Part shown: in pieces, positions 1 through 64,000 of the stretch | Numbering within the stretch: position 1 is the first letter of the stretch | Layout of the letters: each line of letters begins with the position of its first letter | Source of the DNA: Alphaproteobacteria bacterium | GTDB lineage: Bacteria; Pseudomonadota; Alphaproteobacteria; UBA8366; GCA-2717185 | Assembly: GCA_040905865.1 (NCBI GenBank) | Contig: JBBDQU010000065.1 | Coordinates: 1 to 64,000, forward strand | Length of the DNA: 64,000 nt | Direction: 5' to 3' | Made by a program: the position numbers and the translations under genes | Notes under the pieces: generated by a model | Databases searched by the model: none | What the model saw: the letters and a program-made list of their open reading frames with translations, nothing else | Told to the model about the DNA's origin: nothing

Positions 1-36
1 GCCTGCTCTCAAGCGGATAGGGGCCGTAACATTGCG

Positions 37-118
37 TTTTTCCGCAGCCTGCTAGATCAGGTCGTGTTCGTTTGGAATCGCCTCTGGCGATCCAACCAAA
101 CCTGTGAAGGTGCTATAG
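37..118. repeat. Composite repeat: transposon-like end plus imperfect palindrome
   Basis: Bases 37-55 read TTTTTCCGCAGCCTGCTAG, which matches the terminal repeat of the MITE-like element at 37551-37681. They are followed directly by an imperfect inverted repeat (about 58-104) whose core pairs TGGAATCGCC with GGCGATCCA, and by the flank GGTGCTATAG. This is the reverse complement of the arrangement at 37493-37571, so the two loci carry the same composite unit. The rest of the transposon-like element would lie left of the window. Confidence 0.7.
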
Positions 119-299
119 CGCCGCCAGGGATAGGGCCGGACGCCATTCGCGGTGGTTTCCTTTCGCCGGGGTTTCATTGTATGAGACTGTCTTGCCGGCG
201 GGGACGGCAGTGACGCGTGCTTCCGTTTCCGTCGGGACCTGCTTGCAAACGCGCGACGGGCCCGTAAACAGGCGGCGGAAGACCGCCGGGATATGACGA

Positions 300-1697
300 A
301 TGAGCGGCGACGGCGCGAAGCGGCCAGTACCAGAAATCATTGCGGCTTGCGCCGTCGCGCTGGGGCTCGCCCTGCTGGTGCTGCCGGTATTCGAAGGCAT
401 ACCGCAGGCGGCCCGCCAGGCGCTGGGCCTTGTCATCATCAGCGCGTCGCTCTGGGCGACGGAGGTGGTTCCCGCCCACCTGGCCAGTTTCATATTCTTC
501 TTTCTGGCGCTCGTCGTCGCCGGTCAGCCCGCGCCGGTGGTGTTCTCGGGCTTCCATTCCGGCGCCACCTGGCTGATTTTCGGCGGAATCGTGCTGGGCC
601 ATGCGATCAACAGCACGGGCCTGGGCGCCCGCTTCGCCGAGGGGCTGATCGCCCGCCGCGAAAGCGGCTATTCGGGGCTGGTGATCGGCATCGGGCTGGT
701 GGCGTTCCTGCTGTCCTTCGTCATGCCGTCGGCGATGGGGCGGGTCGTCCTGCTGACGCCGATCGTCGGCGCGCTGTGCGACAAGCTGGGATATGGCGCG
801 GAAAGCCGGGGCCGCGCCGGGCTGGTGCTGACGATGATCTTCGCCACCGCCCTGCCGCCCAGCGCGATCCTGCCGGCAACCGTGCCGAATGTCATCCTCA
901 GCGGCGCGGCGGAAAGCATTCACGGGGTCGTCTTTCGCTACGGCGAATTCCTGCTGCTGCACATGACCGTGTTCGGGTCGCTGACGCTGCTTCTCGTGCT
1001 CGTCCTCGGGCTGACCCTGTTCCGCGAGGCCCCGCCCGTCCGCCTGGTGCCGGAAGTGCGCGGCCCCGTGACCGGCGTTGAAAAACGGCTGATGGCGGTG
1101 CTGGCGCTGACCCTGCTGTTCTGGACGACTGACAGCCTGCACGGGGTGGCGCCGGCCTGGGTGGCGCTGGGCGCCGCGGTCGTCTGCCTGTTGCCCGTGG
1201 TGCGGCTCGTACCGCCCTCGGCGATGATACATAAGGTCAATTACGGCCCCTGGTTCTTCGTCGCCGGAATTGTCGGCATGGGGGCGGTCGTATCCCATAG
1301 CGGTCTGGCGGGATATCTGGGCGAATATCTGATCCGGTCGATCGGGATTGCGCCGCAACAGGACGCCTATAATTTCTTCGCGATGATCCTGACCGGCGGC
1401 ATCCTGTCGCTGGGGGTCAATTACGCGGGCGTTCCCGCCATCCTGACGCCGCTGATGGGCGATCTTGCGGTGGCGGCCGGGTGGCCGCTGGAAACCATGC
1501 TGATGACCCAGGTCGCCAGCTTCTTCTTCATCCTGCTGCCCTACCAGATCGCGCCGGTCTTCACGGGCATGCTGCTGGCCGGCATTCCGCAGCGTTACGG
1601 TATCCGGATGTGCCTGATCTTCACGGTAATCCACCTGCTGGTCGTGTCGCCGCTGAATTTCCTGTGGTGGCGCTGGCTGGGGGTGTTTTCCGCGTAA
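300..1697 (+). CDS. DASS/SLC13-family anion transporter
   Basis: The 465-residue protein is almost entirely hydrophobic, with about 11-12 membrane segments. It resembles the divalent-anion:sodium symporter family, which imports sulfate, dicarboxylates or related organic anions across the inner membrane. Family-like patches include the WATEVVPAHLASF segment near residue 52 and the NYAGVPAILTPL segment near residue 367, in the position of the second substrate-binding repeat. Length fits the family. The gene lies about 100 bp before two TauD-type dioxygenases on the same strand, so a sulfonate or other organic anion is a plausible cargo, but this is inference from context. The ATG start is preceded only by a weak purine stretch. 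Confidence 0.75.
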   Translation: MSGDGAKRPVPEIIAACAVALGLALLVLPVFEGIPQAARQALGLVIISASLWATEVVPAHLASFIFFFLALVVAGQPAPVVFSGFHSGATWLIFGGIVLGHAINSTGLGARFAEGLIARRESGYSGLVIGIGLVAFLLSFVMPSAMGRVVLLTPIVGALCDKLGYGAESRGRAGLVLTMIFATALPPSAILPATVPNVILSGAAESIHGVVFRYGEFLLLHMTVFGSLTLLLVLVLGLTLFREAPPVRLVPEVRGPVTGVEKRLMAVLALTLLFWTTDSLHGVAPAWVALGAAVVCLLPVVRLVPPSAMIHKVNYGPWFFVAGIVGMGAVVSHSGLAGYLGEYLIRSIGIAPQQDAYNFFAMILTGGILSLGVNYAGVPAILTPLMGDLAVAAGWPLETMLMTQVASFFFILLPYQIAPVFTGMLLAGIPQRYGIRMCLIFTVIHLLVVSPLNFLWWRWLGVFSA

Positions 1698-1798
1698 ACC
1701 ATCCGTCGACAAGGCGACGGCATGCCGCCCGTCTTGCGCGATATGGCGAATGCTGCTTCACTTCCGTCACGGGAACGAAGTCGGGAGGAGTAACGAAC

Positions 1799-2689
1799 AT
1801 GACGCTGACCATCAGGAAACTGGGCGAGCATCTGGGTGCGGAAGTGTCGGGCGCGGACCTGACGACGGTGACGGACGACGCCGTGATAGACGAAATCAGG
1901 GCCGCGCTTGACGAACATTCCGTGCTGGTGTTCCGCGATCAACGGTTCGAGGACAACACGCAAACGGCGTTCAGCAGCCGTTTCGGCGCGCTGGAGCGGA
2001 TGCTGTACAAGGCGGAGGGCGATGGCGGCATTCCCATCTCGAATATTTCCAATGTGGACTACAACACGGGGCAGATTTACCCGCCGGGCCATCGGCGCCT
2101 GAAGTCGAATACCGGCAACGAGATGTGGCACACCGACAGCTCCTTCAAGCCGGTGCCGGCCTATTGCTCGATGCTGTCGGGCCGGGAAGTACCGCCGGTC
2201 GGCGCCGACACGGAGTTCGCGACCTGCCGCGGCGCCTATGACGCCCTGCCGGAAGCGGAACGCCTGCGGCTGGACGGGCTGGTCGCGGAGCATAATTTCG
2301 CCTATTCGCGCAGCAAGGTGCCGGGCTATACGCCGCCGGCCGAGACACTGGCGGAGGTGCCGCCGGTCCGTCACGCGGTGGTGCGCACGAATCCGGCGAC
2401 CGGCCGGAAGAATTTCTACACCGGCGCCCACGCCTCGCACATAATCGGCTGGCCGGTGGAAAAGGGCCGCAAGCTTCTGGAAGACCTGGTTGCCCAGGCG
2501 ACCCGTCCGGAATTCGTCTATGTGCATAAATGGCGGCAGTTCGATTTCGTGATCTGGGACAATCGCTGCGTCCTGCATCGCGGCACGCCTTATGACAGCG
2601 CGAAGTACCGCCGTGTGATGCGCCGGACCACCGTTGCGGGCGCCGGACCCACGGTCAGCGAAGCCGGTGAGGCGCTCGCCGTCGCATAG
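1799..2689 (+). CDS. TauD/TfdA-family Fe(II)/2-oxoglutarate dioxygenase
   Basis: This 296-residue enzyme belongs to the TauD/TfdA family, which uses Fe(II), O2 and 2-oxoglutarate to hydroxylate a substrate, often releasing sulfite or cleaving an ether. The iron-binding triad is visible: His111 and Asp113 in WHTDSSF and the distal His260 in CVLHRGTPYD. Arginines at 271-276 are suitable for holding the 2-oxoglutarate carboxylate. The ATG at 1799 was chosen because GGGAGGAG lies just upstream and the family N-terminus begins there, although the frame is open further left. It is one of two adjacent dioxygenases with different sequences, so they probably act on different substrates or steps. The true substrate cannot be read from sequence. 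Confidence 0.85.
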   Translation: MTLTIRKLGEHLGAEVSGADLTTVTDDAVIDEIRAALDEHSVLVFRDQRFEDNTQTAFSSRFGALERMLYKAEGDGGIPISNISNVDYNTGQIYPPGHRRLKSNTGNEMWHTDSSFKPVPAYCSMLSGREVPPVGADTEFATCRGAYDALPEAERLRLDGLVAEHNFAYSRSKVPGYTPPAETLAEVPPVRHAVVRTNPATGRKNFYTGAHASHIIGWPVEKGRKLLEDLVAQATRPEFVYVHKWRQFDFVIWDNRCVLHRGTPYDSAKYRRVMRRTTVAGAGPTVSEAGEALAVA

Positions 2690-2772
2690 GTGCGCCGGCG
2701 TCCTGTGACCTTGCGCCCGCCTCCGATAGCTGCTTCATTCCGGTTCTGGCGGCGCAACCCGGGAGACTGGAC

Positions 2773-3627
2773 ATGCAGTTGGATACACAACAGTTGGAAA
2801 TACGGCCCCTGTCGGACCATACCGGCGCGGAGGTGCGGGGGATCGACCTGTCGCGCCCCGTGGATGGGGAAACCCGCGCGCGCCTCAACCGGGCCTTTGT
2901 CGATCATTCGGTTCTGGTGATCCGCAAACAGACGCTGACGGCGCCGCAATTGCTGACCGGCGTGCAACTGTTCGGCGACGTCTTCCATCAGCATAATACC
3001 CGCTTCGCGCTGCCGGAATGTCCCGAAATTCACTACCTGTCGAACCAGGACCGGTACGACGACGGCAAGCGTTATATTCCCGGCGCGGGCTATCATACCG
3101 ACCATTCCAACGCCGCCATGCCGCCGAAGGCGACGATCCTGCTGGCGATCAAGCTGCCGGATTCCGGCGGCGACACCCAGTATGTGAATATGCATCGCGC
3201 CTATGAGGATCTGCCGGATGATATCAGGAAACGGATCGCGAACCTGAAGGGTATCCATGTCTATCAGAGCAAGCACAGCGAGCGGAAGCTGACGGGGCTG
3301 CCGCCGGAGGCGAAGGGCCGGGTGCCCGAATTCGTCCGCCACCCCATCGTGCGCACCCATCCGGAAACCGGCCGGAAGTCGCTTTACCTGAATCCCATCC
3401 GCATCGAATCCATCGAAGGCATGGGCGAGGCGGAGGCGCTGACGCTGCTCGACGAACTGCTGGCGCATGCGACGCAGGAAAAATACCAGTACCGGCATCG
3501 CTGGCAGCCGGGCGACATGGTCATGTGGGATAATCGCTGCCTGCTGCACAAGGCCAACGGCGACTATGACCACAGCCAGGTCCGCTATATGTACCGGGTG
3601 ATGTTGCAGGGCGATACGCCGTATTAG
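2773..3627 (+). CDS. TauD/TfdA-family Fe(II)/2-oxoglutarate dioxygenase (second copy)
   Basis: The protein has 284 residues. The family iron site is intact: His108 and Asp110 in GYHTDHSN and distal His259 in CLLHKANGDYD. The N-terminal pattern (GAEVRGIDLSRPVD) and the segment HPIVRTHPETGRKSLY near residue 190 are typical of TauD-type enzymes of the 2,4-D/taurine dioxygenase group. It follows the first dioxygenase by 83 bp on the same strand and is probably co-transcribed with it and the upstream DASS transporter. Similarity to its neighbour is at family level only, so it does not look like a recent duplicate. The gene ends just before a 15-bp direct repeat and an IS5 transposase fragment. Confidence 0.85.
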   Translation: MQLDTQQLEIRPLSDHTGAEVRGIDLSRPVDGETRARLNRAFVDHSVLVIRKQTLTAPQLLTGVQLFGDVFHQHNTRFALPECPEIHYLSNQDRYDDGKRYIPGAGYHTDHSNAAMPPKATILLAIKLPDSGGDTQYVNMHRAYEDLPDDIRKRIANLKGIHVYQSKHSERKLTGLPPEAKGRVPEFVRHPIVRTHPETGRKSLYLNPIRIESIEGMGEAEALTLLDELLAHATQEKYQYRHRWQPGDMVMWDNRCLLHKANGDYDHSQVRYMYRVMLQGDTPY

Positions 3628-3636
3628 ATCGGCGCG

Positions 3637-3651
3637 GCGCGGTTCGGTTCA
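3637..3651. repeat. 15-bp direct repeat flanking the TetR-cupin segment
   Basis: GCGCGGTTCGGTTCA occurs here and again, same orientation, at 5201-5215. The two copies bracket a segment of about 1.55 kb with the two IS5 transposase fragments, the TetR gene and the cupin gene. Confidence 0.6.
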
Positions 3652-3662
3652 ATACGGTCGGT

Positions 3663-3794
3663 ATGCCGCCGCTCATCGACGGCGTCTCTGTTGGCGCGTT
3701 GATCGCCGACAAGGCTTTCGACAGCAACGCCATCATCGCCGGCCTCAACGAGCGCGGCGCCGGGATCGTCATCTTCCAGCATCCGCGTCGCGCC
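3663..3794 (+). pseudogene. IS5-family transposase fragment (internal part)
   Basis: The reading frame encodes 44 codons, including GALIADKAFDSNAIIAGLNE and IVIFQHPRRA. I recognise these as the region around the second catalytic Asp of IS5-family DDE transposases. No N-terminal part precedes it, and the frame departs from the family after HPRRA. The C-terminal part of what appears to be the same gene lies 1.3 kb downstream at 5100-5180, same strand. The intervening DNA carries the TetR and cupin genes. Confidence 0.65.
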
Positions 3795-3802
3795 ATGCGC
3801 GC

Positions 3803-4381
3803 CTATCTCGCAGCGACCGCAGAGAAATAGAAGTCGAGCATGGAATCAAGCGGTGCCGGGTCGCGGCGTAGACGGCTGCGCAGAGCCGCGCCCTCCCAGC
3901 AATTAACCAAGAGGTCCGCCATGCTGCACGGATCGACGTCCGCCGGCAGGCCACCACTGGCTTGCGCTTCCTGCATGCAGGAAGCGATGCGCCCGGCAAT
4001 GGTGTCGAGACACGCCTCGATTTTTTCCTGGAAGACGGGATTCACGCCTGAGAGTTCCTGACCGAGTCCCCCTAGCATGCATCCGAGATAGCCGTCCTCA
4101 CGATACTTGTCGCGCGTCGACTCAAAGAACTTGCGAACACGGTCGAGCGGCAGGAGCGAACGATCGCCGAGCGAAGCGTCTAGCCCTTTGTGAACCTCAT
4201 CCATGTAGCGATCGATAACCTGCAGGGCGAAACCCTCCTTGCTGGCGAAGTGATGATAGAACGATCCCTTCGGCATGTTGGTTTCCTTGAGCACAGCCTG
4301 GATGCCGAGATCGTTGTAGCCATGGCGCAGGAGCATGGTCAGCCCTATAACAAGCATGCGCTCCTTGGTGGAATTGTTCAT
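3803..4381 (-). CDS. TetR/AcrR-family repressor, NemR-like
   Basis: The 192-residue regulator starts with a TetR helix-turn-helix: the segment ending VPKGSFYHHF-like (here MPKGSFYHHFASKEGF, about residues 33-48) is the recognition-helix region. It resembles NemR, the E. coli electrophile-sensing repressor of glyoxal and maleimide detoxification. A single Cys follows GYLG near residue 100, close to where NemR carries its sensor Cys106, but this is by-eye alignment. The start was set at the ATG before NNSTKE because upstream codons do not match the family. It lies downstream of the cupin gene on the same strand, both behind the palindrome at 4888-4905, so autoregulation is likely. Confidence 0.8.
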   Translation of the reverse strand: MNNSTKERMLVIGLTMLLRHGYNDLGIQAVLKETNMPKGSFYHHFASKEGFALQVIDRYMDEVHKGLDASLGDRSLLPLDRVRKFFESTRDKYREDGYLGCMLGGLGQELSGVNPVFQEKIEACLDTIAGRIASCMQEAQASGGLPADVDPCSMADLLVNCWEGAALRSRLRRDPAPLDSMLDFYFSAVAAR

Positions 4382-4458
4382 TCGTATGAGACCCGTAATC
4401 TTTTGCAATCGCAGATTGACCGCCGGGTAACCAAGTTCAATGCCAGGCGCGCACGGCG

Positions 4459-4824
4459 TCAGTGCTGGTGTTCGGGCGGTGCGAAAAGGACCAGTTCCAC
4501 ACGATCGTCGCCTTCGACATAGGCGTCGTGACCTGGCGGTATCTCGAAAAAGTCGCCGGGCGCGATTGTCGTGCTCGTTCCGGTGTCGAGCATGCGAACG
4601 ACCAGGGTGCCGGAAATGCAGTAGCCCGTGTGATGCATCGGGCATGAATCCGGATTGCCGAGCAGAGGCTTCTCATCCTTTTCCCAAGTCCAGCCTGGTT
4701 CAAACACCGCATGCAAGCCGGTCGCTCCGGTCCCCATCTTGACGATGGCTATGCCGCCGCATTCCTTCATGTCGAGTAGCTGGTCGGGCTGTTCAAAGCG
4801 CCGGGTCTCGATTGTCGTGCTCAT
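4459..4824 (-). CDS. Small cupin-domain protein
   Basis: This single-domain protein of 121 residues has a cupin fold. The strand HHTGYCISGTLVV (about residues 62-74) and the turn GDFFEIPPGHDAYV (about 88-101) are the two conserved cupin motifs, with His side chains placed to bind a metal. Such small cupins act as mononuclear metal enzymes or ligand sensors; the reaction is not predictable here. The ATG at 4824 fits the family N-terminus, and the longer open frame upstream overlaps the operator. The gene is first in a two-gene unit with the TetR regulator, both lying between two IS5 transposase fragments. Confidence 0.75.
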   Translation of the reverse strand: MSTTIETRRFEQPDQLLDMKECGGIAIVKMGTGATGLHAVFEPGWTWEKDEKPLLGNPDSCPMHHTGYCISGTLVVRMLDTGTSTTIAPGDFFEIPPGHDAYVEGDDRVELVLFAPPEHQH

Positions 4825-4887
4825 GATGTCGTTTCCTTCCTTCCGTCCATCGGCAAAATTGCCCGGACGCAACAGCTGTTGCATTTA

Positions 4888-4905
4888 TTAGACCGACCGG
4901 TCTAA
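4888..4905. promoter_or_regulatory. TetR-type operator palindrome
   Basis: TTAGACCGACCGGTCTAA contains two perfect 7-bp arms (TTAGACC/GGTCTAA) around GACC. Its core is the TAGACC...GGTCTA box known for NemR. It lies 63 bp upstream of the cupin ATG, as expected for repression by the co-transcribed TetR protein. Confidence 0.75.
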
Positions 4906-5099
4906 TTGCAGGTTCGCACGGGACCGGGTTTGCGTCAATCCATGCGCTTGAGAGGCAGCTTTCTTTTCCATGGCGAGGCGGGCTTTACCGGTGTCGAAAT
5001 AGAGCGTGTCGCGGCGCCGGTCCGTCCGGCTTCAGTTCAGGCATGCCTGCAATTCGAGAAGAAAATTTTGGGGCCTTGCCCGTCTCGCGCCGGATATGC

Positions 5100-5180
5100 A
5101 TCGCAATGCGCGCGGCCAAAACCAATCAGAGCCTGAAGGCCATAATCTATCTCGCAGCAGCCGTGATAAACTCGCGATGA
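5100..5180 (+). pseudogene. IS5-family transposase fragment (C-terminal end)
   Basis: The 26 codons here start IAMRAAKTNQSLKA and finish with IIYLAAAVINSR and a stop, the characteristic C-terminus of IS5-family transposases. Sequence upstream of base 5100 no longer matches. Together with 3663-3794 it looks like one transposase gene split by the TetR-cupin segment. Confidence 0.65.
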
Positions 5181-5212
5181 ATCTCGACAGCCCAAGGCTG
5201 GCGCGGTTCGGT

Positions 5213-5419
5213 TCAGTCGGAGATCATGGTCAGCGCGGCCTTGCGGTCGCCGGGTTTCAGCCGCAGGAACAGCGTGCGGGCCTTCTTGATGTCCTTGTCG
5301 GCGCCGCTTTCGGCGGCGGCCGCGAGGGCCAGGGTTGTCGCATGATCCGGCCCGCAGATGAATGCCAGGGCCTTTGCCAGTCGGCCCATGGCGGCGGCGT
5401 CGGTTTTCATGTCGTCCAT
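5213..5419 (-). CDS. Small hypothetical protein
   Basis: The 68-residue product is mainly helical, with Ala-rich segments and a basic C-terminal part (DIKKARTLFLRLKPGDRKAA). I do not recognise the family. The ATG at 5419 was selected because GGAGG lies about 9 bases upstream, while the longer open frame runs into the palindromic repeat at 5487-5550. It is downstream of rmlBA on the same strand, but the palindrome intervenes, so co-transcription is uncertain. There is no signal peptide or membrane segment. It is probably soluble and cytoplasmic. Confidence 0.55.
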   Translation of the reverse strand: MDDMKTDAAAMGRLAKALAFICGPDHATTLALAAAAESGADKDIKKARTLFLRLKPGDRKAALTMISD

Positions 5420-5486
5420 ACAGGTTTCCTCCGGATTTTCAGGACTGTACAGCGCAGCGGTCAAATTGCTGGCCTGCGGCGGGACA

Positions 5487-5550
5487 CTATCGCACATCAG
5501 GTTTGAAGGGAACCGCGACAGGTTCCGTTCAAACCTGCGAATCTGATCTA
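5487..5550. repeat. Palindromic intergenic repeat, copy 2
   Basis: The flank CTATCGCACAT is followed by a near-perfect inverted repeat at 5498-5537 (17-bp arms beginning CAGGTTTGAAGGGAACC, 6-base loop, one mismatch) and the flank ATCTGATCTA. The rmlA stop codon (TAG on the minus strand, 5548-5550) lies in the outer flank. Related copies are at 54-118, 17082-17132, 37493-37551 and 55937-55955. Confidence 0.8.
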
Positions 5551-6468
5551 CCCCGGCTGGACGGGCCCGTCACCGACAGGCGTTTTCGGTTCCTGCAGCA
5601 GCAGGTTCCGCAGATAGGCGCCGTAACCGGATTTATCCATCGGCCCGGCCAGGCGGTCCAGCTGGGCGTCGTCGATGAAACCCCGCCGCCATGCCACTTC
5701 CTCGACACAGCCGATCTTCTGGCCCTGCCGGGCTTCGATGACCTGAACGAACTGACCTGCTTCCATCAGCGACTGGTGCGTACCCGTATCCAGCCAGGCG
5801 GCGCCCCGGCCCAGCACTTCGACCGTGAGTTTCTCCTGCCGCAGGTACATCCGGTTAAGATCCGTGATCTCGAGCTCGCCCCGGCCGGACGGTTTCAGCG
5901 AACGGGCCATGTCGACCACATTCCCGTCGTAAAAATACAGCCCGGTGACCGCGTAGCGCGATTTCGGCCGCGCCGGCTTTTCCTCGATTTCATATGCCTT
6001 GCCCGTCGTGTCGAAGCTGACGACGCCGTACCGCTCCGGGTCGGCGACGGCGTAGGCGAAGACAGTCGCCCCGTGATCCCGGGTCCCGGCGCGTTCCAGC
6101 CTTTCGCTCAGCGCGTAGCTGAAGAAGATATTGTCGCCGAGGATCAGCGCGACCGGATCGCCGCCGATCCAGCCCTCGTCCAGCAGGAAGGCCTGCGCCA
6201 GGCCGCCGGGCGACGGTTGTTCGGCATAGGCGATACTCATGCCCCACTGGCTGCCGTCGCCCAGCAGCCGACGGAAGGCCGGGTTGTCCCGCGGCGTGGT
6301 GATGACAAGGATGTCGCGGATGCCTGCCAGCATCAGGGTCGACAGCGGATAATATATCATCGGCTTGTCGAATACCGGCAGCAGCTGCTTGCTCGTTGCG
6401 ACGGTAACCGGAAACAGCCGGCTGCCGGATCCGCCCGCCAGAATAATGCCTTTCTCGGTGCGCGCCAT
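5548..6468 (-). CDS. rmlA: Glucose-1-phosphate thymidylyltransferase
   Basis: RmlA joins dTTP and glucose-1-phosphate to make dTDP-glucose, the first step of dTDP-L-rhamnose and related sugar nucleotides used in surface polysaccharides. The N-terminal nucleotide-binding loop ([14 protein letters not shown], about residues 9-22) and the following [18 protein letters not shown] segment are diagnostic. The LILGDNIFF motif near residue 110 carries the metal-binding Asp, and 306 residues is slightly longer than the usual 290-300. It follows rmlB by 11 bp on the same strand. The C-terminal end runs into a palindromic repeat that supplies the stop codon, so the last few residues may not be ancestral. 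rmlC and rmlD are not in the window. Confidence 0.95.
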
Positions 6469-6479
6469 GATACCGGTCC

Positions 6480-7547
6480 CTAATCCATTCCTCGTCTGTC
6501 GCTCAGGCCGCGGCGGCCGATTTCGCCGCCGTTCAGGACGGCTTCGGTCCAGTCGGTGTTTTCCAGATACCAGCGCACGGTCTTCCCGAGTCCCGTCTCG
6601 AATGTCTCAACCGGGCGCCAGCCCAGTTCCGCTGTGATTTTCGAAGCATCCATGGCGTAGCGCAGGTCATGGCCCGGCCTGTCGGTTACCAGCCGGATCA
6701 GCCTTTCATGGGGGCAGGCGGGCGAATCCGGCCGCATTTCATCCAGCAACGCGCATACGGTCCGCGCGATGGCGATATTCGTCCGTTCGCTGTCGCCGCC
6801 GATATTGTATGTCTCCCCGACACGGCCCCTGTCCAGTACGAGGCGCAACGCCGCCGCGTGATCCTCCACATACAGCCAGTCCCGCACGTTTTCGCCGGTG
6901 CCGTATATCGGCAGCGACCTGCCGGCCACGGCGTTGTTGACCAGAACCGGAATCAGCTTTTCCGGATACTGGTACGGGCCGTAATTGTTCGAGCAACTGG
7001 TGATCAGGCAGGGCAGGCCGAAGCTGCGCTGCCACGCCCTGACCAGGTGATCGGCGGCGGCCTTGGTCGCGGCATAGGGCGAACCGGGCCTGTAGGAGGA
7101 TGTTTCCGTAAAGCGGCCCTCCGGTCCCAATTCGCCGAAAACCTCATCGGTGGAGACATGCAGGAAACGGAAGCCGTCCCGGGCCGCGCCCGTCAATCCG
7201 CCATAATAGCCCCGCGCGGCCTCCAGCATGTTGCAGGTGCCGGTCACGTTGGTTTCCAGAAAGGCGCGCGGGCCGTCGATGGAGCGGTCGACATGGCTTT
7301 CGGCCGCCAGATGGATGACGCCGTCGGGCTGAAATTCGGCGAATGCGCGGGCGACGGCGTCGAAGTTCCGGATATCCGCTTTCAGGAAATGATGGCGGGG
7401 ATTGTCGCTGACGGACGCGATATTCGACAGGCTGCCGGCATAGGTCAGGGCGTCCAGGTTCAGGACACGCGCGTCCGTCTGCCGGATCAGCTGGCGCACC
7501 ACCGCCGACCCGATGAAGCCGGCGCCGCCGGTAACGATTATTCGCAC
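6480..7547 (-). CDS. rmlB: dTDP-glucose 4,6-dehydratase
   Basis: RmlB converts dTDP-glucose to dTDP-4-keto-6-deoxyglucose with a tightly bound NAD. It is an extended short-chain dehydrogenase. The Rossmann motif TGGAGFIG is at residues 6-13, the catalytic TDE at 133-135, and the Tyr158/Lys162 pair in SPYAATK. The GTG at 7547 was preferred to the open ATG-like codon further up because AGGAG lies 8 bases before it. The resulting 355 residues and [14 protein letters not shown]-terminus match the family exactly. It forms a two-gene unit with rmlA, so both likely feed one deoxysugar branch whose later genes are elsewhere. Confidence 0.95.
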
Positions 7548-7697
7548 GCCTCGTACTCCTGCCGGTTCCTGCAATCCCGCAATCCCGGTCATTCCCGGGC
7601 GGCGCGACGCAGAAGGGTACCATCCTCCCGATTTATAGCGGACACGGAGCCAATCCGGCGATTTTGTTTGGCGGCAACCGGAAAAAAGCTGCCGACC

Positions 7698-8558
7698 CTA
7701 CCGCAGATAGAACTGCACGGGGACAACCAGCCGGATGCGGTCGCCGGCGACTTCGGGCGGCGGCGGCGGCAGGGGTTCCGCGCGGCGGATCAGGGCGCGG
7801 GCCTCGTCGTCGAGCGCCGCATGCCCGGAACTCTGCCGCAGGGCCGCGGTGTGAATACGGCCGTCCCGGTCCATCTCGAAATACATCAGCGCCGTTCCCT
7901 GCTGCCTGTGCCGGCGGGCCAGCCGTGGATATTCCTTGTGCTTCTGCAGCCAGGCCAGCAGGTAGGACATGTAATCCGCCGAAGCGCCGGGCGTGCCGCC
8001 GCCGGCCGTGCTGTCCGCGTCGCCCGCGTCGGGTCGGTCCTGGATCCCTGATTTTCCGGCGGCGCCGGCGACGGACGGGGTTTCCCTGGCGCGCTGCTCG
8101 CGAACCGGTTCAGCGGCGGCGACGGCTTCCGGTGCGGATACGGCTTCGACCGCAGGCGGCGCACGGCGCGGGGGTTCCGGCGGCTTCGGTTTCTGCTGCG
8201 GCCGGGGCGGCGGGGCGATGGCCCGCACCTCGGCAATCGCGACCGGCGGCGCCGGGGCGACATCGACGGATTCGGCGACCGGTTCCGGCGGCGCGGGTTC
8301 GATAACGGTTTCAGGGGGCGATTCCACACGGGCTTCCTCGGGCTCCACGACGGGTGTTTCCGGGGTTTCGGCAACGGGATTTGCCGTATCGCCGGGGGCG
8401 CCGCCCGCCGGTCCCAGGGAAACCTCCACACCGCCCAGCCCCATCGCCTTTGCGCCATCGGGCGGCGGCGCCCACAGGACCGAAATTGCGAATCCGGCAT
8501 GAAGCGCCGTCGCAATTGCGGCCGCCGCCGCAAGCTGCCGTCCCGTAACGCCGCTCAT
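7698..8558 (-). CDS. tonB: TonB-family energy transducer
   Basis: TonB spans the periplasm and passes proton-motive energy from ExbB/ExbD to outer-membrane receptors. The 286-residue protein has one N-terminal membrane anchor (about residues 8-28). A long Pro/Glu/Val-rich stretch (about 50-135) contains a PPRPQQKPKPPEPP run typical of the rigid TonB spacer. The C-terminal domain (about 195-286) includes YPRLARRHRQQGTALMYFEM and ends VVPVQFYLR. Its start codon overlaps the stop of the upstream exbD by 4 bp, so the genes are translationally coupled. Context, next to haem-uptake genes, suggests it is dedicated to the receptor at 11119-13203. Confidence 0.9.
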   Translation of the reverse strand: MSGVTGRQLAAAAAIATALHAGFAISVLWAPPPDGAKAMGLGGVEVSLGPAGGAPGDTANPVAETPETPVVEPEEARVESPPETVIEPAPPEPVAESVDVAPAPPVAIAEVRAIAPPPRPQQKPKPPEPPRRAPPAVEAVSAPEAVAAAEPVREQRARETPSVAGAAGKSGIQDRPDAGDADSTAGGGTPGASADYMSYLLAWLQKHKEYPRLARRHRQQGTALMYFEMDRDGRIHTAALRQSSGHAALDDEARALIRRAEPLPPPPPEVAGDRIRLVVPVQFYLR

Positions 8559-8965
8559 GGAACTTTCGGCGTTGTGAGAAGGGAGAGCGTCTCGACGCCG
8601 GCTTCGCGCAGCAGTTCCATCACCGCGACAACCCGGACCGCCGGCGCGCCGCCATCCGCCTTCAGCCGGATGCGCGGATTGGCGTCGCCGGCGCCGCCCA
8701 GCCGCGCCGCGACATCGGCGCCGAGCGCGGCGTCGTCGAGGATTTTCCCGTCCAGCGCCAGCTGTCCATCCGCGCCGACCAGCACCAGCATCTCCGGCGA
8801 TTCGGCCGTCGCCTCGCTGGCCGATTGCGCCGGCGCCACGTTGAACGGGTCCGATGCGGCAAGCCGTCCCGCCAGCATGAAGAAAATCAGCAGCAGGAAA
8901 ACGATATTGATCAGCGGCAGAATGCGTTCTTCATCCTTGCGGGGGCGGGGTGACGCGAAATGCAT
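8555..8965 (-). CDS. exbD: ExbD/TolR-family protein (second of two)
   Basis: This 136-residue protein has a single N-terminal membrane helix, PLINIVFLLLIFFMLAGRL (about residues 17-35), followed by a periplasmic domain, the ExbD/TolR layout. The residue where ExbD has its proton-carrying Asp is Asn here (LINIVF rather than LIDVVF). The neighbouring ExbD at 8973-9404 keeps the Asp. The two could form a mixed dimer in the motor, or this copy could be a structural partner without proton function. It lies 7 bp after the first exbD and overlaps tonB by 4 bp. Confidence 0.85.
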   Translation of the reverse strand: MHFASPRPRKDEERILPLINIVFLLLIFFMLAGRLAASDPFNVAPAQSASEATAESPEMLVLVGADGQLALDGKILDDAALGADVAARLGGAGDANPRIRLKADGGAPAVRVVAVMELLREAGVETLSLLTTPKVP

Positions 8966-8972
8966 GGGGCGC

Positions 8973-9404
8973 CTACCGTACCGGCTTTCGGATCAGCGAC
9001 AGGTCGCGCACGCCGGCCGCGGTGAGCGCGTCCAGAATCGCCACCGCATCCTGCAGCACGATGCCCCTGTCGGGCCGGACGACAACTTTCCGGTCCGGCT
9101 TCGTCCGCAACCCGTCGCTGACCTGCGCCACGAGTTCCCGGAGGCTGACCGACCGGCCCGCGAGGCGCAGCCCGTCGGGCCGGATGTCGACCAGTATTGT
9201 ACCTTCCATCGTTGCCGCCGCCGCGGCCCTGCCGGGCGCGTTGAGGCCGATGGCGCGCCAGTCCAGAAAGGACGACGCCAGCATGAAGAAGACCAGCAGG
9301 ATGAAGACGACATCGATCAGCGGCGTCAGGCTGATCGGCGAGCGCCGCCGCCTTCCCCTATTCGCCAGTCGCAGCGACGGCGGCGCGGATGCGGACGGTG
9401 TCAT
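8973..9404 (-). CDS. exbD: ExbD/TolR-family protein (first of two)
   Basis: Residues about 25-45 (LTPLIDVVFILLVFFMLASS) form the ExbD membrane helix. It includes the conserved Asp that carries protons in the ExbB-ExbD motor. The remainder, ending in the VAILDALTAAGVRDLSLI-like segment, is the periplasmic domain. It is 143 residues long, normal for the family. The start lies inside the 3' end of exbB, overlapping by 47 bp in another frame, which suggests coupled translation. It is the functional-looking member of the tandem exbD pair, judged by retention of the Asp. Confidence 0.9.
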   Translation of the reverse strand: MTPSASAPPSLRLANRGRRRRSPISLTPLIDVVFILLVFFMLASSFLDWRAIGLNAPGRAAAAATMEGTILVDIRPDGLRLAGRSVSLRELVAQVSDGLRTKPDRKVVVRPDRGIVLQDAVAILDALTAAGVRDLSLIRKPVR

Positions 9405-10128
9405 GGGTCCGGGATTCCCTGTGCGGGGTCAGGGGGGCGAGGGCGTCCTCCGAGAGGTCCTCGGTGAATACCTGCGTGACGATGCTGTCGAATTCGAAGG
9501 CGATCCGATCGACCCGTCGCTCCAGCCAGTTCAGCGCCGCGACGGTGGGGATCGCCACCGCCAGCCCGACCGCGGTCGTCAGCAGCGCCTCCCAGATACC
9601 GCCCGACAGGATCGACGGATCGACGCGGTTGCCGGCCTCGGAAAGTTTCCGGAACGCCTCGATCATGCCCAGCACCGTGCCGAACAGGCCGAGCAGCGGC
9701 GCCAGCGAGGCGATGACCTCCAGCGGCCGGAAAAGCCCGCGCAGGTCTTCCAGCATGTCGCCGCCGCAGCGCAGCAGTTCCTCGCGCAGCCTGGCGTCGG
9801 CGACGCCGCGCTGCTGGCCCCGGATCGCCTGGCCCAGCAGGACCGCCACCGGGTTGGCCGCGCCGCGCAGCAGCAGCAGGGCCTGGCCGGCGCGGCCCGA
9901 TTTGAACAGGTCCAGCGCCTTGCGCGCGGTCTTGCGGTCGCCCAATCGCGTCACGTGGAACTGCCACAGCTTGGCCAGGATGATCGCGAGCGCCGCTACC
10001 GACATCGCCAGAAGGATCGCCACGACCGGACCGCCGGACGCGAGCAGTTCCGACAGGCGGCCAAAGAGGCTGTCCAGGGCGCCGGGCGCGGCAGGGATCG
10101 ATTGGTCGGCATTGTCCAGGTTGTTCAT
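9358..10128 (-). CDS. exbB: ExbB/TolQ/MotA-family proton channel protein
   Basis: ExbB forms the pentameric inner-membrane stator that with ExbD turns proton flow into TonB movement. The 256-residue sequence has three hydrophobic segments: near residues 35-55, near 145-165 (EVIASLAPLLGLFGTVLGMI) and near 185-210 (WEALLTTAVGLAVAIPTVAA). The last two carry the family signature. The ATG at 10128 is preferred to the TTG immediately before it. It is the first gene of the exbB-exbD-exbD-tonB operon, 29 bp after a small secreted protein gene on the same strand. Confidence 0.9.
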   Translation of the reverse strand: MNNLDNADQSIPAAPGALDSLFGRLSELLASGGPVVAILLAMSVAALAIILAKLWQFHVTRLGDRKTARKALDLFKSGRAGQALLLLRGAANPVAVLLGQAIRGQQRGVADARLREELLRCGGDMLEDLRGLFRPLEVIASLAPLLGLFGTVLGMIEAFRKLSEAGNRVDPSILSGGIWEALLTTAVGLAVAIPTVAALNWLERRVDRIAFEFDSIVTQVFTEDLSEDALAPLTPHRESRTHDTVRIRAAVAATGE

Positions 10129-10157
10129 CAAAGGCTGCTTTCGTTCGGTCCGTTCGA

Positions 10158-10571
10158 TTATTTTATGAAGGGCGCGGTTGTCCGCGACGCGGTTTCCACC
10201 AGGTCCAGACAGTCATGGCGCGGCCCCGCCGCGCCGTGGCAATCCAGAATGTCGTTCAGCAACATGCGGCTGATGCCGTCACAGGGCTGGTCGGCGATAT
10301 CGAAGACCTTCAGGCTGGTCTTGCCGGCCGGCAGCGGCGCCGCCTCGACCGCAATGCGGCGGGAAACCACGCCATCGGTGTCGAACATCACCAGGTCCAG
10401 CTTCAGCGACTCGAATCCCGCGCCCGCATCGTTCCGCATCATCAGATATGCCCGGCACGACGATCCGTTCGCTTCCAGCTTGTTCAGTTCGATCGTGACC
10501 GCCGGTCCATCGGCAAGCGCCGGCGGCGATACCAGCCCCATCGCCAGAACGAGCAACACTAAGCGCAACAT
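10158..10571 (-). CDS. Small secreted protein at the head of the exb-tonB operon
   Basis: The 137-residue product begins with a clear signal peptide (LRLVLLVLAMGLVSPPALA, cleavage after about residue 20). It contains four or more Cys after the signal (SCRAYL, QPCDG, LDCHG, DCLDL), consistent with disulfides in the periplasm. I cannot name the family with confidence. It precedes exbB by 29 bp on the same strand and lies behind the Fur-like palindromes, so iron-repressed co-expression with the TonB motor is likely. The ATG at 10571 has AGAAGG upstream and is preferred over the preceding TTG. Confidence 0.65.
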   Translation of the reverse strand: MLRLVLLVLAMGLVSPPALADGPAVTIELNKLEANGSSCRAYLMMRNDAGAGFESLKLDLVMFDTDGVVSRRIAVEAAPLPAGKTSLKVFDIADQPCDGISRMLLNDILDCHGAAGPRHDCLDLVETASRTTAPFIK

Positions 10572-10638
10572 CAATTACCTTCTCAAATTAGCGTCCTTGC
10601 GCGGCGCGTGGCCGTGCGCCACAGGCGACATGTTATTT

Positions 10639-10655
10639 ATAATGATTCGCATTAT
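10639..10655. promoter_or_regulatory. Fur-like palindromic box
   Basis: ATAATGATTCGCATTAT is an inverted repeat (ATAATG/CATTAT) close to the classical Fur consensus of alternating GATAAT units. It lies 68 bp upstream of the secreted-protein gene on the minus strand and is AT-rich against the GC-rich surroundings. Fur or another FUR-family regulator such as Irr could bind. Confidence 0.6.
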
Positions 10656-10733
10656 CAATAAATTAATTCATACGCCGGCCGCGTTTCCCGAATGTCAGGC
10701 TATCCCTTCGCAGTTGCTTTCAATTTAGTTGCA

Positions 10734-10746
10734 ATTGATTATCAAT
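10734..10746. promoter_or_regulatory. Second iron-box-like palindrome upstream of hemP
   Basis: ATTGATTATCAAT is a perfect palindrome around a central T in an AT-rich stretch, about 35 bp upstream of the proposed hemP start. With the box at 10639-10655 it suggests separate control of the two divergent iron operons. Confidence 0.45.
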
Positions 10747-10779
10747 AACGATATTAATGCCGAATTGCCGGGGCGGGCG

Positions 10780-10995
10780 ATGGCGCACCGTCCCGGCGAA
10801 CCGCGCAATGGAAAATCCGTGACGGACAACGAACCGAGAAGCCGCGACCAAATGAAGACTCCTGAAAAGCAGCCCGTACGGGTCCTGCGCAGCGCCGATC
10901 TGCTGGCCAACGGCAGGGAGGTGGTGATCGACCATGGTGGCGAGCATTACCTTTTGCGATGCACCAGCAACGGAAAACTGATCCTGACGAAATAG
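10780..10995 (+). CDS. hemP: Hemin uptake protein HemP
   Basis: HemP/HmuP is a small protein found at the front of haem-uptake operons. In rhizobia it acts as a co-activator of the haem receptor gene. The C-terminal signature is clear: RVLRSADLL, then GREVVIDHGGEHYLLR and NGKLILTK. The start is uncertain. ATG at 10780 (71 residues, preceded by GGGGCGGG), GTG at 10819 (58 residues) and ATG at 10852 (47 residues) are all in frame, and only the last 40 residues are conserved in the family. It precedes the TonB-dependent receptor by about 120 bp. Confidence 0.85.
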   Translation: MAHRPGEPRNGKSVTDNEPRSRDQMKTPEKQPVRVLRSADLLANGREVVIDHGGEHYLLRCTSNGKLILTK

Positions 10996-11118
10996 TCCCG
11001 AACGGAGCGTCCGTGATGCGTGCGCTTCCCGATAAACAGAACGCCCAGCCAGCCACCCACCCCTTTGCGGTTTCGGCAGCCAGCCCGGACATAAATCTCG
11101 CAGCGAGAGGGTGGAACG

Positions 11119-13203
11119 ATGAATCCGATTACAAGGGTGGCCCTACCGGCCATGGTCATGACCGTCGCCGGCAGCCTGGCGTCCGCGCAGGAGGCGAATC
11201 CGGACGGTACCGGTGCGGAACTGCACTACGTCCCGCCCGTATCGGTGACGGCGACCCGGAATGCGGTTGAGGCGTTTGAATATCCGGGCATGGTGACGGT
11301 TCGCGATCGCCGCGACATCCAGGACCGGCAGGCGACGTCGCCGGACGATATCCTGCGCACTGTTCCCGGCGTCGATTTCTTCGGCGGCCCGCGGCGGACC
11401 GGCGAGGTTCCCAGCATCCGCGGCTTTTCCGGCCCGGATGTGATCCTGCTGCTGGATGGCGCGCGGCAGAACTTCATCTCCGGCCATGACGGCCAGTTTT
11501 TCGTCGATCCGCTGTTCCTGCGCCGGATCGAGGTGGTGAAGGGCTCCAGTTCCGCGCTGTACGGCAGCGGCGGGACCGGCGGCGTTATCGAAATGCGGAC
11601 GGTGGAGGCTATCGATCTGCTGGCCCCGGGCGGACGTTATGGCGGCGAAGTCAGCGCCGGATACCAGGGCGTGAACGAGGAATGGACCGCCGGATTTGTC
11701 GGCGCGGCAAAGCCGGGCGAGCGCTTCGAAGGGGTGGCCGGCATCACCTGGTTGACCGGCGACGATTACCGTCTTGGCGACGATTCATCGCTGGTTGCGG
11801 AAGACGATATTATCTCCGGCCTGCTCAAAGGCACGGCCAGACTCACCGAGCATCAGACGCTTGAGGCAAGCTGGCAGCGTTTCCAGAATGACGCAAAGGA
11901 GCCCAATAACGGGCAGGCGACCGGCGCCGATCTCGTCGACAAGGAGGTCCGGACCGACAATTTCCGCGTCGCCTACAAGAACAGCGACCCGACCGATCGC
12001 TGGCTCGATCTCGACGCGATCGCCTATTACGTGGACACCAATGTGCTGGAAACGCGGCTCGATAACCTGGGCGCCGGGCCGGCCGGGCAGGTCGAGGACC
12101 GGCAGTTGAGCACCATCGGCGCGCGGATCGACAACCGCACCCGCTTCGTGCACAGCGAAACCGCGCTGACAACCCTGACCTATGGCGTGGAAAGTTACCG
12201 CGACACGGGTGAGGGGACGACCGACGGCGCCGCGCGCGGCGGCGTGCCCAATGCGGAATCGACCTTCGCGGGCGTATTCATGCAGGGACAGGTCGATTTC
12301 GACGATATCCTCGGTAGCGGCGCCGGCATGTCGATCACGCCCGGCATCCGTTACGACTATTATGCCTCTGACGGCGATTCCGGCGAGATTTCCTCCGACG
12401 AGGTATCGCCAAAGATCGCGCTGCAAGTGCGGCCGGTCGAGCCCGTGTCGCTGTTCGCCAGCTACGCCAATGCCTTCCGCGCGCCGAACCTGAACGAACT
12501 GTTTCCCAGCGGCACGCATTTCGTCATTCCCGGTTTCGGCGTCAACAGTTTCATCCCGAATACGGCTCTGCAGCCGCAGTCCACCAGGACGTTCGAAGCC
12601 GGCGCGGGGCTGAAATTCGACGATGTCGTGACCCGCCGCGATCATTTCCAGATCAAGGGCTCGCATTACTGGATCGACGGCGAAAACTTCATCGACACCC
12701 AGGTGATCCAGCCCGCGCCGCCGGCCTGTTTTCCGCCGAACTGCAACGGCACGACGCAAAGCGTGAATGTCGCCAATGCAAATCTCGACGGTTACGAGAT
12801 CGAGGCCAGCTACGAAAACGCCTCGCTGCTGTTCGAAACCGGCTATTCGCGGATCGACGGCGACAATGAGGCGACCGGCGCGCCGCTCGGCGTTCTGCAG
12901 CCGGACAAGTTCACGATGCATTTCGCCTACAAGATTCCGGAAACCGGCCTGCGGCTCGGCTGGCGCTACCTGCATGCCAGCAGGTTCGACAATACGGCGG
13001 ACCCGGCTCTGGTTCGCGATGCCTATGACCTGAACGATGTCTACGCCAGCTGGCACGCGTCGAAAGACAGTCCGGTGACCGGACTGGGCGTCCTGGTCGG
13101 CGTCGATAACGTATTCGACCGCGCCTATACGCGCACCGCAAGCGGCGCCCTGGAACCCGGCCGGAACCTGAAGGCGACCGTCCGCTATGCGATCAAAATG
13201 TAG
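11119..13203 (+). CDS. TonB-dependent haem/haemoglobin receptor
   Basis: This 694-residue outer-membrane receptor should bind haem or a haem protein and import it using TonB. A signal peptide covers about residues 1-23. The TonB box is probably VSVTATR (about 42-48). The plug domain follows, with DDILRTVPGVDFFGGPRR and SIRGFSGPDVILLLDGARQNF, and the barrel ends in the aromatic-poor KATVRYAIKM. The NLNELFP motif near residue 455, preceded by AFRAPNLNE, is characteristic of the haemoglobin/transferrin/lactoferrin receptor subfamily (FRAP and NPNL boxes). It is the first large gene of the hemP-receptor-hmuSTUV operon. The specific ligand is inferred from the operon. Confidence 0.9.
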   Translation: MNPITRVALPAMVMTVAGSLASAQEANPDGTGAELHYVPPVSVTATRNAVEAFEYPGMVTVRDRRDIQDRQATSPDDILRTVPGVDFFGGPRRTGEVPSIRGFSGPDVILLLDGARQNFISGHDGQFFVDPLFLRRIEVVKGSSSALYGSGGTGGVIEMRTVEAIDLLAPGGRYGGEVSAGYQGVNEEWTAGFVGAAKPGERFEGVAGITWLTGDDYRLGDDSSLVAEDDIISGLLKGTARLTEHQTLEASWQRFQNDAKEPNNGQATGADLVDKEVRTDNFRVAYKNSDPTDRWLDLDAIAYYVDTNVLETRLDNLGAGPAGQVEDRQLSTIGARIDNRTRFVHSETALTTLTYGVESYRDTGEGTTDGAARGGVPNAESTFAGVFMQGQVDFDDILGSGAGMSITPGIRYDYYASDGDSGEISSDEVSPKIALQVRPVEPVSLFASYANAFRAPNLNELFPSGTHFVIPGFGVNSFIPNTALQPQSTRTFEAGAGLKFDDVVTRRDHFQIKGSHYWIDGENFIDTQVIQPAPPACFPPNCNGTTQSVNVANANLDGYEIEASYENASLLFETGYSRIDGDNEATGAPLGVLQPDKFTMHFAYKIPETGLRLGWRYLHASRFDNTADPALVRDAYDLNDVYASWHASKDSPVTGLGVLVGVDNVFDRAYTRTASGALEPGRNLKATVRYAIKM

Positions 13204-13231
13204 CCCGACAGTGAACAGAGGAGAAACAGCG

Positions 13232-14302
13232 ATGACAGAGACAGCCATGGCAGATCCGGCGGAATCGGCGCCGCTACAGGCCCGGTTGGTCGCCCTGCGT
13301 GACGCCGAACCGAACATCCGCGCCCGCGATGCGGCGGAAAAGCTGGGCGTCAGCGAGGGGGAACTCCTTGCCTGCCGATGCGGCGCGGGCGTGCAGCGCC
13401 TCCAGGGACCCTGGGGCGACCTGATCCAGGCCCTGCCGGGACTGGGCCGGGTCATGGCGCTGACACGGAATGATCATGCGGTGCATGAAAAGAAGGGCGT
13501 ATTCGGCAATATCTCGATCTTCGGCGACAGGATGGGGCTGGTGCTGAACCGCGATATCGACCTGCGCATCTTCCTCGGCCACTGGCATTTCGGCTTTGCC
13601 GTGGCGGAGGCCGCCGGCGAAAGCACACGTCACAGCCTTCAGTTCTTCGACTGCGATGGAACGGCGGTTCATAAAATCCACCTGCTGGAGGACAGCAACC
13701 GGGCGGGTTATGACGATCTGGTCGCGCGGTTCCTGACGCCGGACCAGTCGCCGGCGATGGCGGTTACACCGGTTCCGGCAGGCCCGGACGACCGGCCCGA
13801 TCCGGCCATCGACACGGTCGTGCTGCGGGACCGCTGGCTCGGCCTGAGGGATGTGCATGACTTCCACGCCATGCTGGACGAAGTGGGCACGGGCCGGATG
13901 CAGGCGCTGCGTCTGGTCGGCAGGGATCTGGCCTGGCCTGTCGACGTGAAATCGTTCCGGATTGCGGTAACGGCGGCGGCGGCGCAGGAAATACCGGTCA
14001 TGGTCTTCGTTGGCAGCCCCGGCGTCGTGCAGATCCATACGGGGCCTGTGGTCACCCTGCGCGATGTCGGCCCGTGGTTCAATATTCTCGATCCGCATTT
14101 CAATCTTCACCTGCGCGAAGACCGCATCGCCGGGGCCTGGGTCGTCCGCAAGCCGACGCGGGACGGCATCGTCACCTCGCTGGAAATCTATGACGGAGAC
14201 GGTGCGCAGATCGCCTGGCTGTTCGGCGAACGCGGCGAAGGCAAGGGGGAGCGGCATGACTGGCGGGCGCTGGTCGAATCGCTGGAAGGAGCGGACGCTT
14301 GA
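13232..14302 (+). CDS. hmuS: Haem-degrading/haem-trafficking protein HmuS
   Basis: HmuS/HemS/ChuS proteins receive cytoplasmic haem and, in some bacteria, open the ring. The 356-residue length and two repeated halves fit the family. The first half carries GPWGDLIQALPGLGRVMALTRN near residue 60, and the second half carries VGSPGVVQIHTGPV near residue 260. The HLREDRIAGAWVVRKPTRDGIV segment near residue 295 is the best-conserved part. GAGGAGAA precedes the ATG at 13232. The stop overlaps the TTG start of hmuT by 4 bp, so translation is coupled. Confidence 0.9.
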   Translation: MTETAMADPAESAPLQARLVALRDAEPNIRARDAAEKLGVSEGELLACRCGAGVQRLQGPWGDLIQALPGLGRVMALTRNDHAVHEKKGVFGNISIFGDRMGLVLNRDIDLRIFLGHWHFGFAVAEAAGESTRHSLQFFDCDGTAVHKIHLLEDSNRAGYDDLVARFLTPDQSPAMAVTPVPAGPDDRPDPAIDTVVLRDRWLGLRDVHDFHAMLDEVGTGRMQALRLVGRDLAWPVDVKSFRIAVTAAAAQEIPVMVFVGSPGVVQIHTGPVVTLRDVGPWFNILDPHFNLHLREDRIAGAWVVRKPTRDGIVTSLEIYDGDGAQIAWLFGERGEGKGERHDWRALVESLEGADA

Positions 14303-15162
14303 ACCGTTTTGTCCGGCTTGCCGTCGTTCTGGCGTTTGTTGCATCCGCGGCGCGGGCCGCCGATGCGCCGGCGCAACGGATCGTGTCCGCCGGCGGGGCG
14401 ATCACCGAGATCGTCTACGCGCTGGGCTTCGCCGATAACATCGTTGCGGTCGACACGACGAGCTATTACCCGCCCGACGCGATGAAGAAACCCAAGGTCG
14501 GCTACTTGCGGCAACTTGCCGCCGAACCGATCCTCGCGCTGCAGCCGACCCTGCTGCTGGCGGATGGCGATGCCGGCCCGCCGGATGTCCTGGCGCAGAT
14601 GCGCGACGCGGGGCTGGATATCGTCATGGCGCCGGACGATCCTTCGCCGGAAGGCGTGCTGGTAAAAATCGATCTGGTCGCCACGGCGCTGGGCGTGCCG
14701 GAAAAAGGCGCGGTGCTGGCGGCGCGGCTGCAATCCGAGCTGTCGGCGCTGAAGGCGCGGATCGATACCGCAAGGCACCGGCCACGGGTCCTGTTCCTGC
14801 TGTCCATCGGGCAGGGGGGTGCGCCGCTGGCGGCCGGTACCGACACCGCCGCCGCCGAGATCATCCGCATGGCGGGCGGGAAAAACGTCGTCGATTCATT
14901 CGAGGGCTACAAGCCGCTGTCGCCGGAAGCGATGGTGGCGGCGGCGCCGGATATCATACTCGCGACCCACCGGTCGCTGGGGCTGCTGGGCGGGCAGGAC
15001 ACGCTGCTGGCGATCCCGGAAATCGCCGCGACCCCGGCGGGTGCGGAACGGCGGGTCATTGCGATGGACGGGTTGCTGTTGCTCGGGTTCAGCCTGCGCC
15101 TGCCGCAGGCCGTGCGCGGTCTCGCAAATGCACTGCACCCGAACCTGAAACTCGCGGACTGA
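14299..15162 (+). CDS. hmuT: Haem ABC transporter substrate-binding protein HmuT
   Basis: HmuT is the periplasmic haem carrier of the HmuTUV importer. The 287-residue precursor starts with a signal peptide ending near residue 22 (ASAARAADA). The mature part opens with RIVSAGGAITEIVYALGF, a BtuF/HmuT-type periplasmic-binding fold, and contains GYLRQLAAEPILALQP and the AGGKNVVDSFEGYKPLSPEAM segment typical of HmuT. The start is TTG at 14299, chosen because it overlaps the hmuS stop (TTGA) and gives a proper signal peptide. Confidence 0.92.
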   Translation: MNRFVRLAVVLAFVASAARAADAPAQRIVSAGGAITEIVYALGFADNIVAVDTTSYYPPDAMKKPKVGYLRQLAAEPILALQPTLLLADGDAGPPDVLAQMRDAGLDIVMAPDDPSPEGVLVKIDLVATALGVPEKGAVLAARLQSELSALKARIDTARHRPRVLFLLSIGQGGAPLAAGTDTAAAEIIRMAGGKNVVDSFEGYKPLSPEAMVAAAPDIILATHRSLGLLGGQDTLLAIPEIAATPAGAERRVIAMDGLLLLGFSLRLPQAVRGLANALHPNLKLAD

Positions 15163-15165
15163 CCG

Positions 15166-16245
15166 ATGAGCGTCGCCGCACTATCCGGCCCGACGCTGCG
15201 GCCCTACCGGAACCTTGTGACGATTCTGTCCCTGGCGGGTTTCCTGCTGTTCGCCATCCTGCTTTCGGCCGGAAAGGGCGCGGTGCCCATCGCGCCCGGC
15301 GCCTTCTTCGCCATCCTGGGAAATTTCGTGGGGCTGGAGCTGCCCTGGGCGTTTACGCCGCGCGAACAGACGGTCCTGCTGGCGATCCGCCTTCCGAGGG
15401 TCTGCCTCGGCATCCTGACAGGCGCCGGACTGGCGCTGGCCGGCGCCACGCTGCAGGGGCTGTTCCGCAATCCGCTGGCCGATCCGGCGCTGATCGGCGT
15501 GTCCTCGGGCGCGGCGCTGGCCGCGGTATCGGTCATCGTGTTCGGCGGCGGCGCGGCGGCGGCGCTGCCCTTCCTGCCGCAAACCTGGCTGCTGCCGCTG
15601 GCCGCCTTCGCCGGGGGGCTGGGCTGCACGGCGCTGGTCTACCGGATCGCGAACCGGGGCGGCCGCACGGATATTCCGACGATGCTGCTCTGCGGGGTCG
15701 CGGTCAACGCGATTGCGAATGCGGGGATGGGGCTGCTGATCTTCCTGAGCGACGACCAGCAGTTGCGCGACCTCAATTTCTGGCTGCTGGGCAGCCTCGG
15801 CAGCGTCACCTGGGACAAGCTGCTGCCGGTGATTCCGCTGGCCGGTCTCGCCATCCTGCTCCTGCCCGGATTTGCGCGGTTCCTGAACGCGATGCTGCTG
15901 GGCGAGGCGGAAGCCCACCACCTTGGCTATGACGTGGAGCGGGAAAAGCGCCTGGCTGTCCTGCTGGCCGCGCTGGCGACCGGCGCCGCGGTTGCGGTTT
16001 CCGGGATCATCGGTTTTGTCGGGCTGGTCGTGCCGCACTTGATCCGGCTGCTGATCGGGCCGAATCACGTCACCCTGCTGCCGGCTTCGGCGATGCTGGG
16101 GGCGGCGCTGATGCTCATCGCGGATCTGGTGTCCCGTCACATCGTGCTGCCGGCGGAATTGCCAATCGGCATCGTGACCGCCTGTGTCGGCGGGCCGTTC
16201 TTCCTGTGGCTGCTGTGGCGGCGGCGCGGCATCGGGGGCTGGTGA
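15166..16245 (+). CDS. hmuU: Haem ABC transporter permease HmuU
   Basis: HmuU is the FecCD-type inner-membrane channel that with HmuV moves haem from HmuT to the cytoplasm. The 359-residue protein has about nine or ten membrane helices. Family motifs include RLPRVCLGILTGAGLALAG and NPLADPALIGVSSGAALAA near residues 75-125, and the ATPase-coupling loop with GEAEAHHLGYDVEREKR near 245. The C-terminal GFVGLVVPHLIRLLIGPNH patch is also diagnostic. It starts 3 bp after hmuT and ends in a 1-bp overlap with hmuV. Confidence 0.93.
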   Translation: MSVAALSGPTLRPYRNLVTILSLAGFLLFAILLSAGKGAVPIAPGAFFAILGNFVGLELPWAFTPREQTVLLAIRLPRVCLGILTGAGLALAGATLQGLFRNPLADPALIGVSSGAALAAVSVIVFGGGAAAALPFLPQTWLLPLAAFAGGLGCTALVYRIANRGGRTDIPTMLLCGVAVNAIANAGMGLLIFLSDDQQLRDLNFWLLGSLGSVTWDKLLPVIPLAGLAILLLPGFARFLNAMLLGEAEAHHLGYDVEREKRLAVLLAALATGAAVAVSGIIGFVGLVVPHLIRLLIGPNHVTLLPASAMLGAALMLIADLVSRHIVLPAELPIGIVTACVGGPFFLWLLWRRRGIGGW

Positions 16246-17039
16246 TGCTGGCGGCAAATGGAATCGGCGTTTTGCTGGGCGGCAAGCGGGTTCTGGAGGA
16301 TGTGTCGCTGCGCGTCGACTCCGGCGAAGTACTCGCGGTACTGGGTCCGAACGGGGCAGGCAAGACGACACTGATGAACGTGCTGACAGGCGCCCTGAAA
16401 CCGGATTCGGGGAGCGTTACCCTGTCCGGTACGCCGCTGTCGTCCTGGTCGCGGCGCGATCTGGCGCGGCGACGTGCGGTCCTGCCGCAGCATTCCGATC
16501 TTTCCTTTCCCTTTCCGGTACTGGAAGTCGTACTGATGGGGCGCGGCCCGCATGCCCGCCATTCCAGCCGGCAGCGTGATCTGGCGGTTGCCCGGGCGGC
16601 GCTGCGCGAATGCGGTACGGATCACCTGGAGCGCCGCATCTACACAACCCTGTCCGGCGGCGAGCGGCAACGGGTGCACCTGGCGCGGGCGCTGGCGCAA
16701 ATCTGGGCCGGCGACGGCGCGGCCGGCCAGTGCTGTCCGGATCGGTACCTGCTGCTGGATGAGCCGACATCCAGCCTGGACCTCGCCCATCAGCACGCGG
16801 CGCTGGATACCGCGCGCCGGCTGGCGGCCGATGGCGCCGGCGTGGTCGCGATCCTGCACGACCTGAACCTCGCCGCCATGTATGCGGACCGGATCTGCAT
16901 GCTCCGGTCCGGCCAGGTCCATGCCTGTGGGACGCCGCAGGCGGTGATCCATCCGGACAGTATCGCCGCCGTCTATGGCGTGACTGCCAGCGTCATCACC
17001 CATCCGACCCGTAATTGCCCGCTCGTGATAGCGGCATAG
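16245..17039 (+). CDS. hmuV: Haem ABC transporter ATPase HmuV
   Basis: HmuV hydrolyses ATP for haem import. The Walker A loop GPNGAGKT is at residues 34-41, the ABC signature is LSGGERQRVHLARAL, and Walker B is YLLLDEPTSSLDL, followed by the switch His in ILHDLNLAA. The 264-residue length is normal. A short Gly/Ala-rich insertion (IWAGDGAAGQCCPDR) sits between signature and Walker B, as in several HmuV proteins. The ATG at 16245 overlaps the hmuU stop (TGATG); an in-frame GTG one codon earlier is an alternative. It is the last gene of the operon, and the palindromic repeat at 17082 follows. Confidence 0.93.
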   Translation: MLAANGIGVLLGGKRVLEDVSLRVDSGEVLAVLGPNGAGKTTLMNVLTGALKPDSGSVTLSGTPLSSWSRRDLARRRAVLPQHSDLSFPFPVLEVVLMGRGPHARHSSRQRDLAVARAALRECGTDHLERRIYTTLSGGERQRVHLARALAQIWAGDGAAGQCCPDRYLLLDEPTSSLDLAHQHAALDTARRLAADGAGVVAILHDLNLAAMYADRICMLRSGQVHACGTPQAVIHPDSIAAVYGVTASVITHPTRNCPLVIAA

Positions 17040-17081
17040 GGATGACCGGATACCTATCCTGTTGAAGATATGGTGGTTTCA

Positions 17082-17132
17082 CAGGTTTGAATGAAACCTG
17101 TTGCGGTTTCGTCTAAACCTGATGTGCTATAG
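17082..17132. repeat. Palindromic intergenic repeat, copy 3
   Basis: An inverted repeat at 17082-17121 (arms CAGGTTTGAATGAAACC and GGTTTCGTCTAAACCTG, 6-base loop, two mismatches) is followed by ATGTGCTATAG. It lies between hmuV and the MmgE/PrpD pseudogene and could also fold as a hairpin at the end of the haem operon transcript, although no T-run follows. Confidence 0.8.
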
Positions 17133-17203
17133 TCTGTGTCCGGGAATCGGAAAAATTCTCCCGTCCCGTCCATTTTGAACGGCAAAAACACCCGGCCTGC
17201 ATC

Positions 17204-18583
17204 ATGAATACCGCCATCGCTGATGACTTAATCGACACGCTCACCGGTCGGATCGCGGAATTCATCGCCGGTGACGCGCCGGCCAATGCGCCCGAAGGTA
17301 CGGACAGGCACGTCATTCGGGCCTTCGTCAACTGGCTTGGCTGCACGATCGGGGGCAGCCGGGACGAGTCGGTTTCCCGGTTGCTCGCCGTAATGGATAT
17401 TGTCGCCGGGGCGGGGCAATCCACGGTTTGCGGGCTAAACCGGAAACTGGATATGGCCCATGCGGCATTCGCCAACGGCTTTGCGTCCAATGTGCTCGAT
17501 TTCGACGATATGCATGTGCCGACCCTGATCCACCCGACGGGGCCGGTCGTCGCGGCCGCCTTGTCTGTCGCGGAAGCGTAGCGGGATACCGGTCGGGCGC
17601 TGCTGGACGCGATCCTGATCGGTATCGAGGTTGAGCTGCATGTCGGGCGCTGCCTGTTCCCGGATCATTATGATCGTGGCTGGCATATCACGGCGACTGC
17701 CGGCGTTCTCGGCGCGGCGGCCGCTGCCTGTGCGCTGATGCGGCTCAACCGGCGGCAGACGGCGCGGGCGCTGGCGATGGCGGCGACGCAGGCGGGCGGG
17801 CTGCGCGCCATGCTGCCCAATGAGGGGAAGAACCTGAATGTCGGCAAGGCGGCGCAGGGGGGAGTGCTTGCCGCGCTGCTGGCGAAACAGGGGCTGGGCA
17901 GCGCGCCCGCCATCTTCGATGAGCCCTTCGGCTATTTCAGCGTCTTCGAACCGCGCGGCGATTTCCGGGAATCGCTGCGGGACCTCGGCCGCCGGTTTCT
18001 GGTCTCCGAAATCAGCCTGAAACCCTATCCCTGCGGGGTTGTCATCCATCCGGTAATCGACGCCTGCATCAACGTTACCCGGCGTTCCGGTTTCGATTGC
18101 GGCGCGGTCCGGTCCGTGGATATCTTCGTCCATCCCCGTACCGCCGTCCTGGCGGAAAAGCCGGATCCCGGTTCGCTGATTACCAGCCGGTTCAGCCTGC
18201 ATCACGCGGCGGCGCTTGCCCTGACCTTCGGCGCGGCGGATTTCGACATATTCGAAGGTACGGACGTTGCCGATCCCGGCCTTACCGCCCTGCGCAAGCG
18301 GTTCGTCATTCACCGGTCCGACGAGATGACGGCGACGCAGGCTAAAGTCGTCGTTGAACTGGCCGACGGGGAGAGGATGGCGGAACATGTCACGAAGGCG
18401 GTCGGCGGACCGGACAATCCGCTCAGCGATGACCAGTTGAAGCGCAAGTTCATCCAGCTTTGCGGCGGGGTCATGGACGGGTCGGCGGCCGGCTCATTGT
18501 TCGCGCAATGCCTGGCGCTTCACGACGTTCATGATGTCGGCGACTTTGTAAACAAGGCCGTTTCAGGCTCATATGCGCCATGA
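17204..18583 (+). pseudogene. MmgE/PrpD-family protein broken by one in-frame amber codon
   Basis: The MmgE/PrpD family includes 2-methylcitrate dehydratase and related hydro-lyases. The first 125 codons (17204-17581) contain the family N-terminus, with HVIRAFVNWLGCTIGGS and the FASNVLDFDDMHVPTLIHPT segment. They stop at TAG (17579-17581). The same frame then continues without interruption to 18583 with DTGRALLDAILIGIEVELHV, NEGKNLNVGKAAQGG and the usual C-terminal domain, 460 codons in all. The only visible lesion is this codon, so the gene is a recent pseudogene, is read through, or carries a sequencing error. A downstream start cannot rescue the conserved N-terminal domain. Confidence 0.8.
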
Positions 18584-18635
18584 GTGGCTCGGACGCGATA
18601 CCTGTTCTGAATCACCGGATGGCAATGGCGGAACC

Positions 18636-20294
18636 ATGGAAACACTGAAACTGGCGATCGTGACGGACATTCACCACGGGCCGACGCGCTATACCAAACA
18701 GGGCGCCGCGGCGCTGCCGTTGCTGCAAACGGTCGGCCAGCGGATTGCGGCGGGCAAGGCGGATCTGATTGTCGATCTGGGCGACCGGATTTCCAATGTC
18801 GACCATGATACGGATGCGGGGCTGATGCGCGACGTCATGTCGGTTTTCGGCGGGCTGGACAAACCCCGCGCGCACCTGCTGGGAAACCACGACCTGCATT
18901 ACCTGACCCGGGCGGAAAACGAAGCGATCCTCGGCCGGCCCCTCGGCAGCCACAGTCAGGACCTGAAGGGGCGGCATCTCGTGTTCTGGCAGATCGACCT
19001 GTCCGGCCGGTTCCCGGACAGCCCGATCCCGAGCGACGCCGACCTCGACTGGTTGCGCCGCGATCTTGCGAACACCACGCTCCCCGCCGTCATCTTCACC
19101 CATGTGCCGCTCGACAGCGAAGCCATGACCGGCAATTACTATTTCCAGAACAACACGGCCTCCGCGACCCTGCGGCATACGCAGGCGGCGCGGGAAATCA
19201 TCGAGGCTTCCGGCAAGGTCATTCTCTGCGTCGCCGGTCACGTGCACCGCAACCACAACACCACCATCGACGGCATCCGTTACCTGACGGTGCAGTCGCT
19301 GGCCGAAAGCTATACGACCGAAGGCGCGGCAAGCGGCGCATGGGCGGAAATCGAGATCGATGAACAGGTTCGCTGGACCGTCCACGGCGCCGATCCAATG
19401 CGGTACGAGGTGCCGGTGCGCGGGCTGAACGCCCATTGGACGCAACCGCTGCCGTCCTTCGATATCCTGCGGCTGAAGAACAGCATCGCCGATGCCGGCC
19501 ACCCGGTTCGCGGCGTCATCCTCGATATGGACGGGGTGCTGTTCCGGGGCGACGAACCCATCGAGGGGTCCGCCGCCGCCGTTCGCGACCTGCAGGATCG
19601 CGGTATCCGCGTGGTCTGCCTGACCAATAATGCGCGGCGCACGCCGGTCGAATATGCGCGGAAACTCGGCGGCTTCGGCATTGCCGTGGATCCCGCCGAT
19701 ATCATTACCTCGGGCATGGCGGTTGCCCGGTACCTCATGGCGCAGGGCGTCGCGCCGCGGGTCCATATCGTGGGTAGCGCGACCCTGCGGGACACGGTCC
19801 TCTCGGCGGGGGCCGTCGAAAGCGACGATCCCGAATATGTCGTGGCCGGGATCGAATCCGGCCTGAAAATTGCCGACCTCACGCCCGCCGTTCGGCATCT
19901 TGCCAATGGCGCGGTCCTGCTTGCCAGCAATGCCGATGCGGTCATTCCGACCCCGCATGGACCCGAGCCGGAAGCCGGTCCGGTCGTCGCCTTCCTGGAA
20001 GCCGCGAGCGGCAGGACAGCCACGGTTCTCGGCAAGCCCCATGCGGCGATCTTCCACCTTGCCGTCGAACGGCTTGGCATTGCGAAGGATGAAACCGTCA
20101 TGATCGGCGATACGCCGGAGACCGATATCGCCGGCGGTTTTGCCGCCGGGCTGCGAACGTTTCTGGTCGAATCCGGCAATGCGGTTTCCGGCGCCGACGT
20201 AAGGCATGAACCGACCGCGCGCTTCGCCGATTTACGTTCGGCGGCCGAGTTTCTTCTCGACGGGGCGGCCGTCCCGGATCATCGGAAGGCGTAG
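18636..20294 (+). CDS. Metallophosphoesterase-HAD phosphatase fusion protein
   Basis: The 552-residue protein joins two phosphatase folds. Residues 1-270 form a calcineurin-like metallophosphoesterase: Asp11/His13 (TDIHHG), Asp50 (DLGDR), Asn84/His85 (LLGNHD), His156 (FTHVP) and His202/His204 (VAGHVHRN) make a complete two-metal site. Residues 290-552 form a HAD-IIA (NagD-like) hydrolase, with the nucleophile in DMDG (297-300), the LTNNARR motif, KPHAAIF and the acidic MIGDTPETDI. All catalytic residues of both domains appear intact. The ATG at 18636 fits the metallophosphoesterase N-terminus but has only a weak ribosome site. The 3' end overlaps the convergent DUF3604 gene by 16 bp. The substrate is unknown. 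Confidence 0.85.
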   Translation: METLKLAIVTDIHHGPTRYTKQGAAALPLLQTVGQRIAAGKADLIVDLGDRISNVDHDTDAGLMRDVMSVFGGLDKPRAHLLGNHDLHYLTRAENEAILGRPLGSHSQDLKGRHLVFWQIDLSGRFPDSPIPSDADLDWLRRDLANTTLPAVIFTHVPLDSEAMTGNYYFQNNTASATLRHTQAAREIIEASGKVILCVAGHVHRNHNTTIDGIRYLTVQSLAESYTTEGAASGAWAEIEIDEQVRWTVHGADPMRYEVPVRGLNAHWTQPLPSFDILRLKNSIADAGHPVRGVILDMDGVLFRGDEPIEGSAAAVRDLQDRGIRVVCLTNNARRTPVEYARKLGGFGIAVDPADIITSGMAVARYLMAQGVAPRVHIVGSATLRDTVLSAGAVESDDPEYVVAGIESGLKIADLTPAVRHLANGAVLLASNADAVIPTPHGPEPEAGPVVAFLEAASGRTATVLGKPHAAIFHLAVERLGIAKDETVMIGDTPETDIAGGFAAGLRTFLVESGNAVSGADVRHEPTARFADLRSAAEFLLDGAAVPDHRKA

Positions 20295-22606
20295 ATCGGG
20301 CTGCTCCAGGCCTGGAAGCCGTCCTCGGTGGTGACGCAGACCCAGACGGGATTGTCGCCGGTCGGTTTCAGCGCGATGTCCAGTTCGATATCCAGGGAAA
20401 ACGTCGTGTTCTCCGCCGGCAGGCGGAAGGTGCGAATCCTGCGCTCCAATCCGCCCGCTTCGAGGACGGTATCCTCCAGGCCGATTTCCGCGAGCGGAAC
20501 GGTCAGGCTGCCGAGGTTCGTCGTGACCTCCAGGTCGCCGGGCGCGCCCGGTTCGATCCAGGCGTCGAACCCGCCGAAGTTACCGGTCGTGATGGAATCG
20601 AAGACAACCGTATCCGCGCCCTGCTGCTCCAGCAGCCGTTCCAGGTTGAAGGCATTGATCTTTTCGATACGCCGGATGGTCGCGCCGGAAAACCGGGCCT
20701 TGCCCTTCCAGTTGGTTTCACGGCCGCGACCGCGATATTCAGCGCCGCTCCACACCACGCGGATGCGTTCGCCAAGATCGCGTTCGGTATAGCCGCGCGC
20801 GGTGTGCAGGACGTCGAAGCCGTTGCGGATTTCCACCCGTTCGATCGGCGACTGGGTGGCGACCGCGACCTTCAGCGACAGTGACGAATCGTCCGTCTGC
20901 ACGATATCGCCCATCATGACCTCTTTGACGCTTTGCGATGTCGCATCGTCGAAGGCATCGGGATCGCGGTCGAATAGCCGGCCGGATGTCGGGAAGGTTG
21001 CGCGCACGTCCAGATGCATCCGGGTGCCGGTCGTGCCGTAGTGATGGCGTTTGCGCAGGCAATCGAAGATCGCATCGCGGGTCAGTTCCGTTGCGTAGAA
21101 GCAGGTCAACCCGCCATAGGCGCCGAATGTGGAGGCTCCCGGATAGCTGGCGCCGGGCCGGCCCTTGTGGCCGTCGCTGTTGCAGACGACGCCGCTGCGA
21201 TGGCCCAGCGGGAAGCCGTCGGTCAGCAGCCACTCGAAGGTGCCCCAGGCGGAGTGTATCTCCATCGCCGATTCCAGTTTCGGGTCATGGGCGTATTTGA
21301 CATCCGCGTAGCGCCCGCCGACATGGGCATAGATCACGCAATCCTCGTCCTTCAGCGCCTCGAACAGCAGGTTGACATTCGGGGCGTCGGTGTCGAGGTC
21401 ATGGCGTTCCGGCAGCAATGCGTGGGACGAGCGACGGATCGGCCGGCCCTCCGTGCGGAAATAGACGTTGCGGTCGCCGCCGACCGCCGTATTGCCCGAC
21501 CATTCATAGCCGGGGAAGGTGACGAAGCGATGGTCCTCGTGATACTCCGCCGTCAACTCGTTGAGGAATTTCCAGAAGGCGTTGTTGATCTGGAAGTCAT
21601 TCGCCTGGTGGCTGGTCAGGTCGAGAAAGGCCCGGTTGCGCGCGAAATTGAAGTAGGATCGGGACGTGCCGATGCCGATGGATTCGCCGCTCTGCCCGTG
21701 CAGGTCGCCCCAATAGGCGCCGTACTGTCCCTCGCGGATCATCATCGGGTGCGACCGCGCGACGACATTCCCTGTTGTCTCGTCCCGTACCGTTATGCGC
21801 AATTCGCCCGGCTTGTCGACGCTGAGCCCCTCGAAGGTGACGGCCCGCTCCCCGCGCGGATAATCGAAGCGGGAGGGCAGGTTGTTTACCGGCACGCTGG
21901 TTTCGAAGGTGAAGGCGCCGGTCGCATGTTCCGTCGGGTTGCCCCATTTGTCCTCGGCCTTCAGCCCGAAGATGAAACTTTCACCCGGCCGCCGCAGGCT
22001 GCTGAGCACGGCGCGCCAGACGACCGGCTGCCCCGGCACGATGGCGATGCTGGGCGTATTCGGGATCGGCGTGAAATGGCCGGTGGCGCAGACATCGGCC
22101 AGCACCTTGAACTCGAACCCGTCCTCGACGACGGTCTGCATCTTCATGCCGGGCGACCCGTGGCTTGTGTCGCCGAACACGATGGTGATGGTGTCGCCCT
22201 CGCGCAGATAACCGCCGGAAACCCCGATGGTCAGGGCCTTCCAGCGCGGCCGGGCGGACGCGCCGCGACGCGAATATTCCACCGACAATGTCGCGCCGTT
22301 GCTGGCCGTGGCGGTGACATAGCCGTCGCCGGACGGGTCGCTGGTCTGCAACCGGCCCGCATCGCCCATGGCGCGGAAGACGACCCGTATCGCGCCGCTG
22401 TCATCCAGGCCGAAACGCCCGACGGTATAGGTCAGGGTGAAGGTCTGGAAGCTGCGGACCTCGAACGCGCCCTTGGGGGAGAGATCGACATGCCCGTACA
22501 GGACCGGATCGGCGCCCGGCTGCACTTCGGACCAGCCTTCGCCGACAAGCCTGGAATCGGCGAGCGTTTCCAGTTTCTGGTCGGTTAATTTCCCTGTATC
22601 CGGCAT
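20279..22606 (-). CDS. DUF3604-family protein
   Basis: This 775-residue protein resembles the DUF3604 family, large PHP-like proteins of mainly unknown activity. The segment YWGDLHGQSGESIGIGTS near residue 300 provides the family's H-x-Q/H metal-type motif. FVTFPGYEWSG, VVCNSDGHKGRPGASYPG and the FYATELTRDAIFDCLRKRHHYGTTG stretch further on are also typical. No signal peptide is seen, so it is probably cytoplasmic. The ATG at 22606 is preceded by GGGGGAAG. It is the last gene of a leftward run after ggt (238-bp gap). DUF3604 genes often accompany catabolic loci, but no reaction can be assigned here. Confidence 0.75.
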   Translation of the reverse strand: MPDTGKLTDQKLETLADSRLVGEGWSEVQPGADPVLYGHVDLSPKGAFEVRSFQTFTLTYTVGRFGLDDSGAIRVVFRAMGDAGRLQTSDPSGDGYVTATASNGATLSVEYSRRGASARPRWKALTIGVSGGYLREGDTITIVFGDTSHGSPGMKMQTVVEDGFEFKVLADVCATGHFTPIPNTPSIAIVPGQPVVWRAVLSSLRRPGESFIFGLKAEDKWGNPTEHATGAFTFETSVPVNNLPSRFDYPRGERAVTFEGLSVDKPGELRITVRDETTGNVVARSHPMMIREGQYGAYWGDLHGQSGESIGIGTSRSYFNFARNRAFLDLTSHQANDFQINNAFWKFLNELTAEYHEDHRFVTFPGYEWSGNTAVGGDRNVYFRTEGRPIRRSSHALLPERHDLDTDAPNVNLLFEALKDEDCVIYAHVGGRYADVKYAHDPKLESAMEIHSAWGTFEWLLTDGFPLGHRSGVVCNSDGHKGRPGASYPGASTFGAYGGLTCFYATELTRDAIFDCLRKRHHYGTTGTRMHLDVRATFPTSGRLFDRDPDAFDDATSQSVKEVMMGDIVQTDDSSLSLKVAVATQSPIERVEIRNGFDVLHTARGYTERDLGERIRVVWSGAEYRGRGRETNWKGKARFSGATIRRIEKINAFNLERLLEQQGADTVVFDSITTGNFGGFDAWIEPGAPGDLEVTTNLGSLTVPLAEIGLEDTVLEAGGLERRIRTFRLPAENTTFSLDIELDIALKPTGDNPVWVCVTTEDGFQAWSSPIYAFR

Positions 22607-22844
22607 GGCGTTACTTCCCCTGATAGTGACCGCGCGACAGACCGGGTCGGCATGGCAAATGAACCGGTTCCGGGCGGAATACGATATCGTGCCCGCGCCA
22701 AACATGCGAGGCAACCGGAATCAGCCTCACCGTCAGGGCAATCGGGTGAACCCGGTTGCCCTTTCATTTTTCCTTCCCTCAAGCGCCGGGCGGGTGCTCC
22801 GCGCCCTTGGCTTTCGGTGCACGAGCACCGACGGCCGCCTGGCC

Positions 22845-24710
22845 TTATCGTCCGAAGGCGTAGCCCTGTGTATTGCGGGCTGTCGCCGCCGCCTTGAGCA
22901 GATGGCCGTCGCGGGCGACCGCGCACATCCGGCCCTGCGACCATTCCTCGCCGATGGAAACGTCATGGCCGCGCCGGCGCAGCGCATCGACCGTTGCGGC
23001 GGAAAATCGCCCTTCGACGCTGAGCGATTTCAGCGCCGCGCGTTTCGGGTAGAACGATCCGGGGAAATGCGAGGTATTGAATGTGGGCGCATCGACCGCC
23101 TGCTGCAGGTTCTGGCCATGATGGATATGGCGCAGCAGGAACTGCAGGGCCCATTGATCCTGCCGGTCCGCGCCGGGCGTGCCGAAGGCCATGTAGGGCT
23201 TGCCGTGACGGGTCGCGAAGCCGGGGCTGAGCGTTGTGCGCGGCCGCTTGCCCGGCGCGATGCAGCCCGGCGTGCCCTCTTCAAGCGTGAATATCTGTCC
23301 CCGGTTCGACAGCGCGAATCCGAGGTCCGGGATGGTCGGCGAACTGCGCAGCCAGCCGCCGCTGGGCGTGATGGATACCAGGTTGCCGAACCGGTCGGCG
23401 ACGTCGAGATGCACCGTGTCGCCGGTCGCGATGGATACGGCCGGCGACGGGGCGGACAGCGGGGACGGCGCGCCGTCTTCGGATATGGCGTAGCGCTGCC
23501 CGTCTTCGAGGCCATAGATGACCGGCCCGCCAAACCCCGGTATCGCGCCGGGCCGGATCTCTCCGGAGGCCGTTTCGCCGACCAGCGCGCGGCGCGCGGC
23601 ATTGTATTCCTCGCTGAGCAGGACAGAGACCGGCACATCGACGAAATCCGGGTCGCCGTAGAATTTCTCGCGGTCGGCAAAGGCGAGTTTCGCGCATTCG
23701 GTGACGAGATGGACAAAATCCGGGCCGTCCGGATCCATCGATCCGATATCGAAACCGCGCAACAGCGCCAGTTGCTGCAGCAGGACGGGGCCCTGGCTCC
23801 ACGGGCCGCATTTGAAAATCGTATAATCGCCGTAATCCAGCGACAGCGGCGCCTCGATGCGGGCCGACCAGCGGGCCATGTCCTCCCCGGACAGGAAGCC
23901 GCTGTGGCGTCGCCCGGAGGTGTCGAGATATTCATTGTCCCGGCAGAACCGGTCCACGGATTCCGCGACAAAGCCGCGATAGAACGCATCGCAGGCCGCA
24001 TCGATCTGCTGTTCGCGGCCGCTGCCGGCGGCTTCCGCTTCGCGCAGGATGCGTTCGAAGGTATCCGCTAGAACGGGATTGGTGAACAGGTCATTCGCCT
24101 TCGGCACCCTGCCGCCGGGGCAGTATACCGCCGCCGAACTCGGCCAGTGTTCGACAAACAGCTCCTTCAGGCTGTCGATTGTCGCGACAACGCGTGCGGC
24201 GATAGGATAGCCGTTGCGCGCATGGCCGATGGCCGGCTCCATTACGTCGCGCAGGCGCAGCGAGCCCCAGTCGCGCAGCAGGGTCATGAAGGCGCCGAAC
24301 GCGCCCGGCACCACCAGCGGCAGCAGTCCGGCGCCGGGGATGATGTCCAGCCCCAGATGGCGGTATGCGGCGGCGGTCGCCGCGGCGGGCGCGCCGCCCT
24401 GGCCGCAGATCACCGATACATCATCGTTTTTTGCATCGTACAGGATAACCGGCGCATCGCCGGCGGGCCCGGCCATGCTGGGTTCGACGACCTGCAGGGC
24501 GAGGCCGGTCGCAACAGCCGCGTCGAAGGCGTTGCCGCCCTTTTCCAGAATTGCCATCCCGGCCGCCGTTCCCAGCCAGTGGGTCGATGCCACCATGCCG
24601 AAGGTGCCGCAGAGTTCCGGCCGCGTGGTGAACGGCGGCTGCCCCGGCAATCCCTGCGTTGGCGCTGTTGCGCTGCCGCGAAACAGGTGTTCGATTTCCT
24701 GGGCCTTCAT
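22845..24710 (-). CDS. Gamma-glutamyltransferase family protein
   Basis: Gamma-glutamyltransferases cleave or transfer gamma-glutamyl groups after self-cleavage at a Thr. The 621-residue protein shows the family N-terminus (FGMVASTHWLGTAAGMAILEKGGNAFDAAVA, residues about 37-67). The likely autocatalytic Thr432 is in GDTVHLDVADRFGNLVS, and the TLSPGFATRHGKPYMAFGTPGADRQDQW-type patch is in the small subunit. No signal peptide is present, unlike the periplasmic E. coli enzyme. It lies downstream of hyuA (81-bp gap) on the same strand, consistent with processing of a gamma-glutamyl or lactam compound. Confidence 0.85.
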   Translation of the reverse strand: MKAQEIEHLFRGSATAPTQGLPGQPPFTTRPELCGTFGMVASTHWLGTAAGMAILEKGGNAFDAAVATGLALQVVEPSMAGPAGDAPVILYDAKNDDVSVICGQGGAPAAATAAAYRHLGLDIIPGAGLLPLVVPGAFGAFMTLLRDWGSLRLRDVMEPAIGHARNGYPIAARVVATIDSLKELFVEHWPSSAAVYCPGGRVPKANDLFTNPVLADTFERILREAEAAGSGREQQIDAACDAFYRGFVAESVDRFCRDNEYLDTSGRRHSGFLSGEDMARWSARIEAPLSLDYGDYTIFKCGPWSQGPVLLQQLALLRGFDIGSMDPDGPDFVHLVTECAKLAFADREKFYGDPDFVDVPVSVLLSEEYNAARRALVGETASGEIRPGAIPGFGGPVIYGLEDGQRYAISEDGAPSPLSAPSPAVSIATGDTVHLDVADRFGNLVSITPSGGWLRSSPTIPDLGFALSNRGQIFTLEEGTPGCIAPGKRPRTTLSPGFATRHGKPYMAFGTPGADRQDQWALQFLLRHIHHGQNLQQAVDAPTFNTSHFPGSFYPKRAALKSLSVEGRFSAATVDALRRRGHDVSIGEEWSQGRMCAVARDGHLLKAAATARNTQGYAFGR

Positions 24711-24791
24711 GGTCCTGTCTTTCTGTTGTCCGGCGACGCCCGCCATTCCGGACAGCGTAGCATCGCCGGTGCTCGTTTTGGAAATCTCCGG

Positions 24792-26879
24792 TCAGTTCTC
24801 CGGTAAATGGCAGATCAGGTTCAGGTGCCCATCGACATCGACTTTGGCGCCCGGTCCGATGACCGTCGTGGATTCCCGTTCCTCGACCACCGCCGGGCCA
24901 TCGAAGCGGTCGCCCGCGCGCAGTGCATAACGGTCGTAGACATCGCATTCGACGAAGCCGGTTTCAGGGAAGTAGACCTGCCTTGTGCCTTTCAGGGCGG
25001 TTCCCGCTTCGCCGCCGCTGCCGAAATTCAGGGAAATTTCGGGGTTCGGGCCGCTTGCCGCCAGACGCCAGCTCATGGCCTCGATCCCGACGTCCCGGAC
25101 CGTGCGTTCGAACAGCTTCTGGTAGGTATCGAAGAAGGACTCCCGCAAGTCGTTCAGGGTATCCGCTGACAGTGTCCCGTTCGGTACGGGGACGGAAATT
25201 TCGAAGCCCTGGCCCACATGGCGCATTTCGGCGGAGCAGGTGATCGTGACTTCGTCGCCGCTGACCCCCGCATCGGCGAGCAGCGCGCGCGCATCCGCTT
25301 CCATTTCCGCATACAGCGTATTGAGGTGCGCCCAGTCGAGGTTTTCCAGACGGGAAACATAGCTGCGCACATAGTCGATGGCCGGCGGCGCGACGAGAAA
25401 GCCCAGCGCCGAGGTCACGCCGGCCCCCAGGGGCACCACCAGTTTCCGCAGCTTGAGAATCCTGGCGAGCCCGTAGGCATGGACCGGTCCCGCGCCGCCA
25501 AAGGCGATCAGGTCGTAACGCCTGGGATCGCGTCCCTTTTCCGCGAGATGCATGCGGGTCGCGGCGGCCATGTTCTCGTTGACGATATTGTGGATTCCGA
25601 TGGCGGCCTCCAGCGCCGTAAGCCCGAGCGGTTTGGCGATTTTCTCGACAATCGCCTTTTCCACCGTGTCCATGTCGAGGGCCATTTCCCCACCGAGGAA
25701 ATAATCCGGGTTCAGGTAACCCAGATAGAGATCGGCATCGGTGACGGCCGGGTTCTCGCCGCCCAGCCCGTAGCATACCGGTCCCGGCGCCGAACCGGCG
25801 CTGCGCGGACCGACCTTGAGCAGCCCCATGCCGTCCACATTGGCGAGGCTGCCCCCGCCCGCGCCGATCTCGATCATGTCGACCACGGAAACCTTCAGGG
25901 GAAGGCCGGAGCCCTTCATGAATCGCCGCACCCTTCCGGCCTCGAAATCATGCTTGCGATCCGGTCTGCCGCCGTCGATGAGGCACATTTTCGCCGTCGT
26001 GCCGCCCATATCGAAGGAAATGAAGTTTTCGGTATCCGTAAGCCGGCTGTAATAGGATGCCGCCATCGCGCCGGCCGCCGGACCCGATTCGATCAGCTGG
26101 ATCGGAAAGGCGCGGGCGGATTCAACGGTCGTGATGCCGCCGCCCGAAAGCATGACATACAGGGCGCCGTCATGCCCGGCGGCGCTCAGTTCGTTTTCCA
26201 GCCGTTTGAGATAGGTCTGCATGCGCGGCTGTACATAGGCATTGGCGCAGGTCGTGCTCGTGCGCTCGAACTCGCGGATTTCCGGCGCGGCTTCCGACGA
26301 AATCGTGAACGGAATGTCGCCCAGTTCCTCGATCAGGATCTGCCTGGCCTGCCGTTCATGGTCGGGATTGCGGTAGGAGTGCATGAAGCAGACGGCGACC
26401 GCCTCGACGGCTTCCTCATCGACCAGTTGCCGGGTAACGGCGCGGAATTCATCGGCGTCGAATGCCAGCAGGACTTCGCCGTCGGGCGCCATGCGTTCGG
26501 ATACTTCCTTGCGCAGATAGCGCGGGACAAGGGTCGGCGGCGACTCCAGGAACAGATCGTACAGGTCGTACCGGATCTCCCGGCCCATTTCCAGGGCGTC
26601 GCGGTTGCCCCGGGTGGTGATCAGGCCGACCCTGGCGCCGGTCCGTTCGATCAGGGTATTCGTGACCAGCGTCGTGCCGTGCACGATGCTGTGCACCGCC
26701 GACGGGTCCGTACCCGCCTCTTTCAGGATGCGGCTGGTGCCTTCCAGGATGGCTTCGCTGGGATCGTCCGGCGTGGTCAGGCGCTTGCCCGTGAAGATAA
26801 GGCCGCGGTCGTCGTCGACCAGGACAAAATCGGTGAATGTGCCGCCGACATCGACGCCGATTCGAATTTTCTTTTTCAT
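24792..26879 (-). CDS. hyuA: Hydantoinase/oxoprolinase subunit A
   Basis: HyuA-type proteins are actin-fold ATPases that pair with HyuB to open hydantoins, N-methylhydantoins or 5-oxoproline. The 695-residue protein begins IGVDVGGTFTDFVLVDDD (phosphate-1 loop). It contains SFDMGGTTAKMCLIDGG (near 295) and FGGAGPVHAYGLARIL (near 465), the other nucleotide motifs. GGAGC lies before the ATG. It starts 31 bp after hyuB. Which ring is opened cannot be read from the sequence; the adjacent gamma-glutamyltransferase makes 5-oxoproline or a gamma-glutamyl derivative a candidate. Confidence 0.9.
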   Translation of the reverse strand: MKKKIRIGVDVGGTFTDFVLVDDDRGLIFTGKRLTTPDDPSEAILEGTSRILKEAGTDPSAVHSIVHGTTLVTNTLIERTGARVGLITTRGNRDALEMGREIRYDLYDLFLESPPTLVPRYLRKEVSERMAPDGEVLLAFDADEFRAVTRQLVDEEAVEAVAVCFMHSYRNPDHERQARQILIEELGDIPFTISSEAAPEIREFERTSTTCANAYVQPRMQTYLKRLENELSAAGHDGALYVMLSGGGITTVESARAFPIQLIESGPAAGAMAASYYSRLTDTENFISFDMGGTTAKMCLIDGGRPDRKHDFEAGRVRRFMKGSGLPLKVSVVDMIEIGAGGGSLANVDGMGLLKVGPRSAGSAPGPVCYGLGGENPAVTDADLYLGYLNPDYFLGGEMALDMDTVEKAIVEKIAKPLGLTALEAAIGIHNIVNENMAAATRMHLAEKGRDPRRYDLIAFGGAGPVHAYGLARILKLRKLVVPLGAGVTSALGFLVAPPAIDYVRSYVSRLENLDWAHLNTLYAEMEADARALLADAGVSGDEVTITCSAEMRHVGQGFEISVPVPNGTLSADTLNDLRESFFDTYQKLFERTVRDVGIEAMSWRLAASGPNPEISLNFGSGGEAGTALKGTRQVYFPETGFVECDVYDRYALRAGDRFDGPAVVEERESTTVIGPGAKVDVDGHLNLICHLPEN

Positions 26880-26910
26880 CGTTGCTCCAGTTTGATTCCT
26901 GCGGCCCGCC

Positions 26911-28572
26911 TCAGGAGATGCCGTAATCGCGAAGTGCCGCTTCCTTGCTGATATAGCCGTTCTTGATGTCGTCCCGGATCCGGGCTTCGTCCCGTTCCGC
27001 CGGGTTACCGTACCCGCCGCCGCCGGCGTAATGCATGTGCAGGCGAATGCCGGGATCGATCGTCGTGCGCGACTTCTGGTGCGGTACGGTGCCGTCGCTG
27101 AACCGGATGGCGCTGGTGGCGCCGTTCCCGCCGCCGAGAACGCCTTCCGCCGGGTGGTTCCAGCGGTCGGACAGCAGCGACAGCCGCATGGGTTCCCTGG
27201 ACCGGACCTCGATTTCGCATTCCTGGCCCAGGCCGCCGCGGAATTTTCCGGCGCCGCCGGAATCCGTCCGGAATTCCTTCTTCCAGACGATCAGCGGGGC
27301 GATGCTTTCAAAGGCCTCGATACTGCCCGCGCCCGCATTGGTCGGAAAGGCGGTGGTCGAAAGCCCGTCCTTGCCGGGACAGCCGCCGACGCCGCCGCTG
27401 GCGAACAGAATCTGCGTGACCTGGTTCCCCTGCCGGTCCGTGCCGTTGAACACGGCCCGCATGGACGGCGCGCTGCCGCTGTCGGCAATGATCTTTTCCG
27501 GTACGGCCTGGGCCAGCGCCTTGTAGATGACGCCGGCGAGCAGATGCCCGGTCAATTGCCTGGCGTTGCAGGGGGCGGGGAAACGCGGGTTGAGGATGCA
27601 GCCTTCCGGGGCGTCGACGGTGATCGGCCGGTACGATCCCTCGTTGCGCGGCGTCTGGGGGTCGAGCGCGCATTTGATGGGATAGGCCGAATAGGCGTAG
27701 GTGTAGTTCATTACCGTGTTGAGGCCGCGTTTGATCTGCGGCGACGTGCCCGCATAGTCGATGTTCAATGTGCTGCCCTTTACCGTGATGGCGCATTCGA
27801 TATGGGTTTCGTCGGGCGCGAAACCGTCGGCGTCCAGGGTGGCGTGATACACGCCGTCCGGCACTTCCTCGATTGCCCGGCGCATGACCGTTTCGGCGCG
27901 CTGCTGCAGGGTTTGCGACAGGGCCGTCAGGTTGGTCAGGTCGGAATCGCCGAGAAATTCGTTCAGCCGGCGGCCGCAGACCTGGTTGGCCGTCACCTGC
28001 GCGTTCAGGTCGCCGAGCACCTGGTCGGGCAGGCGGACATTGCTCAGGATCATTTCCTGCAGCAGTTCGTTCGGTTCCCCTTCGACCAGAAACTTCATCG
28101 GCGGAATGCGCAGCCCTTCCTCGAAGAGTTCGCCGCAATCCGCCGACCAGAGCGACCCGCCGATATCCGGCGAATGGGCGATCGATCCGGAAAACCCGAC
28201 CAGGTTGCCATTGTGGAAAATCGGCATCGCCATGGTGATATCGGGCAGGTGTCCGGTCGCCAGCCAGGGGTCGTTGGTGATGACGCAATCGCCGGGCTTC
28301 CAGGTTTCCTTGGGAAAGCGGGCGAGGAAATGCTTCAGGGTCCGCGGCAGGATGCCGGAAAATGAGGGAATGCCGCCGGTGTTTTCCGACAGCGAATCGC
28401 CGTTTTCATCCATCAGCACCGTGCCGAAATCATTCGATTCACGGACAATGGTCGAAAAAGACGTGCGCAGCAGCGCCGCCGCCGACTCGTCGGCGATGGA
28501 AATCAGCCGATTCCAGAAGATTTCCAGGGTGACGGGGTCGAAGTTCCCGCCAGTTGGGTTTTTCCTGTTCAT
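26911..28572 (-). CDS. hyuB: Hydantoinase/oxoprolinase subunit B
   Basis: This 553-residue protein is the partner subunit of HyuA. It carries the family landmarks DPVTLEIFWNRLISIADE (residues 12-29), the RESNDFGTVLMDENGD segment, PGDCVITNDPW near residue 92, HSPDIGG near 130 and the C-terminal GGGGYGNPAERD near 515. The ATG at 28572 is preceded by GGGAG and matches the family N-terminus. It lies 80 bp after the TRAP permease gene on the same strand, so transport and ring opening are probably co-expressed. Confidence 0.9.
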   Translation of the reverse strand: MNRKNPTGGNFDPVTLEIFWNRLISIADESAAALLRTSFSTIVRESNDFGTVLMDENGDSLSENTGGIPSFSGILPRTLKHFLARFPKETWKPGDCVITNDPWLATGHLPDITMAMPIFHNGNLVGFSGSIAHSPDIGGSLWSADCGELFEEGLRIPPMKFLVEGEPNELLQEMILSNVRLPDQVLGDLNAQVTANQVCGRRLNEFLGDSDLTNLTALSQTLQQRAETVMRRAIEEVPDGVYHATLDADGFAPDETHIECAITVKGSTLNIDYAGTSPQIKRGLNTVMNYTYAYSAYPIKCALDPQTPRNEGSYRPITVDAPEGCILNPRFPAPCNARQLTGHLLAGVIYKALAQAVPEKIIADSGSAPSMRAVFNGTDRQGNQVTQILFASGGVGGCPGKDGLSTTAFPTNAGAGSIEAFESIAPLIVWKKEFRTDSGGAGKFRGGLGQECEIEVRSREPMRLSLLSDRWNHPAEGVLGGGNGATSAIRFSDGTVPHQKSRTTIDPGIRLHMHYAGGGGYGNPAERDEARIRDDIKNGYISKEAALRDYGIS

Positions 28573-28652
28573 GTTATCTCCCGTTAAATGTTCCGTATTC
28601 CGGACGTTTGTGGCTTGCCCGGGTAGAGCCTGGATTGGTATTGCTTGGCATT

Positions 28653-31262
28653 TCAATTCGCCAGGGCGGCAGTTTGCAGACGGCGGCGTTGCAGCGCAAC
28701 GACCGGCAGCAGCAGCAGGAGGCAGGGCAGGTAAATCCATTCCTTGTCCGGCTGCGGATTGTTGATGTCCACGCCTGTTATCTCCCAGTCGAAATCGAGG
28801 CCGGATGACTGCGCGACGCTGTTGAAGCCGACGTCGTCAACGAAAACCCGGCTACCCTCGATGCGGACAGTCAGGCCAGCCGCCTGGCTCAGCCGTTCCA
28901 CGCCGCCCGCGCCGCTGGCGCCCAGGGGCAGGACGACGATGCGCTCCACCGGCGCGCCGGTAAAGTCTTCGCCCCGGCTCATCAGCCGGATCAGGGCGTC
29001 ATCCTTCTGCGTGGCGACGACCTCGACAAGTCGGGCCGGTTCGACCGACTGGAACGGCGGTACAACGAGGTCGATCCAGAATCCGGGCCGCAGCAGGCTG
29101 AATGCGATCAGCAGCAGGAAAGCCGATTCATAGCGCCGGCTTCGAACCACGAAATAACCCTGGCATCCGGCGACGAACAGCAGCATCGCGATCAGCGATA
29201 TGATGATCGTGACCGAGACATGCCACCAGCTGTCCAGGCCGATCATCAGGAGTTCCGTGTTGAAGACAAAGATAAACGGCAGGATGATCGTGCGGATACC
29301 GTAGTAGAACGCCTGCAGGCAGGTCCGCATCGGATCCGCCCCCGCAAGGGCTGCCGCGGCATAGGCATCGACGGCAACCGGTGGCGTATTGCCGGACATC
29401 AGACCGCAATAGAATACAAACAGATGGACGGCGATCAGTGGAATGATGACGCCGGACTGGGCTGCGAGCGTTACGACAACCGGCGCCATCAGCGATGCGA
29501 CCACGACATAATTCGCGGTGGTCGGCAGCCCCATGCCCAGGATAATCGTGACGACAGCCGTAAAGAACAATATGGCCAGCAGGTTTCCGCCGGACACGAT
29601 TTCGATCACATTGACCATGACCAGCCCCAGGCCCGTCAGCGATACAGTTCCGACAATGATGCCCGCCGCGGCGAGGGAGATTGCGATCATGGCCATGTTG
29701 CGGCCCCCGGCAACAAGACCGTGAATGACCTCGGAAAGCCCCGCAACCACGGCGTCGCGCATGACCGTGTCGCCCCTGATGCCCCGGAAGACGGCGGCCA
29801 GCGGGCGCTGCGTTATCATGATCGCGATGATGCACAGGACCGCCCAGTATACGGACAGGCCCGGCGACAGGCGCTCGATCATCAGGCACCAGATCAGGAC
29901 GACGACGGGGATCAGGAAGTGCAGCCCGGCGAGGATGGTCGGCAGGATTTCGGGAAGCTTTTCCAGCGGCGCTTCGCTGTTATCCAGTTCGAGGACCGGA
30001 ACGCGCGTCGAAACCCACAGGAGGCCGATATAGGCCGCCGCCAGCAGTACGGCGAGCACCGGACTTGCGGCGGGCCCCAGCGCAACACGCAGCCAGCCGA
30101 CCCCGTAATAAACGATGAACGACAGAATGGTCAGGCCGGCAAAAGTCAGGACAAATGCGGCAATGCGCTGGAAGAACGTGGTCCGCGTGACCCGCTGCAG
30201 CATGGGCAGATCGAGTTTGAGCGCCTCCAGATGCACGATATAGAATAGTCCGACATAGGATATGACGGCCGGCAGGAAGGCGTGCTTGATCACTTCCGTA
30301 TAGGAAATGCCGACGAATTCGGTCATCAGGAATGCGGCGGCGCCCATCACCGGCGGCATGAGCTGGCCGTTGATCGAGGACGTGGATTCGATGCCGGCGG
30401 CTTTTTCGGCCGAAAAGCCGACCCGCTTCATCAGGGGGATTGTGAACGTCCCCGTGGTGACGACATTGGCGAGCGCGGAACCTGAAACCATGCCGGTCAG
30501 GGCGGAGGAGACGACGGCCGCCTTTGCCGGCCCGCCGCGCAGATGACCCAGCAGCGCAAATGACGTCTGAATGAACCAGTTCCCGGCGCCGGCCTTTTCC
30601 AGCAGCGATCCGAACAGCACGAAGAGAAACACCAGGCTGGAGGAAACCCCGAGCGCGAAGCCGAATACGCCTTCGGTCGAGAGCCACATATGATCCGTCA
30701 TCCGGGTCAGGCTGGCGCCGCGATGGGATAACACCTCCGGCATGTGTGCGCCGGCAAAGGTGTAGACGATAAAGACAAGGGCGACGATCAGGAGCGGCAG
30801 GCCGGTGGTGCGGCGCACGGCTTCCAGCAGGGCCACCATGCCGATTGCGGCAACGACCATGTCCTGGGCGATAGGCACGGCGGCACGCCGTGAAAGTTCC
30901 TCGAAGAACACGACCATGTACAGGGCGCTGCCCGCGCCGATAATTGCCCAGAGCCAGTCAGGAATCGTTACCCGGTCCCGGGGCGACGACCGAAAGCAGG
31001 GATGCGTCAGAAATACCAGGATGATCGCGAAGGCATAATGGATCGTGCGGGACTGGGTACCGTCCAGAACAAAACCCGCGCCAAGGATGTAAGGCAGTGG
31101 CGACGCGATATATATATGAAAAAGCGACCAGATGAGCGCCAGAGAAAATATCAGGCCGCCAGGAAAACCGCCGAGTTGGCGCGCGCCTGTGTCCGCGGCA
31201 CTGGCCATCGCCTTCACGTCACGAAGGGCTGCTGCGGAATTCGAGGGCGGTTCTGTGGGCAA
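28653..31262 (-). CDS. TRAP transporter fused large/small permease
   Basis: TAXI-type TRAP transporters use a fused DctQM permease with an extracellular TAXI binding protein to import organic acids by ion symport. The 869-residue protein has many membrane helices. Family motifs include SSLVFLFVLFGSLLEKAGAG, SINGQLMPPVMGAAAFLMTEF near residue 290 and GMGLPTTANYVVVASLMAP near 570. The last 170 residues form an extra soluble domain between two further helices, as in other long members. TTG at 31262 has GAAGGAAA at a good distance; ATG at 31208 is an alternative. It lies 105 bp after the TAXI binding-protein gene. Confidence 0.9.
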   Translation of the reverse strand: MPTEPPSNSAAALRDVKAMASAADTGARQLGGFPGGLIFSLALIWSLFHIYIASPLPYILGAGFVLDGTQSRTIHYAFAIILVFLTHPCFRSSPRDRVTIPDWLWAIIGAGSALYMVVFFEELSRRAAVPIAQDMVVAAIGMVALLEAVRRTTGLPLLIVALVFIVYTFAGAHMPEVLSHRGASLTRMTDHMWLSTEGVFGFALGVSSSLVFLFVLFGSLLEKAGAGNWFIQTSFALLGHLRGGPAKAAVVSSALTGMVSGSALANVVTTGTFTIPLMKRVGFSAEKAAGIESTSSINGQLMPPVMGAAAFLMTEFVGISYTEVIKHAFLPAVISYVGLFYIVHLEALKLDLPMLQRVTRTTFFQRIAAFVLTFAGLTILSFIVYYGVGWLRVALGPAASPVLAVLLAAAYIGLLWVSTRVPVLELDNSEAPLEKLPEILPTILAGLHFLIPVVVLIWCLMIERLSPGLSVYWAVLCIIAIMITQRPLAAVFRGIRGDTVMRDAVVAGLSEVIHGLVAGGRNMAMIAISLAAAGIIVGTVSLTGLGLVMVNVIEIVSGGNLLAILFFTAVVTIILGMGLPTTANYVVVASLMAPVVVTLAAQSGVIIPLIAVHLFVFYCGLMSGNTPPVAVDAYAAAALAGADPMRTCLQAFYYGIRTIILPFIFVFNTELLMIGLDSWWHVSVTIIISLIAMLLFVAGCQGYFVVRSRRYESAFLLLIAFSLLRPGFWIDLVVPPFQSVEPARLVEVVATQKDDALIRLMSRGEDFTGAPVERIVVLPLGASGAGGVERLSQAAGLTVRIEGSRVFVDDVGFNSVAQSSGLDFDWEITGVDINNPQPDKEWIYLPCLLLLLPVVALQRRRLQTAALAN

Positions 31263-31367
31263 AATGCGTTTCCTTCGGGCGACGGGCGGGCCAAGGCTCC
31301 CCCGCGCCGGCTCATCGGTGTCCAGGGCGGGGGGAGGATATGACGTATGGTTTACGCGGCTACGGGC

Positions 31368-32369
31368 CTATTTGATGAGGCCTGCTTCGCGGTAGTAACG
31401 CTCCGCACCCGGATGATACGGCGCCTGCTTCCCGAAGGTGATGGATTTTTCACGCGTCATCAGCTTGAACGCGGGAGCCTGCTGCTTGAGGCTTTCGAAA
31501 CCGTTCATCACCGCTTTGGCGAGGTTGTAGCCGATTTCATCCGACAGGCTTGATGTGGTTACCAGTGCGGCGGCATAACCAAAGGTCGAGACGTCCTGGT
31601 CAACGCCGTGATAAACGCCCGCGGGAATCGTCGCTTTTTCGAAATAGGGACGTTCCGCCAGCAGTTTGTCCAGTTCCGGCCCGTTCACCGAAACGATGTG
31701 AATGTCGCATGTATTGGCCGCTTCCTCGATGGTGGCGACAGGCACGGCTGTCGGATACAGATAGGCATCGATCTTGCCGTCGCACAGCGCGGATGACTGT
31801 TCGCGTGACGTCAGTTTTGAATCAAGCGCCAGGTCGGTTTTCGGATCGATTCCGAAATAGCTGAGCAACATATAAGAGGTTGCTTCCGTTCCGGACCCGA
31901 CATTGCCGCTGTTGAAGCGCTTGCCCTTCAGGTCATGAACGCTTTTGATGCCTGTCTCCTTGCGCGTGACCAGATGAATCATGTTCGTGGTGTAGGACAT
32001 GATGAAACGCAAATCCTTGTTTGCGCCTTCGCTTTCGAACGGGCCGCTGCCGTTATAGGCATGAAACAGCAGGTCGGACTGGGCAAGACCCATGTCCAGG
32101 TCGCCGGTTCTGATGGCCCTAAGGTTGGAGACCGAACCGGCAGTGCTTTCCACGGTGCAGCGAAGCTTGTGTCCCTGCGACTCGCGGCTCTTGTTTACGA
32201 GGTTGCAGGTGTGACCGCCGGTGGGCCAGAAAATGCCCGTAATACCCGCCGTGCCCAGGTTGAATATCTGCCTGCTTTCCTGCGCCGCCGCGTCCTGCGT
32301 TGCGGAGGATGCGAGCAGGAGGCTTCCTGCGATGCCAATGGTTCCTAAAACCGATGCAATTGTTCTCAC
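31368..32369 (-). CDS. TAXI-family TRAP transporter solute-binding protein
   Basis: The 333-residue precursor has a signal peptide of about 29 residues (ending near ATQDAAAQ), followed by FNLGTAGITGIFWPTGG, the TAXI-family ligand loop. The segment STAGSVSNLRAIRTGDLDMGLAQSD near residue 75 is also diagnostic. It should bind an organic acid in the periplasm and hand it to the fused permease next to it. The start is GTG, with GAGGATAAG upstream. TAXI ligands known elsewhere include glutamate and related dicarboxylates, but this one is unassigned. Confidence 0.9.
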   Translation of the reverse strand: MRTIASVLGTIGIAGSLLLASSATQDAAAQESRQIFNLGTAGITGIFWPTGGHTCNLVNKSRESQGHKLRCTVESTAGSVSNLRAIRTGDLDMGLAQSDLLFHAYNGSGPFESEGANKDLRFIMSYTTNMIHLVTRKETGIKSVHDLKGKRFNSGNVGSGTEATSYMLLSYFGIDPKTDLALDSKLTSREQSSALCDGKIDAYLYPTAVPVATIEEAANTCDIHIVSVNGPELDKLLAERPYFEKATIPAGVYHGVDQDVSTFGYAAALVTTSSLSDEIGYNLAKAVMNGFESLKQQAPAFKLMTREKSITFGKQAPYHPGAERYYREAGLIK

Positions 32370-32719
32370 TGTCTTATCCTCTTCTGGTTTCGTAGTCTAA
32401 TTGCCGGAATGTCTCCCCCCGGGGAAACGCTATCCGGTCAGGACCGACAACACGTGAACCGGGCGCCGGGAGAATCGTTCTTGTCGGTACACAGGAAACC
32501 CTGACTGCCCTGTCAAAGCAATGGCCGTGCCAGAAGCGCAATGCGGCGGAATGCCTTGTTCCGGAAGTGACCGGCTTGCCCATTTCGGTGCCGTTGCCGC
32601 AAAAGGCAGCAATCCGTTCACAACATTGAGGCAATCCGATTCCTGCCAGGCGGGTCGGCGGCGGCGGGCATGCAACCGAAGGGGGCGACATCGCCGTGAC
32701 GGGAGGTCCGATACCTGTT
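32370..32719. other. Intergenic gap of 350 bp
   Basis: The gap separates the first hydroxyacid dehydrogenase gene from the TAXI gene, both leftward. Open frames through it lack ribosome sites and family resemblance. It must hold a promoter if the transport genes are transcribed separately, but I see no clear operator. Confidence 0.5.
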
Positions 32720-33973
32720 TCATGCGCGGTCCTGATGGGGCACCCAGTCCGGTGGGTTCCAGAAAATGTGTGGACCGATTTCCCCAACGCTGTTGAGGCC
32801 GAGCTGGGCCATGACGCGGTCCATCTCCGTGCGGAAAATCTCCAGCGCCCGGCAGGCGCCGGCCTCTCCGGCGGCGGCGGTTCCATATAATGTCGGGCGT
32901 CCGGACATCACCATGTCGGCGCCAAGCGCCATGGCCTTCACCAGGTCCGATCCCCGCCGCGCGCCGCTGTCGATAATGATTTTCAGACGATCCCCGACGG
33001 CCGCCCGGACCTCGGGCACCAGCTGCAGCGGCGCCGGCGCCGAATCCAGGTAGCGGCCGCCATGGTTCGACAGGACGACGCCGTCCAGCCCTCTGTCCGC
33101 GGCGATAACCGCGTCCTCACGGCTTTGCAGTCCCTTGACGAGCAGATGCCCCGGCCATTTGTCCCGGATGCGCATGATATCGTCCCAGCACTGCCGGTCA
33201 GACTTTGTATATTCGTGATCGACAGTCTTGTCGGTCAGTTTCCGCGCCAGTTCCGGCGGATAATTTGCCTTCACGAAGGCGCCGCGCGTCAGGTACTGCG
33301 GCGCCAGGACGCGCAGGCACCAGCCTGGTTTCGCAAGTACCTGGGCAATCAGTTTCGGTCGATAGCGCAGCGGCATGGAGAAGCCGTTGCGGTAGTCATT
33401 CTCGCGGTTCGATCCGACCGATCCGTCCACTGTTACCAGCAGCGTCTTTATGCCGATTGACTTGATCCGCTCGACAAACGCGTCCCGTAGTGTGATGTCC
33501 CGCCACATATACAACTGGAACCAGAGATGGCCGTCCGAGGCTTCGAAAATGTCCTCCACAGGGGTCAGCGAATTCGTCGCCGCGGTGCAGGGCACGCCCA
33601 TCCGGGCCGCCGCCCGGGCCAGGTCGATCTCGCCCAGGTCGCTCATCAGGCCGGCGCTCGCCGTGGGGGAAATCCCATAGGGCATGGTGATTTTTTGGCC
33701 GAATATTTCCGTCGCGGTCGACCGGGCGGATACATCGATCAGCACACGGTTCCTGATCTTCAATGACTGGTAGACGGCGCGGTTGTGGTTCAGCGCAATT
33801 TCGTCTTCCGCGCCGCGATCCATATATTCGAAGATTCCCCGCGGCAGGCGCGACCGCGCCATCTGCCGGAGATCCTCGATATTGAAGGCGCCCAGATCGT
33901 CACCGGCCGCGGCGAGGTCGAGTGTCGTGCGAGCCCGTTTTCCATCCAGACTTTTCCCGGATACCGCAACCAT
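32720..33973 (-). CDS. FMN-dependent alpha-hydroxy-acid dehydrogenase (copy 1)
   Basis: This 417-residue enzyme belongs to the glycolate oxidase/L-lactate/mandelate dehydrogenase family, which oxidises 2-hydroxy acids to 2-oxo acids with FMN. The FMN site is shown by PYGISPTASAGL (near 98), the LWFQLYMW motif and the catalytic His in VVLSNHGGRYLDSAPAPL (near 295). IIIDSGARRGSDLVKAMALGADMVMSGRP is the C-terminal phosphate-binding region. It is strongly similar along its whole length to the dehydrogenase at 36292-37512. It follows the ridA gene by 12 bp. Confidence 0.9.
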   Translation of the reverse strand: MVAVSGKSLDGKRARTTLDLAAAGDDLGAFNIEDLRQMARSRLPRGIFEYMDRGAEDEIALNHNRAVYQSLKIRNRVLIDVSARSTATEIFGQKITMPYGISPTASAGLMSDLGEIDLARAAARMGVPCTAATNSLTPVEDIFEASDGHLWFQLYMWRDITLRDAFVERIKSIGIKTLLVTVDGSVGSNRENDYRNGFSMPLRYRPKLIAQVLAKPGWCLRVLAPQYLTRGAFVKANYPPELARKLTDKTVDHEYTKSDRQCWDDIMRIRDKWPGHLLVKGLQSREDAVIAADRGLDGVVLSNHGGRYLDSAPAPLQLVPEVRAAVGDRLKIIIDSGARRGSDLVKAMALGADMVMSGRPTLYGTAAAGEAGACRALEIFRTEMDRVMAQLGLNSVGEIGPHIFWNPPDWVPHQDRA

Positions 33974-33985
33974 CGGGCGCCACCG

Positions 33986-34333
33986 TTACTTGTGGGCGTT
34001 CACGACGATTTCCACGTGGGTGTCGGGCGTGCCGAGTTCGACGGCGACGCATGCGCGGGTCGGCGGGTTCGACGGGTCGATCCAGGCGTTCCAGGCTTCG
34101 TTCATCGCCGGCTTATGCGACATGTCGGAAATATAGACGGTCGCGGACAGCAGCTTCGATTTGTCGGTGCCGCCCACCGCAAGGTAACCGTCGATCCGCG
34201 CCAGCACCTGTTCGGTCTGTTCCTTCACCCCGACGGATGTGTCGGGCGCCGTGGTCCCGGCGATATAGACGACGCCGTTATGCTCCACCACCTTGCTCAT
34301 GGTCGCATTGAGGTCATGACGTTTGCAGTTCAT
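33986..34333 (-). CDS. RidA/YjgF-family protein
   Basis: RidA proteins are small trimers that hydrolyse reactive enamine/imine intermediates or act in purine and amino-acid catabolism. The 115-residue protein contains VEHNGVVYIAGTTAPDTSVGVKEQTEQVLARID and ends in the family patch ACVAVELGTPDTHVEIVVNAHK, with Glu where the family's active-site acid normally lies. The Arg typical of imine-hydrolysing RidA (near residue 105) is not evident; the place is taken by ACVAVE. It sits between the LLM oxidoreductase and the FMN dehydrogenase, suggesting a catabolic role on a nitrogen compound. Confidence 0.85.
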   Translation of the reverse strand: MNCKRHDLNATMSKVVEHNGVVYIAGTTAPDTSVGVKEQTEQVLARIDGYLAVGGTDKSKLLSATVYISDMSHKPAMNEAWNAWIDPSNPPTRACVAVELGTPDTHVEIVVNAHK

Positions 34334-34394
34334 GATACGTTTTCTCCGTTTTCCTGGGTATGGGTTTTTTCGGTGCGTGCCCGCCGTGCTTTTC

Positions 34395-35471
34395 CTATGC
34401 CGCCGCGCGTTTCCTGAATTCCGGCGCGACTTTCTCCATGAACAGGCGCACGCTGTTCTCTACGATATCGTAGGAAGACGATCCGAGGCGGAACTGCAGA
34501 ATGACGCCGCCGACGCCGATGGCGTCGATCTTCGCCAGGCGCTCCGCGACCGTCGCGGGCGAGCCGCAGATCAGGCTGTGCTCGGTGACGTTGCGGGCAT
34601 AAGCCGTCGGCGCCGCGCCGGTTTCGCCCGGTTTCGCCATGCTTTCGCCGCGTTCCTCAAGGATGCGTTTGCGCATGCGGCCCCGATGTTCGCGCTGTTC
34701 CTCAAACAGGGGGATACCAATCCGCTCCGCTTCCGCGTCGGTTTCGGCAATGAAAATGTTCCGCCATACCCAGGTATCGTCCACCGCGTTGGCGACATGG
34801 CGTTCGCCGAAGCCGGATTCGCGCATGGTCTTTCGGTACAGGTCCATGCGGTGTCTGGTGACCTCGTCGGTCTGCACATTCATCAGGAAGGGGCGTCCCT
34901 CCCGCGACATCTCCAGCATCGATTCCTCGCCGGAGCAGGCGCGAATGAGGGCCGGATGCGGCTTGGTATACACCGACGGCCGCAGGATCGGCAGCCACAG
35001 GTCCCAGTACTTGCCGTGATGTTCGTAATTCTTCGTCGTCCAGGCCTTGATCATGATTTCTTCGGCTTCGATCAGGCGCTCCTGCGCCTCCGCCGGATCG
35101 ATTCCAAAGCCGCGATAGTCATAAATATTGTGCGCCGTTCCGCGGCCCAGACCGACAATGAGGCGGCCCTTGGACAGGTTGTCGACCATGGCCAACTGTT
35201 CCGCCATGCGGATCGGATGGTGAAGGGACATCTGCGCGACGGCGAAACCGATCTTGATCTGTTTCGTGGCGACCGCGAGGGCCGCGGCGAAACTCACCGG
35301 ATCGACATAGGCGCAATTGCCGTCGAAGTGATGCTCCGCCAGCCACAGGGTCTCCATGCCCAGTTCATCGCAGAGCCTGGCTTCGGCAAGCGTCTCGTCG
35401 ATGACCTGCTCGTCCTTCTCCGGTGTTTCGGCCTGCGGAAAGAGAAAATTGCTAAATTTCACGGGACTCAT
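34395..35471 (-). CDS. LLM-class flavin-dependent oxidoreductase
   Basis: The luciferase-like monooxygenase class uses FMNH2 supplied by a reductase and O2 to oxidise or cleave substrates. The 358-residue TIM-barrel protein has LCDELGMETLWLAEHHFDGNC (near 35), MAEQLAMVDNLSKGRLIVGLGRG (near 88) and a C-terminal LAKIDAIGVGGVILQFRLG segment, all typical. No flavin reductase is encoded nearby. The start overlaps the end of the GntR gene by 20 bp, so it is the first enzyme gene of the leftward catabolic run. Confidence 0.88.
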   Translation of the reverse strand: MSPVKFSNFLFPQAETPEKDEQVIDETLAEARLCDELGMETLWLAEHHFDGNCAYVDPVSFAAALAVATKQIKIGFAVAQMSLHHPIRMAEQLAMVDNLSKGRLIVGLGRGTAHNIYDYRGFGIDPAEAQERLIEAEEIMIKAWTTKNYEHHGKYWDLWLPILRPSVYTKPHPALIRACSGEESMLEMSREGRPFLMNVQTDEVTRHRMDLYRKTMRESGFGERHVANAVDDTWVWRNIFIAETDAEAERIGIPLFEEQREHRGRMRKRILEERGESMAKPGETGAAPTAYARNVTEHSLICGSPATVAERLAKIDAIGVGGVILQFRLGSSSYDIVENSVRLFMEKVAPEFRKRAAA

Positions 35472-36189
35472 CCTCGGTTGATTGGTTGGGGTTCCGTTGT
35501 TCGCTGTCGATTCGCGCCGTCGCCTTCAGGAATCGGCGTTTCCCGGCCAGGATATGCGCCTCAAGGGCATTGGCCGCCTTTTCCTGATCCCCTGAAGCCA
35601 GCGCGCGCAGAATTTTCCGGTGCTCCCTGTTCGACAGATGAAGCCCGCCGCCCTGCAGGATGCTGCGGCTCCGGTACAGGTGGAGTTCCTTGGACAGCCC
35701 GTCGCACAGGGCTCGCAACCGGTCGTTTTCGGCGAAGTCGATGATCCTGTCGTGGAACTCCCGGTTGAGGGTGTAGAACGAATCGAAGTCTTCGTCGGCC
35801 TGCGCGGAATCCATTTTCGTGACGAGATTCCGGAGATGCTCAATCTGCGACGGGGTGATACGCGCCGCCAGCGTGGCGCCGGCAAGACGCATCAGACTGG
35901 CCCGGACGTCGTATACGTCTTCGGCGTCTTTCAGCGAAATCGAGCGTACGAAAAAGCCACGGTTCACGATGACCGTCAGCAATCCGCTCTCGACGAGGCC
36001 GCGGCACGCCTCGCGGATAGGGCCGCGGCTGACCCGCAGTTCGCCGGCGAGCCGGTTCTCGTTGATGCGCTGGCCCGAACGGAACGTTCCGGACAGAATA
36101 CGGTGCTCAATTTCATCCTGGACCGCGCTGGAAAGCGACCGGGATTGAAGAACCTGCAGCAGTTCGGAAATCTGTGTTGCTTCGGGCAT
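35452..36189 (-). CDS. GntR-family regulator (FadR subgroup)
   Basis: The 245-residue regulator has an N-terminal winged helix (ILSGTFRSGQRINENRLAGELRVSRGPIREACRGLVESGLL, about residues 33-74). A helical FCD ligand domain follows, with the metal-binding pattern (DVRASLMRLAG, FHDRIIDFAEN and the late HRKILRAL His). The ATG at 36189 is chosen over the upstream TTG. It lies at the head of the leftward catabolic genes and is divergent from the second FMN dehydrogenase. The palindrome at 36247-36263 is between them, so it likely controls both directions in response to a pathway acid. Confidence 0.88.
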   Translation of the reverse strand: MPEATQISELLQVLQSRSLSSAVQDEIEHRILSGTFRSGQRINENRLAGELRVSRGPIREACRGLVESGLLTVIVNRGFFVRSISLKDAEDVYDVRASLMRLAGATLAARITPSQIEHLRNLVTKMDSAQADEDFDSFYTLNREFHDRIIDFAENDRLRALCDGLSKELHLYRSRSILQGGGLHLSNREHRKILRALASGDQEKAANALEAHILAGKRRFLKATARIDSEQRNPNQSTEDESREI

Positions 36190-36246
36190 ACGGGGCAAGG
36201 CACCGTTTTGTTGTCGACGCAACGAAGTATGCGGCGTGACACATTA

Positions 36247-36263
36247 TTGTCAACAATTGACAA
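36247..36263. promoter_or_regulatory. GntR-type operator
   Basis: TTGTCAACAATTGACAA consists of two perfect 7-bp arms around CAA, the size and spacing used by FadR-subgroup GntR repressors. It lies 58 bp upstream of the GntR start and 29 bp upstream of the divergent dehydrogenase start, overlapping the likely promoter region. Confidence 0.75.
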
Positions 36264-36291
36264 AAAACAAATACGAGTCTCAAGATCGCGC

Positions 36292-37512
36292 ATGGCTGAC
36301 AGCACACTGGGCGCATACAACATCGAGGATCTTCGCCGGATGGCGAAGAAGCGGTTGCCGCGCGGCATATTCGAATATGTCGACCGCGGCGCGGAAGACG
36401 AAATCGCGCTCCGGAACAACCGCGAGGCCTATACGGCGCTCAAGATCAAGAACCGCGTGCTGATCGACGTCTCCGGGCGTTCGACCGAGACGGAAATTTT
36501 CGGCCGGAAAATCGCCATGCCGTTCGGCATATCGCCGACCGCCTCCGCCGGGCTGGTCTGCGAGGGCGGCGAGGTCGGGCTGGCCAGGGCCGCCGCCCGG
36601 ATGGGCGTTCCCTGTACCGCCGCGACAAGTTCGCTGACGCCGATGGAGGAAATATACGAGGCGGCGGGGGGCAATCTCTGGTTCCAGCTTTACATGTGGA
36701 CCGACCGGGACCTGACGGCGACCTTTGTGAAGCGGATCAGGGATACCGGCTTCGAAACCATGCTTGTCACCGTGGACAGTTCCGCCAGCCCGAACCGCGA
36801 ATACAATCACCGCAACGGTTTCGCCATGCCCCTGCGCTATTCGCCGACCCTGGTCGCGCAGGTGCTGGCCAATCCGGGCTGGTGCTGCCGGGTGCTGGCG
36901 CCGCAATACCTGAAGCGGGGGCCCTTTCGAAAAGCCAACAATCCGCCGGAACTGGCGAGCAAGCTCACCCAGGCCGAGGTGGAATCGGAATACACAAAAC
37001 CGAGCAGCCAGAGCTGGGACGATATCCGGCGCATTCGGGACATGTGGCCCGGCAATCTGCTGGTGAAGGGATTGCAGAGTTCCGAAGACGCGGTGATCGC
37101 GGCGGAACTGGGGTTGCAGGGAGTGGTGCTGTCCAACCATGGCGGCCGCTATCTGGATTCGGCGCCAGCGCCGTTGCAGGTGTTGGCCGAGACACGCGCC
37201 GCCGTCGGACGGGACTTCAAGATCATTATCGACAGCGGGGCAAGGCGCGGGTCCGATATCGTCAAGGCGGTCGCCCTTGGCGCCGATATGGTCATGTCCG
37301 GGCGGCCGACGCTCTATGGTTCGGCGGTGGCGGGCGAGGCGGGTTCGTACCGGGCGCTGGAGATTTTCCGGACGGAGATGGACCGGGTAATGGCGCAACT
37401 GGGCATCAATCGCGTCGACGAGATCGGCCCGCATATCTTCTGGAACCCGCCGGACTGGGCGAGGGCTGCGACGACGTCGGCGAAGAGATTATCTATAGCA
37501 CATCAGGTTTGA
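36292..37512 (+). CDS. FMN-dependent alpha-hydroxy-acid dehydrogenase (copy 2)
   Basis: This 406-residue paralogue of the enzyme at 32720-33973 has the same FMN and catalytic motifs (PFGISPTASAGL near 80, VVLSNHGGRYLDSAPAPL near 280). Long identical stretches such as VLAPQYL and LEIFRTEMDRVMAQLG suggest a fairly recent duplication. The start at 36292 was set by alignment with the paralogue; the frame is open far upstream across the GntR gene. The last eight codons (RLSIAHQV and stop) lie within the palindromic repeat beginning at 37493, so the native C-terminus has been replaced. Confidence 0.9.
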   Translation: MADSTLGAYNIEDLRRMAKKRLPRGIFEYVDRGAEDEIALRNNREAYTALKIKNRVLIDVSGRSTETEIFGRKIAMPFGISPTASAGLVCEGGEVGLARAAARMGVPCTAATSSLTPMEEIYEAAGGNLWFQLYMWTDRDLTATFVKRIRDTGFETMLVTVDSSASPNREYNHRNGFAMPLRYSPTLVAQVLANPGWCCRVLAPQYLKRGPFRKANNPPELASKLTQAEVESEYTKPSSQSWDDIRRIRDMWPGNLLVKGLQSSEDAVIAAELGLQGVVLSNHGGRYLDSAPAPLQVLAETRAAVGRDFKIIIDSGARRGSDIVKAVALGADMVMSGRPTLYGSAVAGEAGSYRALEIFRTEMDRVMAQLGINRVDEIGPHIFWNPPDWARAATTSAKRLSIAHQV

Positions 37513-37551
37513 ATGGAACGGCAACCGATTCCAATCAAACACGATCTGATC
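37493..37551. repeat. Palindromic intergenic repeat, copy 4
   Basis: CTATAGCACAT is followed by an imperfect inverted repeat (CAGGTTTGAATGGAAC pairing with GATTCCAATCAAACACG) and by GATCTGATCTA. The stop codon of the preceding dehydrogenase (TGA, 37510-37512) lies in the left arm. The right end abuts the MITE-like element at 37551. Confidence 0.8.
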
Positions 37552-37681
37552 TAACAGGCTGCGGAAAAACCCTTCCGACCGAACATCACCGCCGCGCATC
37601 GCAACCTCCCCCCCTAAAATCACAGCGAGACTTGAATCACGACCGCGCACCAGATGGAAGGTTTTTTCCGCAGCCTGTTAG
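37551..37681. mobile_element. 131-bp MITE-like element
   Basis: The element has terminal inverted repeats of 26 bp with one mismatch. The left end starts CTAACAGGCTGCGGAAAAA, and the right end finishes TTTTTTCCGCAGCCTGTTAG. The 79 bp between have no coding capacity. The same end sequence occurs at 37-55, again next to a palindromic repeat. It looks like a non-autonomous transposon relative. The stop codon of the leftward gene at 37678 is formed by its right end. Confidence 0.75.
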
Positions 37682-38769
37682 TAGCGGTAAATTGCGCCGA
37701 CAGCCGTTTCGCCGGGCATTTCTTCAGCCGGAACAACGATAACGTCGCCGCCATGTTTCAGTGTTTCATGCGCTATCCTGTCGATCTCCTCAAGGCCGGA
37801 ATTCCGCCAGTCTTCGGTCAGGAGTAAATTTCCAACCCGACCTTCCGTGGCGGACTTGAGGATCTCTCCCTGCTGTACCGAAACGGTTGCATCGCCGCGC
37901 TGGAAGCCGGCGTTAAAGCGGTCTATCGTCTCCAGTTTCGGTCTGTTCAGTTCCGGCTCGACAATTTCGACGCACGCTTCATGAATTTCACTTTCGTCCA
38001 GACCGACCGGTGACTTGGCTATCGAGTCAGAGGCGAGCTTTGGATACTGGCAATGCCTGCGAAACATTCCAAGCAGGTTCGGTTCGCAGACCGCAACAAG
38101 AGTGGCGGTCTCCTCTGCAAGTATCCGGTCCACCGCATTCGCGACGCCATGGGTGAATTCGTCCAGCTGGACCTGTTGATAGTCAGCCGGGCTTTCCCCC
38201 TGGGCATGATGTTTTGCATCGGGGCGACCGCCGCCGGCGCTGCTTGCAGAGTGAAACCCGACATCCGCCGGAAGTTGGGTTATTCCCCTTATTTTCGCCA
38301 TGCTGTCTTCCATGACCTCGGTTTCAATAACGCTTATTTCATATCGGGTTGCCCTGAAAAGGCAGACGTCCTTCTGATCGATAGCGATGATGAAGAAGGA
38401 TTGCGCGCTGTCGATCAGGGGCATCAAGGGAAGTATATGAAAGGAGTCCTTGACCGCGATATGTTCCGGCGGCGCGATCGGCAAGGGGTGCGTGCGTGTG
38501 AACGCGGCAGAAATAAAAATAGCGATTCCCCGCATGCCGGGGCTGCCAATGGGAAGACGGAAGATTTCATCCCGTTCGGCATATGCAAGAATTTCCGACG
38601 GATCAAATCCGTTGCGTTCGAGGTCTTTTTCCGCATCCCGAATGAGATTCCGAAAACGGATACCGTTCACCTTGTCTTCCGGCGGTATCTGATGAACGGG
38701 AAGATAGATGGATACGGCCGGGTCAGAATCGGCATCGATCAGCGTCATGACATCGGATCTTGTTATCAT
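37678..38769 (-). CDS. baeRF-type (archaeo-eukaryotic release-factor-like) protein
   Basis: The 363-residue protein resembles the bacterial archaeo-eukaryotic release factor families, eRF1 relatives thought to act on stalled or stressed ribosomes. Supporting patches are AVSIYLPVHQ near residue 18, the ILPLMPLIDSAQSFFIIAIDQKDVCLFRA segment near 112-140 and the long C-terminal domain with VAVCEPNLLGMFRRHCQYPKL. The eRF1-type Gly-Gly-Gln tripeptide is not seen. A Gly-rich SSAGGGRPD stretch lies near the middle (about residue 178). GGAG precedes the ATG. The TAA stop is provided by the MITE end, so the C-terminus may be truncated. It follows the SDR-VKOR gene by 56 bp. Confidence 0.65.
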   Translation of the reverse strand: MITRSDVMTLIDADSDPAVSIYLPVHQIPPEDKVNGIRFRNLIRDAEKDLERNGFDPSEILAYAERDEIFRLPIGSPGMRGIAIFISAAFTRTHPLPIAPPEHIAVKDSFHILPLMPLIDSAQSFFIIAIDQKDVCLFRATRYEISVIETEVMEDSMAKIRGITQLPADVGFHSASSAGGGRPDAKHHAQGESPADYQQVQLDEFTHGVANAVDRILAEETATLVAVCEPNLLGMFRRHCQYPKLASDSIAKSPVGLDESEIHEACVEIVEPELNRPKLETIDRFNAGFQRGDATVSVQQGEILKSATEGRVGNLLLTEDWRNSGLEEIDRIAHETLKHGGDVIVVPAEEMPGETAVGAIYRY

Positions 38770-38825
38770 CTCTGCTCCTTCTCATTCGCGCCTCATTTGA
38801 AAACCCGTTGCGAACAAGCGTCGTC

Positions 38826-41306
38826 TTAAAATACGAACCTGCTCCACTCGCCGTAGCTTTGCCTGACGCGGCCCCGGCGCACGCCAAGGGCGATCAAACC
38901 GGCTCCGCAGGCGAGACTCGACACCATGGCCGACAAATCCGCGCCATAGACAAACGGCGTGATCAGAAGCGCGACGCCAAACGCAATATTGAGAAAGCGA
39001 AGCGGCCGCGCCACCTCTGCGAGGGACGTCACTGTAACCGTAATCACCAGGGCGCCTATAAGGTGGTCGGCGTCCGCCATCCCACCCTGAGTGCCTAAAA
39101 CCAGTCGCGTCAGCATCAACCAGACGCCGATTGCGATGCTTAAACACAGGTTCCACGGCAGCCCGACGCCGCCGCTGACCATTTCCCGGACGACTGTCCC
39201 GGGGCTCTGCTCGAACGTGTCGTCTTTCCGCTCATGGCGACCGTCATCCGTATCGCCGGTGAAGAAGATGCGCATCACATTAGCGCCCGCCTTTCGCCGT
39301 CGAACGAGGAACTGGCCTGTCGCGACAAGTTCGTCCAGGGAATACGGAATCTGGACAAGCATGGCGACGGCTGCGACGAGACAGAGCGTGCACCAGGTTC
39401 CGATGACAAGGGGCTGGATAATGATGAAGGTGATCGAAACGGCGCCGAGGGGAACGATCATGAAGCCGAACAGGACAACGAGCCATGGCATCGTGCGCCA
39501 CCGCCGCGCGGACCCGATAATGCCGGTGAGGATTTCAAGCATGTAAGTGATCGCCCCAAGGCCGGCATCCGAAACCGGCCATGCTTCGGAAACGCTCGAT
39601 GTGATGATTTCCTCGGTACCGTTCATGGGTGACGGTCCGCCCTCGAAAAACGGCTCCCAGACGCTATCGATATGGCCCAGCTGATACGCGGCGAGATACC
39701 GGGAGATAACGAGCCCTATCAGCGCAAGGAAAATGATCGGTGCGCGCTGGAACCAGCTCGACGGCGAAAAATCCCAGCCCGGTGGAACCGTCGGGCCCGT
39801 CAGCGCGGCAACGGCGCTGACTCCCGGCGGCGGGCGCGTCAGAACGGCAAACCCGAATGCCAGCGCGCCCACCAGCGTATCGTTGAGGTACGCGGCCGCT
39901 GTCGGCGCCCAGAAGATCAGCGGCGCCGACATTACCCATAGACCGATTGCCGCCGTAACCCATCGGACCAGGCCGTAGCGTGTGGAAAGGGAAACCAGGG
40001 CGCTCATAATGAGCAGGATGCCGGAAACGAAATCGCTTATCACAAGTGCGGCGGACTCGTAGCCAAGAATTGGGGGCGATGTCGCCAGCCAGAATCCCAG
40101 TCCCATTGTGGCGAAGTGAGCCCAGATGAAGCGACTGTGCGCCTCTCGATTCTGCTCCTCGTGCCGCGCGCGCAGTTTTTCGGGATTGTCGACCTTGCGG
40201 GCCGCCGACTGCAACCAGAGTGGCGCGGTAATGCCGTTCTCTTCGTACCACTGCGCGGGGTCGTCCTTGAGCGCTGTCACGAGTTTCGGCAGTTCGTCGC
40301 CGATCCAGTGCGCCGGGCTCCAGCCGAGAAGTTCCCGCGCGCGCGAAATGTCGAGGGCGTAATGATCGTCGGCCATGTCGATCATGAACGGTCGGATAAA
40401 CGGCGCTTCGCCCTGGTCGATGACATCCGGTACGATCGGTTCGGACTTTTCTTCGAGCCAGGCGCCGACGCGCGCCAGACCTTTCGGCGCCTCGATTGTC
40501 GTCCAGTTTTCCTCTCCATGGATCAGGCGGCCCAGTTCATCCTGCAGCGCGCCGTATCCCATCGCCTCCGGCTCGCCCACGAGAATTGTCGCCTCCGGCG
40601 GCAAATCGTTGCGGCGGTCGACAGCGCGCATGAAGGCGTCGATCATGTCGTCGGTGTGGAGAAAGGACTGCCCGACAAGCAAGTCGCCGGAATAGACGCG
40701 GCTTTTAATGTCGCGCTCGTAAATTCGCGCAATCTGCTGCGATAGCGTGGGCACAGCCATCCGGTCGCTGTAGAGCCCGGACAACCGGAGCAGCAGATAG
40801 GGAATCTCGCCGTGTTCCTCTTCGATGACCTTCTCGGCAGCGGCCTTTGACCGGGGGTAAGCCCACTTCGGCGCCAGGGGGGTTTCCTCGTCGATGCGCT
40901 CGCCCGGTTTGCACGGTTGGTGCACCAGCATCGTTCCGGAAAAGATGAAACGCTCGACGGCAAAATCCTGCAGTCCCTGCAACAGGCGTCGCGTGCCTTC
41001 GACATTCACTGTTTCGTACAGCGGGCTGTCCTCGCCCGTAAAATCGAAATAAGCGGCGAGATGGATGACCGCTGCAATCTTGTTTCCGTACCGCTCCTTG
41101 AATTTGTAAAAGAATAGCGCAACCGACTCGTCGGAGGTCAGGTCGCAGCGCAGATAATCTTCCAGCGAACCGGTCTGTTCTTCATCCAGATCGGATCTGT
41201 CCAGGCCGACGACGCGATATCTGTCTTTCAATGAAGCGCTTAACGCAGTTCCGATCCCTCCCGCAGCCCCCGTTATGAGAACGGTTGGTTTGGTTTTTTC
41301 CGTCAA
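38826..41306 (-). CDS. SDR-SPW-VKOR membrane fusion protein
   Basis: This 826-residue protein fuses several modules. Residues 1-345 are an extended SDR epimerase-like domain (TGAAGGIG at 12-19, catalytic Tyr150 and Lys154 in WAYPRSK). Residues about 395-490 form an SPW-type membrane repeat with SAPLIFWAPTAAAYLNDTLVG. Residues about 520-665 form a vitamin K epoxide reductase-like four-helix domain with the redox motif CTLC at 639-642. A further SPW-like repeat ends the protein (about 735-800). VKOR enzymes pass electrons from disulfide formation to quinones. I see no loop cysteine pair and no thioredoxin domain. The start is TTG with AAGG upstream. An EcfG-type promoter lies 45 bp upstream. 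Confidence 0.8.
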   Translation of the reverse strand: MTEKTKPTVLITGAAGGIGTALSASLKDRYRVVGLDRSDLDEEQTGSLEDYLRCDLTSDESVALFFYKFKERYGNKIAAVIHLAAYFDFTGEDSPLYETVNVEGTRRLLQGLQDFAVERFIFSGTMLVHQPCKPGERIDEETPLAPKWAYPRSKAAAEKVIEEEHGEIPYLLLRLSGLYSDRMAVPTLSQQIARIYERDIKSRVYSGDLLVGQSFLHTDDMIDAFMRAVDRRNDLPPEATILVGEPEAMGYGALQDELGRLIHGEENWTTIEAPKGLARVGAWLEEKSEPIVPDVIDQGEAPFIRPFMIDMADDHYALDISRARELLGWSPAHWIGDELPKLVTALKDDPAQWYEENGITAPLWLQSAARKVDNPEKLRARHEEQNREAHSRFIWAHFATMGLGFWLATSPPILGYESAALVISDFVSGILLIMSALVSLSTRYGLVRWVTAAIGLWVMSAPLIFWAPTAAAYLNDTLVGALAFGFAVLTRPPPGVSAVAALTGPTVPPGWDFSPSSWFQRAPIIFLALIGLVISRYLAAYQLGHIDSVWEPFFEGGPSPMNGTEEIITSSVSEAWPVSDAGLGAITYMLEILTGIIGSARRWRTMPWLVVLFGFMIVPLGAVSITFIIIQPLVIGTWCTLCLVAAVAMLVQIPYSLDELVATGQFLVRRRKAGANVMRIFFTGDTDDGRHERKDDTFEQSPGTVVREMVSGGVGLPWNLCLSIAIGVWLMLTRLVLGTQGGMADADHLIGALVITVTVTSLAEVARPLRFLNIAFGVALLITPFVYGADLSAMVSSLACGAGLIALGVRRGRVRQSYGEWSRFVF

Positions 41307-41350
41307 AACAGTGCCTTGTGCCGTTTCAGTAGAAGTCCGTTCCGTGCATT

Positions 41351-41376
41351 AACGTTCCGGGAAAGAACATTGTTCC
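41351..41376 (-). promoter_or_regulatory. EcfG-type general-stress promoter
   Basis: Read on the minus strand the site is GGAAC-N17-CGTT, the alphaproteobacterial EcfG consensus. The -10 element lies 45 bp before the TTG start of the SDR-SPW-VKOR gene, just beyond the 3' end of the glutathionyl-hydroquinone reductase gene. Confidence 0.75.
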
Positions 41377-41379
41377 GGC

Positions 41380-42414
41380 CTATCGGTCAGCAACCTCACC
41401 GAGGCGTTCGTGTTGGTGTCTGGAGGTGCGAGTCTTCGTGAGCGCATCCCGGCCGTGGGGGCCCTCGAAGTCGATTATCGGTCCGGCGGGCACAATACCG
41501 GTAGGGTCGACCTGGGGCTGACTGGTATAATAATGGCCCTTGATATGATCCAGCCGGACCGTTTCGGCCACCCCGCTCTGTTGGAACAGGTCTCGCGTAT
41601 AGGGCCACAGATTTGCATAGTCCATCAGGCGGCGAAGGTTACATTTGAAGTGGCTGTAATAGACGGCGTCGAACCGGACCAGCGTGGTAAACAGGCGCCA
41701 ATCGGCCTCGGTGATGTTATCGCCCATCAGGTAACGGTTTTCCGATAACCGTTTGTCGAGCCAGTCCAGCGTTTCAAACAGCGGCGCCACGGCTTCGTCA
41801 TAGGCGTCCTGGGACGTCGCAAAACCGGCTTTATAGACGCCGTTATTGACCGTGTTGTACACCCGGTCGTTGATCGCGTCGATTTCGGACCGCTGACTTT
41901 CGGGATAGTAGTCGTGATCGGACGCGCCCAGTTCGTCAAATGATGCGTTCAACATGCGGATGATATCAGCGGACTCGTTATTGACGATCGTGCGCGTATG
42001 CAGATCCAGCAGCACGGGCACGGTGACTTTGCCGGTGTAATCGGGCACGGCCGCGCTGTAGACCTGATGGAGGTAGTCCGCGCCGAAAACTGGGTCCGGT
42101 ATGACGCCGGGCCCGTCCTGGAAACTCCAGCCCTTGCTTCCCATGTGCCAGTGCACCACCGACAGGGAAACGATGCTTTCGAGCGCTTTCAGCCGGCGAA
42201 ATATCAGTGTCCGGTGCGCCCAGGGGCATGCATAGGAAACGTACAGGTGATACCGGTGACGGTCTGCCTCGAACCCCTTCTTCCCCGCGGGACCGGCAGC
42301 GTCACCTGGCGTGATCCAGTCCCGGAGGACAGAATCCGGGCGGTTGAACCGGCCATCGTCGGATTCGGAAATTAGCGATTCTTCACACCATTTCCCGTTG
42401 ACTAACTTTCCCAT
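41380..42414 (-). CDS. Glutathionyl-hydroquinone reductase
   Basis: GS-hydroquinone reductases (YqjG/PcpF type, Xi-class GSTs) use glutathione to reduce glutathionyl-hydroquinones, keeping quinones in repairable form. The 344-residue protein has the class signature YVSYACPWAHRTLI with catalytic Cys63. The WSFQDGPGVIPDP region near 97 and the helical domain RLFTTLVRFDAVYYSHFKCN near 245 complete the match. The C-terminus is about 20 residues longer than usual. GGGAGG precedes the ATG. It lies 64 bp downstream of the aconitase gene, likely co-transcribed, and its quinone chemistry fits the VKOR-like neighbour. Confidence 0.92.
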   Translation of the reverse strand: MGKLVNGKWCEESLISESDDGRFNRPDSVLRDWITPGDAAGPAGKKGFEADRHRYHLYVSYACPWAHRTLIFRRLKALESIVSLSVVHWHMGSKGWSFQDGPGVIPDPVFGADYLHQVYSAAVPDYTGKVTVPVLLDLHTRTIVNNESADIIRMLNASFDELGASDHDYYPESQRSEIDAINDRVYNTVNNGVYKAGFATSQDAYDEAVAPLFETLDWLDKRLSENRYLMGDNITEADWRLFTTLVRFDAVYYSHFKCNLRRLMDYANLWPYTRDLFQQSGVAETVRLDHIKGHYYTSQPQVDPTGIVPAGPIIDFEGPHGRDALTKTRTSRHQHERLGEVADR

Positions 42415-42478
42415 ATTGAAAATACCTCCCTTCGGATCCGGGTTTACCTGCTATTTGCGCTCGAAGAATCGAAGCGGC

Positions 42479-44437
42479 TTATGCGGGCGAGGTGCGTTGC
42501 ATGTGGTAGTGGTTGATCAGTCCGCCGGCGCGGATGATTCGGATCTGCCGGGGCGAAAGGACGTGTTTCATGGGTATCGGGACGTCGCCGCCATTGTGTT
42601 CAAGCCGTACCGTAAGCGAGTCCTCGTCCAAGGCCCGCCCATCGAGCCCGGTGAGCCGAATTTCGTCACCGGTCGAAATTCGTCCAAAATCCTCCGGATT
42701 CACGAACACCAGCGGTAATATGCCAAAATTAACCAGGTTCTCGCGATGAATGCGGGCAATGCTTTTTGCGATGACAACACGCAATCCGAGATGCCGGGGT
42801 GCGATGGCGGCGTGTTCCCGGCTGGATCCCTGGCCGTAGTTCCTCCCCGCGACGACGATATGGCCATTTTCCCTGCATTGTGACGCACGCGAAACGTAGC
42901 CCGCGTCCACGCCACCGAACACGAACTCGCTGATCCGTGAAATATTGCTGCGGAACGGCAGGACCCTGGCTCCCGCGGGCATGATTTCGTCCGTGGAAAT
43001 GTCGTCGCCAACCTTGAGCAGGACGCGAAGCGCCATAGAGGAGGGAAGCGGATCGAATGTCGGCATCGCGGTAATATTCGGCCCCTTGACGAGGTCGGTT
43101 TCACGCGCCGCTGTGTCGCTGACCGGCCCGATCAATAAGCTGTCGTCAATAGAGGGGTTCTCCGGCTGCCGAATGTCGACGGGATCGATTCCGAGGTCGC
43201 GCGGGTCGGTTATCGTCCCCTTCAGCGCCGACGCCGTAGCCGTTTCGGGGCTGCAGAGATAGACTCGGTCCTCCCGCGTTCCGGATCGGCCAGGAAAATT
43301 GCGCGGCACCGTTCGCAGGCTTGCGCGCCCCGTCGCTGGCGCCTGCCCCATACCGATACAGCCATTGCAGCCCGTCTGGTGAAGCCGCGCGCCGGCGGCG
43401 ATCAGCGTCGCCAGGCTGCCGTCCCGTGTGAGTTGCAGCAACAACTGCCGCGATGTCGGATTGACATCGAACGATACACGCGGCGAAATTTTCCGGCCCG
43501 CGACCATATGGGCGGGAACGGCGAAGTCGCGGTAACCCGGGTTGGCGGAGGAGCCGATATAGCTTTGGTATATCGCTTCTCCCGCCACGTCCTGAACGGG
43601 CACGACATTGCCGGGGCTCGATGGTTTGGCGATGAGCGGTTCGAGCGCCGATAAATCCATTTCGTCGCTGATATCGTATACGGCGTCCGTATCCGCTTCG
43701 AGCGGTTTCCAGTCGTCCGCCCGTCCTTCGCTTGCGAGAAACCGCCGAACCTCGTCATCTGAAGGAAACACGGACGTCGTGGCGCCGAGTTCAGCGCCCA
43801 TGTTGGCAATGACATGGCGGTCCATTGTGCTCAGACAGTCCAGTCCCGGACCGTGATATTCAATGATCCGACCCATGCCCGCCTCGACCCCGTGACGACG
43901 CAGCATTTCCAGTATGGTGTCTTTTGCGCTGACCCAATCGGGCAGGGCGCCCGTCAGGCGGACGCCCCAGATTTCCGGCATCCGCATATGAAACGGGTCG
44001 CCCGCCATCGCCATCGCCACGTCCAGACCGCCAGCGCCAATCGCGAGCATGCCGAGCGCGCCGGCACCGCAGCTATGGCTGTCGGCTCCCAACATCGTCG
44101 CCCCGGGCTTTCCGAAACGCTGCATATGGACGGGATGGCTGACGCCGTTGCCCGGCGGGCTGAACCAGATACCGTACCGCTGGCAGGCGCTTCGCAGGAA
44201 AAGATGGTCGTCGGGATTCCTGTTGTCCTCCTGGAGCAGGTTATGGTCGACATACTGGGCGGACAGCGCTGTCTTGACGCGCGGAATTTGCAGTGCTTCG
44301 AGCACAAGCATCACAAGTGTCCCCGTCGCGTCCTGCGTCAGGGTCTGGTCGATGGAGATCGCGATTTCGCTGCCTGGAACCGGTTCGCCATCCACCAGAT
44401 GATCGGTAATGAGTTTCTGCGCGAGATTCAGGGCCAT
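42479..44437 (-). CDS. Aconitase-family hydratase
   Basis: Aconitases interconvert citrate and isocitrate through a [4Fe-4S] cluster. The 652-residue protein is of the shorter type. Cluster ligands are Cys123 in GADSHSCGAGALG and the CxxC pair in TGCNGCIGMGQ. The swivelling C-terminal domain contains STDEIMPAGARVLPFRSNI, YGQGSSREHAA and the substrate-binding region up to SIARIHRENLVNFGILPLVF. A near-perfect ribosome site (GGAGGTGAT) precedes the ATG. It is probably a second, stress-associated aconitase, since a housekeeping acnA is expected elsewhere. An isopropylmalate or related hydratase is a less likely alternative. Confidence 0.88.
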   Translation of the reverse strand: MALNLAQKLITDHLVDGEPVPGSEIAISIDQTLTQDATGTLVMLVLEALQIPRVKTALSAQYVDHNLLQEDNRNPDDHLFLRSACQRYGIWFSPPGNGVSHPVHMQRFGKPGATMLGADSHSCGAGALGMLAIGAGGLDVAMAMAGDPFHMRMPEIWGVRLTGALPDWVSAKDTILEMLRRHGVEAGMGRIIEYHGPGLDCLSTMDRHVIANMGAELGATTSVFPSDDEVRRFLASEGRADDWKPLEADTDAVYDISDEMDLSALEPLIAKPSSPGNVVPVQDVAGEAIYQSYIGSSANPGYRDFAVPAHMVAGRKISPRVSFDVNPTSRQLLLQLTRDGSLATLIAAGARLHQTGCNGCIGMGQAPATGRASLRTVPRNFPGRSGTREDRVYLCSPETATASALKGTITDPRDLGIDPVDIRQPENPSIDDSLLIGPVSDTAARETDLVKGPNITAMPTFDPLPSSMALRVLLKVGDDISTDEIMPAGARVLPFRSNISRISEFVFGGVDAGYVSRASQCRENGHIVVAGRNYGQGSSREHAAIAPRHLGLRVVIAKSIARIHRENLVNFGILPLVFVNPEDFGRISTGDEIRLTGLDGRALDEDSLTVRLEHNGGDVPIPMKHVLSPRQIRIIRAGGLINHYHMQRTSPA

Positions 44438-44461
44438 AAAAAATCACCTCCGCGAGGAACG

Positions 44462-44635
44462 TTACTTTTCATGGATATCGTGCTGAAGGCGCGCGAACAG
44501 GTCGGGCGTGATGTTCTCATCATGCTCGTTCTTGAGATGCGCGGCGATCGTCTGTATCACCTCCTCGTTGCTCTCGCCTTCCGCCGAGAAGCCGCAATCG
44601 GCATCGCCACGAATACAATTCAAAACCTTGGTCAT
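44462..44635 (-). CDS. DUF1059-family small protein
   Basis: This 57-residue protein begins TKVLNCIRGDADCGFSAEGE and continues SNEEVIQTIAAHLKNEHDE, the pattern of DUF1059 proteins. These are small, with two conserved Cys and a His, and of unknown function. GGAG lies 7 bases before the ATG. It lies 24 bp upstream of the aconitase gene on the same strand and is likely its operon leader gene. The short length and Cys spacing suggest a metal site, which is inference. Confidence 0.8.
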   Translation of the reverse strand: MTKVLNCIRGDADCGFSAEGESNEEVIQTIAAHLKNEHDENITPDLFARLQHDIHEK

Positions 44636-44767
44636 AGCATTCTCCTATCATCTGGTTTCGCAGTACGTCTCAGGAGCATATCAGATGGGATGAATCGACC
44701 CTGCTTCCCTGCTCCCTACGGCTTGATTACGCTGCTTCCGCCGATCCCCGCGTCATATGTTCGGTCG

Positions 44768-46315
44768 CTATGTCGCGAGAATGAAACGATCGGGGTCGGC
44801 AAGGGTTTCCATAAAGGTCGCCATAAATCGCGCCGCGTCCGCGCCGTCGTTCACGCGATGGTCGAAGCCGAGACAAAGCGGCAGCATGAGCCGCGGCACA
44901 AACCCGATGGCGCCTGTCGCGGATCGTTCAGCGGCCGGCTCGTATCGTGCTTCGCCAAGGCCCAGAATAGCGGCCTCGGGCCAATTGATGATCGGCGTGA
45001 AAGCCCGCCCGCCCAGCGGTCCGACATTGGTAATGGTAAAGGTGCCGCCGGACATGTCTTCCTTCGACAATTTCCCCTGTCGGGCCCGCTCTGCGAGTTC
45101 GGATATCTCGGCGGCGATATCGAGAACGGATTTTCCGTCGGCGTCCCGCAAGACGGGGACAAGCAGCCCTCTATCGGTATCAACCGCCACGCCGATATTA
45201 TGGTAGTGCTTGAAAACAATTTCCTTTCGCCGGCTATCGATGCTCGCATTGAACCGGGGGTGCTCCTTCAAAGCCGCCACCACTGCCTTGACGACGAAGG
45301 CGGTGAGGGTCAAGTCGCCGCCGCCTTCCGCGGCGTCGTCTCTGTGACGTTGCCGAAACGCTTCCAGCAAATCGATGGCGACGGCATCGATATGCGTCAC
45401 GTGCGGAATTTGCTCCCAGGCCGTCGCCATTTTATTGGCAATCGCGCGCCGTACGGATCGTAATGGCTTGCGTTCGGTTTCGCCCCACTGCGCGAAGTCC
45501 GGAAGTGCGGAAGACGGTCGGCGGGATACACTTTCATCTTCCGCGGCCCGGCGCACGTCCTCGTCCGTGATGCGACCATGCGGGCCGCTCGGGGTAACGG
45601 CCCGCAGGTCGACACCGAGTTCGCGCGCCAGTTGTCGCGTGGCCGGAACGGACTTGACCGGCGCGCGTTTGCCCGAACCGCTCTTCCGGTCGGCTGCTTC
45701 GCCGTCGTCGTCGGCGTCGCCGTCACGATCGGCGCTATCTTCGGACGCCTCGTCTTCGGCGTCTTTACGCGACCGGCTCTCGCTCCGGGCCTGCCTGCTC
45801 CCCTGTCTGGTCTCGGAACGTTCCGACTGCTCGTCATGTTCCGCTTCGGCCGGTTCATCGCCGTCGCGATCGTCACCGCTGGCGGAAACTGGCCGTTCTT
45901 CTTCCTCCTCATCTGATGGTTGCCTGTCTTCAGAGAGCTGTTCGTCGTTTTTCTCGTCCCGCCGTCCTTCTTTTTTTTCCTCGCGGGTCGGCTCGTCTGT
46001 CGAGGGTTCACTCTCCTGCGCGCGATCCGACTCCCCGTCTTCATCCTTTTCGGTATCCCGCCTTTTGCCGGACTGCCCGGCGTCGGCAAATGTTATCAGG
46101 ACGTCACCCACGGTTGCGATATCGCCGGCGCTGACATGAATTTTCTCGATCACGCCGCTTTCCGGTGCGGGAAGTTCCAGCGATGCCTTGTCCGTCTCCA
46201 CCAGAAGGACGTCCTGCCCCTCCTCGACCTCGTCTCCTTCTCCGACCAGGATTTCCAGAATTTCCGCTTCGTGGATGCCTTCGCCCGGGTCGGGTAGCTT
46301 GAATTCGCGCGCCAT
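44768..46315 (-). CDS. 2-oxoacid dehydrogenase E2 (dihydrolipoyl acyltransferase)
   Basis: E2 is the core of pyruvate or branched-chain 2-oxoacid dehydrogenase complexes and moves the acyl group to CoA. Residues 1-78 are a lipoyl domain with the lipoylated Lys43 in ETDKASLELP. Residues about 220-258 are the peripheral subunit-binding domain (PATRQLARELGVDLRAVTPS). Residues about 280-515 are the catalytic domain ending in FDHRVNDGADAARF with the active-site His. The linker at about 80-218 is very unusual: almost entirely Asp, Glu, Ser, Arg and Lys instead of the normal Ala-Pro linker. It starts 12 bp after the E1-beta gene. No E3 gene is nearby. Confidence 0.9.
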   Translation of the reverse strand: MAREFKLPDPGEGIHEAEILEILVGEGDEVEEGQDVLLVETDKASLELPAPESGVIEKIHVSAGDIATVGDVLITFADAGQSGKRRDTEKDEDGESDRAQESEPSTDEPTREEKKEGRRDEKNDEQLSEDRQPSDEEEEERPVSASGDDRDGDEPAEAEHDEQSERSETRQGSRQARSESRSRKDAEDEASEDSADRDGDADDDGEAADRKSGSGKRAPVKSVPATRQLARELGVDLRAVTPSGPHGRITDEDVRRAAEDESVSRRPSSALPDFAQWGETERKPLRSVRRAIANKMATAWEQIPHVTHIDAVAIDLLEAFRQRHRDDAAEGGGDLTLTAFVVKAVVAALKEHPRFNASIDSRRKEIVFKHYHNIGVAVDTDRGLLVPVLRDADGKSVLDIAAEISELAERARQGKLSKEDMSGGTFTITNVGPLGGRAFTPIINWPEAAILGLGEARYEPAAERSATGAIGFVPRLMLPLCLGFDHRVNDGADAARFMATFMETLADPDRFILAT

Positions 46316-46327
46316 GGTTATGGATCC

Positions 46328-47308
46328 TCAATACGACAGGGTCGACCGCGCCGCTTCGGCAATCCGATAGGCATCCGGGAGGTAGGCTTCCTCCCGGAAG
46401 AAGAAGGGAACGACGACATCGAACCCTGCTACCCGTCCGACCGGCGCTTCCAGAAATTCGAAAGCCTTTTCCTCAATTCGGGCCGTGATTTCGCCGCCGG
46501 GACCGAAGCTACGCGGCGCTTCGTGGATAACGATCGCCCGTCCCGTCTTTTTGACGGATTCTGTAAACAAGGCATCGTCCATCGGCGACACGGTAAGAAG
46601 ATCGATGACATCGCATGCAATCCCGTCCTCCCGGCTTAGCAGGTCGACTGCCTCAAGCGTCCGTCGAAGCATCGCGCCCCAGGTGATTACGGTGAGGTCT
46701 TCACCTTCGCGAACGCGTTCCGAGACTCCGATTTCAATACTGTCCGGTTCGTCGGGCACCTCCTCGCGAAAGCTCCGATACGCCGCCTTCGGCTCGTAGA
46801 AGATGACGGGATCGGGGTCGCGGATGGCGCTCCGCAGCAACGCCCGGGCATTGCGTGGCCCCGATGGAATGACCGTTTTCAGCCCGGCGATATGCGCATA
46901 AAACGCTTCACGACTTTCCGAATGATGTTCAAGAGCCCGGACGCCTGCGCCATATGGCATGCGCACGACCATCGGCACATGGAACCGGCCTTGCGACCGA
47001 TAGCGGAATCTGGCGGCATGCGATTCAATCTGGTGGAAGGCGAAGTAGCTGAATCCCGAAAACTGCATTTCGCAGACCGGCCGCAAGCCATAAAGCGCCA
47101 TCCCGATCGCGGCGCCGACGATTCCCGACTCGGCCAAGGGCGTGTCCATGACGCGCGCCTCTCCGAACCGGTCGAGCAGGCCTTCGGTGACACGGAAAAT
47201 GCCGCCGTCGACGCCGATATCCTCGCCCAGCAGGATAACGCTGTCATCGGCTTCCATTTCTTCCCGCATGGCAAGGTTGAGGGCTTCGATCATTGTCATT
47301 TCGGTCAT
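46328..47308 (-). CDS. 2-oxoacid dehydrogenase E1 component, beta subunit
   Basis: The 326-residue protein pairs with E1-alpha in the thiamine-diphosphate decarboxylase of the complex. It starts with TMIEALNLAMREEMEADDSVILLGEDIG, the family N-terminus. It contains DTPLAESGIVGAAIGMALYGLRPVCEMQF and VIHEAPRSFGPGGEITARI, both typical of PDH/branched-chain E1-beta. The start overlaps the E1-alpha stop by 4 bp. The substrate (pyruvate, acetoin or branched-chain 2-oxoacid) cannot be fixed, though the alpha subunit looks PDH/acetoin-like. Confidence 0.92.
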   Translation of the reverse strand: MTEMTMIEALNLAMREEMEADDSVILLGEDIGVDGGIFRVTEGLLDRFGEARVMDTPLAESGIVGAAIGMALYGLRPVCEMQFSGFSYFAFHQIESHAARFRYRSQGRFHVPMVVRMPYGAGVRALEHHSESREAFYAHIAGLKTVIPSGPRNARALLRSAIRDPDPVIFYEPKAAYRSFREEVPDEPDSIEIGVSERVREGEDLTVITWGAMLRRTLEAVDLLSREDGIACDVIDLLTVSPMDDALFTESVKKTGRAIVIHEAPRSFGPGGEITARIEEKAFEFLEAPVGRVAGFDVVVPFFFREEAYLPDAYRIAEAARSTLSY

Positions 47309-48408
47309 TCGTCAGCGCCCTTGCCCCGCGCGTCAATTTCGGCCGCCAATTCATCCCGTTGCCATGCCAGGTAGGCGGGAAGCGTGTCGTAGACATGCGC
47401 AAACATGTGCAACGGGTCGGCGCATGCCGCCATTTCCTCGTTCGCGGCTTTCCAGGCGGCGTCGATCTTGTCGGCGACCTCTTCTTCAAGCGTTTCCAGG
47501 TCCTCGTCGGCCAGAAACCCCTTTTGCACGAGATAATTCTGAAAGCGCGGCAAGGGATCGCGTTCCCGCCATGCCTCGACTTCTTCATCCTCTCGATACT
47601 TGGTCGGGTCGTCCGCGGTCGTATGGACGCCAAGGCGATAGGTTACACACTCGATCAGGGTCGGTCCGTCACCCGCACGGGCGCGGTCGACGGCCGCCCG
47701 GGACGCGACGTAGACGGCGAGTAAATCGTTGCCATCGACCTGCACGCCCGGCATGCCATATGCCAGCGCCTTCTGCGCCAGCGTCGCGGATTTCGTCTGC
47801 CGATCCCGCGGTACGGATATTGCCCACTGGTTGTTCTGGCAGACAAAGATAGTGGGCGTCTGAAACACAGCGGCAAAATTCATGGCCTCGTGAAAATCAC
47901 CTTCCGAGGTCGCGCCGTCGCCGAAGAAGGTCATGGCAACGTCGTCCTTCTCTCGGTATTTCATGCCATACGCAATGCCAACGGCATGCGGGATCTGGCT
48001 CGCGACCGGTATCGCGATGGGCAGATCGTTTTTCCTGTCGGGAATTCGCCCGCCTTCATTGAATCCGGCGTTATAAAGAAAGATGCCTTCGAGCGGCGTG
48101 CCGCGCCAGATCAGCGCCGCTGTTTCCCGGAACGCCGGTACCAGCCAGTCGCTTTGTCTCAGAACCGCGACGGCGCCGAGCTGCGCGGCCTCCTGTCCCT
48201 TGACCGGTGCGAACGTCCCGATCTTTCCCTGACGCTGCAAACTCAGGAGACGTTCGTCGAAGCGGCGGGTGAGAAGCATGGCGCGGTGCAGCTCGAGCAG
48301 TTCTTTTTCCTCCAAAGAGGGTTCGAGCATTTCGTCGAGGTTCCCGTTCGCGTCGAGAACCGAGACGTATTCGATATCGTTTTTCGGTGTGATCCTGCCC
48401 CTTGGCAT
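47305..48408 (-). CDS. 2-oxoacid dehydrogenase E1 component, alpha subunit
   Basis: E1-alpha binds thiamine diphosphate. The motif GDGATSEGDFHEAMNFAAVFQTPTIFVCQNN-type region near residue 165 provides the GDG start and NN end of the cofactor loop. HMM-like landmarks QGQEAAQLGAVAVL near 70 (here KGQEAAQLG) and TYRLGVHTTADDPTKYR near 270 place it among bacterial PDH/branched-chain alpha subunits. It is 367 residues long and first in the E1a-E1b-E2 operon. A weak EcfG-like element lies about 53 bp upstream. Confidence 0.92.
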   Translation of the reverse strand: MPRGRITPKNDIEYVSVLDANGNLDEMLEPSLEEKELLELHRAMLLTRRFDERLLSLQRQGKIGTFAPVKGQEAAQLGAVAVLRQSDWLVPAFRETAALIWRGTPLEGIFLYNAGFNEGGRIPDRKNDLPIAIPVASQIPHAVGIAYGMKYREKDDVAMTFFGDGATSEGDFHEAMNFAAVFQTPTIFVCQNNQWAISVPRDRQTKSATLAQKALAYGMPGVQVDGNDLLAVYVASRAAVDRARAGDGPTLIECVTYRLGVHTTADDPTKYREDEEVEAWRERDPLPRFQNYLVQKGFLADEDLETLEEEVADKIDAAWKAANEEMAACADPLHMFAHVYDTLPAYLAWQRDELAAEIDARGKGADE

Positions 48409-48460
48409 TTATCTCACTCGACAATTGTCGCGCTGCAAAGACCAGCGACGTTTCTTCATC

Positions 48461-48485
48461 AACACGCAGCGATACCGCGGGTTCC
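48461..48485 (-). promoter_or_regulatory. Possible EcfG-like promoter, imperfect
   Basis: On the minus strand the site is GGAAC-N16-TGTT, one base from the EcfG consensus, 52 bp upstream of the E1-alpha start. It is weaker evidence than the four exact matches in this island. Confidence 0.35.
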
Positions 48486-48578
48486 AAAATTTATGTTACG
48501 GATATGTGCGACGACAGCCCGATACTCCGGTCGAAGAATGTCGGCGTCATGAAAGGGCTCCGGACGCGGTGGAAACGC

Positions 48579-48779
48579 CTACATCCCCGTATTGCCGCCT
48601 TTGGGGCGGCCTTTTCGCCGGGCCGGCCTGCCGGGTTTCGTGACATAGGCCGCAATGGCCGCTTCAATATTCGCCAGTTCGTCATTCGTCTCTGCCGTTG
48701 CTCCCGAGTCCCGGAGTGTCGACGCCTGCTCAAGCGCCTTCCGGTAATCAGCAACAGATTTCAATATCAGCTTCGTCAT
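48579..48779 (-). CDS. Small protein with basic AT-hook-like tail
   Basis: The 66-residue protein has a helical first part (about 1-46) and a basic C-terminal tail at 48-62 containing PGRP and KGRPKGG. The GRP core with flanking basic residues resembles an AT-hook for the minor groove of AT-rich DNA. The ATG at 48779 is preceded by AGGAAGGA. An exact EcfG-type promoter faces it about 125 bp upstream. No known family is recognised, and DNA binding is inference from the tail. An alternative is an RNA-binding or ribosome-associated stress protein. Confidence 0.65.
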   Translation of the reverse strand: MTKLILKSVADYRKALEQASTLRDSGATAETNDELANIEAAIAAYVTKPGRPARRKGRPKGGNTGM

Positions 48780-48903
48780 CGATCCTTCCTGGGGAACGAG
48801 CGCCGCCGCACATTTCCGATCAGACGATTTCGCCTGGGCGGGCGTCGCGGGATCCACTTCGGTCAGTCACGGGTCCGACTTCCATCGCGGAGCCAGTTTA
48901 GAA

Positions 48904-48929
48904 AACGGCCCGCCTTCCAACTTTGTTCC
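48904..48929 (-). promoter_or_regulatory. EcfG-type general-stress promoter
   Basis: The minus-strand reading is GGAAC-N17-CGTT, an exact consensus match. It directs transcription toward the small AT-hook-like gene. It is divergent from the promoter at 48991-49016. Confidence 0.75.
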
Positions 48930-48990
48930 ATACCGCGCCACTATTTCTTCAATAGGATAGATCTGATTTAATGAGGATTTCCGCTTCGGG

Positions 48991-49016
48991 GGAACCGTTT
49001 ACGTCAGGGTTTCGTT
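48991..49016 (+). promoter_or_regulatory. EcfG-type general-stress promoter
   Basis: GGAAC-N17-CGTT on the plus strand, 100 bp upstream of the antiporter gene. Together with the divergent site 62 bp away it forms a back-to-back pair in a 336-bp intergenic region that otherwise shows no gene. Confidence 0.78.
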
Positions 49017-49115
49017 TGTAACGTCGACCGCGCGTATCGGACCGATACCTGCCATGCGGTAACATAGGGCCGGGGGTGAAACCGAATTCGAAGGCCGCTG
49101 ATCCCGTCAGCAGTA

Positions 49116-50174
49116 TTGGAAAAGGTTGTGGGAAATTTCGAGTCGTTAAGCCTTTCCGGCAATAGTCTGATATTCGCCGGAGCGGCTGTCGCGGTCTGGA
49201 TCGCCGGAACGAAAATGGCCAAATATGCCGACGAAATCGCAGACCGTTCGGGTATTGGCGAGGCTTTGATCGGCATCTTTCTTCTCGCCGGGGTCACCTC
49301 CCTGCCGGAGATCGCAACCAGCTTTACCGCGGCGCAGAGTGGCGATGCGCCGCTCGCCATCAACAACCTGCTCGGCAGCATTGCCATGCAGGTCGCGGTT
49401 CTCGCCGTGGCCGACCTGATCTACGGCAAGAGCGCCCTCACGTCCATCGTTCCCAATCCCGTCGTTATGCTGCAGGGCGCGCTCAACATATGTCTGCTCA
49501 CGTTCGTCGCGGTCGCGGTCGTCGTCGGGGATTTCGCGGTATTCGGAATCGGCATCTGGTCGTGGGGTCTCGGACTTGGCGCCCTGTACAGTTTCAAGAA
49601 GCTCGTGGACGCAAGGGGCAGGAAGCCCTGGATCGCCAACCTTGGCGACGATAAACCTGGCGATGCCGATGAAAGGCAAAAAGAGGACTATGGCAGCCTG
49701 TCCCTTTTGATCGTCAAGACATTGATCGCGGGGGTGACTATTTTACTGGCCGGATTCTTCGTCGCCCGCAGCGGGGCGGCGCTCGCCAATCAGACCGGGC
49801 TCGGTTCTTCCTTTATGGGCGTCGCATTTGTCGCCATCGCGACGTCCCTGCCGGAAGTAAGCACGGTATTTGCCGCCATGCGCCGCGGCCTCTATACCAT
49901 GGCGATTTCCGATATATTTGGAACGAATATTCTGAATGTAGCGCTCATCGTCGGGGTCGACGCCATTGCACCCGGTCCGCCTGTGCTGGATCGTGTCGGT
50001 GAATTTTCGATTATCGGCGCCTTGCTCGGCGTTGCCGTCACCGGCATTTTCCTCATTGGCATAATCGAGCGGCGGGACCGGACAATCGGGCGAATGGGCG
50101 TCGATTCGGCCGCAGTCCTGGTGACATATGCCGGGGGTCTGGTGCTTCTGTTTTCAATGCGGCATGCCGTGTGA
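49116..50174 (+). CDS. CaxA-type sodium/calcium exchanger family protein
   Basis: Members of the Ca2+/cation antiporter superfamily exchange Ca2+ for Na+ or H+. The 352-residue protein has about ten membrane helices in two homologous halves. Each carries an alpha-repeat motif: GVTSLPEIATSFTAAQSGD with NNLLGSIAMQ in the first, and AIATSLPEVSTVFAAMRRG with SDIFGTNILN in the second. The Glu residues are the ion ligands. The start is uncertain: TTG at 49116 or GTG at 49128, both with weak ribosome sites. It stands alone on the plus strand behind an exact EcfG-type promoter. Confidence 0.88.
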   Translation: MEKVVGNFESLSLSGNSLIFAGAAVAVWIAGTKMAKYADEIADRSGIGEALIGIFLLAGVTSLPEIATSFTAAQSGDAPLAINNLLGSIAMQVAVLAVADLIYGKSALTSIVPNPVVMLQGALNICLLTFVAVAVVVGDFAVFGIGIWSWGLGLGALYSFKKLVDARGRKPWIANLGDDKPGDADERQKEDYGSLSLLIVKTLIAGVTILLAGFFVARSGAALANQTGLGSSFMGVAFVAIATSLPEVSTVFAAMRRGLYTMAISDIFGTNILNVALIVGVDAIAPGPPVLDRVGEFSIIGALLGVAVTGIFLIGIIERRDRTIGRMGVDSAAVLVTYAGGLVLLFSMRHAV

Positions 50175-50175
50175 T

Positions 50176-50886
50176 TCACCCGATGGACGGTAACGCTATC
50201 CGTGCGAATACAGGCAGGTGATCCGACGCCTTTTCGGCTTCCTTTACGGCACGCGATTCGAGCACCATCGGCCCGGCGCGGCATATGATCCTGTCCAGCG
50301 CGAATAGGGGAAGCCGCGATGGAAAACTTTTGTTCCCTCTTCGAATTTCAAACAGATCTGAAAGCAGACGCCGCAGCCTGCGTTCATGCCATTCGTTCAG
50401 ATCACCGAACAACAGTAACGGCGCTGTATGATCTTCCATTATAATCTCGCGAAGCCACTTGACCTGGCGCATCCTTTCTGCGGTTCGCCATCCCAGGTGG
50501 GTCGAGATGACGCGCAGCGGTCCGAAGGGGGAGCGTGCCCTGGCCTCCATCACTTTTCGGGGTTCGCGGCCTGGCAACGAGATGTCGTGAATATGCCGGT
50601 CTTCCAGTGGAAACCGGCTTGCCAGCATCTGACCATACTGTCCATCCGCACCCGACAGCGCCCATGCCTGATGACCATGGTCGCCCACCTGACTGCGCAA
50701 ATATGCGTATATGTCGGTTTGCGCATCACGCTTCGTCCGCATATCCACTTCCTGAAACGCTGCGATCTCGGGCGCCAAGGCACGGATAATCCCGCCGATC
50801 CGTTTCAGGTCGAACCGGCCGTCGGTTCCGATTCCGCCATGGATATTCCAGGTGACGAGGCGGAGCGTCCGGGGCGCATCACTCAT
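50176..50886 (-). CDS. Endonuclease/exonuclease/phosphatase-family protein
   Basis: The 236-residue protein has the EEP fold. The metal-binding Asn is in VTWNIHGGIG (near residue 13), Glu in AAFQEVDMR (near 45), the catalytic GDLNEW (near 160) and the terminal SDHLPVFA (near 222). EEP members cleave DNA, RNA or phosphoesters including inositol phosphates and lipids. The ATG at 50886 overlaps the end of the PLD-VTT gene by 8 bp, so the two are coupled. It ends 1 bp from the convergent antiporter gene. The pairing with a phospholipase D-like protein suggests phospholipid or cyclic phosphodiester turnover. Confidence 0.87.
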   Translation of the reverse strand: MSDAPRTLRLVTWNIHGGIGTDGRFDLKRIGGIIRALAPEIAAFQEVDMRTKRDAQTDIYAYLRSQVGDHGHQAWALSGADGQYGQMLASRFPLEDRHIHDISLPGREPRKVMEARARSPFGPLRVISTHLGWRTAERMRQVKWLREIIMEDHTAPLLLFGDLNEWHERRLRRLLSDLFEIRRGNKSFPSRLPLFALDRIICRAGPMVLESRAVKEAEKASDHLPVFARIALPSIG

Positions 50887-53017
50887 CTTTGCGGGAACGC
50901 AGTTTCGGCGCGATAAAATAAAAGCCCAACGCAAGCAGAAACCATCCGATCAGGCCAAGACCCAACATGGCCAGTTCTGTGGAACTCGGATTATTAAGCG
51001 TCCGGGCAAGCTGGCGTCCCAGGAAACTCACGACGAAAATGCCCGGGGTCATGCCCAGGATTGTGCCGATCAGGAAGTCGGAGGCGCGGATATGGGAGGC
51101 GCCGGCAACCAGATTTATCAGGGTAAACGGCGCGATAGGCACCATCCTGAGCGCAATCACGCTCAGCACGCCACGACGCGCCAGAGCGCGGCTGACGCGA
51201 TTGACTTTTGTTCCTATCAAGTCGCGCAGCGGACTCCGGCCCACATTGTAGCCGATAAAAAACATCACGGCGGCACTCAGTAATGAGCCGGCAAGGCCGC
51301 AAAGAAACGCGGTGAATGGATTGAACATCATGCCCGTAACCGCGATCATGACCGTAACCGGAAACGCCACCAATCCGCCCAGGACGAAGAGGACAACGAC
51401 GACGGCCGGCATCCAGAAGCCACTGCCGATCGATTGCAGCCACGCGATAAGGTCGCCGGGGTTGGTCAATTCGGACAAGGGGGTGAACCGCCAGATCGCG
51501 ACCAGACCGAATACCGCGAACAGTAACGCCAACAGTTTTATCAGGCGGCTGGATGCTCCGCTTGTGGCCGCTCCATCGAACAATTCGCCTGCGAAATCCG
51601 GCGTCGCCACGGGCTTTTCCGGATCGGCCAGCCAGCCAACCGTTAAGGCGAGTTCGTTATTCGGTACGTTGTCCAGTTCGACCGGCCGTAGCGATTTTGG
51701 GCCGTCGGAAAGGCTCTCCACAGCGGCGAGCAGCGACCCTTTTTTCTCGATGGCCTGTTCGACAGCGGCGATTTCGGTTCCTAAATGCTCGGCGAGAAGG
51801 CGATTCCGGATGAAGGTAATTCGCCTGGATTGTTCTGGAGATGCCGCTTCCAGCGCCAGGTCGCATTCCGTGTCCATACCCATTGATCGATTGTTCAGAT
51901 TGGCGGACCCGATACGAAGAAACCTGTCATCGACGATGGAAATTTTAGCATGGACCATCACCCCTTCTTGCGTGTCGTCGTCGGGTATGGTGGGATACAA
52001 CAATCGAACGCGGTCACGAAACCCGGCTTTCTTCAAGTATTCCATGAAGCGGCGCCGGCCGTTATTCATGCTTTGTTCTTCCAGCCAGCTATGGTGTACA
52101 TTGGGTCCGACGATGAGCGCTTCAAGGTCTGGCTTTTCCTGCAGGCGCTTCGCCAGTTGCACCGCCACGCTTCCTGCCGTGACGTACTGGGCTTCCAGAT
52201 AAATCGATTTTTCAGCTGCCTCGATCGATGACTTGTACAGGGCTTCCACCTCGCGGATTTCGTCTTTTCCATCATAGGCCGGCGCCGTACGGGCAATACC
52301 GATCCGTACATCGGTAAAATCGATTTCCACATTCTCTGGCCACAGGTCGCCTATGGGATTCGATTTCAGCGGTGTCTCACAGGCCGCGTTCCGCCATCGC
52401 GCGCGCACCAGTTCCCCCAGCGCAACAGCGGCATCGCCATCGACCATCATCTGAACATCGTGAAACGGCCGGTATGGCTTTCCCGTCGGGTCAAGACGGG
52501 CCTTGTCGCCGATGTTGTGGTGTGATGTGTCCCATCGTCGGATCGTTAGATCAAGTCCGCCGGAGAATGCGACGCTATCGTCGACAACGACGATCTTCTG
52601 ATGGTGGCTGGCGCCTGCGGGCAATACATCGTCGAGACAAACTGAAATCTGCTTCGGCGTCTTCCAGGCGAGATTGATCGAAGGTAGCGGCTCCCGATCC
52701 AGCGCGTAGAGCATGGCGTAATCCCACAGAAGCAGATGGATCCGCAGATTAGGGCGTTTCGCGACAAGGGCCGTTAGAAACGGCCCCAACTGCTCCGGAA
52801 AGCCGTCTTCCGCGTTACCGGATGGCCCGACCAACCGGGTGCGGCTGTCAATATCCCACCCCACGATAAATATCGAACGTTCCGCTTTTAACAGGGTCGC
52901 GCGCAACGCTCCAAAATAGGCGGCGCCATCAATCAGAACCGCCGCGCGGCCTGCATTCGCAATGCGCCAGCAGTTTCGACCTTCGGTAAGTATTTTTTCT
53001 TCACAAAGTTTCGTCAT
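50879..53017 (-). CDS. Phospholipase D-like protein fused to a VTT/DedA membrane domain
   Basis: Two HKD active-site motifs are complete: His139/Lys141/Asp146 in SHHQKIVVVDD and His356/Lys358/Asp363 in VMVHAKISIVDD, so residues 1-480 form a two-lobed phospholipase D fold. Residues about 500-705 are a VTT (SNARE-associated/DedA) domain with FPVTVMIAVTGMMFNPFTAFLCG and RMVPIAPFTLINLVAGASHI, membrane-bound. Such fusions probably handle membrane phospholipids (cardiolipin synthase- or PLD-like). No signal peptide precedes the PLD part, so it should face the cytoplasm. An exact EcfG-type promoter lies 83 bp upstream. Confidence 0.9.
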   Translation of the reverse strand: MTKLCEEKILTEGRNCWRIANAGRAAVLIDGAAYFGALRATLLKAERSIFIVGWDIDSRTRLVGPSGNAEDGFPEQLGPFLTALVAKRPNLRIHLLLWDYAMLYALDREPLPSINLAWKTPKQISVCLDDVLPAGASHHQKIVVVDDSVAFSGGLDLTIRRWDTSHHNIGDKARLDPTGKPYRPFHDVQMMVDGDAAVALGELVRARWRNAACETPLKSNPIGDLWPENVEIDFTDVRIGIARTAPAYDGKDEIREVEALYKSSIEAAEKSIYLEAQYVTAGSVAVQLAKRLQEKPDLEALIVGPNVHHSWLEEQSMNNGRRRFMEYLKKAGFRDRVRLLYPTIPDDDTQEGVMVHAKISIVDDRFLRIGSANLNNRSMGMDTECDLALEAASPEQSRRITFIRNRLLAEHLGTEIAAVEQAIEKKGSLLAAVESLSDGPKSLRPVELDNVPNNELALTVGWLADPEKPVATPDFAGELFDGAATSGASSRLIKLLALLFAVFGLVAIWRFTPLSELTNPGDLIAWLQSIGSGFWMPAVVVVLFVLGGLVAFPVTVMIAVTGMMFNPFTAFLCGLAGSLLSAAVMFFIGYNVGRSPLRDLIGTKVNRVSRALARRGVLSVIALRMVPIAPFTLINLVAGASHIRASDFLIGTILGMTPGIFVVSFLGRQLARTLNNPSSTELAMLGLGLIGWFLLALGFYFIAPKLRSRKDE

Positions 53018-53099
53018 GGTCAGGTTACTGAAAACCGGCTCCTCTGAACATTTAATGTGCGGCTTAAACCTGCCATGGCAACTACAATATCAGGGAACC

Positions 53100-53124
53100 A
53101 ACGTCCAATAGCGATGCCGGTTCC
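53100..53124 (-). promoter_or_regulatory. EcfG-type general-stress promoter
   Basis: On the minus strand the site is GGAAC-N16-CGTT. The -10 element is 83 bp upstream of the PLD-VTT start, with no other gene between. Confidence 0.75.
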
Positions 53125-53139
53125 GATGCCTTGCTCCCC

Positions 53140-53165
53140 GGAACGATCGAACAGGCTGTAACGTA
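53140..53165 (+). promoter_or_regulatory. Possible EcfG-like promoter for lipoprotein-kinase genes
   Basis: GGAAC-N17-CGTA on the plus strand is one base from consensus and lies about 93 bp before the lipoprotein gene, back-to-back with the site at 53100-53124. Confidence 0.35.
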
Positions 53166-53257
53166 AGATAGAAATATAATAATTTTATTCATCTTATAGT
53201 AATGAATCCTTTGCTTTCTTAACGCGTTCTTTACCTTTTACGCATTAGATACTTCGA

Positions 53258-53836
53258 ATGCGTTCGTCCCGATTCGTGTACCATTTGCTGGTCGATCCGA
53301 TGCCGTTTTTTGCGCTGGCCGTGAAAGCAACTTTCGTACTGGTGGGAATTGGCGTTCTAACTGCGTGCAGTACCCTGGATAATCATCCGTTGACGCACGA
53401 GTCGTCGGTCGTCGTGGCGCCGAATATTCCCGCCACCGTATTTAGCAGCCTCGATCCGCCGACCGCTTTTCCCCGGCCCGCGATGAAGCCGCCGGCGCGG
53501 GGGCGGTATCCACCAGAAATTCCCGCGGAAAGCGCCAATTTCAACGGCTTCCTGCAGTTGAGCCCGGAGTCGTTGCTGGGGTATTCAGGTCGGGACGTCG
53601 CGTTGCTGCTGGGCGATGCGGTGGAAAACGTGCGGTCACCGCCATCGCAGGTGATGCATTATCGCTTCACGGATTGTCGCGTGACGCTTTACCTGTATGC
53701 CAGTCTGTCCAACGGGGTCTACAGGGTCCTCTATTCGGAAATCGATTCTTCCGGGTCAATGGCGCCGGCTGAAAGCTCGTCGAACTGCGTTATCTCTTCG
53801 GCGCAGCTCCCGGCGCGCAAGACGGGCAATATGTAA
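53258..53836 (+). CDS. Putative lipoprotein
   Basis: The 192-residue product has a hydrophobic N-terminal segment ending in the lipobox LTAC (Cys about residue 37), so it is probably a lipid-anchored envelope protein. The Pro-rich region (residues about 65-90) is followed by a compact domain with LLGYSGRDVALLLGDAVENVRSPPSQVMHYRF and two Cys (DCRV, SNCV). A start at the Met before PFF (53300) would give a more usual signal length. No family is recognised. It ends directly before the histidine kinase (TAA then ATG), so the two are coupled and it may be a periplasmic partner of the sensor. Confidence 0.7.
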   Translation: MRSSRFVYHLLVDPMPFFALAVKATFVLVGIGVLTACSTLDNHPLTHESSVVVAPNIPATVFSSLDPPTAFPRPAMKPPARGRYPPEIPAESANFNGFLQLSPESLLGYSGRDVALLLGDAVENVRSPPSQVMHYRFTDCRVTLYLYASLSNGVYRVLYSEIDSSGSMAPAESSSNCVISSAQLPARKTGNM

Positions 53837-55894
53837 ATGGCCCGGGTGGAGAAAGGGCAATCGTGGCGGGCGCGCCTTGTGAGTATGGAGGAACTGGCCG
53901 AAAGCGGCCACGAGTGGCGACGGATCTTAAAACGGCGGGCCTTGCGCCTCTTCAGTCAGGACCTTCCGACACTTCTGCGTTCTTTAAGTCAGGCCTGTGG
54001 CCGGCAGGTACCGCACCGGCGCAGCCTGTCGGCGAAAATAGCGGTGGCCGGATTGGTGTTTATTGTTGTGCCGCTGATCATATACGAACGGCTGGGCGAG
54101 GCAGAAAAGGACAAGGCGGAATTACTGTTCCAGTCGGCGCGGGAACAGGGACGTCTGATTGCACTCAATCTCGCGCCGTTGTTGCGGGAAGGGCCAAAAA
54201 TCCTGCCGCAACTGGACAGTGCGCTGGTGACGCTTGCCAGTGATAACCTTAACATCAGGGTGCTTTACCGGCCTAACGCCGCTACCGCCGACAACGGGTA
54301 CTATGACAACGGGTACTATTATGTCGCTGCGCATCCGGCGCTGACCGAAGCCTATCTCTCGTCCGAGATAGAAGTTCTGGGAAAAATTGGAGTCCTGTCG
54401 CGGCTGTCCGGTTCGTGCAGCAAAAATAAAACCATCGGCATTCGCCACAATGTTCCCGATGGTCCGCAGCAACTGATTACGGCCATAGTGCCTGTCACGA
54501 CGGATAACGGTTGCTGGTCGATCGTGACGTCGTATGCGGGCGATGCATTTATGCAATCCTCGTTCGGTCGCCCTTACTGGCAGTCCCCGGAAATCCAGTT
54601 TGCCAGCCTGCTGTATTTTGCGGCTGCCGGCGTCACGCTGCTCCTTCTGATTCGGATCAGGGCCGGGCTGCGCGGATTCCGCGATACCGCTGTCGCGGCG
54701 GGACGTCGTGGCGGTACCGCCAACTTTTCCGAGGGTAACGACAATTCCGACCTTGCCGACGTTGCCGATGAGTTCGATCGCATGGTACAGCGCATCGGTT
54801 TGCTGTCCTTCGCCGTCGAAAACAGTCCCGTCGCGGTCTCCGTTGCCGATGCCAACTGGCAACTGGAGTACGTCAATCCGGCATGCGAAAAGCTGTCAGG
54901 CAAGTCCTCGGGCGATCTGCTTGGTCTCGATCTGCGGCAGAAGGAATTCGAAGGCCCTCACGACCTGTCCTGGACCGCAATCTGCGACAGGGTATCCTGC
55001 GGCGATACCTGGCACGGGCTGCTTCGGCGCCGAAAGCCTGACGGCCGCGTATTGTGGGTGGACGTATCGCTGTACCGGCTTGCCGGCGAACCGTTTGGAG
55101 AGGAGCATTTTGTCTGCCTGCAGGAAGACGTGACCGAACGACAACGGATGCTGAACGGACTGGTCGACGAAAAAGAAAGGGCGTTGGCGCTCAATCGGAC
55201 GAAATCCAACTTCGTCGCGCAGATGAGCCATGAATTCCGTACGCCGCTGAACGCTATCCTCGGTTTCTCGGAAGTCATCGCGTTGGAAAGTTTCGGTCCG
55301 TGCGGCGAAGCGCGGTACGTCGAATACGCACGGCACATCCACAGTAGCGGCCAGCACCTGCTATCGCTGATCAATGACGTCCTCGACCTGTCTAAGCTCG
55401 AATCCGGAAGGGAAGCGCTGCATCTCGAACCCCTGGACCTGTCGCAGTTGACGGCGAACATGGTGGCGCTGGTTGCGCCGCTGGCCGAAGCCGCGGGTGT
55501 CGTGCTGGAAACGGAAGACGACCTGAACGGAGCGTCTGCAATCGCCGATGAGCGGGCGACGAAGCAGGTGCTGCTCAATCTGCTGTCCAATGGCATCAAG
55601 TTCACGCCAGACGGGGGCACTGTTACGGTTGCCCTCGCGGCGATGGATTCCAGTCACATCCGCTTGACGGTATCGGATACGGGCTGCGGCATCGCCGCGG
55701 ACGAAATCCCGAAAATCTGCGAACCCTATGAGCGAGCGGATACCGAACAGGTACGGAATACGGCGGGTACCGGCCTCGGCCTGCCCATCGTGAAACGCCT
55801 GGTCGAGCAACAGAATGGCCGCTTCGCGATCTACAGCACACTCGGCGAGGGGACGACGGTAGAAATCATCCTGTCCGCCACGCACGCGGCCTGA
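53837..55894 (+). CDS. PAS-domain sensor histidine kinase
   Basis: The 685-residue membrane kinase has a first helix near 70-85 (IAVAGLVFIVVPLIIYE). A periplasmic sensor region of about 165 residues follows, then a second helix near 255-272 (LLYFAAAGVTLLLLIRI) and a HAMP-like linker. A PAS domain (about 330-440) comes next, then a HisKA domain with the phospho-His in MSHEFRTPLNAILGF and an HATPase with the N box (NLLSNGIKFTPDGG) and G boxes (DTGCGI, GTGLGLPIV). No response regulator lies nearby, so it is an orphan kinase. It is not of the HWE type usually linked to PhyR. Confidence 0.92.
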   Translation: MARVEKGQSWRARLVSMEELAESGHEWRRILKRRALRLFSQDLPTLLRSLSQACGRQVPHRRSLSAKIAVAGLVFIVVPLIIYERLGEAEKDKAELLFQSAREQGRLIALNLAPLLREGPKILPQLDSALVTLASDNLNIRVLYRPNAATADNGYYDNGYYYVAAHPALTEAYLSSEIEVLGKIGVLSRLSGSCSKNKTIGIRHNVPDGPQQLITAIVPVTTDNGCWSIVTSYAGDAFMQSSFGRPYWQSPEIQFASLLYFAAAGVTLLLLIRIRAGLRGFRDTAVAAGRRGGTANFSEGNDNSDLADVADEFDRMVQRIGLLSFAVENSPVAVSVADANWQLEYVNPACEKLSGKSSGDLLGLDLRQKEFEGPHDLSWTAICDRVSCGDTWHGLLRRRKPDGRVLWVDVSLYRLAGEPFGEEHFVCLQEDVTERQRMLNGLVDEKERALALNRTKSNFVAQMSHEFRTPLNAILGFSEVIALESFGPCGEARYVEYARHIHSSGQHLLSLINDVLDLSKLESGREALHLEPLDLSQLTANMVALVAPLAEAAGVVLETEDDLNGASAIADERATKQVLLNLLSNGIKFTPDGGTVTVALAAMDSSHIRLTVSDTGCGIAADEIPKICEPYERADTEQVRNTAGTGLGLPIVKRLVEQQNGRFAIYSTLGEGTTVEIILSATHAA

Positions 55895-55936
55895 GCCGGT
55901 CGGACGCAAGTTGCCTCAGATAAAGACGATCTGGTT

Positions 55937-55955
55937 TATTGCACCTTCACAGGTT
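55937..55955. repeat. Half-copy of the palindromic repeat
   Basis: TATTGCACCTTCACAGGTT matches the outer flank of the repeat at 54-118 (reverse complement) at 18 of 19 bases. The stop codon of the SRPBCC gene (TGA, 55955-55957) begins at its edge. Confidence 0.6.
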
Positions 55956-56341
55956 CACATGCCTTCGAGAAGCGCCTTCAGCGCCGCCAGGTCTCTTGCG
56001 ACCCATGCCGCATCCCGGTCGAATTCCGCATCGTTCATACCCGACCGCTGGAACAGTGTGAAGGTGACTTCACAGCCTGCGCCATTGCGGACGACGCGCA
56101 ACGGATTATACATCGCCGCCCCTTGCGCCGGAATCAGCGTGTGGTCGGCGATGCCATGATCGTTGGGCGCGGTGAAACGCACTGTCATTTGCCCCATGGG
56201 AGTTTCCACGCGCCAGTCCGTCCCGGTGACATGGTGGAAGGAGTCGCCCAGCCCTGACGCCCATTTGGGAAAATTCGCGGGATCGCCCAGAAAACCGGCG
56301 ACCGTCGCCAGGGGCTGTTCGATACCGATGCTGATATGACG
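55955..56341 (-). pseudogene. SRPBCC-family protein with start lost to the phage insertion
   Basis: The minus-strand frame encodes HISIGIEQPLATVAGFLGDP, ANFPKWASGLGDSFHHVTG and then the rest of an SRPBCC (START/Bet v1-like) protein to GMNDAEFDRDAAWVARDLAALKALLEG, about 128 residues and close to full family length. Upstream of the CGT-CAT codons at 56336-56341 the frame meets TAA with no ATG, GTG or TTG between. The family normally begins with Met one or two residues before HIS, so the lost part is only the start codon and perhaps one residue. The Mu-like element begins precisely there. An internal start (Met at 56209) would give only the C-terminal 84 residues. Confidence 0.75.
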
Positions 56342-56358
56342 TGTACTGTGTTGGTATT

Positions 56359-56395
56359 AATTATATGGGCATGTACACAATTATTTGGGCATTTA
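56359..56395. repeat. Tandem end repeats, probable transposase-binding sites
   Basis: AATTATATGGGCATGTA (56359-56375) and AATTATTTGGGCATTTA (56379-56395) match at 15 of 17 bases with a 20-bp period, 17 bp inside the element end. A weaker third copy may lie at 56401-56414. The layout resembles the R1/R2 sites of phage Mu. Confidence 0.65.
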
Positions 56396-56608
56396 ACCGG
56401 GACTATTCGGGACCATGGGGGATATAACGGGATTCGGATCGACTCTGAGATGCTTCTCAAAGGGCCATTAAATGGCAATTACGCGTCGGTCAAACATGCC
56501 CGTTTCGTCGCGCCGCGCTGGCGATGAAACGCCTGGCGATATCCGGTATCGCGCTGGCCTTTCTCGGAGCCTTTTGAAGCGGCTCTGAGAGGCGTCTCGG
56601 AAGCGTCG

Positions 56609-56965
56609 TCAGTGGATCGAAGGGCCAGCCCTGCGCCCCTCACCGGAGGCCGTCAACTGCTCCTTAAAGCGCGAACCTTGCTTGCTCTCAAAGTAGCACG
56701 CCCATAGATAAAGTCTCACTTCCAGAAGCTGGTCATCCACTTCAAGCGGCGCAAACACACCGTGCATCCGGCTGGCAATGCGATGCGCGGCAGCCAATAG
56801 CGGCGGCACAGGATCGTTTTTCGGGCCGCTGCCGAAGTGCCACATCCAGAGATAACGCCGGGCATCGTCAAGCGCACGGTCTGCGTCCAGCAATGTCATG
56901 CCCGCGCATTCCTGCGCCAGCTCGACGGCGAATGCCGGGAAGCCGTCGAGCTGATCTTTGTCCAT
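56609..56965 (-). CDS. Phage element hypothetical protein
   Basis: The 118-residue acidic, mainly helical protein contains DADRALDDARRYLWMWHFG and DDQLLEVRLYLWACYFESK, with no family recognised. The ATG at 56965 is preferred because GGAG lies just upstream. It is the last gene before the element end, downstream of the capsid gene by 132 bp on the same strand. It occupies the position where Mu has its tail and late accessory genes. It could be a small head-associated or accessory protein. Confidence 0.5.
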   Translation of the reverse strand: MDKDQLDGFPAFAVELAQECAGMTLLDADRALDDARRYLWMWHFGSGPKNDPVPPLLAAAHRIASRMHGVFAPLEVDDQLLEVRLYLWACYFESKQGSRFKEQLTASGEGRRAGPSIH

Positions 56966-57097
56966 GGTCCGCTCCGAATAGTCGTCTGTATCGTTCACGA
57001 TGGCGCTGCTTTCAGTTTCGAGCGCCGCCGCCCTGCGAAGGGATGAAGACAGGACGGCGGCACCCGACGCGGGGGAGTCGAGGCCCGCGCGTTGGTG

Positions 57098-58903
57098 TCA
57101 GGTGACCACGGCCTTGTATGCGCCGCGATAATCGGTGACCGCCCCGCCATAGATATGACGGATCTTGTAGGTGACCTGGTCATTACTGAACATGGAGCCC
57201 AAACTCGGGTGATCCTGGACGAACAGCTCCGGCTCTTCCTGGCCGGAAAGGAAGCCGACTTCCACCGGCGGCAGGTCGTTCACATCCGTCGTCAGACACC
57301 AGTCGTTGCTGTCGGTCCAGTACCAGACCGGAATAACGTCGAGGCTGAGCGACTGGATGAAGTTGTGGTCCTGCTCGGTATTGCGCCGGAACAAATCGAC
57401 GGCCGTTTCCTCAAGCGTATCGGGCACCCAGAGATTGCGGGGACCGAGGCCGATCTTCTCCCCGGAATCCATTTCGACCTGGTTCTTTATCGCGAGCCGT
57501 CCGGCCGCCAGCGAACCGGTACCCAGCGCCGTCGATCCCAGGTTTCCATGATCGCCGTGGAAGAAAGCGATATCGTCGTAGATCACCGGATTGGTCCTGA
57601 GAAAGTCCAGGACGAACTTTGACAGGGTCCGCTTGGCCGCGCGCACAAGGTTGCGCGGAATACGCTGGACGGCGCCCACGTCGTCGTTGGTGATCATTTC
57701 CAGCGTGAGACTTTCCGTGCCGCCGCGCTTGGCGATGGCATAGACGGCCTTTTCATCGGTCGGAGAACTCAGCGCCAGGTACGGGTCGCTTTCGTCAACG
57801 ACAGGCAGATCGCCATAGCCGCCGAAGCGCGTCCGCTGCTGCTCCCGGAAGTCGGCGACCGGAACAACGTTGGCGAGCTTGCGCCACACATCGTAGATCG
57901 TCTCGTTGGCATACTCCTTGAGGATGCGCCGCGCGATGCTGTCGCCGAGAACTTCGGTGAAGCTTCCGCTGTCGAGCGCTTCGGTCATCCGCCCCTGGTC
58001 GCAGTTGCGATACAGGCCGGTAAAGTTACGGTCGCCGGTGACACTGAGATAGACTTCGCGGATTGACCGGACGGAACGGTCGGCCGGATCGAAAAAAGCG
58101 TCCAGCATCTTCTGCACCTTGTCGCCGCGCCCTTCGATCAGGCGAACGTCACGGCGATCACCCGCGCCATCCCCCAGGCCTGTGACCTTGCCGCTATCCG
58201 AGACTGAAGCGAGATAGTCGGCTTCGGTACTGATCGCTTCGCGAAGCTGCGCTTCGGTCAAGTCTTCTGTCACGTTGTGATGCGCGATCAGTTTCGTCTT
58301 CGCCGGTTGCGGCAACCTGGTCGCCTCGACGATCCGTCGCACGTCGGCGCCGGTCAGGAATTCATCTTCGTCCATGCTCTTGCTTCCCTTGCTCTCGATG
58401 AGGTTGAGGACCTGTCCGCCGGCGCCCGGCTCGACAATAAGGTCCAAGGAATTGACTTTCTGAACCCGCCGCAATATCCGCACGGGTTTCCCCTCTATGG
58501 CGCCCTTCACCGACACGCACATTGCATCGATGGAAAACCCGAACAGATCTGTCATGCCCCGGTCCCAGGCGGCCTTGATCTTGCGACCGATCACGCCGTC
58601 CGGCTCGATCAGATCGAGCGTGCCTTGCAGCTCTCCCGCATCGGGACCATTGCCGGCCACAAAGGCGGTTTCGGACAGGCGGCCGATCAGGTTGCGCACA
58701 TCCTTGCCAAGGCCCTTCAGGTGTTCCTGGTCGCCCTTCACGAAAACCCTTGCGCCGTTGAACAGCGAGGCGGCTTCCATGAGCGCCTGGTCGGAGTAGA
58801 AGTTGCCGTTGCCGGACAGGCCGGCGCGGATTATCCGGATGCGCCACCGGCCCCGGTATGCGGTGCCGTCTTCCGGCTGAATAATGATTGCGTCGTCATC
58901 CAT
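57098..58903 (-). CDS. Prohead protease-major capsid protein fusion
   Basis: The 601-residue protein has an N-terminal prohead-protease-like region (about 1-190): RIIRAGLSGNGNFYSDQALM, SLFNGARVFVKGDQ, then FGFSIDA. A variable linker follows. The C-terminal major-capsid-like region (about 260-601) includes FTGLYRNCDQGRMTEALDSG, SLTLEMITNDDVGAVQRIPR and VPVWYWTDSNDWCLTTDVND-type late segments. Fusions of this kind occur in Mu-like phages of alphaproteobacteria. The frame is intact. GGAG precedes the ATG, 3 bp after the Mor-like gene. It is the only structural gene in the visible element. Confidence 0.78.
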   Translation of the reverse strand: MDDDAIIIQPEDGTAYRGRWRIRIIRAGLSGNGNFYSDQALMEAASLFNGARVFVKGDQEHLKGLGKDVRNLIGRLSETAFVAGNGPDAGELQGTLDLIEPDGVIGRKIKAAWDRGMTDLFGFSIDAMCVSVKGAIEGKPVRILRRVQKVNSLDLIVEPGAGGQVLNLIESKGSKSMDEDEFLTGADVRRIVEATRLPQPAKTKLIAHHNVTEDLTEAQLREAISTEADYLASVSDSGKVTGLGDGAGDRRDVRLIEGRGDKVQKMLDAFFDPADRSVRSIREVYLSVTGDRNFTGLYRNCDQGRMTEALDSGSFTEVLGDSIARRILKEYANETIYDVWRKLANVVPVADFREQQRTRFGGYGDLPVVDESDPYLALSSPTDEKAVYAIAKRGGTESLTLEMITNDDVGAVQRIPRNLVRAAKRTLSKFVLDFLRTNPVIYDDIAFFHGDHGNLGSTALGTGSLAAGRLAIKNQVEMDSGEKIGLGPRNLWVPDTLEETAVDLFRRNTEQDHNFIQSLSLDVIPVWYWTDSNDWCLTTDVNDLPPVEVGFLSGQEEPELFVQDHPSLGSMFSNDQVTYKIRHIYGGAVTDYRGAYKAVVT

Positions 58904-58906
58904 GGG

Positions 58907-59344
58907 TCAGCTCCGGTCGGACGAAGGCGAAGCGCTTGGCGGCTGCGCCGGGATATCGACGTCAAACGAACGCAGATAAGACCTGATGTGGCGCACGTAT
59001 CGCATGGTCACGCCACTCCGCCGCGCGATTTCCAGAACACTGTACTCGCCCCGCAACAGGTCATCGACGATTTGACTTTTTTTCGCGGTTTCACGGGGAG
59101 GCAACGGGATATCGATCTTCTGCCCGGCCATGACCGCGACAAGTTTCTCGAAGTTCTCGTTGCCGACGACATCCCGTAAATCACAGTTTTTTCCGGCGTC
59201 AGCCGGCACGCGAACATCCTCCACGCCCCCGAAACGCTGGCAAAGAAGGTTCGTCGCGTGGAAGCCGATGACTTCGGCCAATTTCATGAACTGGGAGCAG
59301 TAGAAAATCGTTCGGGAGTGCAGCAAGCCCCTATCCTCCGCCAT
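58907..59344 (-). CDS. Mor-like transcription activator
   Basis: Mor/C proteins activate middle and late transcription in Mu-like phages. The 145-residue product has a central dimerisation-like part (AEVIGFHATNLLCQRFGG). A segment QKIDIPLPPRETAKKSQIVDDLLRG leads into the helix-turn-helix GEYSVLEIARRSGVTMRYVRHI (about residues 97-118), the order found in Mor. The ATG at 59344 has no strong ribosome site; a second in-frame Met lies at 59287. It is separated from the early genes by a palindrome-rich region and reads straight into the capsid gene. Confidence 0.6.
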   Translation of the reverse strand: MAEDRGLLHSRTIFYCSQFMKLAEVIGFHATNLLCQRFGGVEDVRVPADAGKNCDLRDVVGNENFEKLVAVMAGQKIDIPLPPRETAKKSQIVDDLLRGEYSVLEIARRSGVTMRYVRHIRSYLRSFDVDIPAQPPSASPSSDRS

Positions 59345-59492
59345 GCAAGCCGGATCATGTCCGGTTTTGACAGGGAAATCGCCCCGGAACAGTTCCGGGC
59401 AGTTATCGAGGAGGGGATTGAAACGCCGTCATTGCGCTCGCAGCGGCGGCGTGGCAAGTCCGGACACGGGATATGCTGAATCCGTGATCGTC

Positions 59493-59541
59493 AAAGCGCA
59501 GCGACTGCGCTTTGGTCGGCAGAGCGCAACGACTGCGCTTT
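59493..59541. repeat. Tandem pair of 21-base hairpins
   Basis: AAAGCGCAGCGACTGCGCTTT (59493-59513) is a perfect 9-bp stem with a CGA loop. AGAGCGCAACGACTGCGCTTT (59521-59541) is a near-identical copy 28 bp further on. Confidence 0.7.
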
Positions 59542-59592
59542 GCCTGGCTGGCGATCCATAAGCTATTCTCCGCCTCGCGCCCGGATAGAGAT

Positions 59593-59624
59593 TTTTCAGA
59601 ATGACCTCGTTGTCATTCTGAAAA
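59593..59624. repeat. Perfect 13-bp inverted repeat
   Basis: TTTTCAGAATGAC pairs exactly with GTCATTCTGAAAA across a 6-base loop (CTCGTT). The T-run precedes and the A-run follows the stem on both strands, which is wrong for a terminator. An operator for a dimeric regulator is more likely. Confidence 0.65.
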
Positions 59625-59724
59625 TTCGCGGAGCGCCGGTCGCCGGCGTAAATCCGAGCAATCGCTTTCCTGGCATTTATAAATTGATTTCCGGCTTCCC
59701 GGTGTCATGGCGTAGGATCAAGCC

Positions 59725-59889
59725 ATGCCTTTATCCAAGAAGATCTCCCTTTTTTGTTTCGCAATGGCGACCGCCGTCGCTTGGGCCGCAGTGGTCACTT
59801 GGCTATTCGGCTTTGGGCTTGTCGGATTCACGATCTGCTTGTACATCGGCCTTTGGCTCGCACCGCATTGCCTGGCCGATTACGGTTGA
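59725..59889 (+). CDS. Small membrane protein encoded against the phage operon
   Basis: The 54-residue product starts MPLSKKISLFCFAMATAVAW and has two hydrophobic segments (about 8-27 and 30-47) with little space between. A basic N-terminus suggests it faces inward. AGGA lies at good distance before the ATG. It is the only plausible rightward gene of the element. Possibilities include a lysis, superinfection-exclusion or toxin-like peptide. The sequence gives no specific match, and it could be chance. Confidence 0.4.
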   Translation: MPLSKKISLFCFAMATAVAWAAVVTWLFGFGLVGFTICLYIGLWLAPHCLADYG

Positions 59890-60177
59890 CGCCGCCGGAG
59901 TCCCGCGCAATCGCGTTTCCAGCGTTCAATTTTGCGTTTGAGGAAATTCCGGGTATCTCCGGGCCATGAGCGGGAGCTGGTCACCAGCGGCGATCCTCGC
60001 GCGATTATGGCAGTAACGCCGATGCAGCTATCCTGGTTGTTCGGGCCGCAGGACAGATAACCGGCCCGGCACCTCTTTTGAATACCCATTAAGAGCCGAT
60101 AAGAGGGCGTGGAAGCGTGGACTCCGCTTTTCGGGTACGTGGGAGCGCGGCAAACCGAATGACGCCCTCCCACGCGC

Positions 60178-60429
60178 TCAGTTCGCGTCGTCGTCCAGGC
60201 CACGAGCGCGGCGGTATTCTGGTGTCGTTTTCCAGTACCTGTGAATGGCCGAACTTGAAGGCGAGCGCTCAGGCCCAAAGCGTTCGCGGCAGGCGTCACC
60301 CAGCGCCGCGAACGTCATCACAGGCAGATTCTTTTCGATGAATTCGCGAACCTCGGCATCGCGTTCGATCTTTGACGCGATGCCGGGAAGATGCAGACGG
60401 CGCCGCTCTTCTTCACTGTATATTGTCAC
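60178..60429 (-). CDS. Small phage protein, possible DNA-binding
   Basis: The 83-residue basic protein has a predicted helix-turn-helix-like stretch: MTFAALGDACRERFGPERSPSSSAIHRYWK (about residues 38-67, with SSSAIHRYW as the putative recognition helix). It begins with GTG and overlaps the gemA stop by 17 bp. Its position after gemA, before the palindrome-rich region, suits an early-to-middle regulatory role. No family is recognised with confidence. Confidence 0.6.
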   Translation of the reverse strand: MTIYSEEERRRLHLPGIASKIERDAEVREFIEKNLPVMTFAALGDACRERFGPERSPSSSAIHRYWKTTPEYRRARGLDDDAN

Positions 60430-60838
60430 GGCGTGCTTTCCCCTTCTTCATGGCCTTCAAGGCCGTGATTGCCTTCGGCGCATCCTGCGCCGTCAGGAAC
60501 CGGAGCGCGGATATATGGAAGGTCCGGTCCAGCCATTTGCCAAGCGATGCGTCGTCACCCTTGCCGTCCGTATACTCGGTCCAGAGTTTGCGGATCAGCC
60601 CGACCTGGCTCGGGCTCGCCCTGCCGGGCCGGTGGCCGAAAAAGGACTCGGTGAAGCCGGACTTGAAACCCAGCGCCGCAAAATACTGCATGACGGCCTC
60701 GAAGCCGTAGCCGTCCAGCTCGCTGCACGATTCAACCCCGGCCGTTTTCGCCAGGACTCCGCGGTATTCATCTTCCGTGAGCGCGAGCTGCTTCTTCGCA
60801 ATGTGGACAAGGGCGGTCTGTTTTCTACTGAGGGACAT
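60413..60838 (-). CDS. gemA: GemA-like regulatory protein (Mu gp16 family)
   Basis: The 141-residue protein matches the DUF1018/GemA family of Mu-like phages, in which GemA modulates host gene expression and DNA topology. Diagnostic segments are LVHIAKKQLALTEDEYRGVLAKTAGVESC-like residues near 10-38, the FTESFFGHRPGRASPSQVGLIRKLW stretch near 61-86 and FLTAQDAPKAITALKAM near the end. It overlaps its upstream neighbour by 14 bp. Its presence firmly places the element in the Mu-like group. Confidence 0.85.
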   Translation of the reverse strand: MSLSRKQTALVHIAKKQLALTEDEYRGVLAKTAGVESCSELDGYGFEAVMQYFAALGFKSGFTESFFGHRPGRASPSQVGLIRKLWTEYTDGKGDDASLGKWLDRTFHISALRFLTAQDAPKAITALKAMKKGKARRDNIQ

Positions 60839-61097
60839 CGCGCGGCTCCATCCCCTTGATTTCGAGTTCCAGCCTTTCCAGCTTCTCGATGGTATCCTTT
60901 GTTATGGCTTCTATTCCCGCCAACAGGGCGCAAATGTTTTCGCGCTGAGCATCGAGCATGCCGTCGCGGGCGACCATCATATCACCGGCAATTTCATCAG
61001 CCAGAGCCGCAAGGTTTTGCACCTTGGTAACGGAAAAGCCGACATCGCCAATTTTGTGGCCAAAGCTGTTCAACCTGTTTTTGTCAATGCCACTCAT
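60825..61097 (-). CDS. Small helical phage protein (paralogue pair, second)
   Basis: The 90-residue protein is almost wholly helical: KVQNLAALADEIAGDMMVARDGM, then ENICALLAGIEAITKDTIEKLERLE. It resembles its upstream neighbour (VRNLALLAETLAGEMCIED) in order and spacing, so the two are probably tandem duplicates. It overlaps both neighbours by 4 and 14 bp. No family is recognised. A coiled-coil role in early phage functions is inference. Confidence 0.7.
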   Translation of the reverse strand: MSGIDKNRLNSFGHKIGDVGFSVTKVQNLAALADEIAGDMMVARDGMLDAQRENICALLAGIEAITKDTIEKLERLELEIKGMEPRDVPQ

Positions 61098-61360
61098 GAC
61101 GCTTCACTCCCTTCCGTCTTTCTTAATTCGGCTTCCATATTGTCCAGGGCATTTGCTGCCCGTTCGGCTATTGCGCCGATTCCGGAATTGACGGCCATTA
61201 CCAAGTCGCGCTCGGTTCTAAGAGAATTGTCTTCGATACACATCTCACCCGCCAGGGTTTCCGCCAGAAGCGCAAGATTTCGAACCTCATCAATGGCGGT
61301 GCCGATGCTGAATATCATATCGACGATTTCACGCATCGTTACTTGCGCGGGTCCACTCAT
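61094..61360 (-). CDS. Small helical phage protein (paralogue pair, first)
   Basis: The 88-residue product has the pattern IGTAIDEVRNLALLAETLAG, then RTERDLVMAVNSGIGAIAERAANALDNMEAEL, matching the neighbour at 60825-61097 in layout. Start and stop overlap the flanking genes by 4 bp each (ATGA), indicating translational coupling within the early operon. Its function is unknown. Confidence 0.7.
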   Translation of the reverse strand: MSGPAQVTMREIVDMIFSIGTAIDEVRNLALLAETLAGEMCIEDNSLRTERDLVMAVNSGIGAIAERAANALDNMEAELRKTEGSEAS

Positions 61361-62082
61361 TGCCCGTCTCCCAGCGACATTGACGCTTCTTTCAACGTGG
61401 CCAGCGTGACCGGCCCGCCCTTTCCCGCGATGGCCAGAAGCTTGCCGACATACCGCAACCCGGCATGAATGCTGTGGCGCTCCAGGAATGCGACCGCCTT
61501 CCTGTCGGTTACGCCATGATGCCTGGCCAGGGCCGCGATATCGGAATAGGTCGATTCGTCCAGGAACAGCTTCGGGCCGATCCGCGACGTGAATTGGGCG
61601 AACGACGCCCTTTTTGTGTTGTTGTACCGGTTCCGCAGCGTGTGGTTTCCCGCGAAGACAATCGGCAATCCCGTCTCATCGTTTACGCAACGCAACGAAT
61701 CCAGCGTCAGGTCGTTCAGGTGCTGCGCTTCATCGATAATCAGCAATTCCGGGCCTTGCTGCCATTCGGTCGCGTTGCACATGACGTGATGAATTTCCGC
61801 AGCCCGTTGGGGCGAATACCCGGTCAACGCCTTGCAGATCAGTTGCAATGCCGCCGACATGGACGCCACGGCCGGGTTCATCAGGCAGTATCGCGTATTC
61901 GGGTTTTGCTCCCTGTACCAGCGCAACGTTGTCGTCTTGCCGACGCCAGGCGCGCCGACGATAAGGCCGATATCGCGGAGTTCGCGTGTCATTTCGAGAA
62001 CCCGGATGATATCGGTGGCAGTCGGCGTTTCACAAAAACCGGGATCGCTTCTCCGGTTGAAAAAATCGATGACTTCCGGCAT
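61357..62082 (-). CDS. MuB-like transposition ATPase
   Basis: MuB is an AAA+ ATPase that selects target DNA and activates MuA. The 241-residue protein carries Walker A GAPGVGKTT (residues 43-51), Walker B LLIIDEAQ (113-120) and a sensor-like NHTLRNRY stretch, the TniB/MuB type. The C-terminal helical part ends with LATLKEASMSLGDGQ. GGAG precedes the ATG. It is downstream of the transposase by 57 bp. Confidence 0.88.
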   Translation of the reverse strand: MPEVIDFFNRRSDPGFCETPTATDIIRVLEMTRELRDIGLIVGAPGVGKTTTLRWYREQNPNTRYCLMNPAVASMSAALQLICKALTGYSPQRAAEIHHVMCNATEWQQGPELLIIDEAQHLNDLTLDSLRCVNDETGLPIVFAGNHTLRNRYNNTKRASFAQFTSRIGPKLFLDESTYSDIAALARHHGVTDRKAVAFLERHSIHAGLRYVGKLLAIAGKGGPVTLATLKEASMSLGDGQ

Positions 62083-62139
62083 ATCATTCTCCTGCTTAGA
62101 GACGGCCTTTTCGGGGCCACAATGGAGGGCGGCCGGCTG

Positions 62140-64000
62140 CTACCGCGCCGCCCTCCGGTTTTTCGACTTTCCTAAAAACTTGTCGCTGGCGTCGCGAAAC
62201 GCCTGGCGATCCGCCTCGGCTTGCGCCCGCTCGATGGCCTTGCGTTCACCGGGCGTTGCGGCCATGTCCCTGCCGATAGCCCGCATGGTGTCGGAAAGCC
62301 GTATTGTCCCGGCGCTTTCGGGAACCGGCGCTGCATCCGCGCGTTCCGCCAGGCGCTTCAACTCTGCCCGCATATCGACGGGATCTACATCGCCGCGCAT
62401 TTCATTGATGGCCCGGCGGTTGACGCTCTGCCGTTTCGCGGCCTCCCTGGCGCCGGCCGGATCGAGAATATCGAATGCAACATCGGGCACGGCCAGGCCT
62501 ATGTATTTTTCATGCCGGTCGCACACGGCAAGCTGCGACAGGTCACCTGAAACCGGTACCCGGATATATATTTGTGTGCCGGCCGGAAGCCGCTGGATTT
62601 CGCGGGATGTATAGGAAACGTTGTTCAGGGTGAACGCGCCCTGGCTGACTTTCCGCGACACGGTCCTGGCAAATACGGCGCGCAGCGCTGTCTCTTCAAT
62701 ATCCATGCGCTGCCAACCGGCTTCGACGGCTTCCGCAAATTTCTGACGCGGCGATAATCCGGCGAGAAACCCCGATTGCGGCGTTGTCTCGTATGCCGCC
62801 AGGGCGTTCGCCAGGTCCTCCCGGAAACGGTGTTCGCCATGAGGATACGGCTTCGGTTCCCTGCCGACATTGGCGGTTTTTTTCTTCATTCGGTTGCCGC
62901 CAATCCATCCCGGCAGCATCGAGAATACGCCGCCTTCCAGGACACCGAACCCGCCTTCGATTGCCTTCGCCGGGGCATTGTAGGGCCGCGCCTTGATGAT
63001 CGCCGAAGAACGCGCCCGAAATATCTTCGCCAGCTCGGGGTCCGAGTCCAGGTGACGGATCGTCGTATTGAGCTGCATTGCGTCGTCGATAAGGCCGGCC
63101 CAGTTGTATTCGCCGCCGTTGTCCAGATAGAGGTTTTGCGGCATGCCCCATTCGGGATGCAGCGCCATGGCAATAACTGATTCGACGACATGCTCCTGGC
63201 GGACGCCTTCGCCCTTCTTCAGGAAAACCGGCCAGAAAAAGAACCGGTTCGTCGCCAGATCGTACCAGGCAACGAGTTTCGGCGTGAACGTCCCGCCGCC
63301 AGGCCGGGGCAGGAGGATATCGATAGGGTGAACGTCACCGACGACGATATCCATCGGAAGCCGCCCGTCGCGGCTCCGCTTTATCCGTGGCGCCGACCTG
63401 TCGAAATGGCGTTTCCGGTCCTTGTCATATATTGCAATTTCACGATAGGGCCGCGCGGCTTCCACGAAGGGGCGGCTCACTGTGCAAATGGCTCTGAGAC
63501 GCCTTTTATCGGTGTCGTAACCGGCGTCTAAAGTCTCTTCATACAAGGTCTCGTTGGCGAAACGCGCGATCCACTGCCAGCCGATAGACAGGTTTTCCGC
63601 AAAGAACGACCGCGTTTTGCGCTGTACCGTTTCGGCAATCCGCGCCTTCGTAGCATCATCGAACGGAACGCCGTCGCTCCATGTCCGGCTGATGAAGACC
63701 CGGCTCGCGCCTTTATCCGACCGCTGGCGATCCCGCAGGCCGGCCATGCCCCCGGCTTCGTAGTCCCGAATCCAGCGCCGGATCGATTTTGCGGAGACTG
63801 TCGCATAGCGCCCGCTGGGCCAGGCTACGGACTTCCGCGACAGGCGCTCGATAGTTTCCGAACGCTCCGCTGTTCGCGCCGGATGCTGCAAAGCGTCCTC
63901 AATGACGCCATACCGCCAATGCGCTGTTTTCGAGTGCTGGCTGACGATCTGGACCGGGCTGTCATCCACTACGGGTACCAGCGCCTGGGCATGCCAGGCG
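62140..64000 (-). CDS. Mu-type DDE transposase (5' end beyond the window)
   Basis: The frame is open through the right edge. The in-window GTG at 63969 is not necessarily the start, because in-frame codons before it encode WHAQALVPV without a stop. Counting from that GTG, a helix-turn-helix region lies near residues 55-80 (SAKSIRRWIRDYEAGGMAGL). The catalytic triad is likely Asp212 (GDVHPID), Asp283 (YLDNGGE) and Glu338 (AIEGGF), spaced 71 and 55 residues. This is close to MuA (67 and 56). The Mu-type C-terminal beta-barrel follows, and a basic tail (KFLGKSKNRRAAR) ends the protein. Confidence 0.9.
   Translation of the reverse strand, partial: AWHAQALVPVVDDSPVQIVSQHSKTAHWRYGVIEDALQHPARTAERSETIERLSRKSVAWPSGRYATVSAKSIRRWIRDYEAGGMAGLRDRQRSDKGASRVFISRTWSDGVPFDDATKARIAETVQRKTRSFFAENLSIGWQWIARFANETLYEETLDAGYDTDKRRLRAICTVSRPFVEAARPYREIAIYDKDRKRHFDRSAPRIKRSRDGRLPMDIVVGDVHPIDILLPRPGGGTFTPKLVAWYDLATNRFFFWPVFLKKGEGVRQEHVVESVIAMALHPEWGMPQNLYLDNGGEYNWAGLIDDAMQLNTTIRHLDSDPELAKIFRARSSAIIKARPYNAPAKAIEGGFGVLEGGVFSMLPGWIGGNRMKKKTANVGREPKPYPHGEHRFREDLANALAAYETTPQSGFLAGLSPRQKFAEAVEAGWQRMDIEETALRAVFARTVSRKVSQGAFTLNNVSYTSREIQRLPAGTQIYIRVPVSGDLSQLAVCDRHEKYIGLAVPDVAFDILDPAGAREAAKRQSVNRRAINEMRGDVDPVDMRAELKRLAERADAAPVPESAGTIRLSDTMRAIGRDMAATPGERKAIERAQAEADRQAFRDASDKFLGKSKNRRAAR

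Follow-up and report, generated by a model that had tools for sequence, protein, structure and literature searches.

A single gene in the window, the 64,000-nucleotide stretch of alphaproteobacterial DNA analysed here, encodes a protein that joins an extended SDR to an SPW repeat domain, a VKOR domain and a second SPW repeat domain. We tentatively read this SDR-SPW-VKOR-SPW fusion, with a little less than even confidence, as an accessory, horizontally spread and stress-induced oxidoreductase of the inner membrane, in which the VKOR bundle would bind a quinone. A widespread VKOR family with one cysteine pair, together with its conserved members that have none, would reveal what else the VKOR fold does, and the natural CxxC/SxxA and fused/split forms offer material for direct tests. 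The fusion is, moreover, a common gene of mobile stress-tolerance and copper-resistance islands that has so far apparently gone unstudied.

A preliminary description, made from the letters alone, had proposed that SDR, SPW and VKOR parts are joined in one protein, and both the open reading frame and Pfam bear this out (Table 1). The open frame spans 840 codons, and the start codon is TTG. The epimerase profile PF01370 covers residues 9-243 (E 1.4e-26), and VKOR PF07884 covers residues 523-656 (E 5.6e-24), scoring 85.2 bits against a curated cut-off of 27.5. SPW PF03779 matches two stretches at 51.2 and 45.6 bits (cut-off 31.5), the second placed near residues 719-808. Compared with SPW repeat proteins (PF03779), the fusion likewise has units over the cut-off, but its two units flank a VKOR domain. 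The residues Tyr150, Lys154 and CTLC 639-642 sit exactly at the positions first given for them. A chance or assembly join is excluded because 26 full-length homologues, at 50-64% identity, share the domain order.

Table 1. Positions of the fusion gene, its parts and neighbouring features within the window
Feature	Position	Strand	Remarks
Whole fusion gene SDR-SPW-VKOR-SPW	38826..41306	(-)	826 aa; full length kept in relatives
Extended SDR domain, residues 1-345	40272..41306	(-)	Pfam, Foldseek, residue counts, topology; predicted NAD-type, cytosolic
SDR catalytic Tyr150-x3-Lys154, with Thr125 as third member	40845..40859	(-)	
SPW repeat domain 1, residues 395-487, 4 TM	39846..40124	(-)	Profile and topology
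VKOR domain, residues 523-656, four-helix bundle	39339..39740	(-)	Pfam, fold, Foldseek
Acidic outer loop, residues 541-580 (predicted)	39567..39686	(-)	0 Lys/Arg, 7 Asp/Glu; holds invariant Ser570 and Asp580
CTLC redox motif, residues 639-642	39381..39392	(-)	
SPW repeat domain 2	38883..39152	(-)	SPW profile
baeRF-family/ribosome-hibernation-factor-like gene	37678..38769	(-)	Directly downstream of fusion, same strand
EcfG-type (general stress sigma) promoter-like site	41351..41376	(-)	45 bp upstream of fusion gene
GST of glutathionyl-hydroquinone reductase type, CPWA motif	41380..42414	(-)	Pfam
Accessory aconitase	42479..44437	(-)	Also beside split SDR/VKOR/SPW operon in planctomycetes
EcfG-like site	48904	(-)	About 500 bp before PDH E1
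EcfG-like site	48991-49016	(+)	100 bp before Na/Ca exchanger
Na/Ca exchanger family protein	49116..50174	(+)	Recurs beside relatives
EcfG-like site	53100 to 53124 region	(-)	83 bp before phospholipase D/VTT gene

The full-length AlphaFold model (pLDDT 70.7, pTM 0.56) is usable in its SDR part. Its VKOR region, with pLDDT mostly 40-60, is too weak for judging domain packing, and the VKOR part was therefore folded alone with 31 diverse sequences. The resulting model (pLDDT 90.3) displays four long helices, with the CxxC located where helix 4 begins, and its best 14 Foldseek matches in the PDB are without exception VKOR structures, from human, fish and Synechococcus, with modest E-values (best 1.4e-3). 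Searching the PDB with the VKOR domain sequence gave nothing useful; the VKOR matches came from the fold search alone. The preliminary description had named failure of the CTLC region to form a four-helix VKOR bundle as evidence that would speak against it, and the region folds as such a bundle. The bundle, the helix-4 CxxC, the loop serine and PF07884 are common to the fusion and Synechococcus VKOR (PDB 3kp9/4nv5). In contrast to the latter, the fusion has neither a loop cysteine pair nor a Trx domain, is joined to SDR and SPW domains, and has its CxxC sometimes replaced by SxxA.

The distribution of charges fits a 12-helix arrangement in which the SDR, the turn at 599-605 and the linker at 661-713 lie on the inner side, and the acidic loop at 541-580 and CTLC on the outer side. 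The SDR is predicted to be cytosolic and the CxxC to lie on the outer face, which would place the two active sites on opposite faces of the membrane.

VKOR and DsbB are generally taken to act via two cysteine pairs. The fusion protein contains one pair, and the Pfam scan found no Trx domain within it, in agreement with the preliminary description, which saw no thioredoxin module. Cys43, Cys51, Ser57, Cys132 and Cys135 are described as fully conserved in VKORs (PMC4555120). When a canonical four-cysteine VKOR is aligned with the protein by profile (E 5e-5, probability 67), Glu555 and Thr564 fall at the loop positions Cys43 and Cys51, so that the loop pair is indeed missing, as first noticed. 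The same alignment equates Ser57 with Ser570, which is invariant in 31/31 sequences, and the helix-4 pair Cys132/135 is matched by CTLC. The missing loop pair, together with the CxxC replacements described next, makes it unlikely that the protein runs a classical DsbB/VKOR relay of four cysteines.

The remaining pair is itself not universal. Of 50 sequences, 41 retain CxxC, very distant members from archaea and planctomycetes among them, and the other nine have SxxA; a single cysteine was never seen. Loss of CTLC across homologues had been put forward as grounds for doubting the original proposal, and it has occurred in part, the pair having gone in 9/50 sequences in about three events. The tree requires three CxxC/SxxA changes, as do trees across the 5-95% range of the bootstrap. 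The cysteines were thus probably lost three times as a pair, with fewer losses possible on well-supported branches alone. In the VKOR region, dN/dS of SxxA pairs (0.07-0.17) is near that of CxxC pairs (0.02-0.09). Pairwise loss under continued purifying selection indicates that some lineages can do without thiol chemistry, and a redox role of the CxxC cannot be the single obligatory function of the family. With the loop cysteines absent and CxxC replaceable by SxxA, disulfide chemistry is not a universal function. The invariant non-cysteine residues are Ser570, Asp580, Arg602-Trp603, Pro607-Trp608 and Gln631.

The SDR half carries all the motifs of an extended SDR, namely TGxxGxxG, Asp36 after strand 2 and Tyr-x3-Lys. 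Residue counts show Asp36 to be invariant, and Foldseek matches of the SDR, taken from the full-length model, are UDP-sugar epimerases, dehydratases and L-threonine dehydrogenases. The site had been called apparently active, and its Tyr/Lys pair is intact in 55/57 relatives. Two loci that hardly differ from each other, G339 (L088:3478-6168) and Cupriavidus (L135:8929-11496), have lost it, their Tyr and Lys being changed to Leu/Met with the remainder of the protein kept. The SDR resembles GalE-type epimerases, L-threonine 3-dehydrogenase and HpnA in its Rossmann fold, TGxxGxxG and Thr-Tyr-Lys, but differs from GalE and HpnA in scoring far under every NCBIfam equivalog cut-off (GalE, HpnA, RmlB and others), with 51.5 bits against 262 needed for GalE and 44.8 against 368 for HpnA. 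Within the window's branch, identity is about 70-83% for the VKOR domain versus 54-67% for the SDR.

A search for the same fusion elsewhere, which the preliminary description had suggested, recovered about 28 genome loci and 117 nearly full-length plasmid records, so that a fusion unique to this genome is rejected. The genome contigs hold 26 full-length loci, one frameshifted and one split, in Halomonadaceae, Nitrosomonas, Sphingomonadales and other hosts; the sample of relatives is uneven, with many Billgrantia. A Halomonas socia copy (L047:5974-8441) is frameshifted, its matches falling in two frames. The 117 plasmid records belong to 137 matching ones, annotated as 'vitamin K epoxide reductase family protein' or 'NAD-dependent epimerase/dehydratase family protein'. 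Six of 398 sampled genomes of the phylum carry the fusion, a seventh match (G103) being an ordinary VKOR-DsbA protein, and it was found in none of the other 11 examined genomes of the same family. The fusion is sporadic, mobile and plasmid-borne. Laboratory strains carry it too, among them S. meliloti 1021 on pSymB and Alteromonas macleodii MIT1002 on a plasmid. The open-access literature searched contained no paper on the SDR-SPW-VKOR-SPW fusion and none with 'SPW repeat', and the gene thus appears to be annotated in databases yet unstudied.

SPW-VKOR-SPW proteins without this SDR occur in haloarchaea, Candidatus Manganitrophus (Nitrospirota), Stutzerimonas and planctomycetes. The parts can also be encoded separately. 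In Rhodopirellula, three consecutive open reading frames that almost overlap encode the SDR, the VKOR (CFLC) and one SPW-like protein, and two further genomes (G593 and G650) share this SDR-VKOR run. An SDR gene adjoins a VKOR-SPW gene in G586 and precedes an SPW-VKOR-SPW gene in Pontibacter. The retained adjacency of separate SDR, VKOR and SPW genes supports a shared function.

The more distant members, which form a sister branch, are found in a metal-resistance context. All 12 annotated plasmid loci examined for them, chosen from a ranked list and counted from the deposited annotation, have copper, mercury or arsenic genes, or a four-helix copper protein, in their vicinity. The Thiogranum member (L049:409-3453) contains three heavy-metal-binding HMBD domains between the SDR and the first SPW. 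DsbA/TlpA/DsbE/CcdA genes adjoin sister-branch members in Salipiger and Aquibium, and in Sphingobium yanoikuyae the SxxA form is located inside a copper island. Sister-branch loci often also carry GH15 and classical SDR genes. At L133, L134, L135, L142, L143 and L088, a GH15 (trehalase-like) glycosidase, a classical SDR and SPW-VKOR-SPW stand together beside metal genes, a set common to haloarchaea, Nitrospirota and Proteobacteria.

In the oxidoreductase reading that we prefer, a NAD-type extended SDR precedes a predicted 12-helix membrane part consisting of SPW, the VKOR four-helix bundle, which would bind the quinone, and SPW. In most members, the CxxC may hand thiol electrons straight to the quinone with no loop-cysteine shuttle, the electrons presumably being supplied by an outside thiol or thioredoxin-fold partner. 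The SDR may catalyse a NAD-linked reaction on a substrate of its own, either cytosolic or carried in the membrane, in which case the two sites would be physically joined and not electrically coupled through protein thiols. The protein would serve in general stress in the window's branch and in copper/mercury stress in the sister branch. A quinone-binding oxidoreductase with an optional thiol step appears to fit best. Against this reading count the paired loss of the CxxC, the missing loop cysteines and those relatives that have no SDR or a catalytically inactive one. It is possible, at lower confidence, that the VKOR part works without thiols altogether, chiefly as a quinone/isoprenoid-binding module whose task would be to offer a membrane lipid to the SDR or to sense the quinone state, the CxxC being optional. 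The replacement of CxxC by SxxA as a pair, the low dN/dS that follows it, the invariant non-cysteine residues and the presence of an SDR in most members, either fused or as a neighbour, would all agree with such a module, but the CxxC is retained in most sequences, the very distant ones included, and the SDR is missing at several loci. With similar reserve, we consider that a branch of the VKOR superfamily may have departed from disulfide chemistry, forming an SPW-flanked quinone/isoprenoid module coupled to a NAD-dependent SDR with an optional CxxC; bacteria and archaea alike would carry such a branch on mobile islands of stress and copper resistance.

The metal genes around the sister branch, the HMBD domains of the Thiogranum member and His-rich linkers raise the unlikely alternative of a metal-handling membrane protein, whose CxxC would be a Cu(I)/Hg(II) ligand and not a redox pair. 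However, the window's branch sits outside metal-resistance clusters at the loci examined, SxxA occurs in a copper island too, and the VKOR fold sets the CxxC at a quinone site. We consider it quite unlikely that the protein is a sugar-nucleotide or sterol-like SDR enzyme with the membrane part merely as an anchor. The closeness of the SDR fold to UDP-sugar epimerases and the largely intact Tyr/Lys would suit such an enzyme, but the membrane part is the better conserved one in the window's branch and has SDR-less versions in archaea, Nitrospirota and planctomycetes, and the SDR active site is lost at two loci. A classical disulfide-forming DsbB/VKOR enzyme with a fused SDR is very unlikely, even though the VKOR fold and the CxxC are there: the loop pair is missing, the CxxC is not universal and the distribution is sporadic. 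DsbB shares with the fusion the idea of a membrane four-helix thiol oxidase but belongs to another sequence family. The window's own genome, moreover, encodes a separate DsbB and DsbAs, so that the fusion is not the housekeeping disulfide oxidase, a role that the sporadic distribution rejects as well.

Returning to the preferred stress-related oxidoreductase, the surroundings of the window's gene can be compared with those of its relatives. A quinone-linked role had been proposed from the adjoining glutathionyl-hydroquinone reductase. This neighbour is present at no other locus searched and, not being conserved elsewhere, is weak evidence for such a role. The aconitase and the Na/Ca exchanger, by contrast, both recur beside relatives across phyla. 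In two planctomycetes, an aconitase sharing 62-64% identity with the window's comes after the split operon, and at a third locus the aconitase lies no more than 20 kb away. The window's aconitase is an accessory copy, as its own genome has other aconitase-family genes. Na/Ca exchangers lie near relatives in Novosphingobium, in Rhodopirellula and at three other planctomycete loci, and in Sulfitobacter indolifex the exchanger is 5 bp downstream of the relative. A conserved gene order forming one operon is rejected, since just the aconitase, the Na/Ca exchanger and PDH E1 recur. Hsp20, YfdX, DUF308, K+ efflux and cls genes, which make up part of the transmissible locus of stress tolerance, also occur in the stress islands of some relatives; the text of the paper on that locus mentions no VKOR or epimerase gene (PMC8290217). 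Unlike that locus, the surroundings of the window gene showed no Hsp20/YfdX-type chaperone genes.

Because of this stress-island context, we searched for the EcfG promoter motif (GGAAC-N15/18-CGTT). It occurs seven times in the window versus 2.8 expected, four of these within intergenic gaps of the island. With the relatives' start codons being approximate, a site lies within 300 bp upstream in 5/21 alphaproteobacterial relatives and in 0/26 others, the chance expectation being 0.6% per locus. These motif matches suggest that the window's island may be under general-stress regulation. EcfG regulation is not universal, as many alphaproteobacterial relatives are without a site.

The island has a G+C of 0.587 versus 0.627 for the sequence to its left, and third-position G+C of the baeRF-like gene is unusually low (0.60). 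From about 56600 to 64000, the window holds genes resembling a Mu-like prophage, judged from the starts of their open reading frames alone. Several relatives (L083, L084, L045 and L076) have genes for non-homologous end joining, of the Ku and LigD type, in their neighbourhood.
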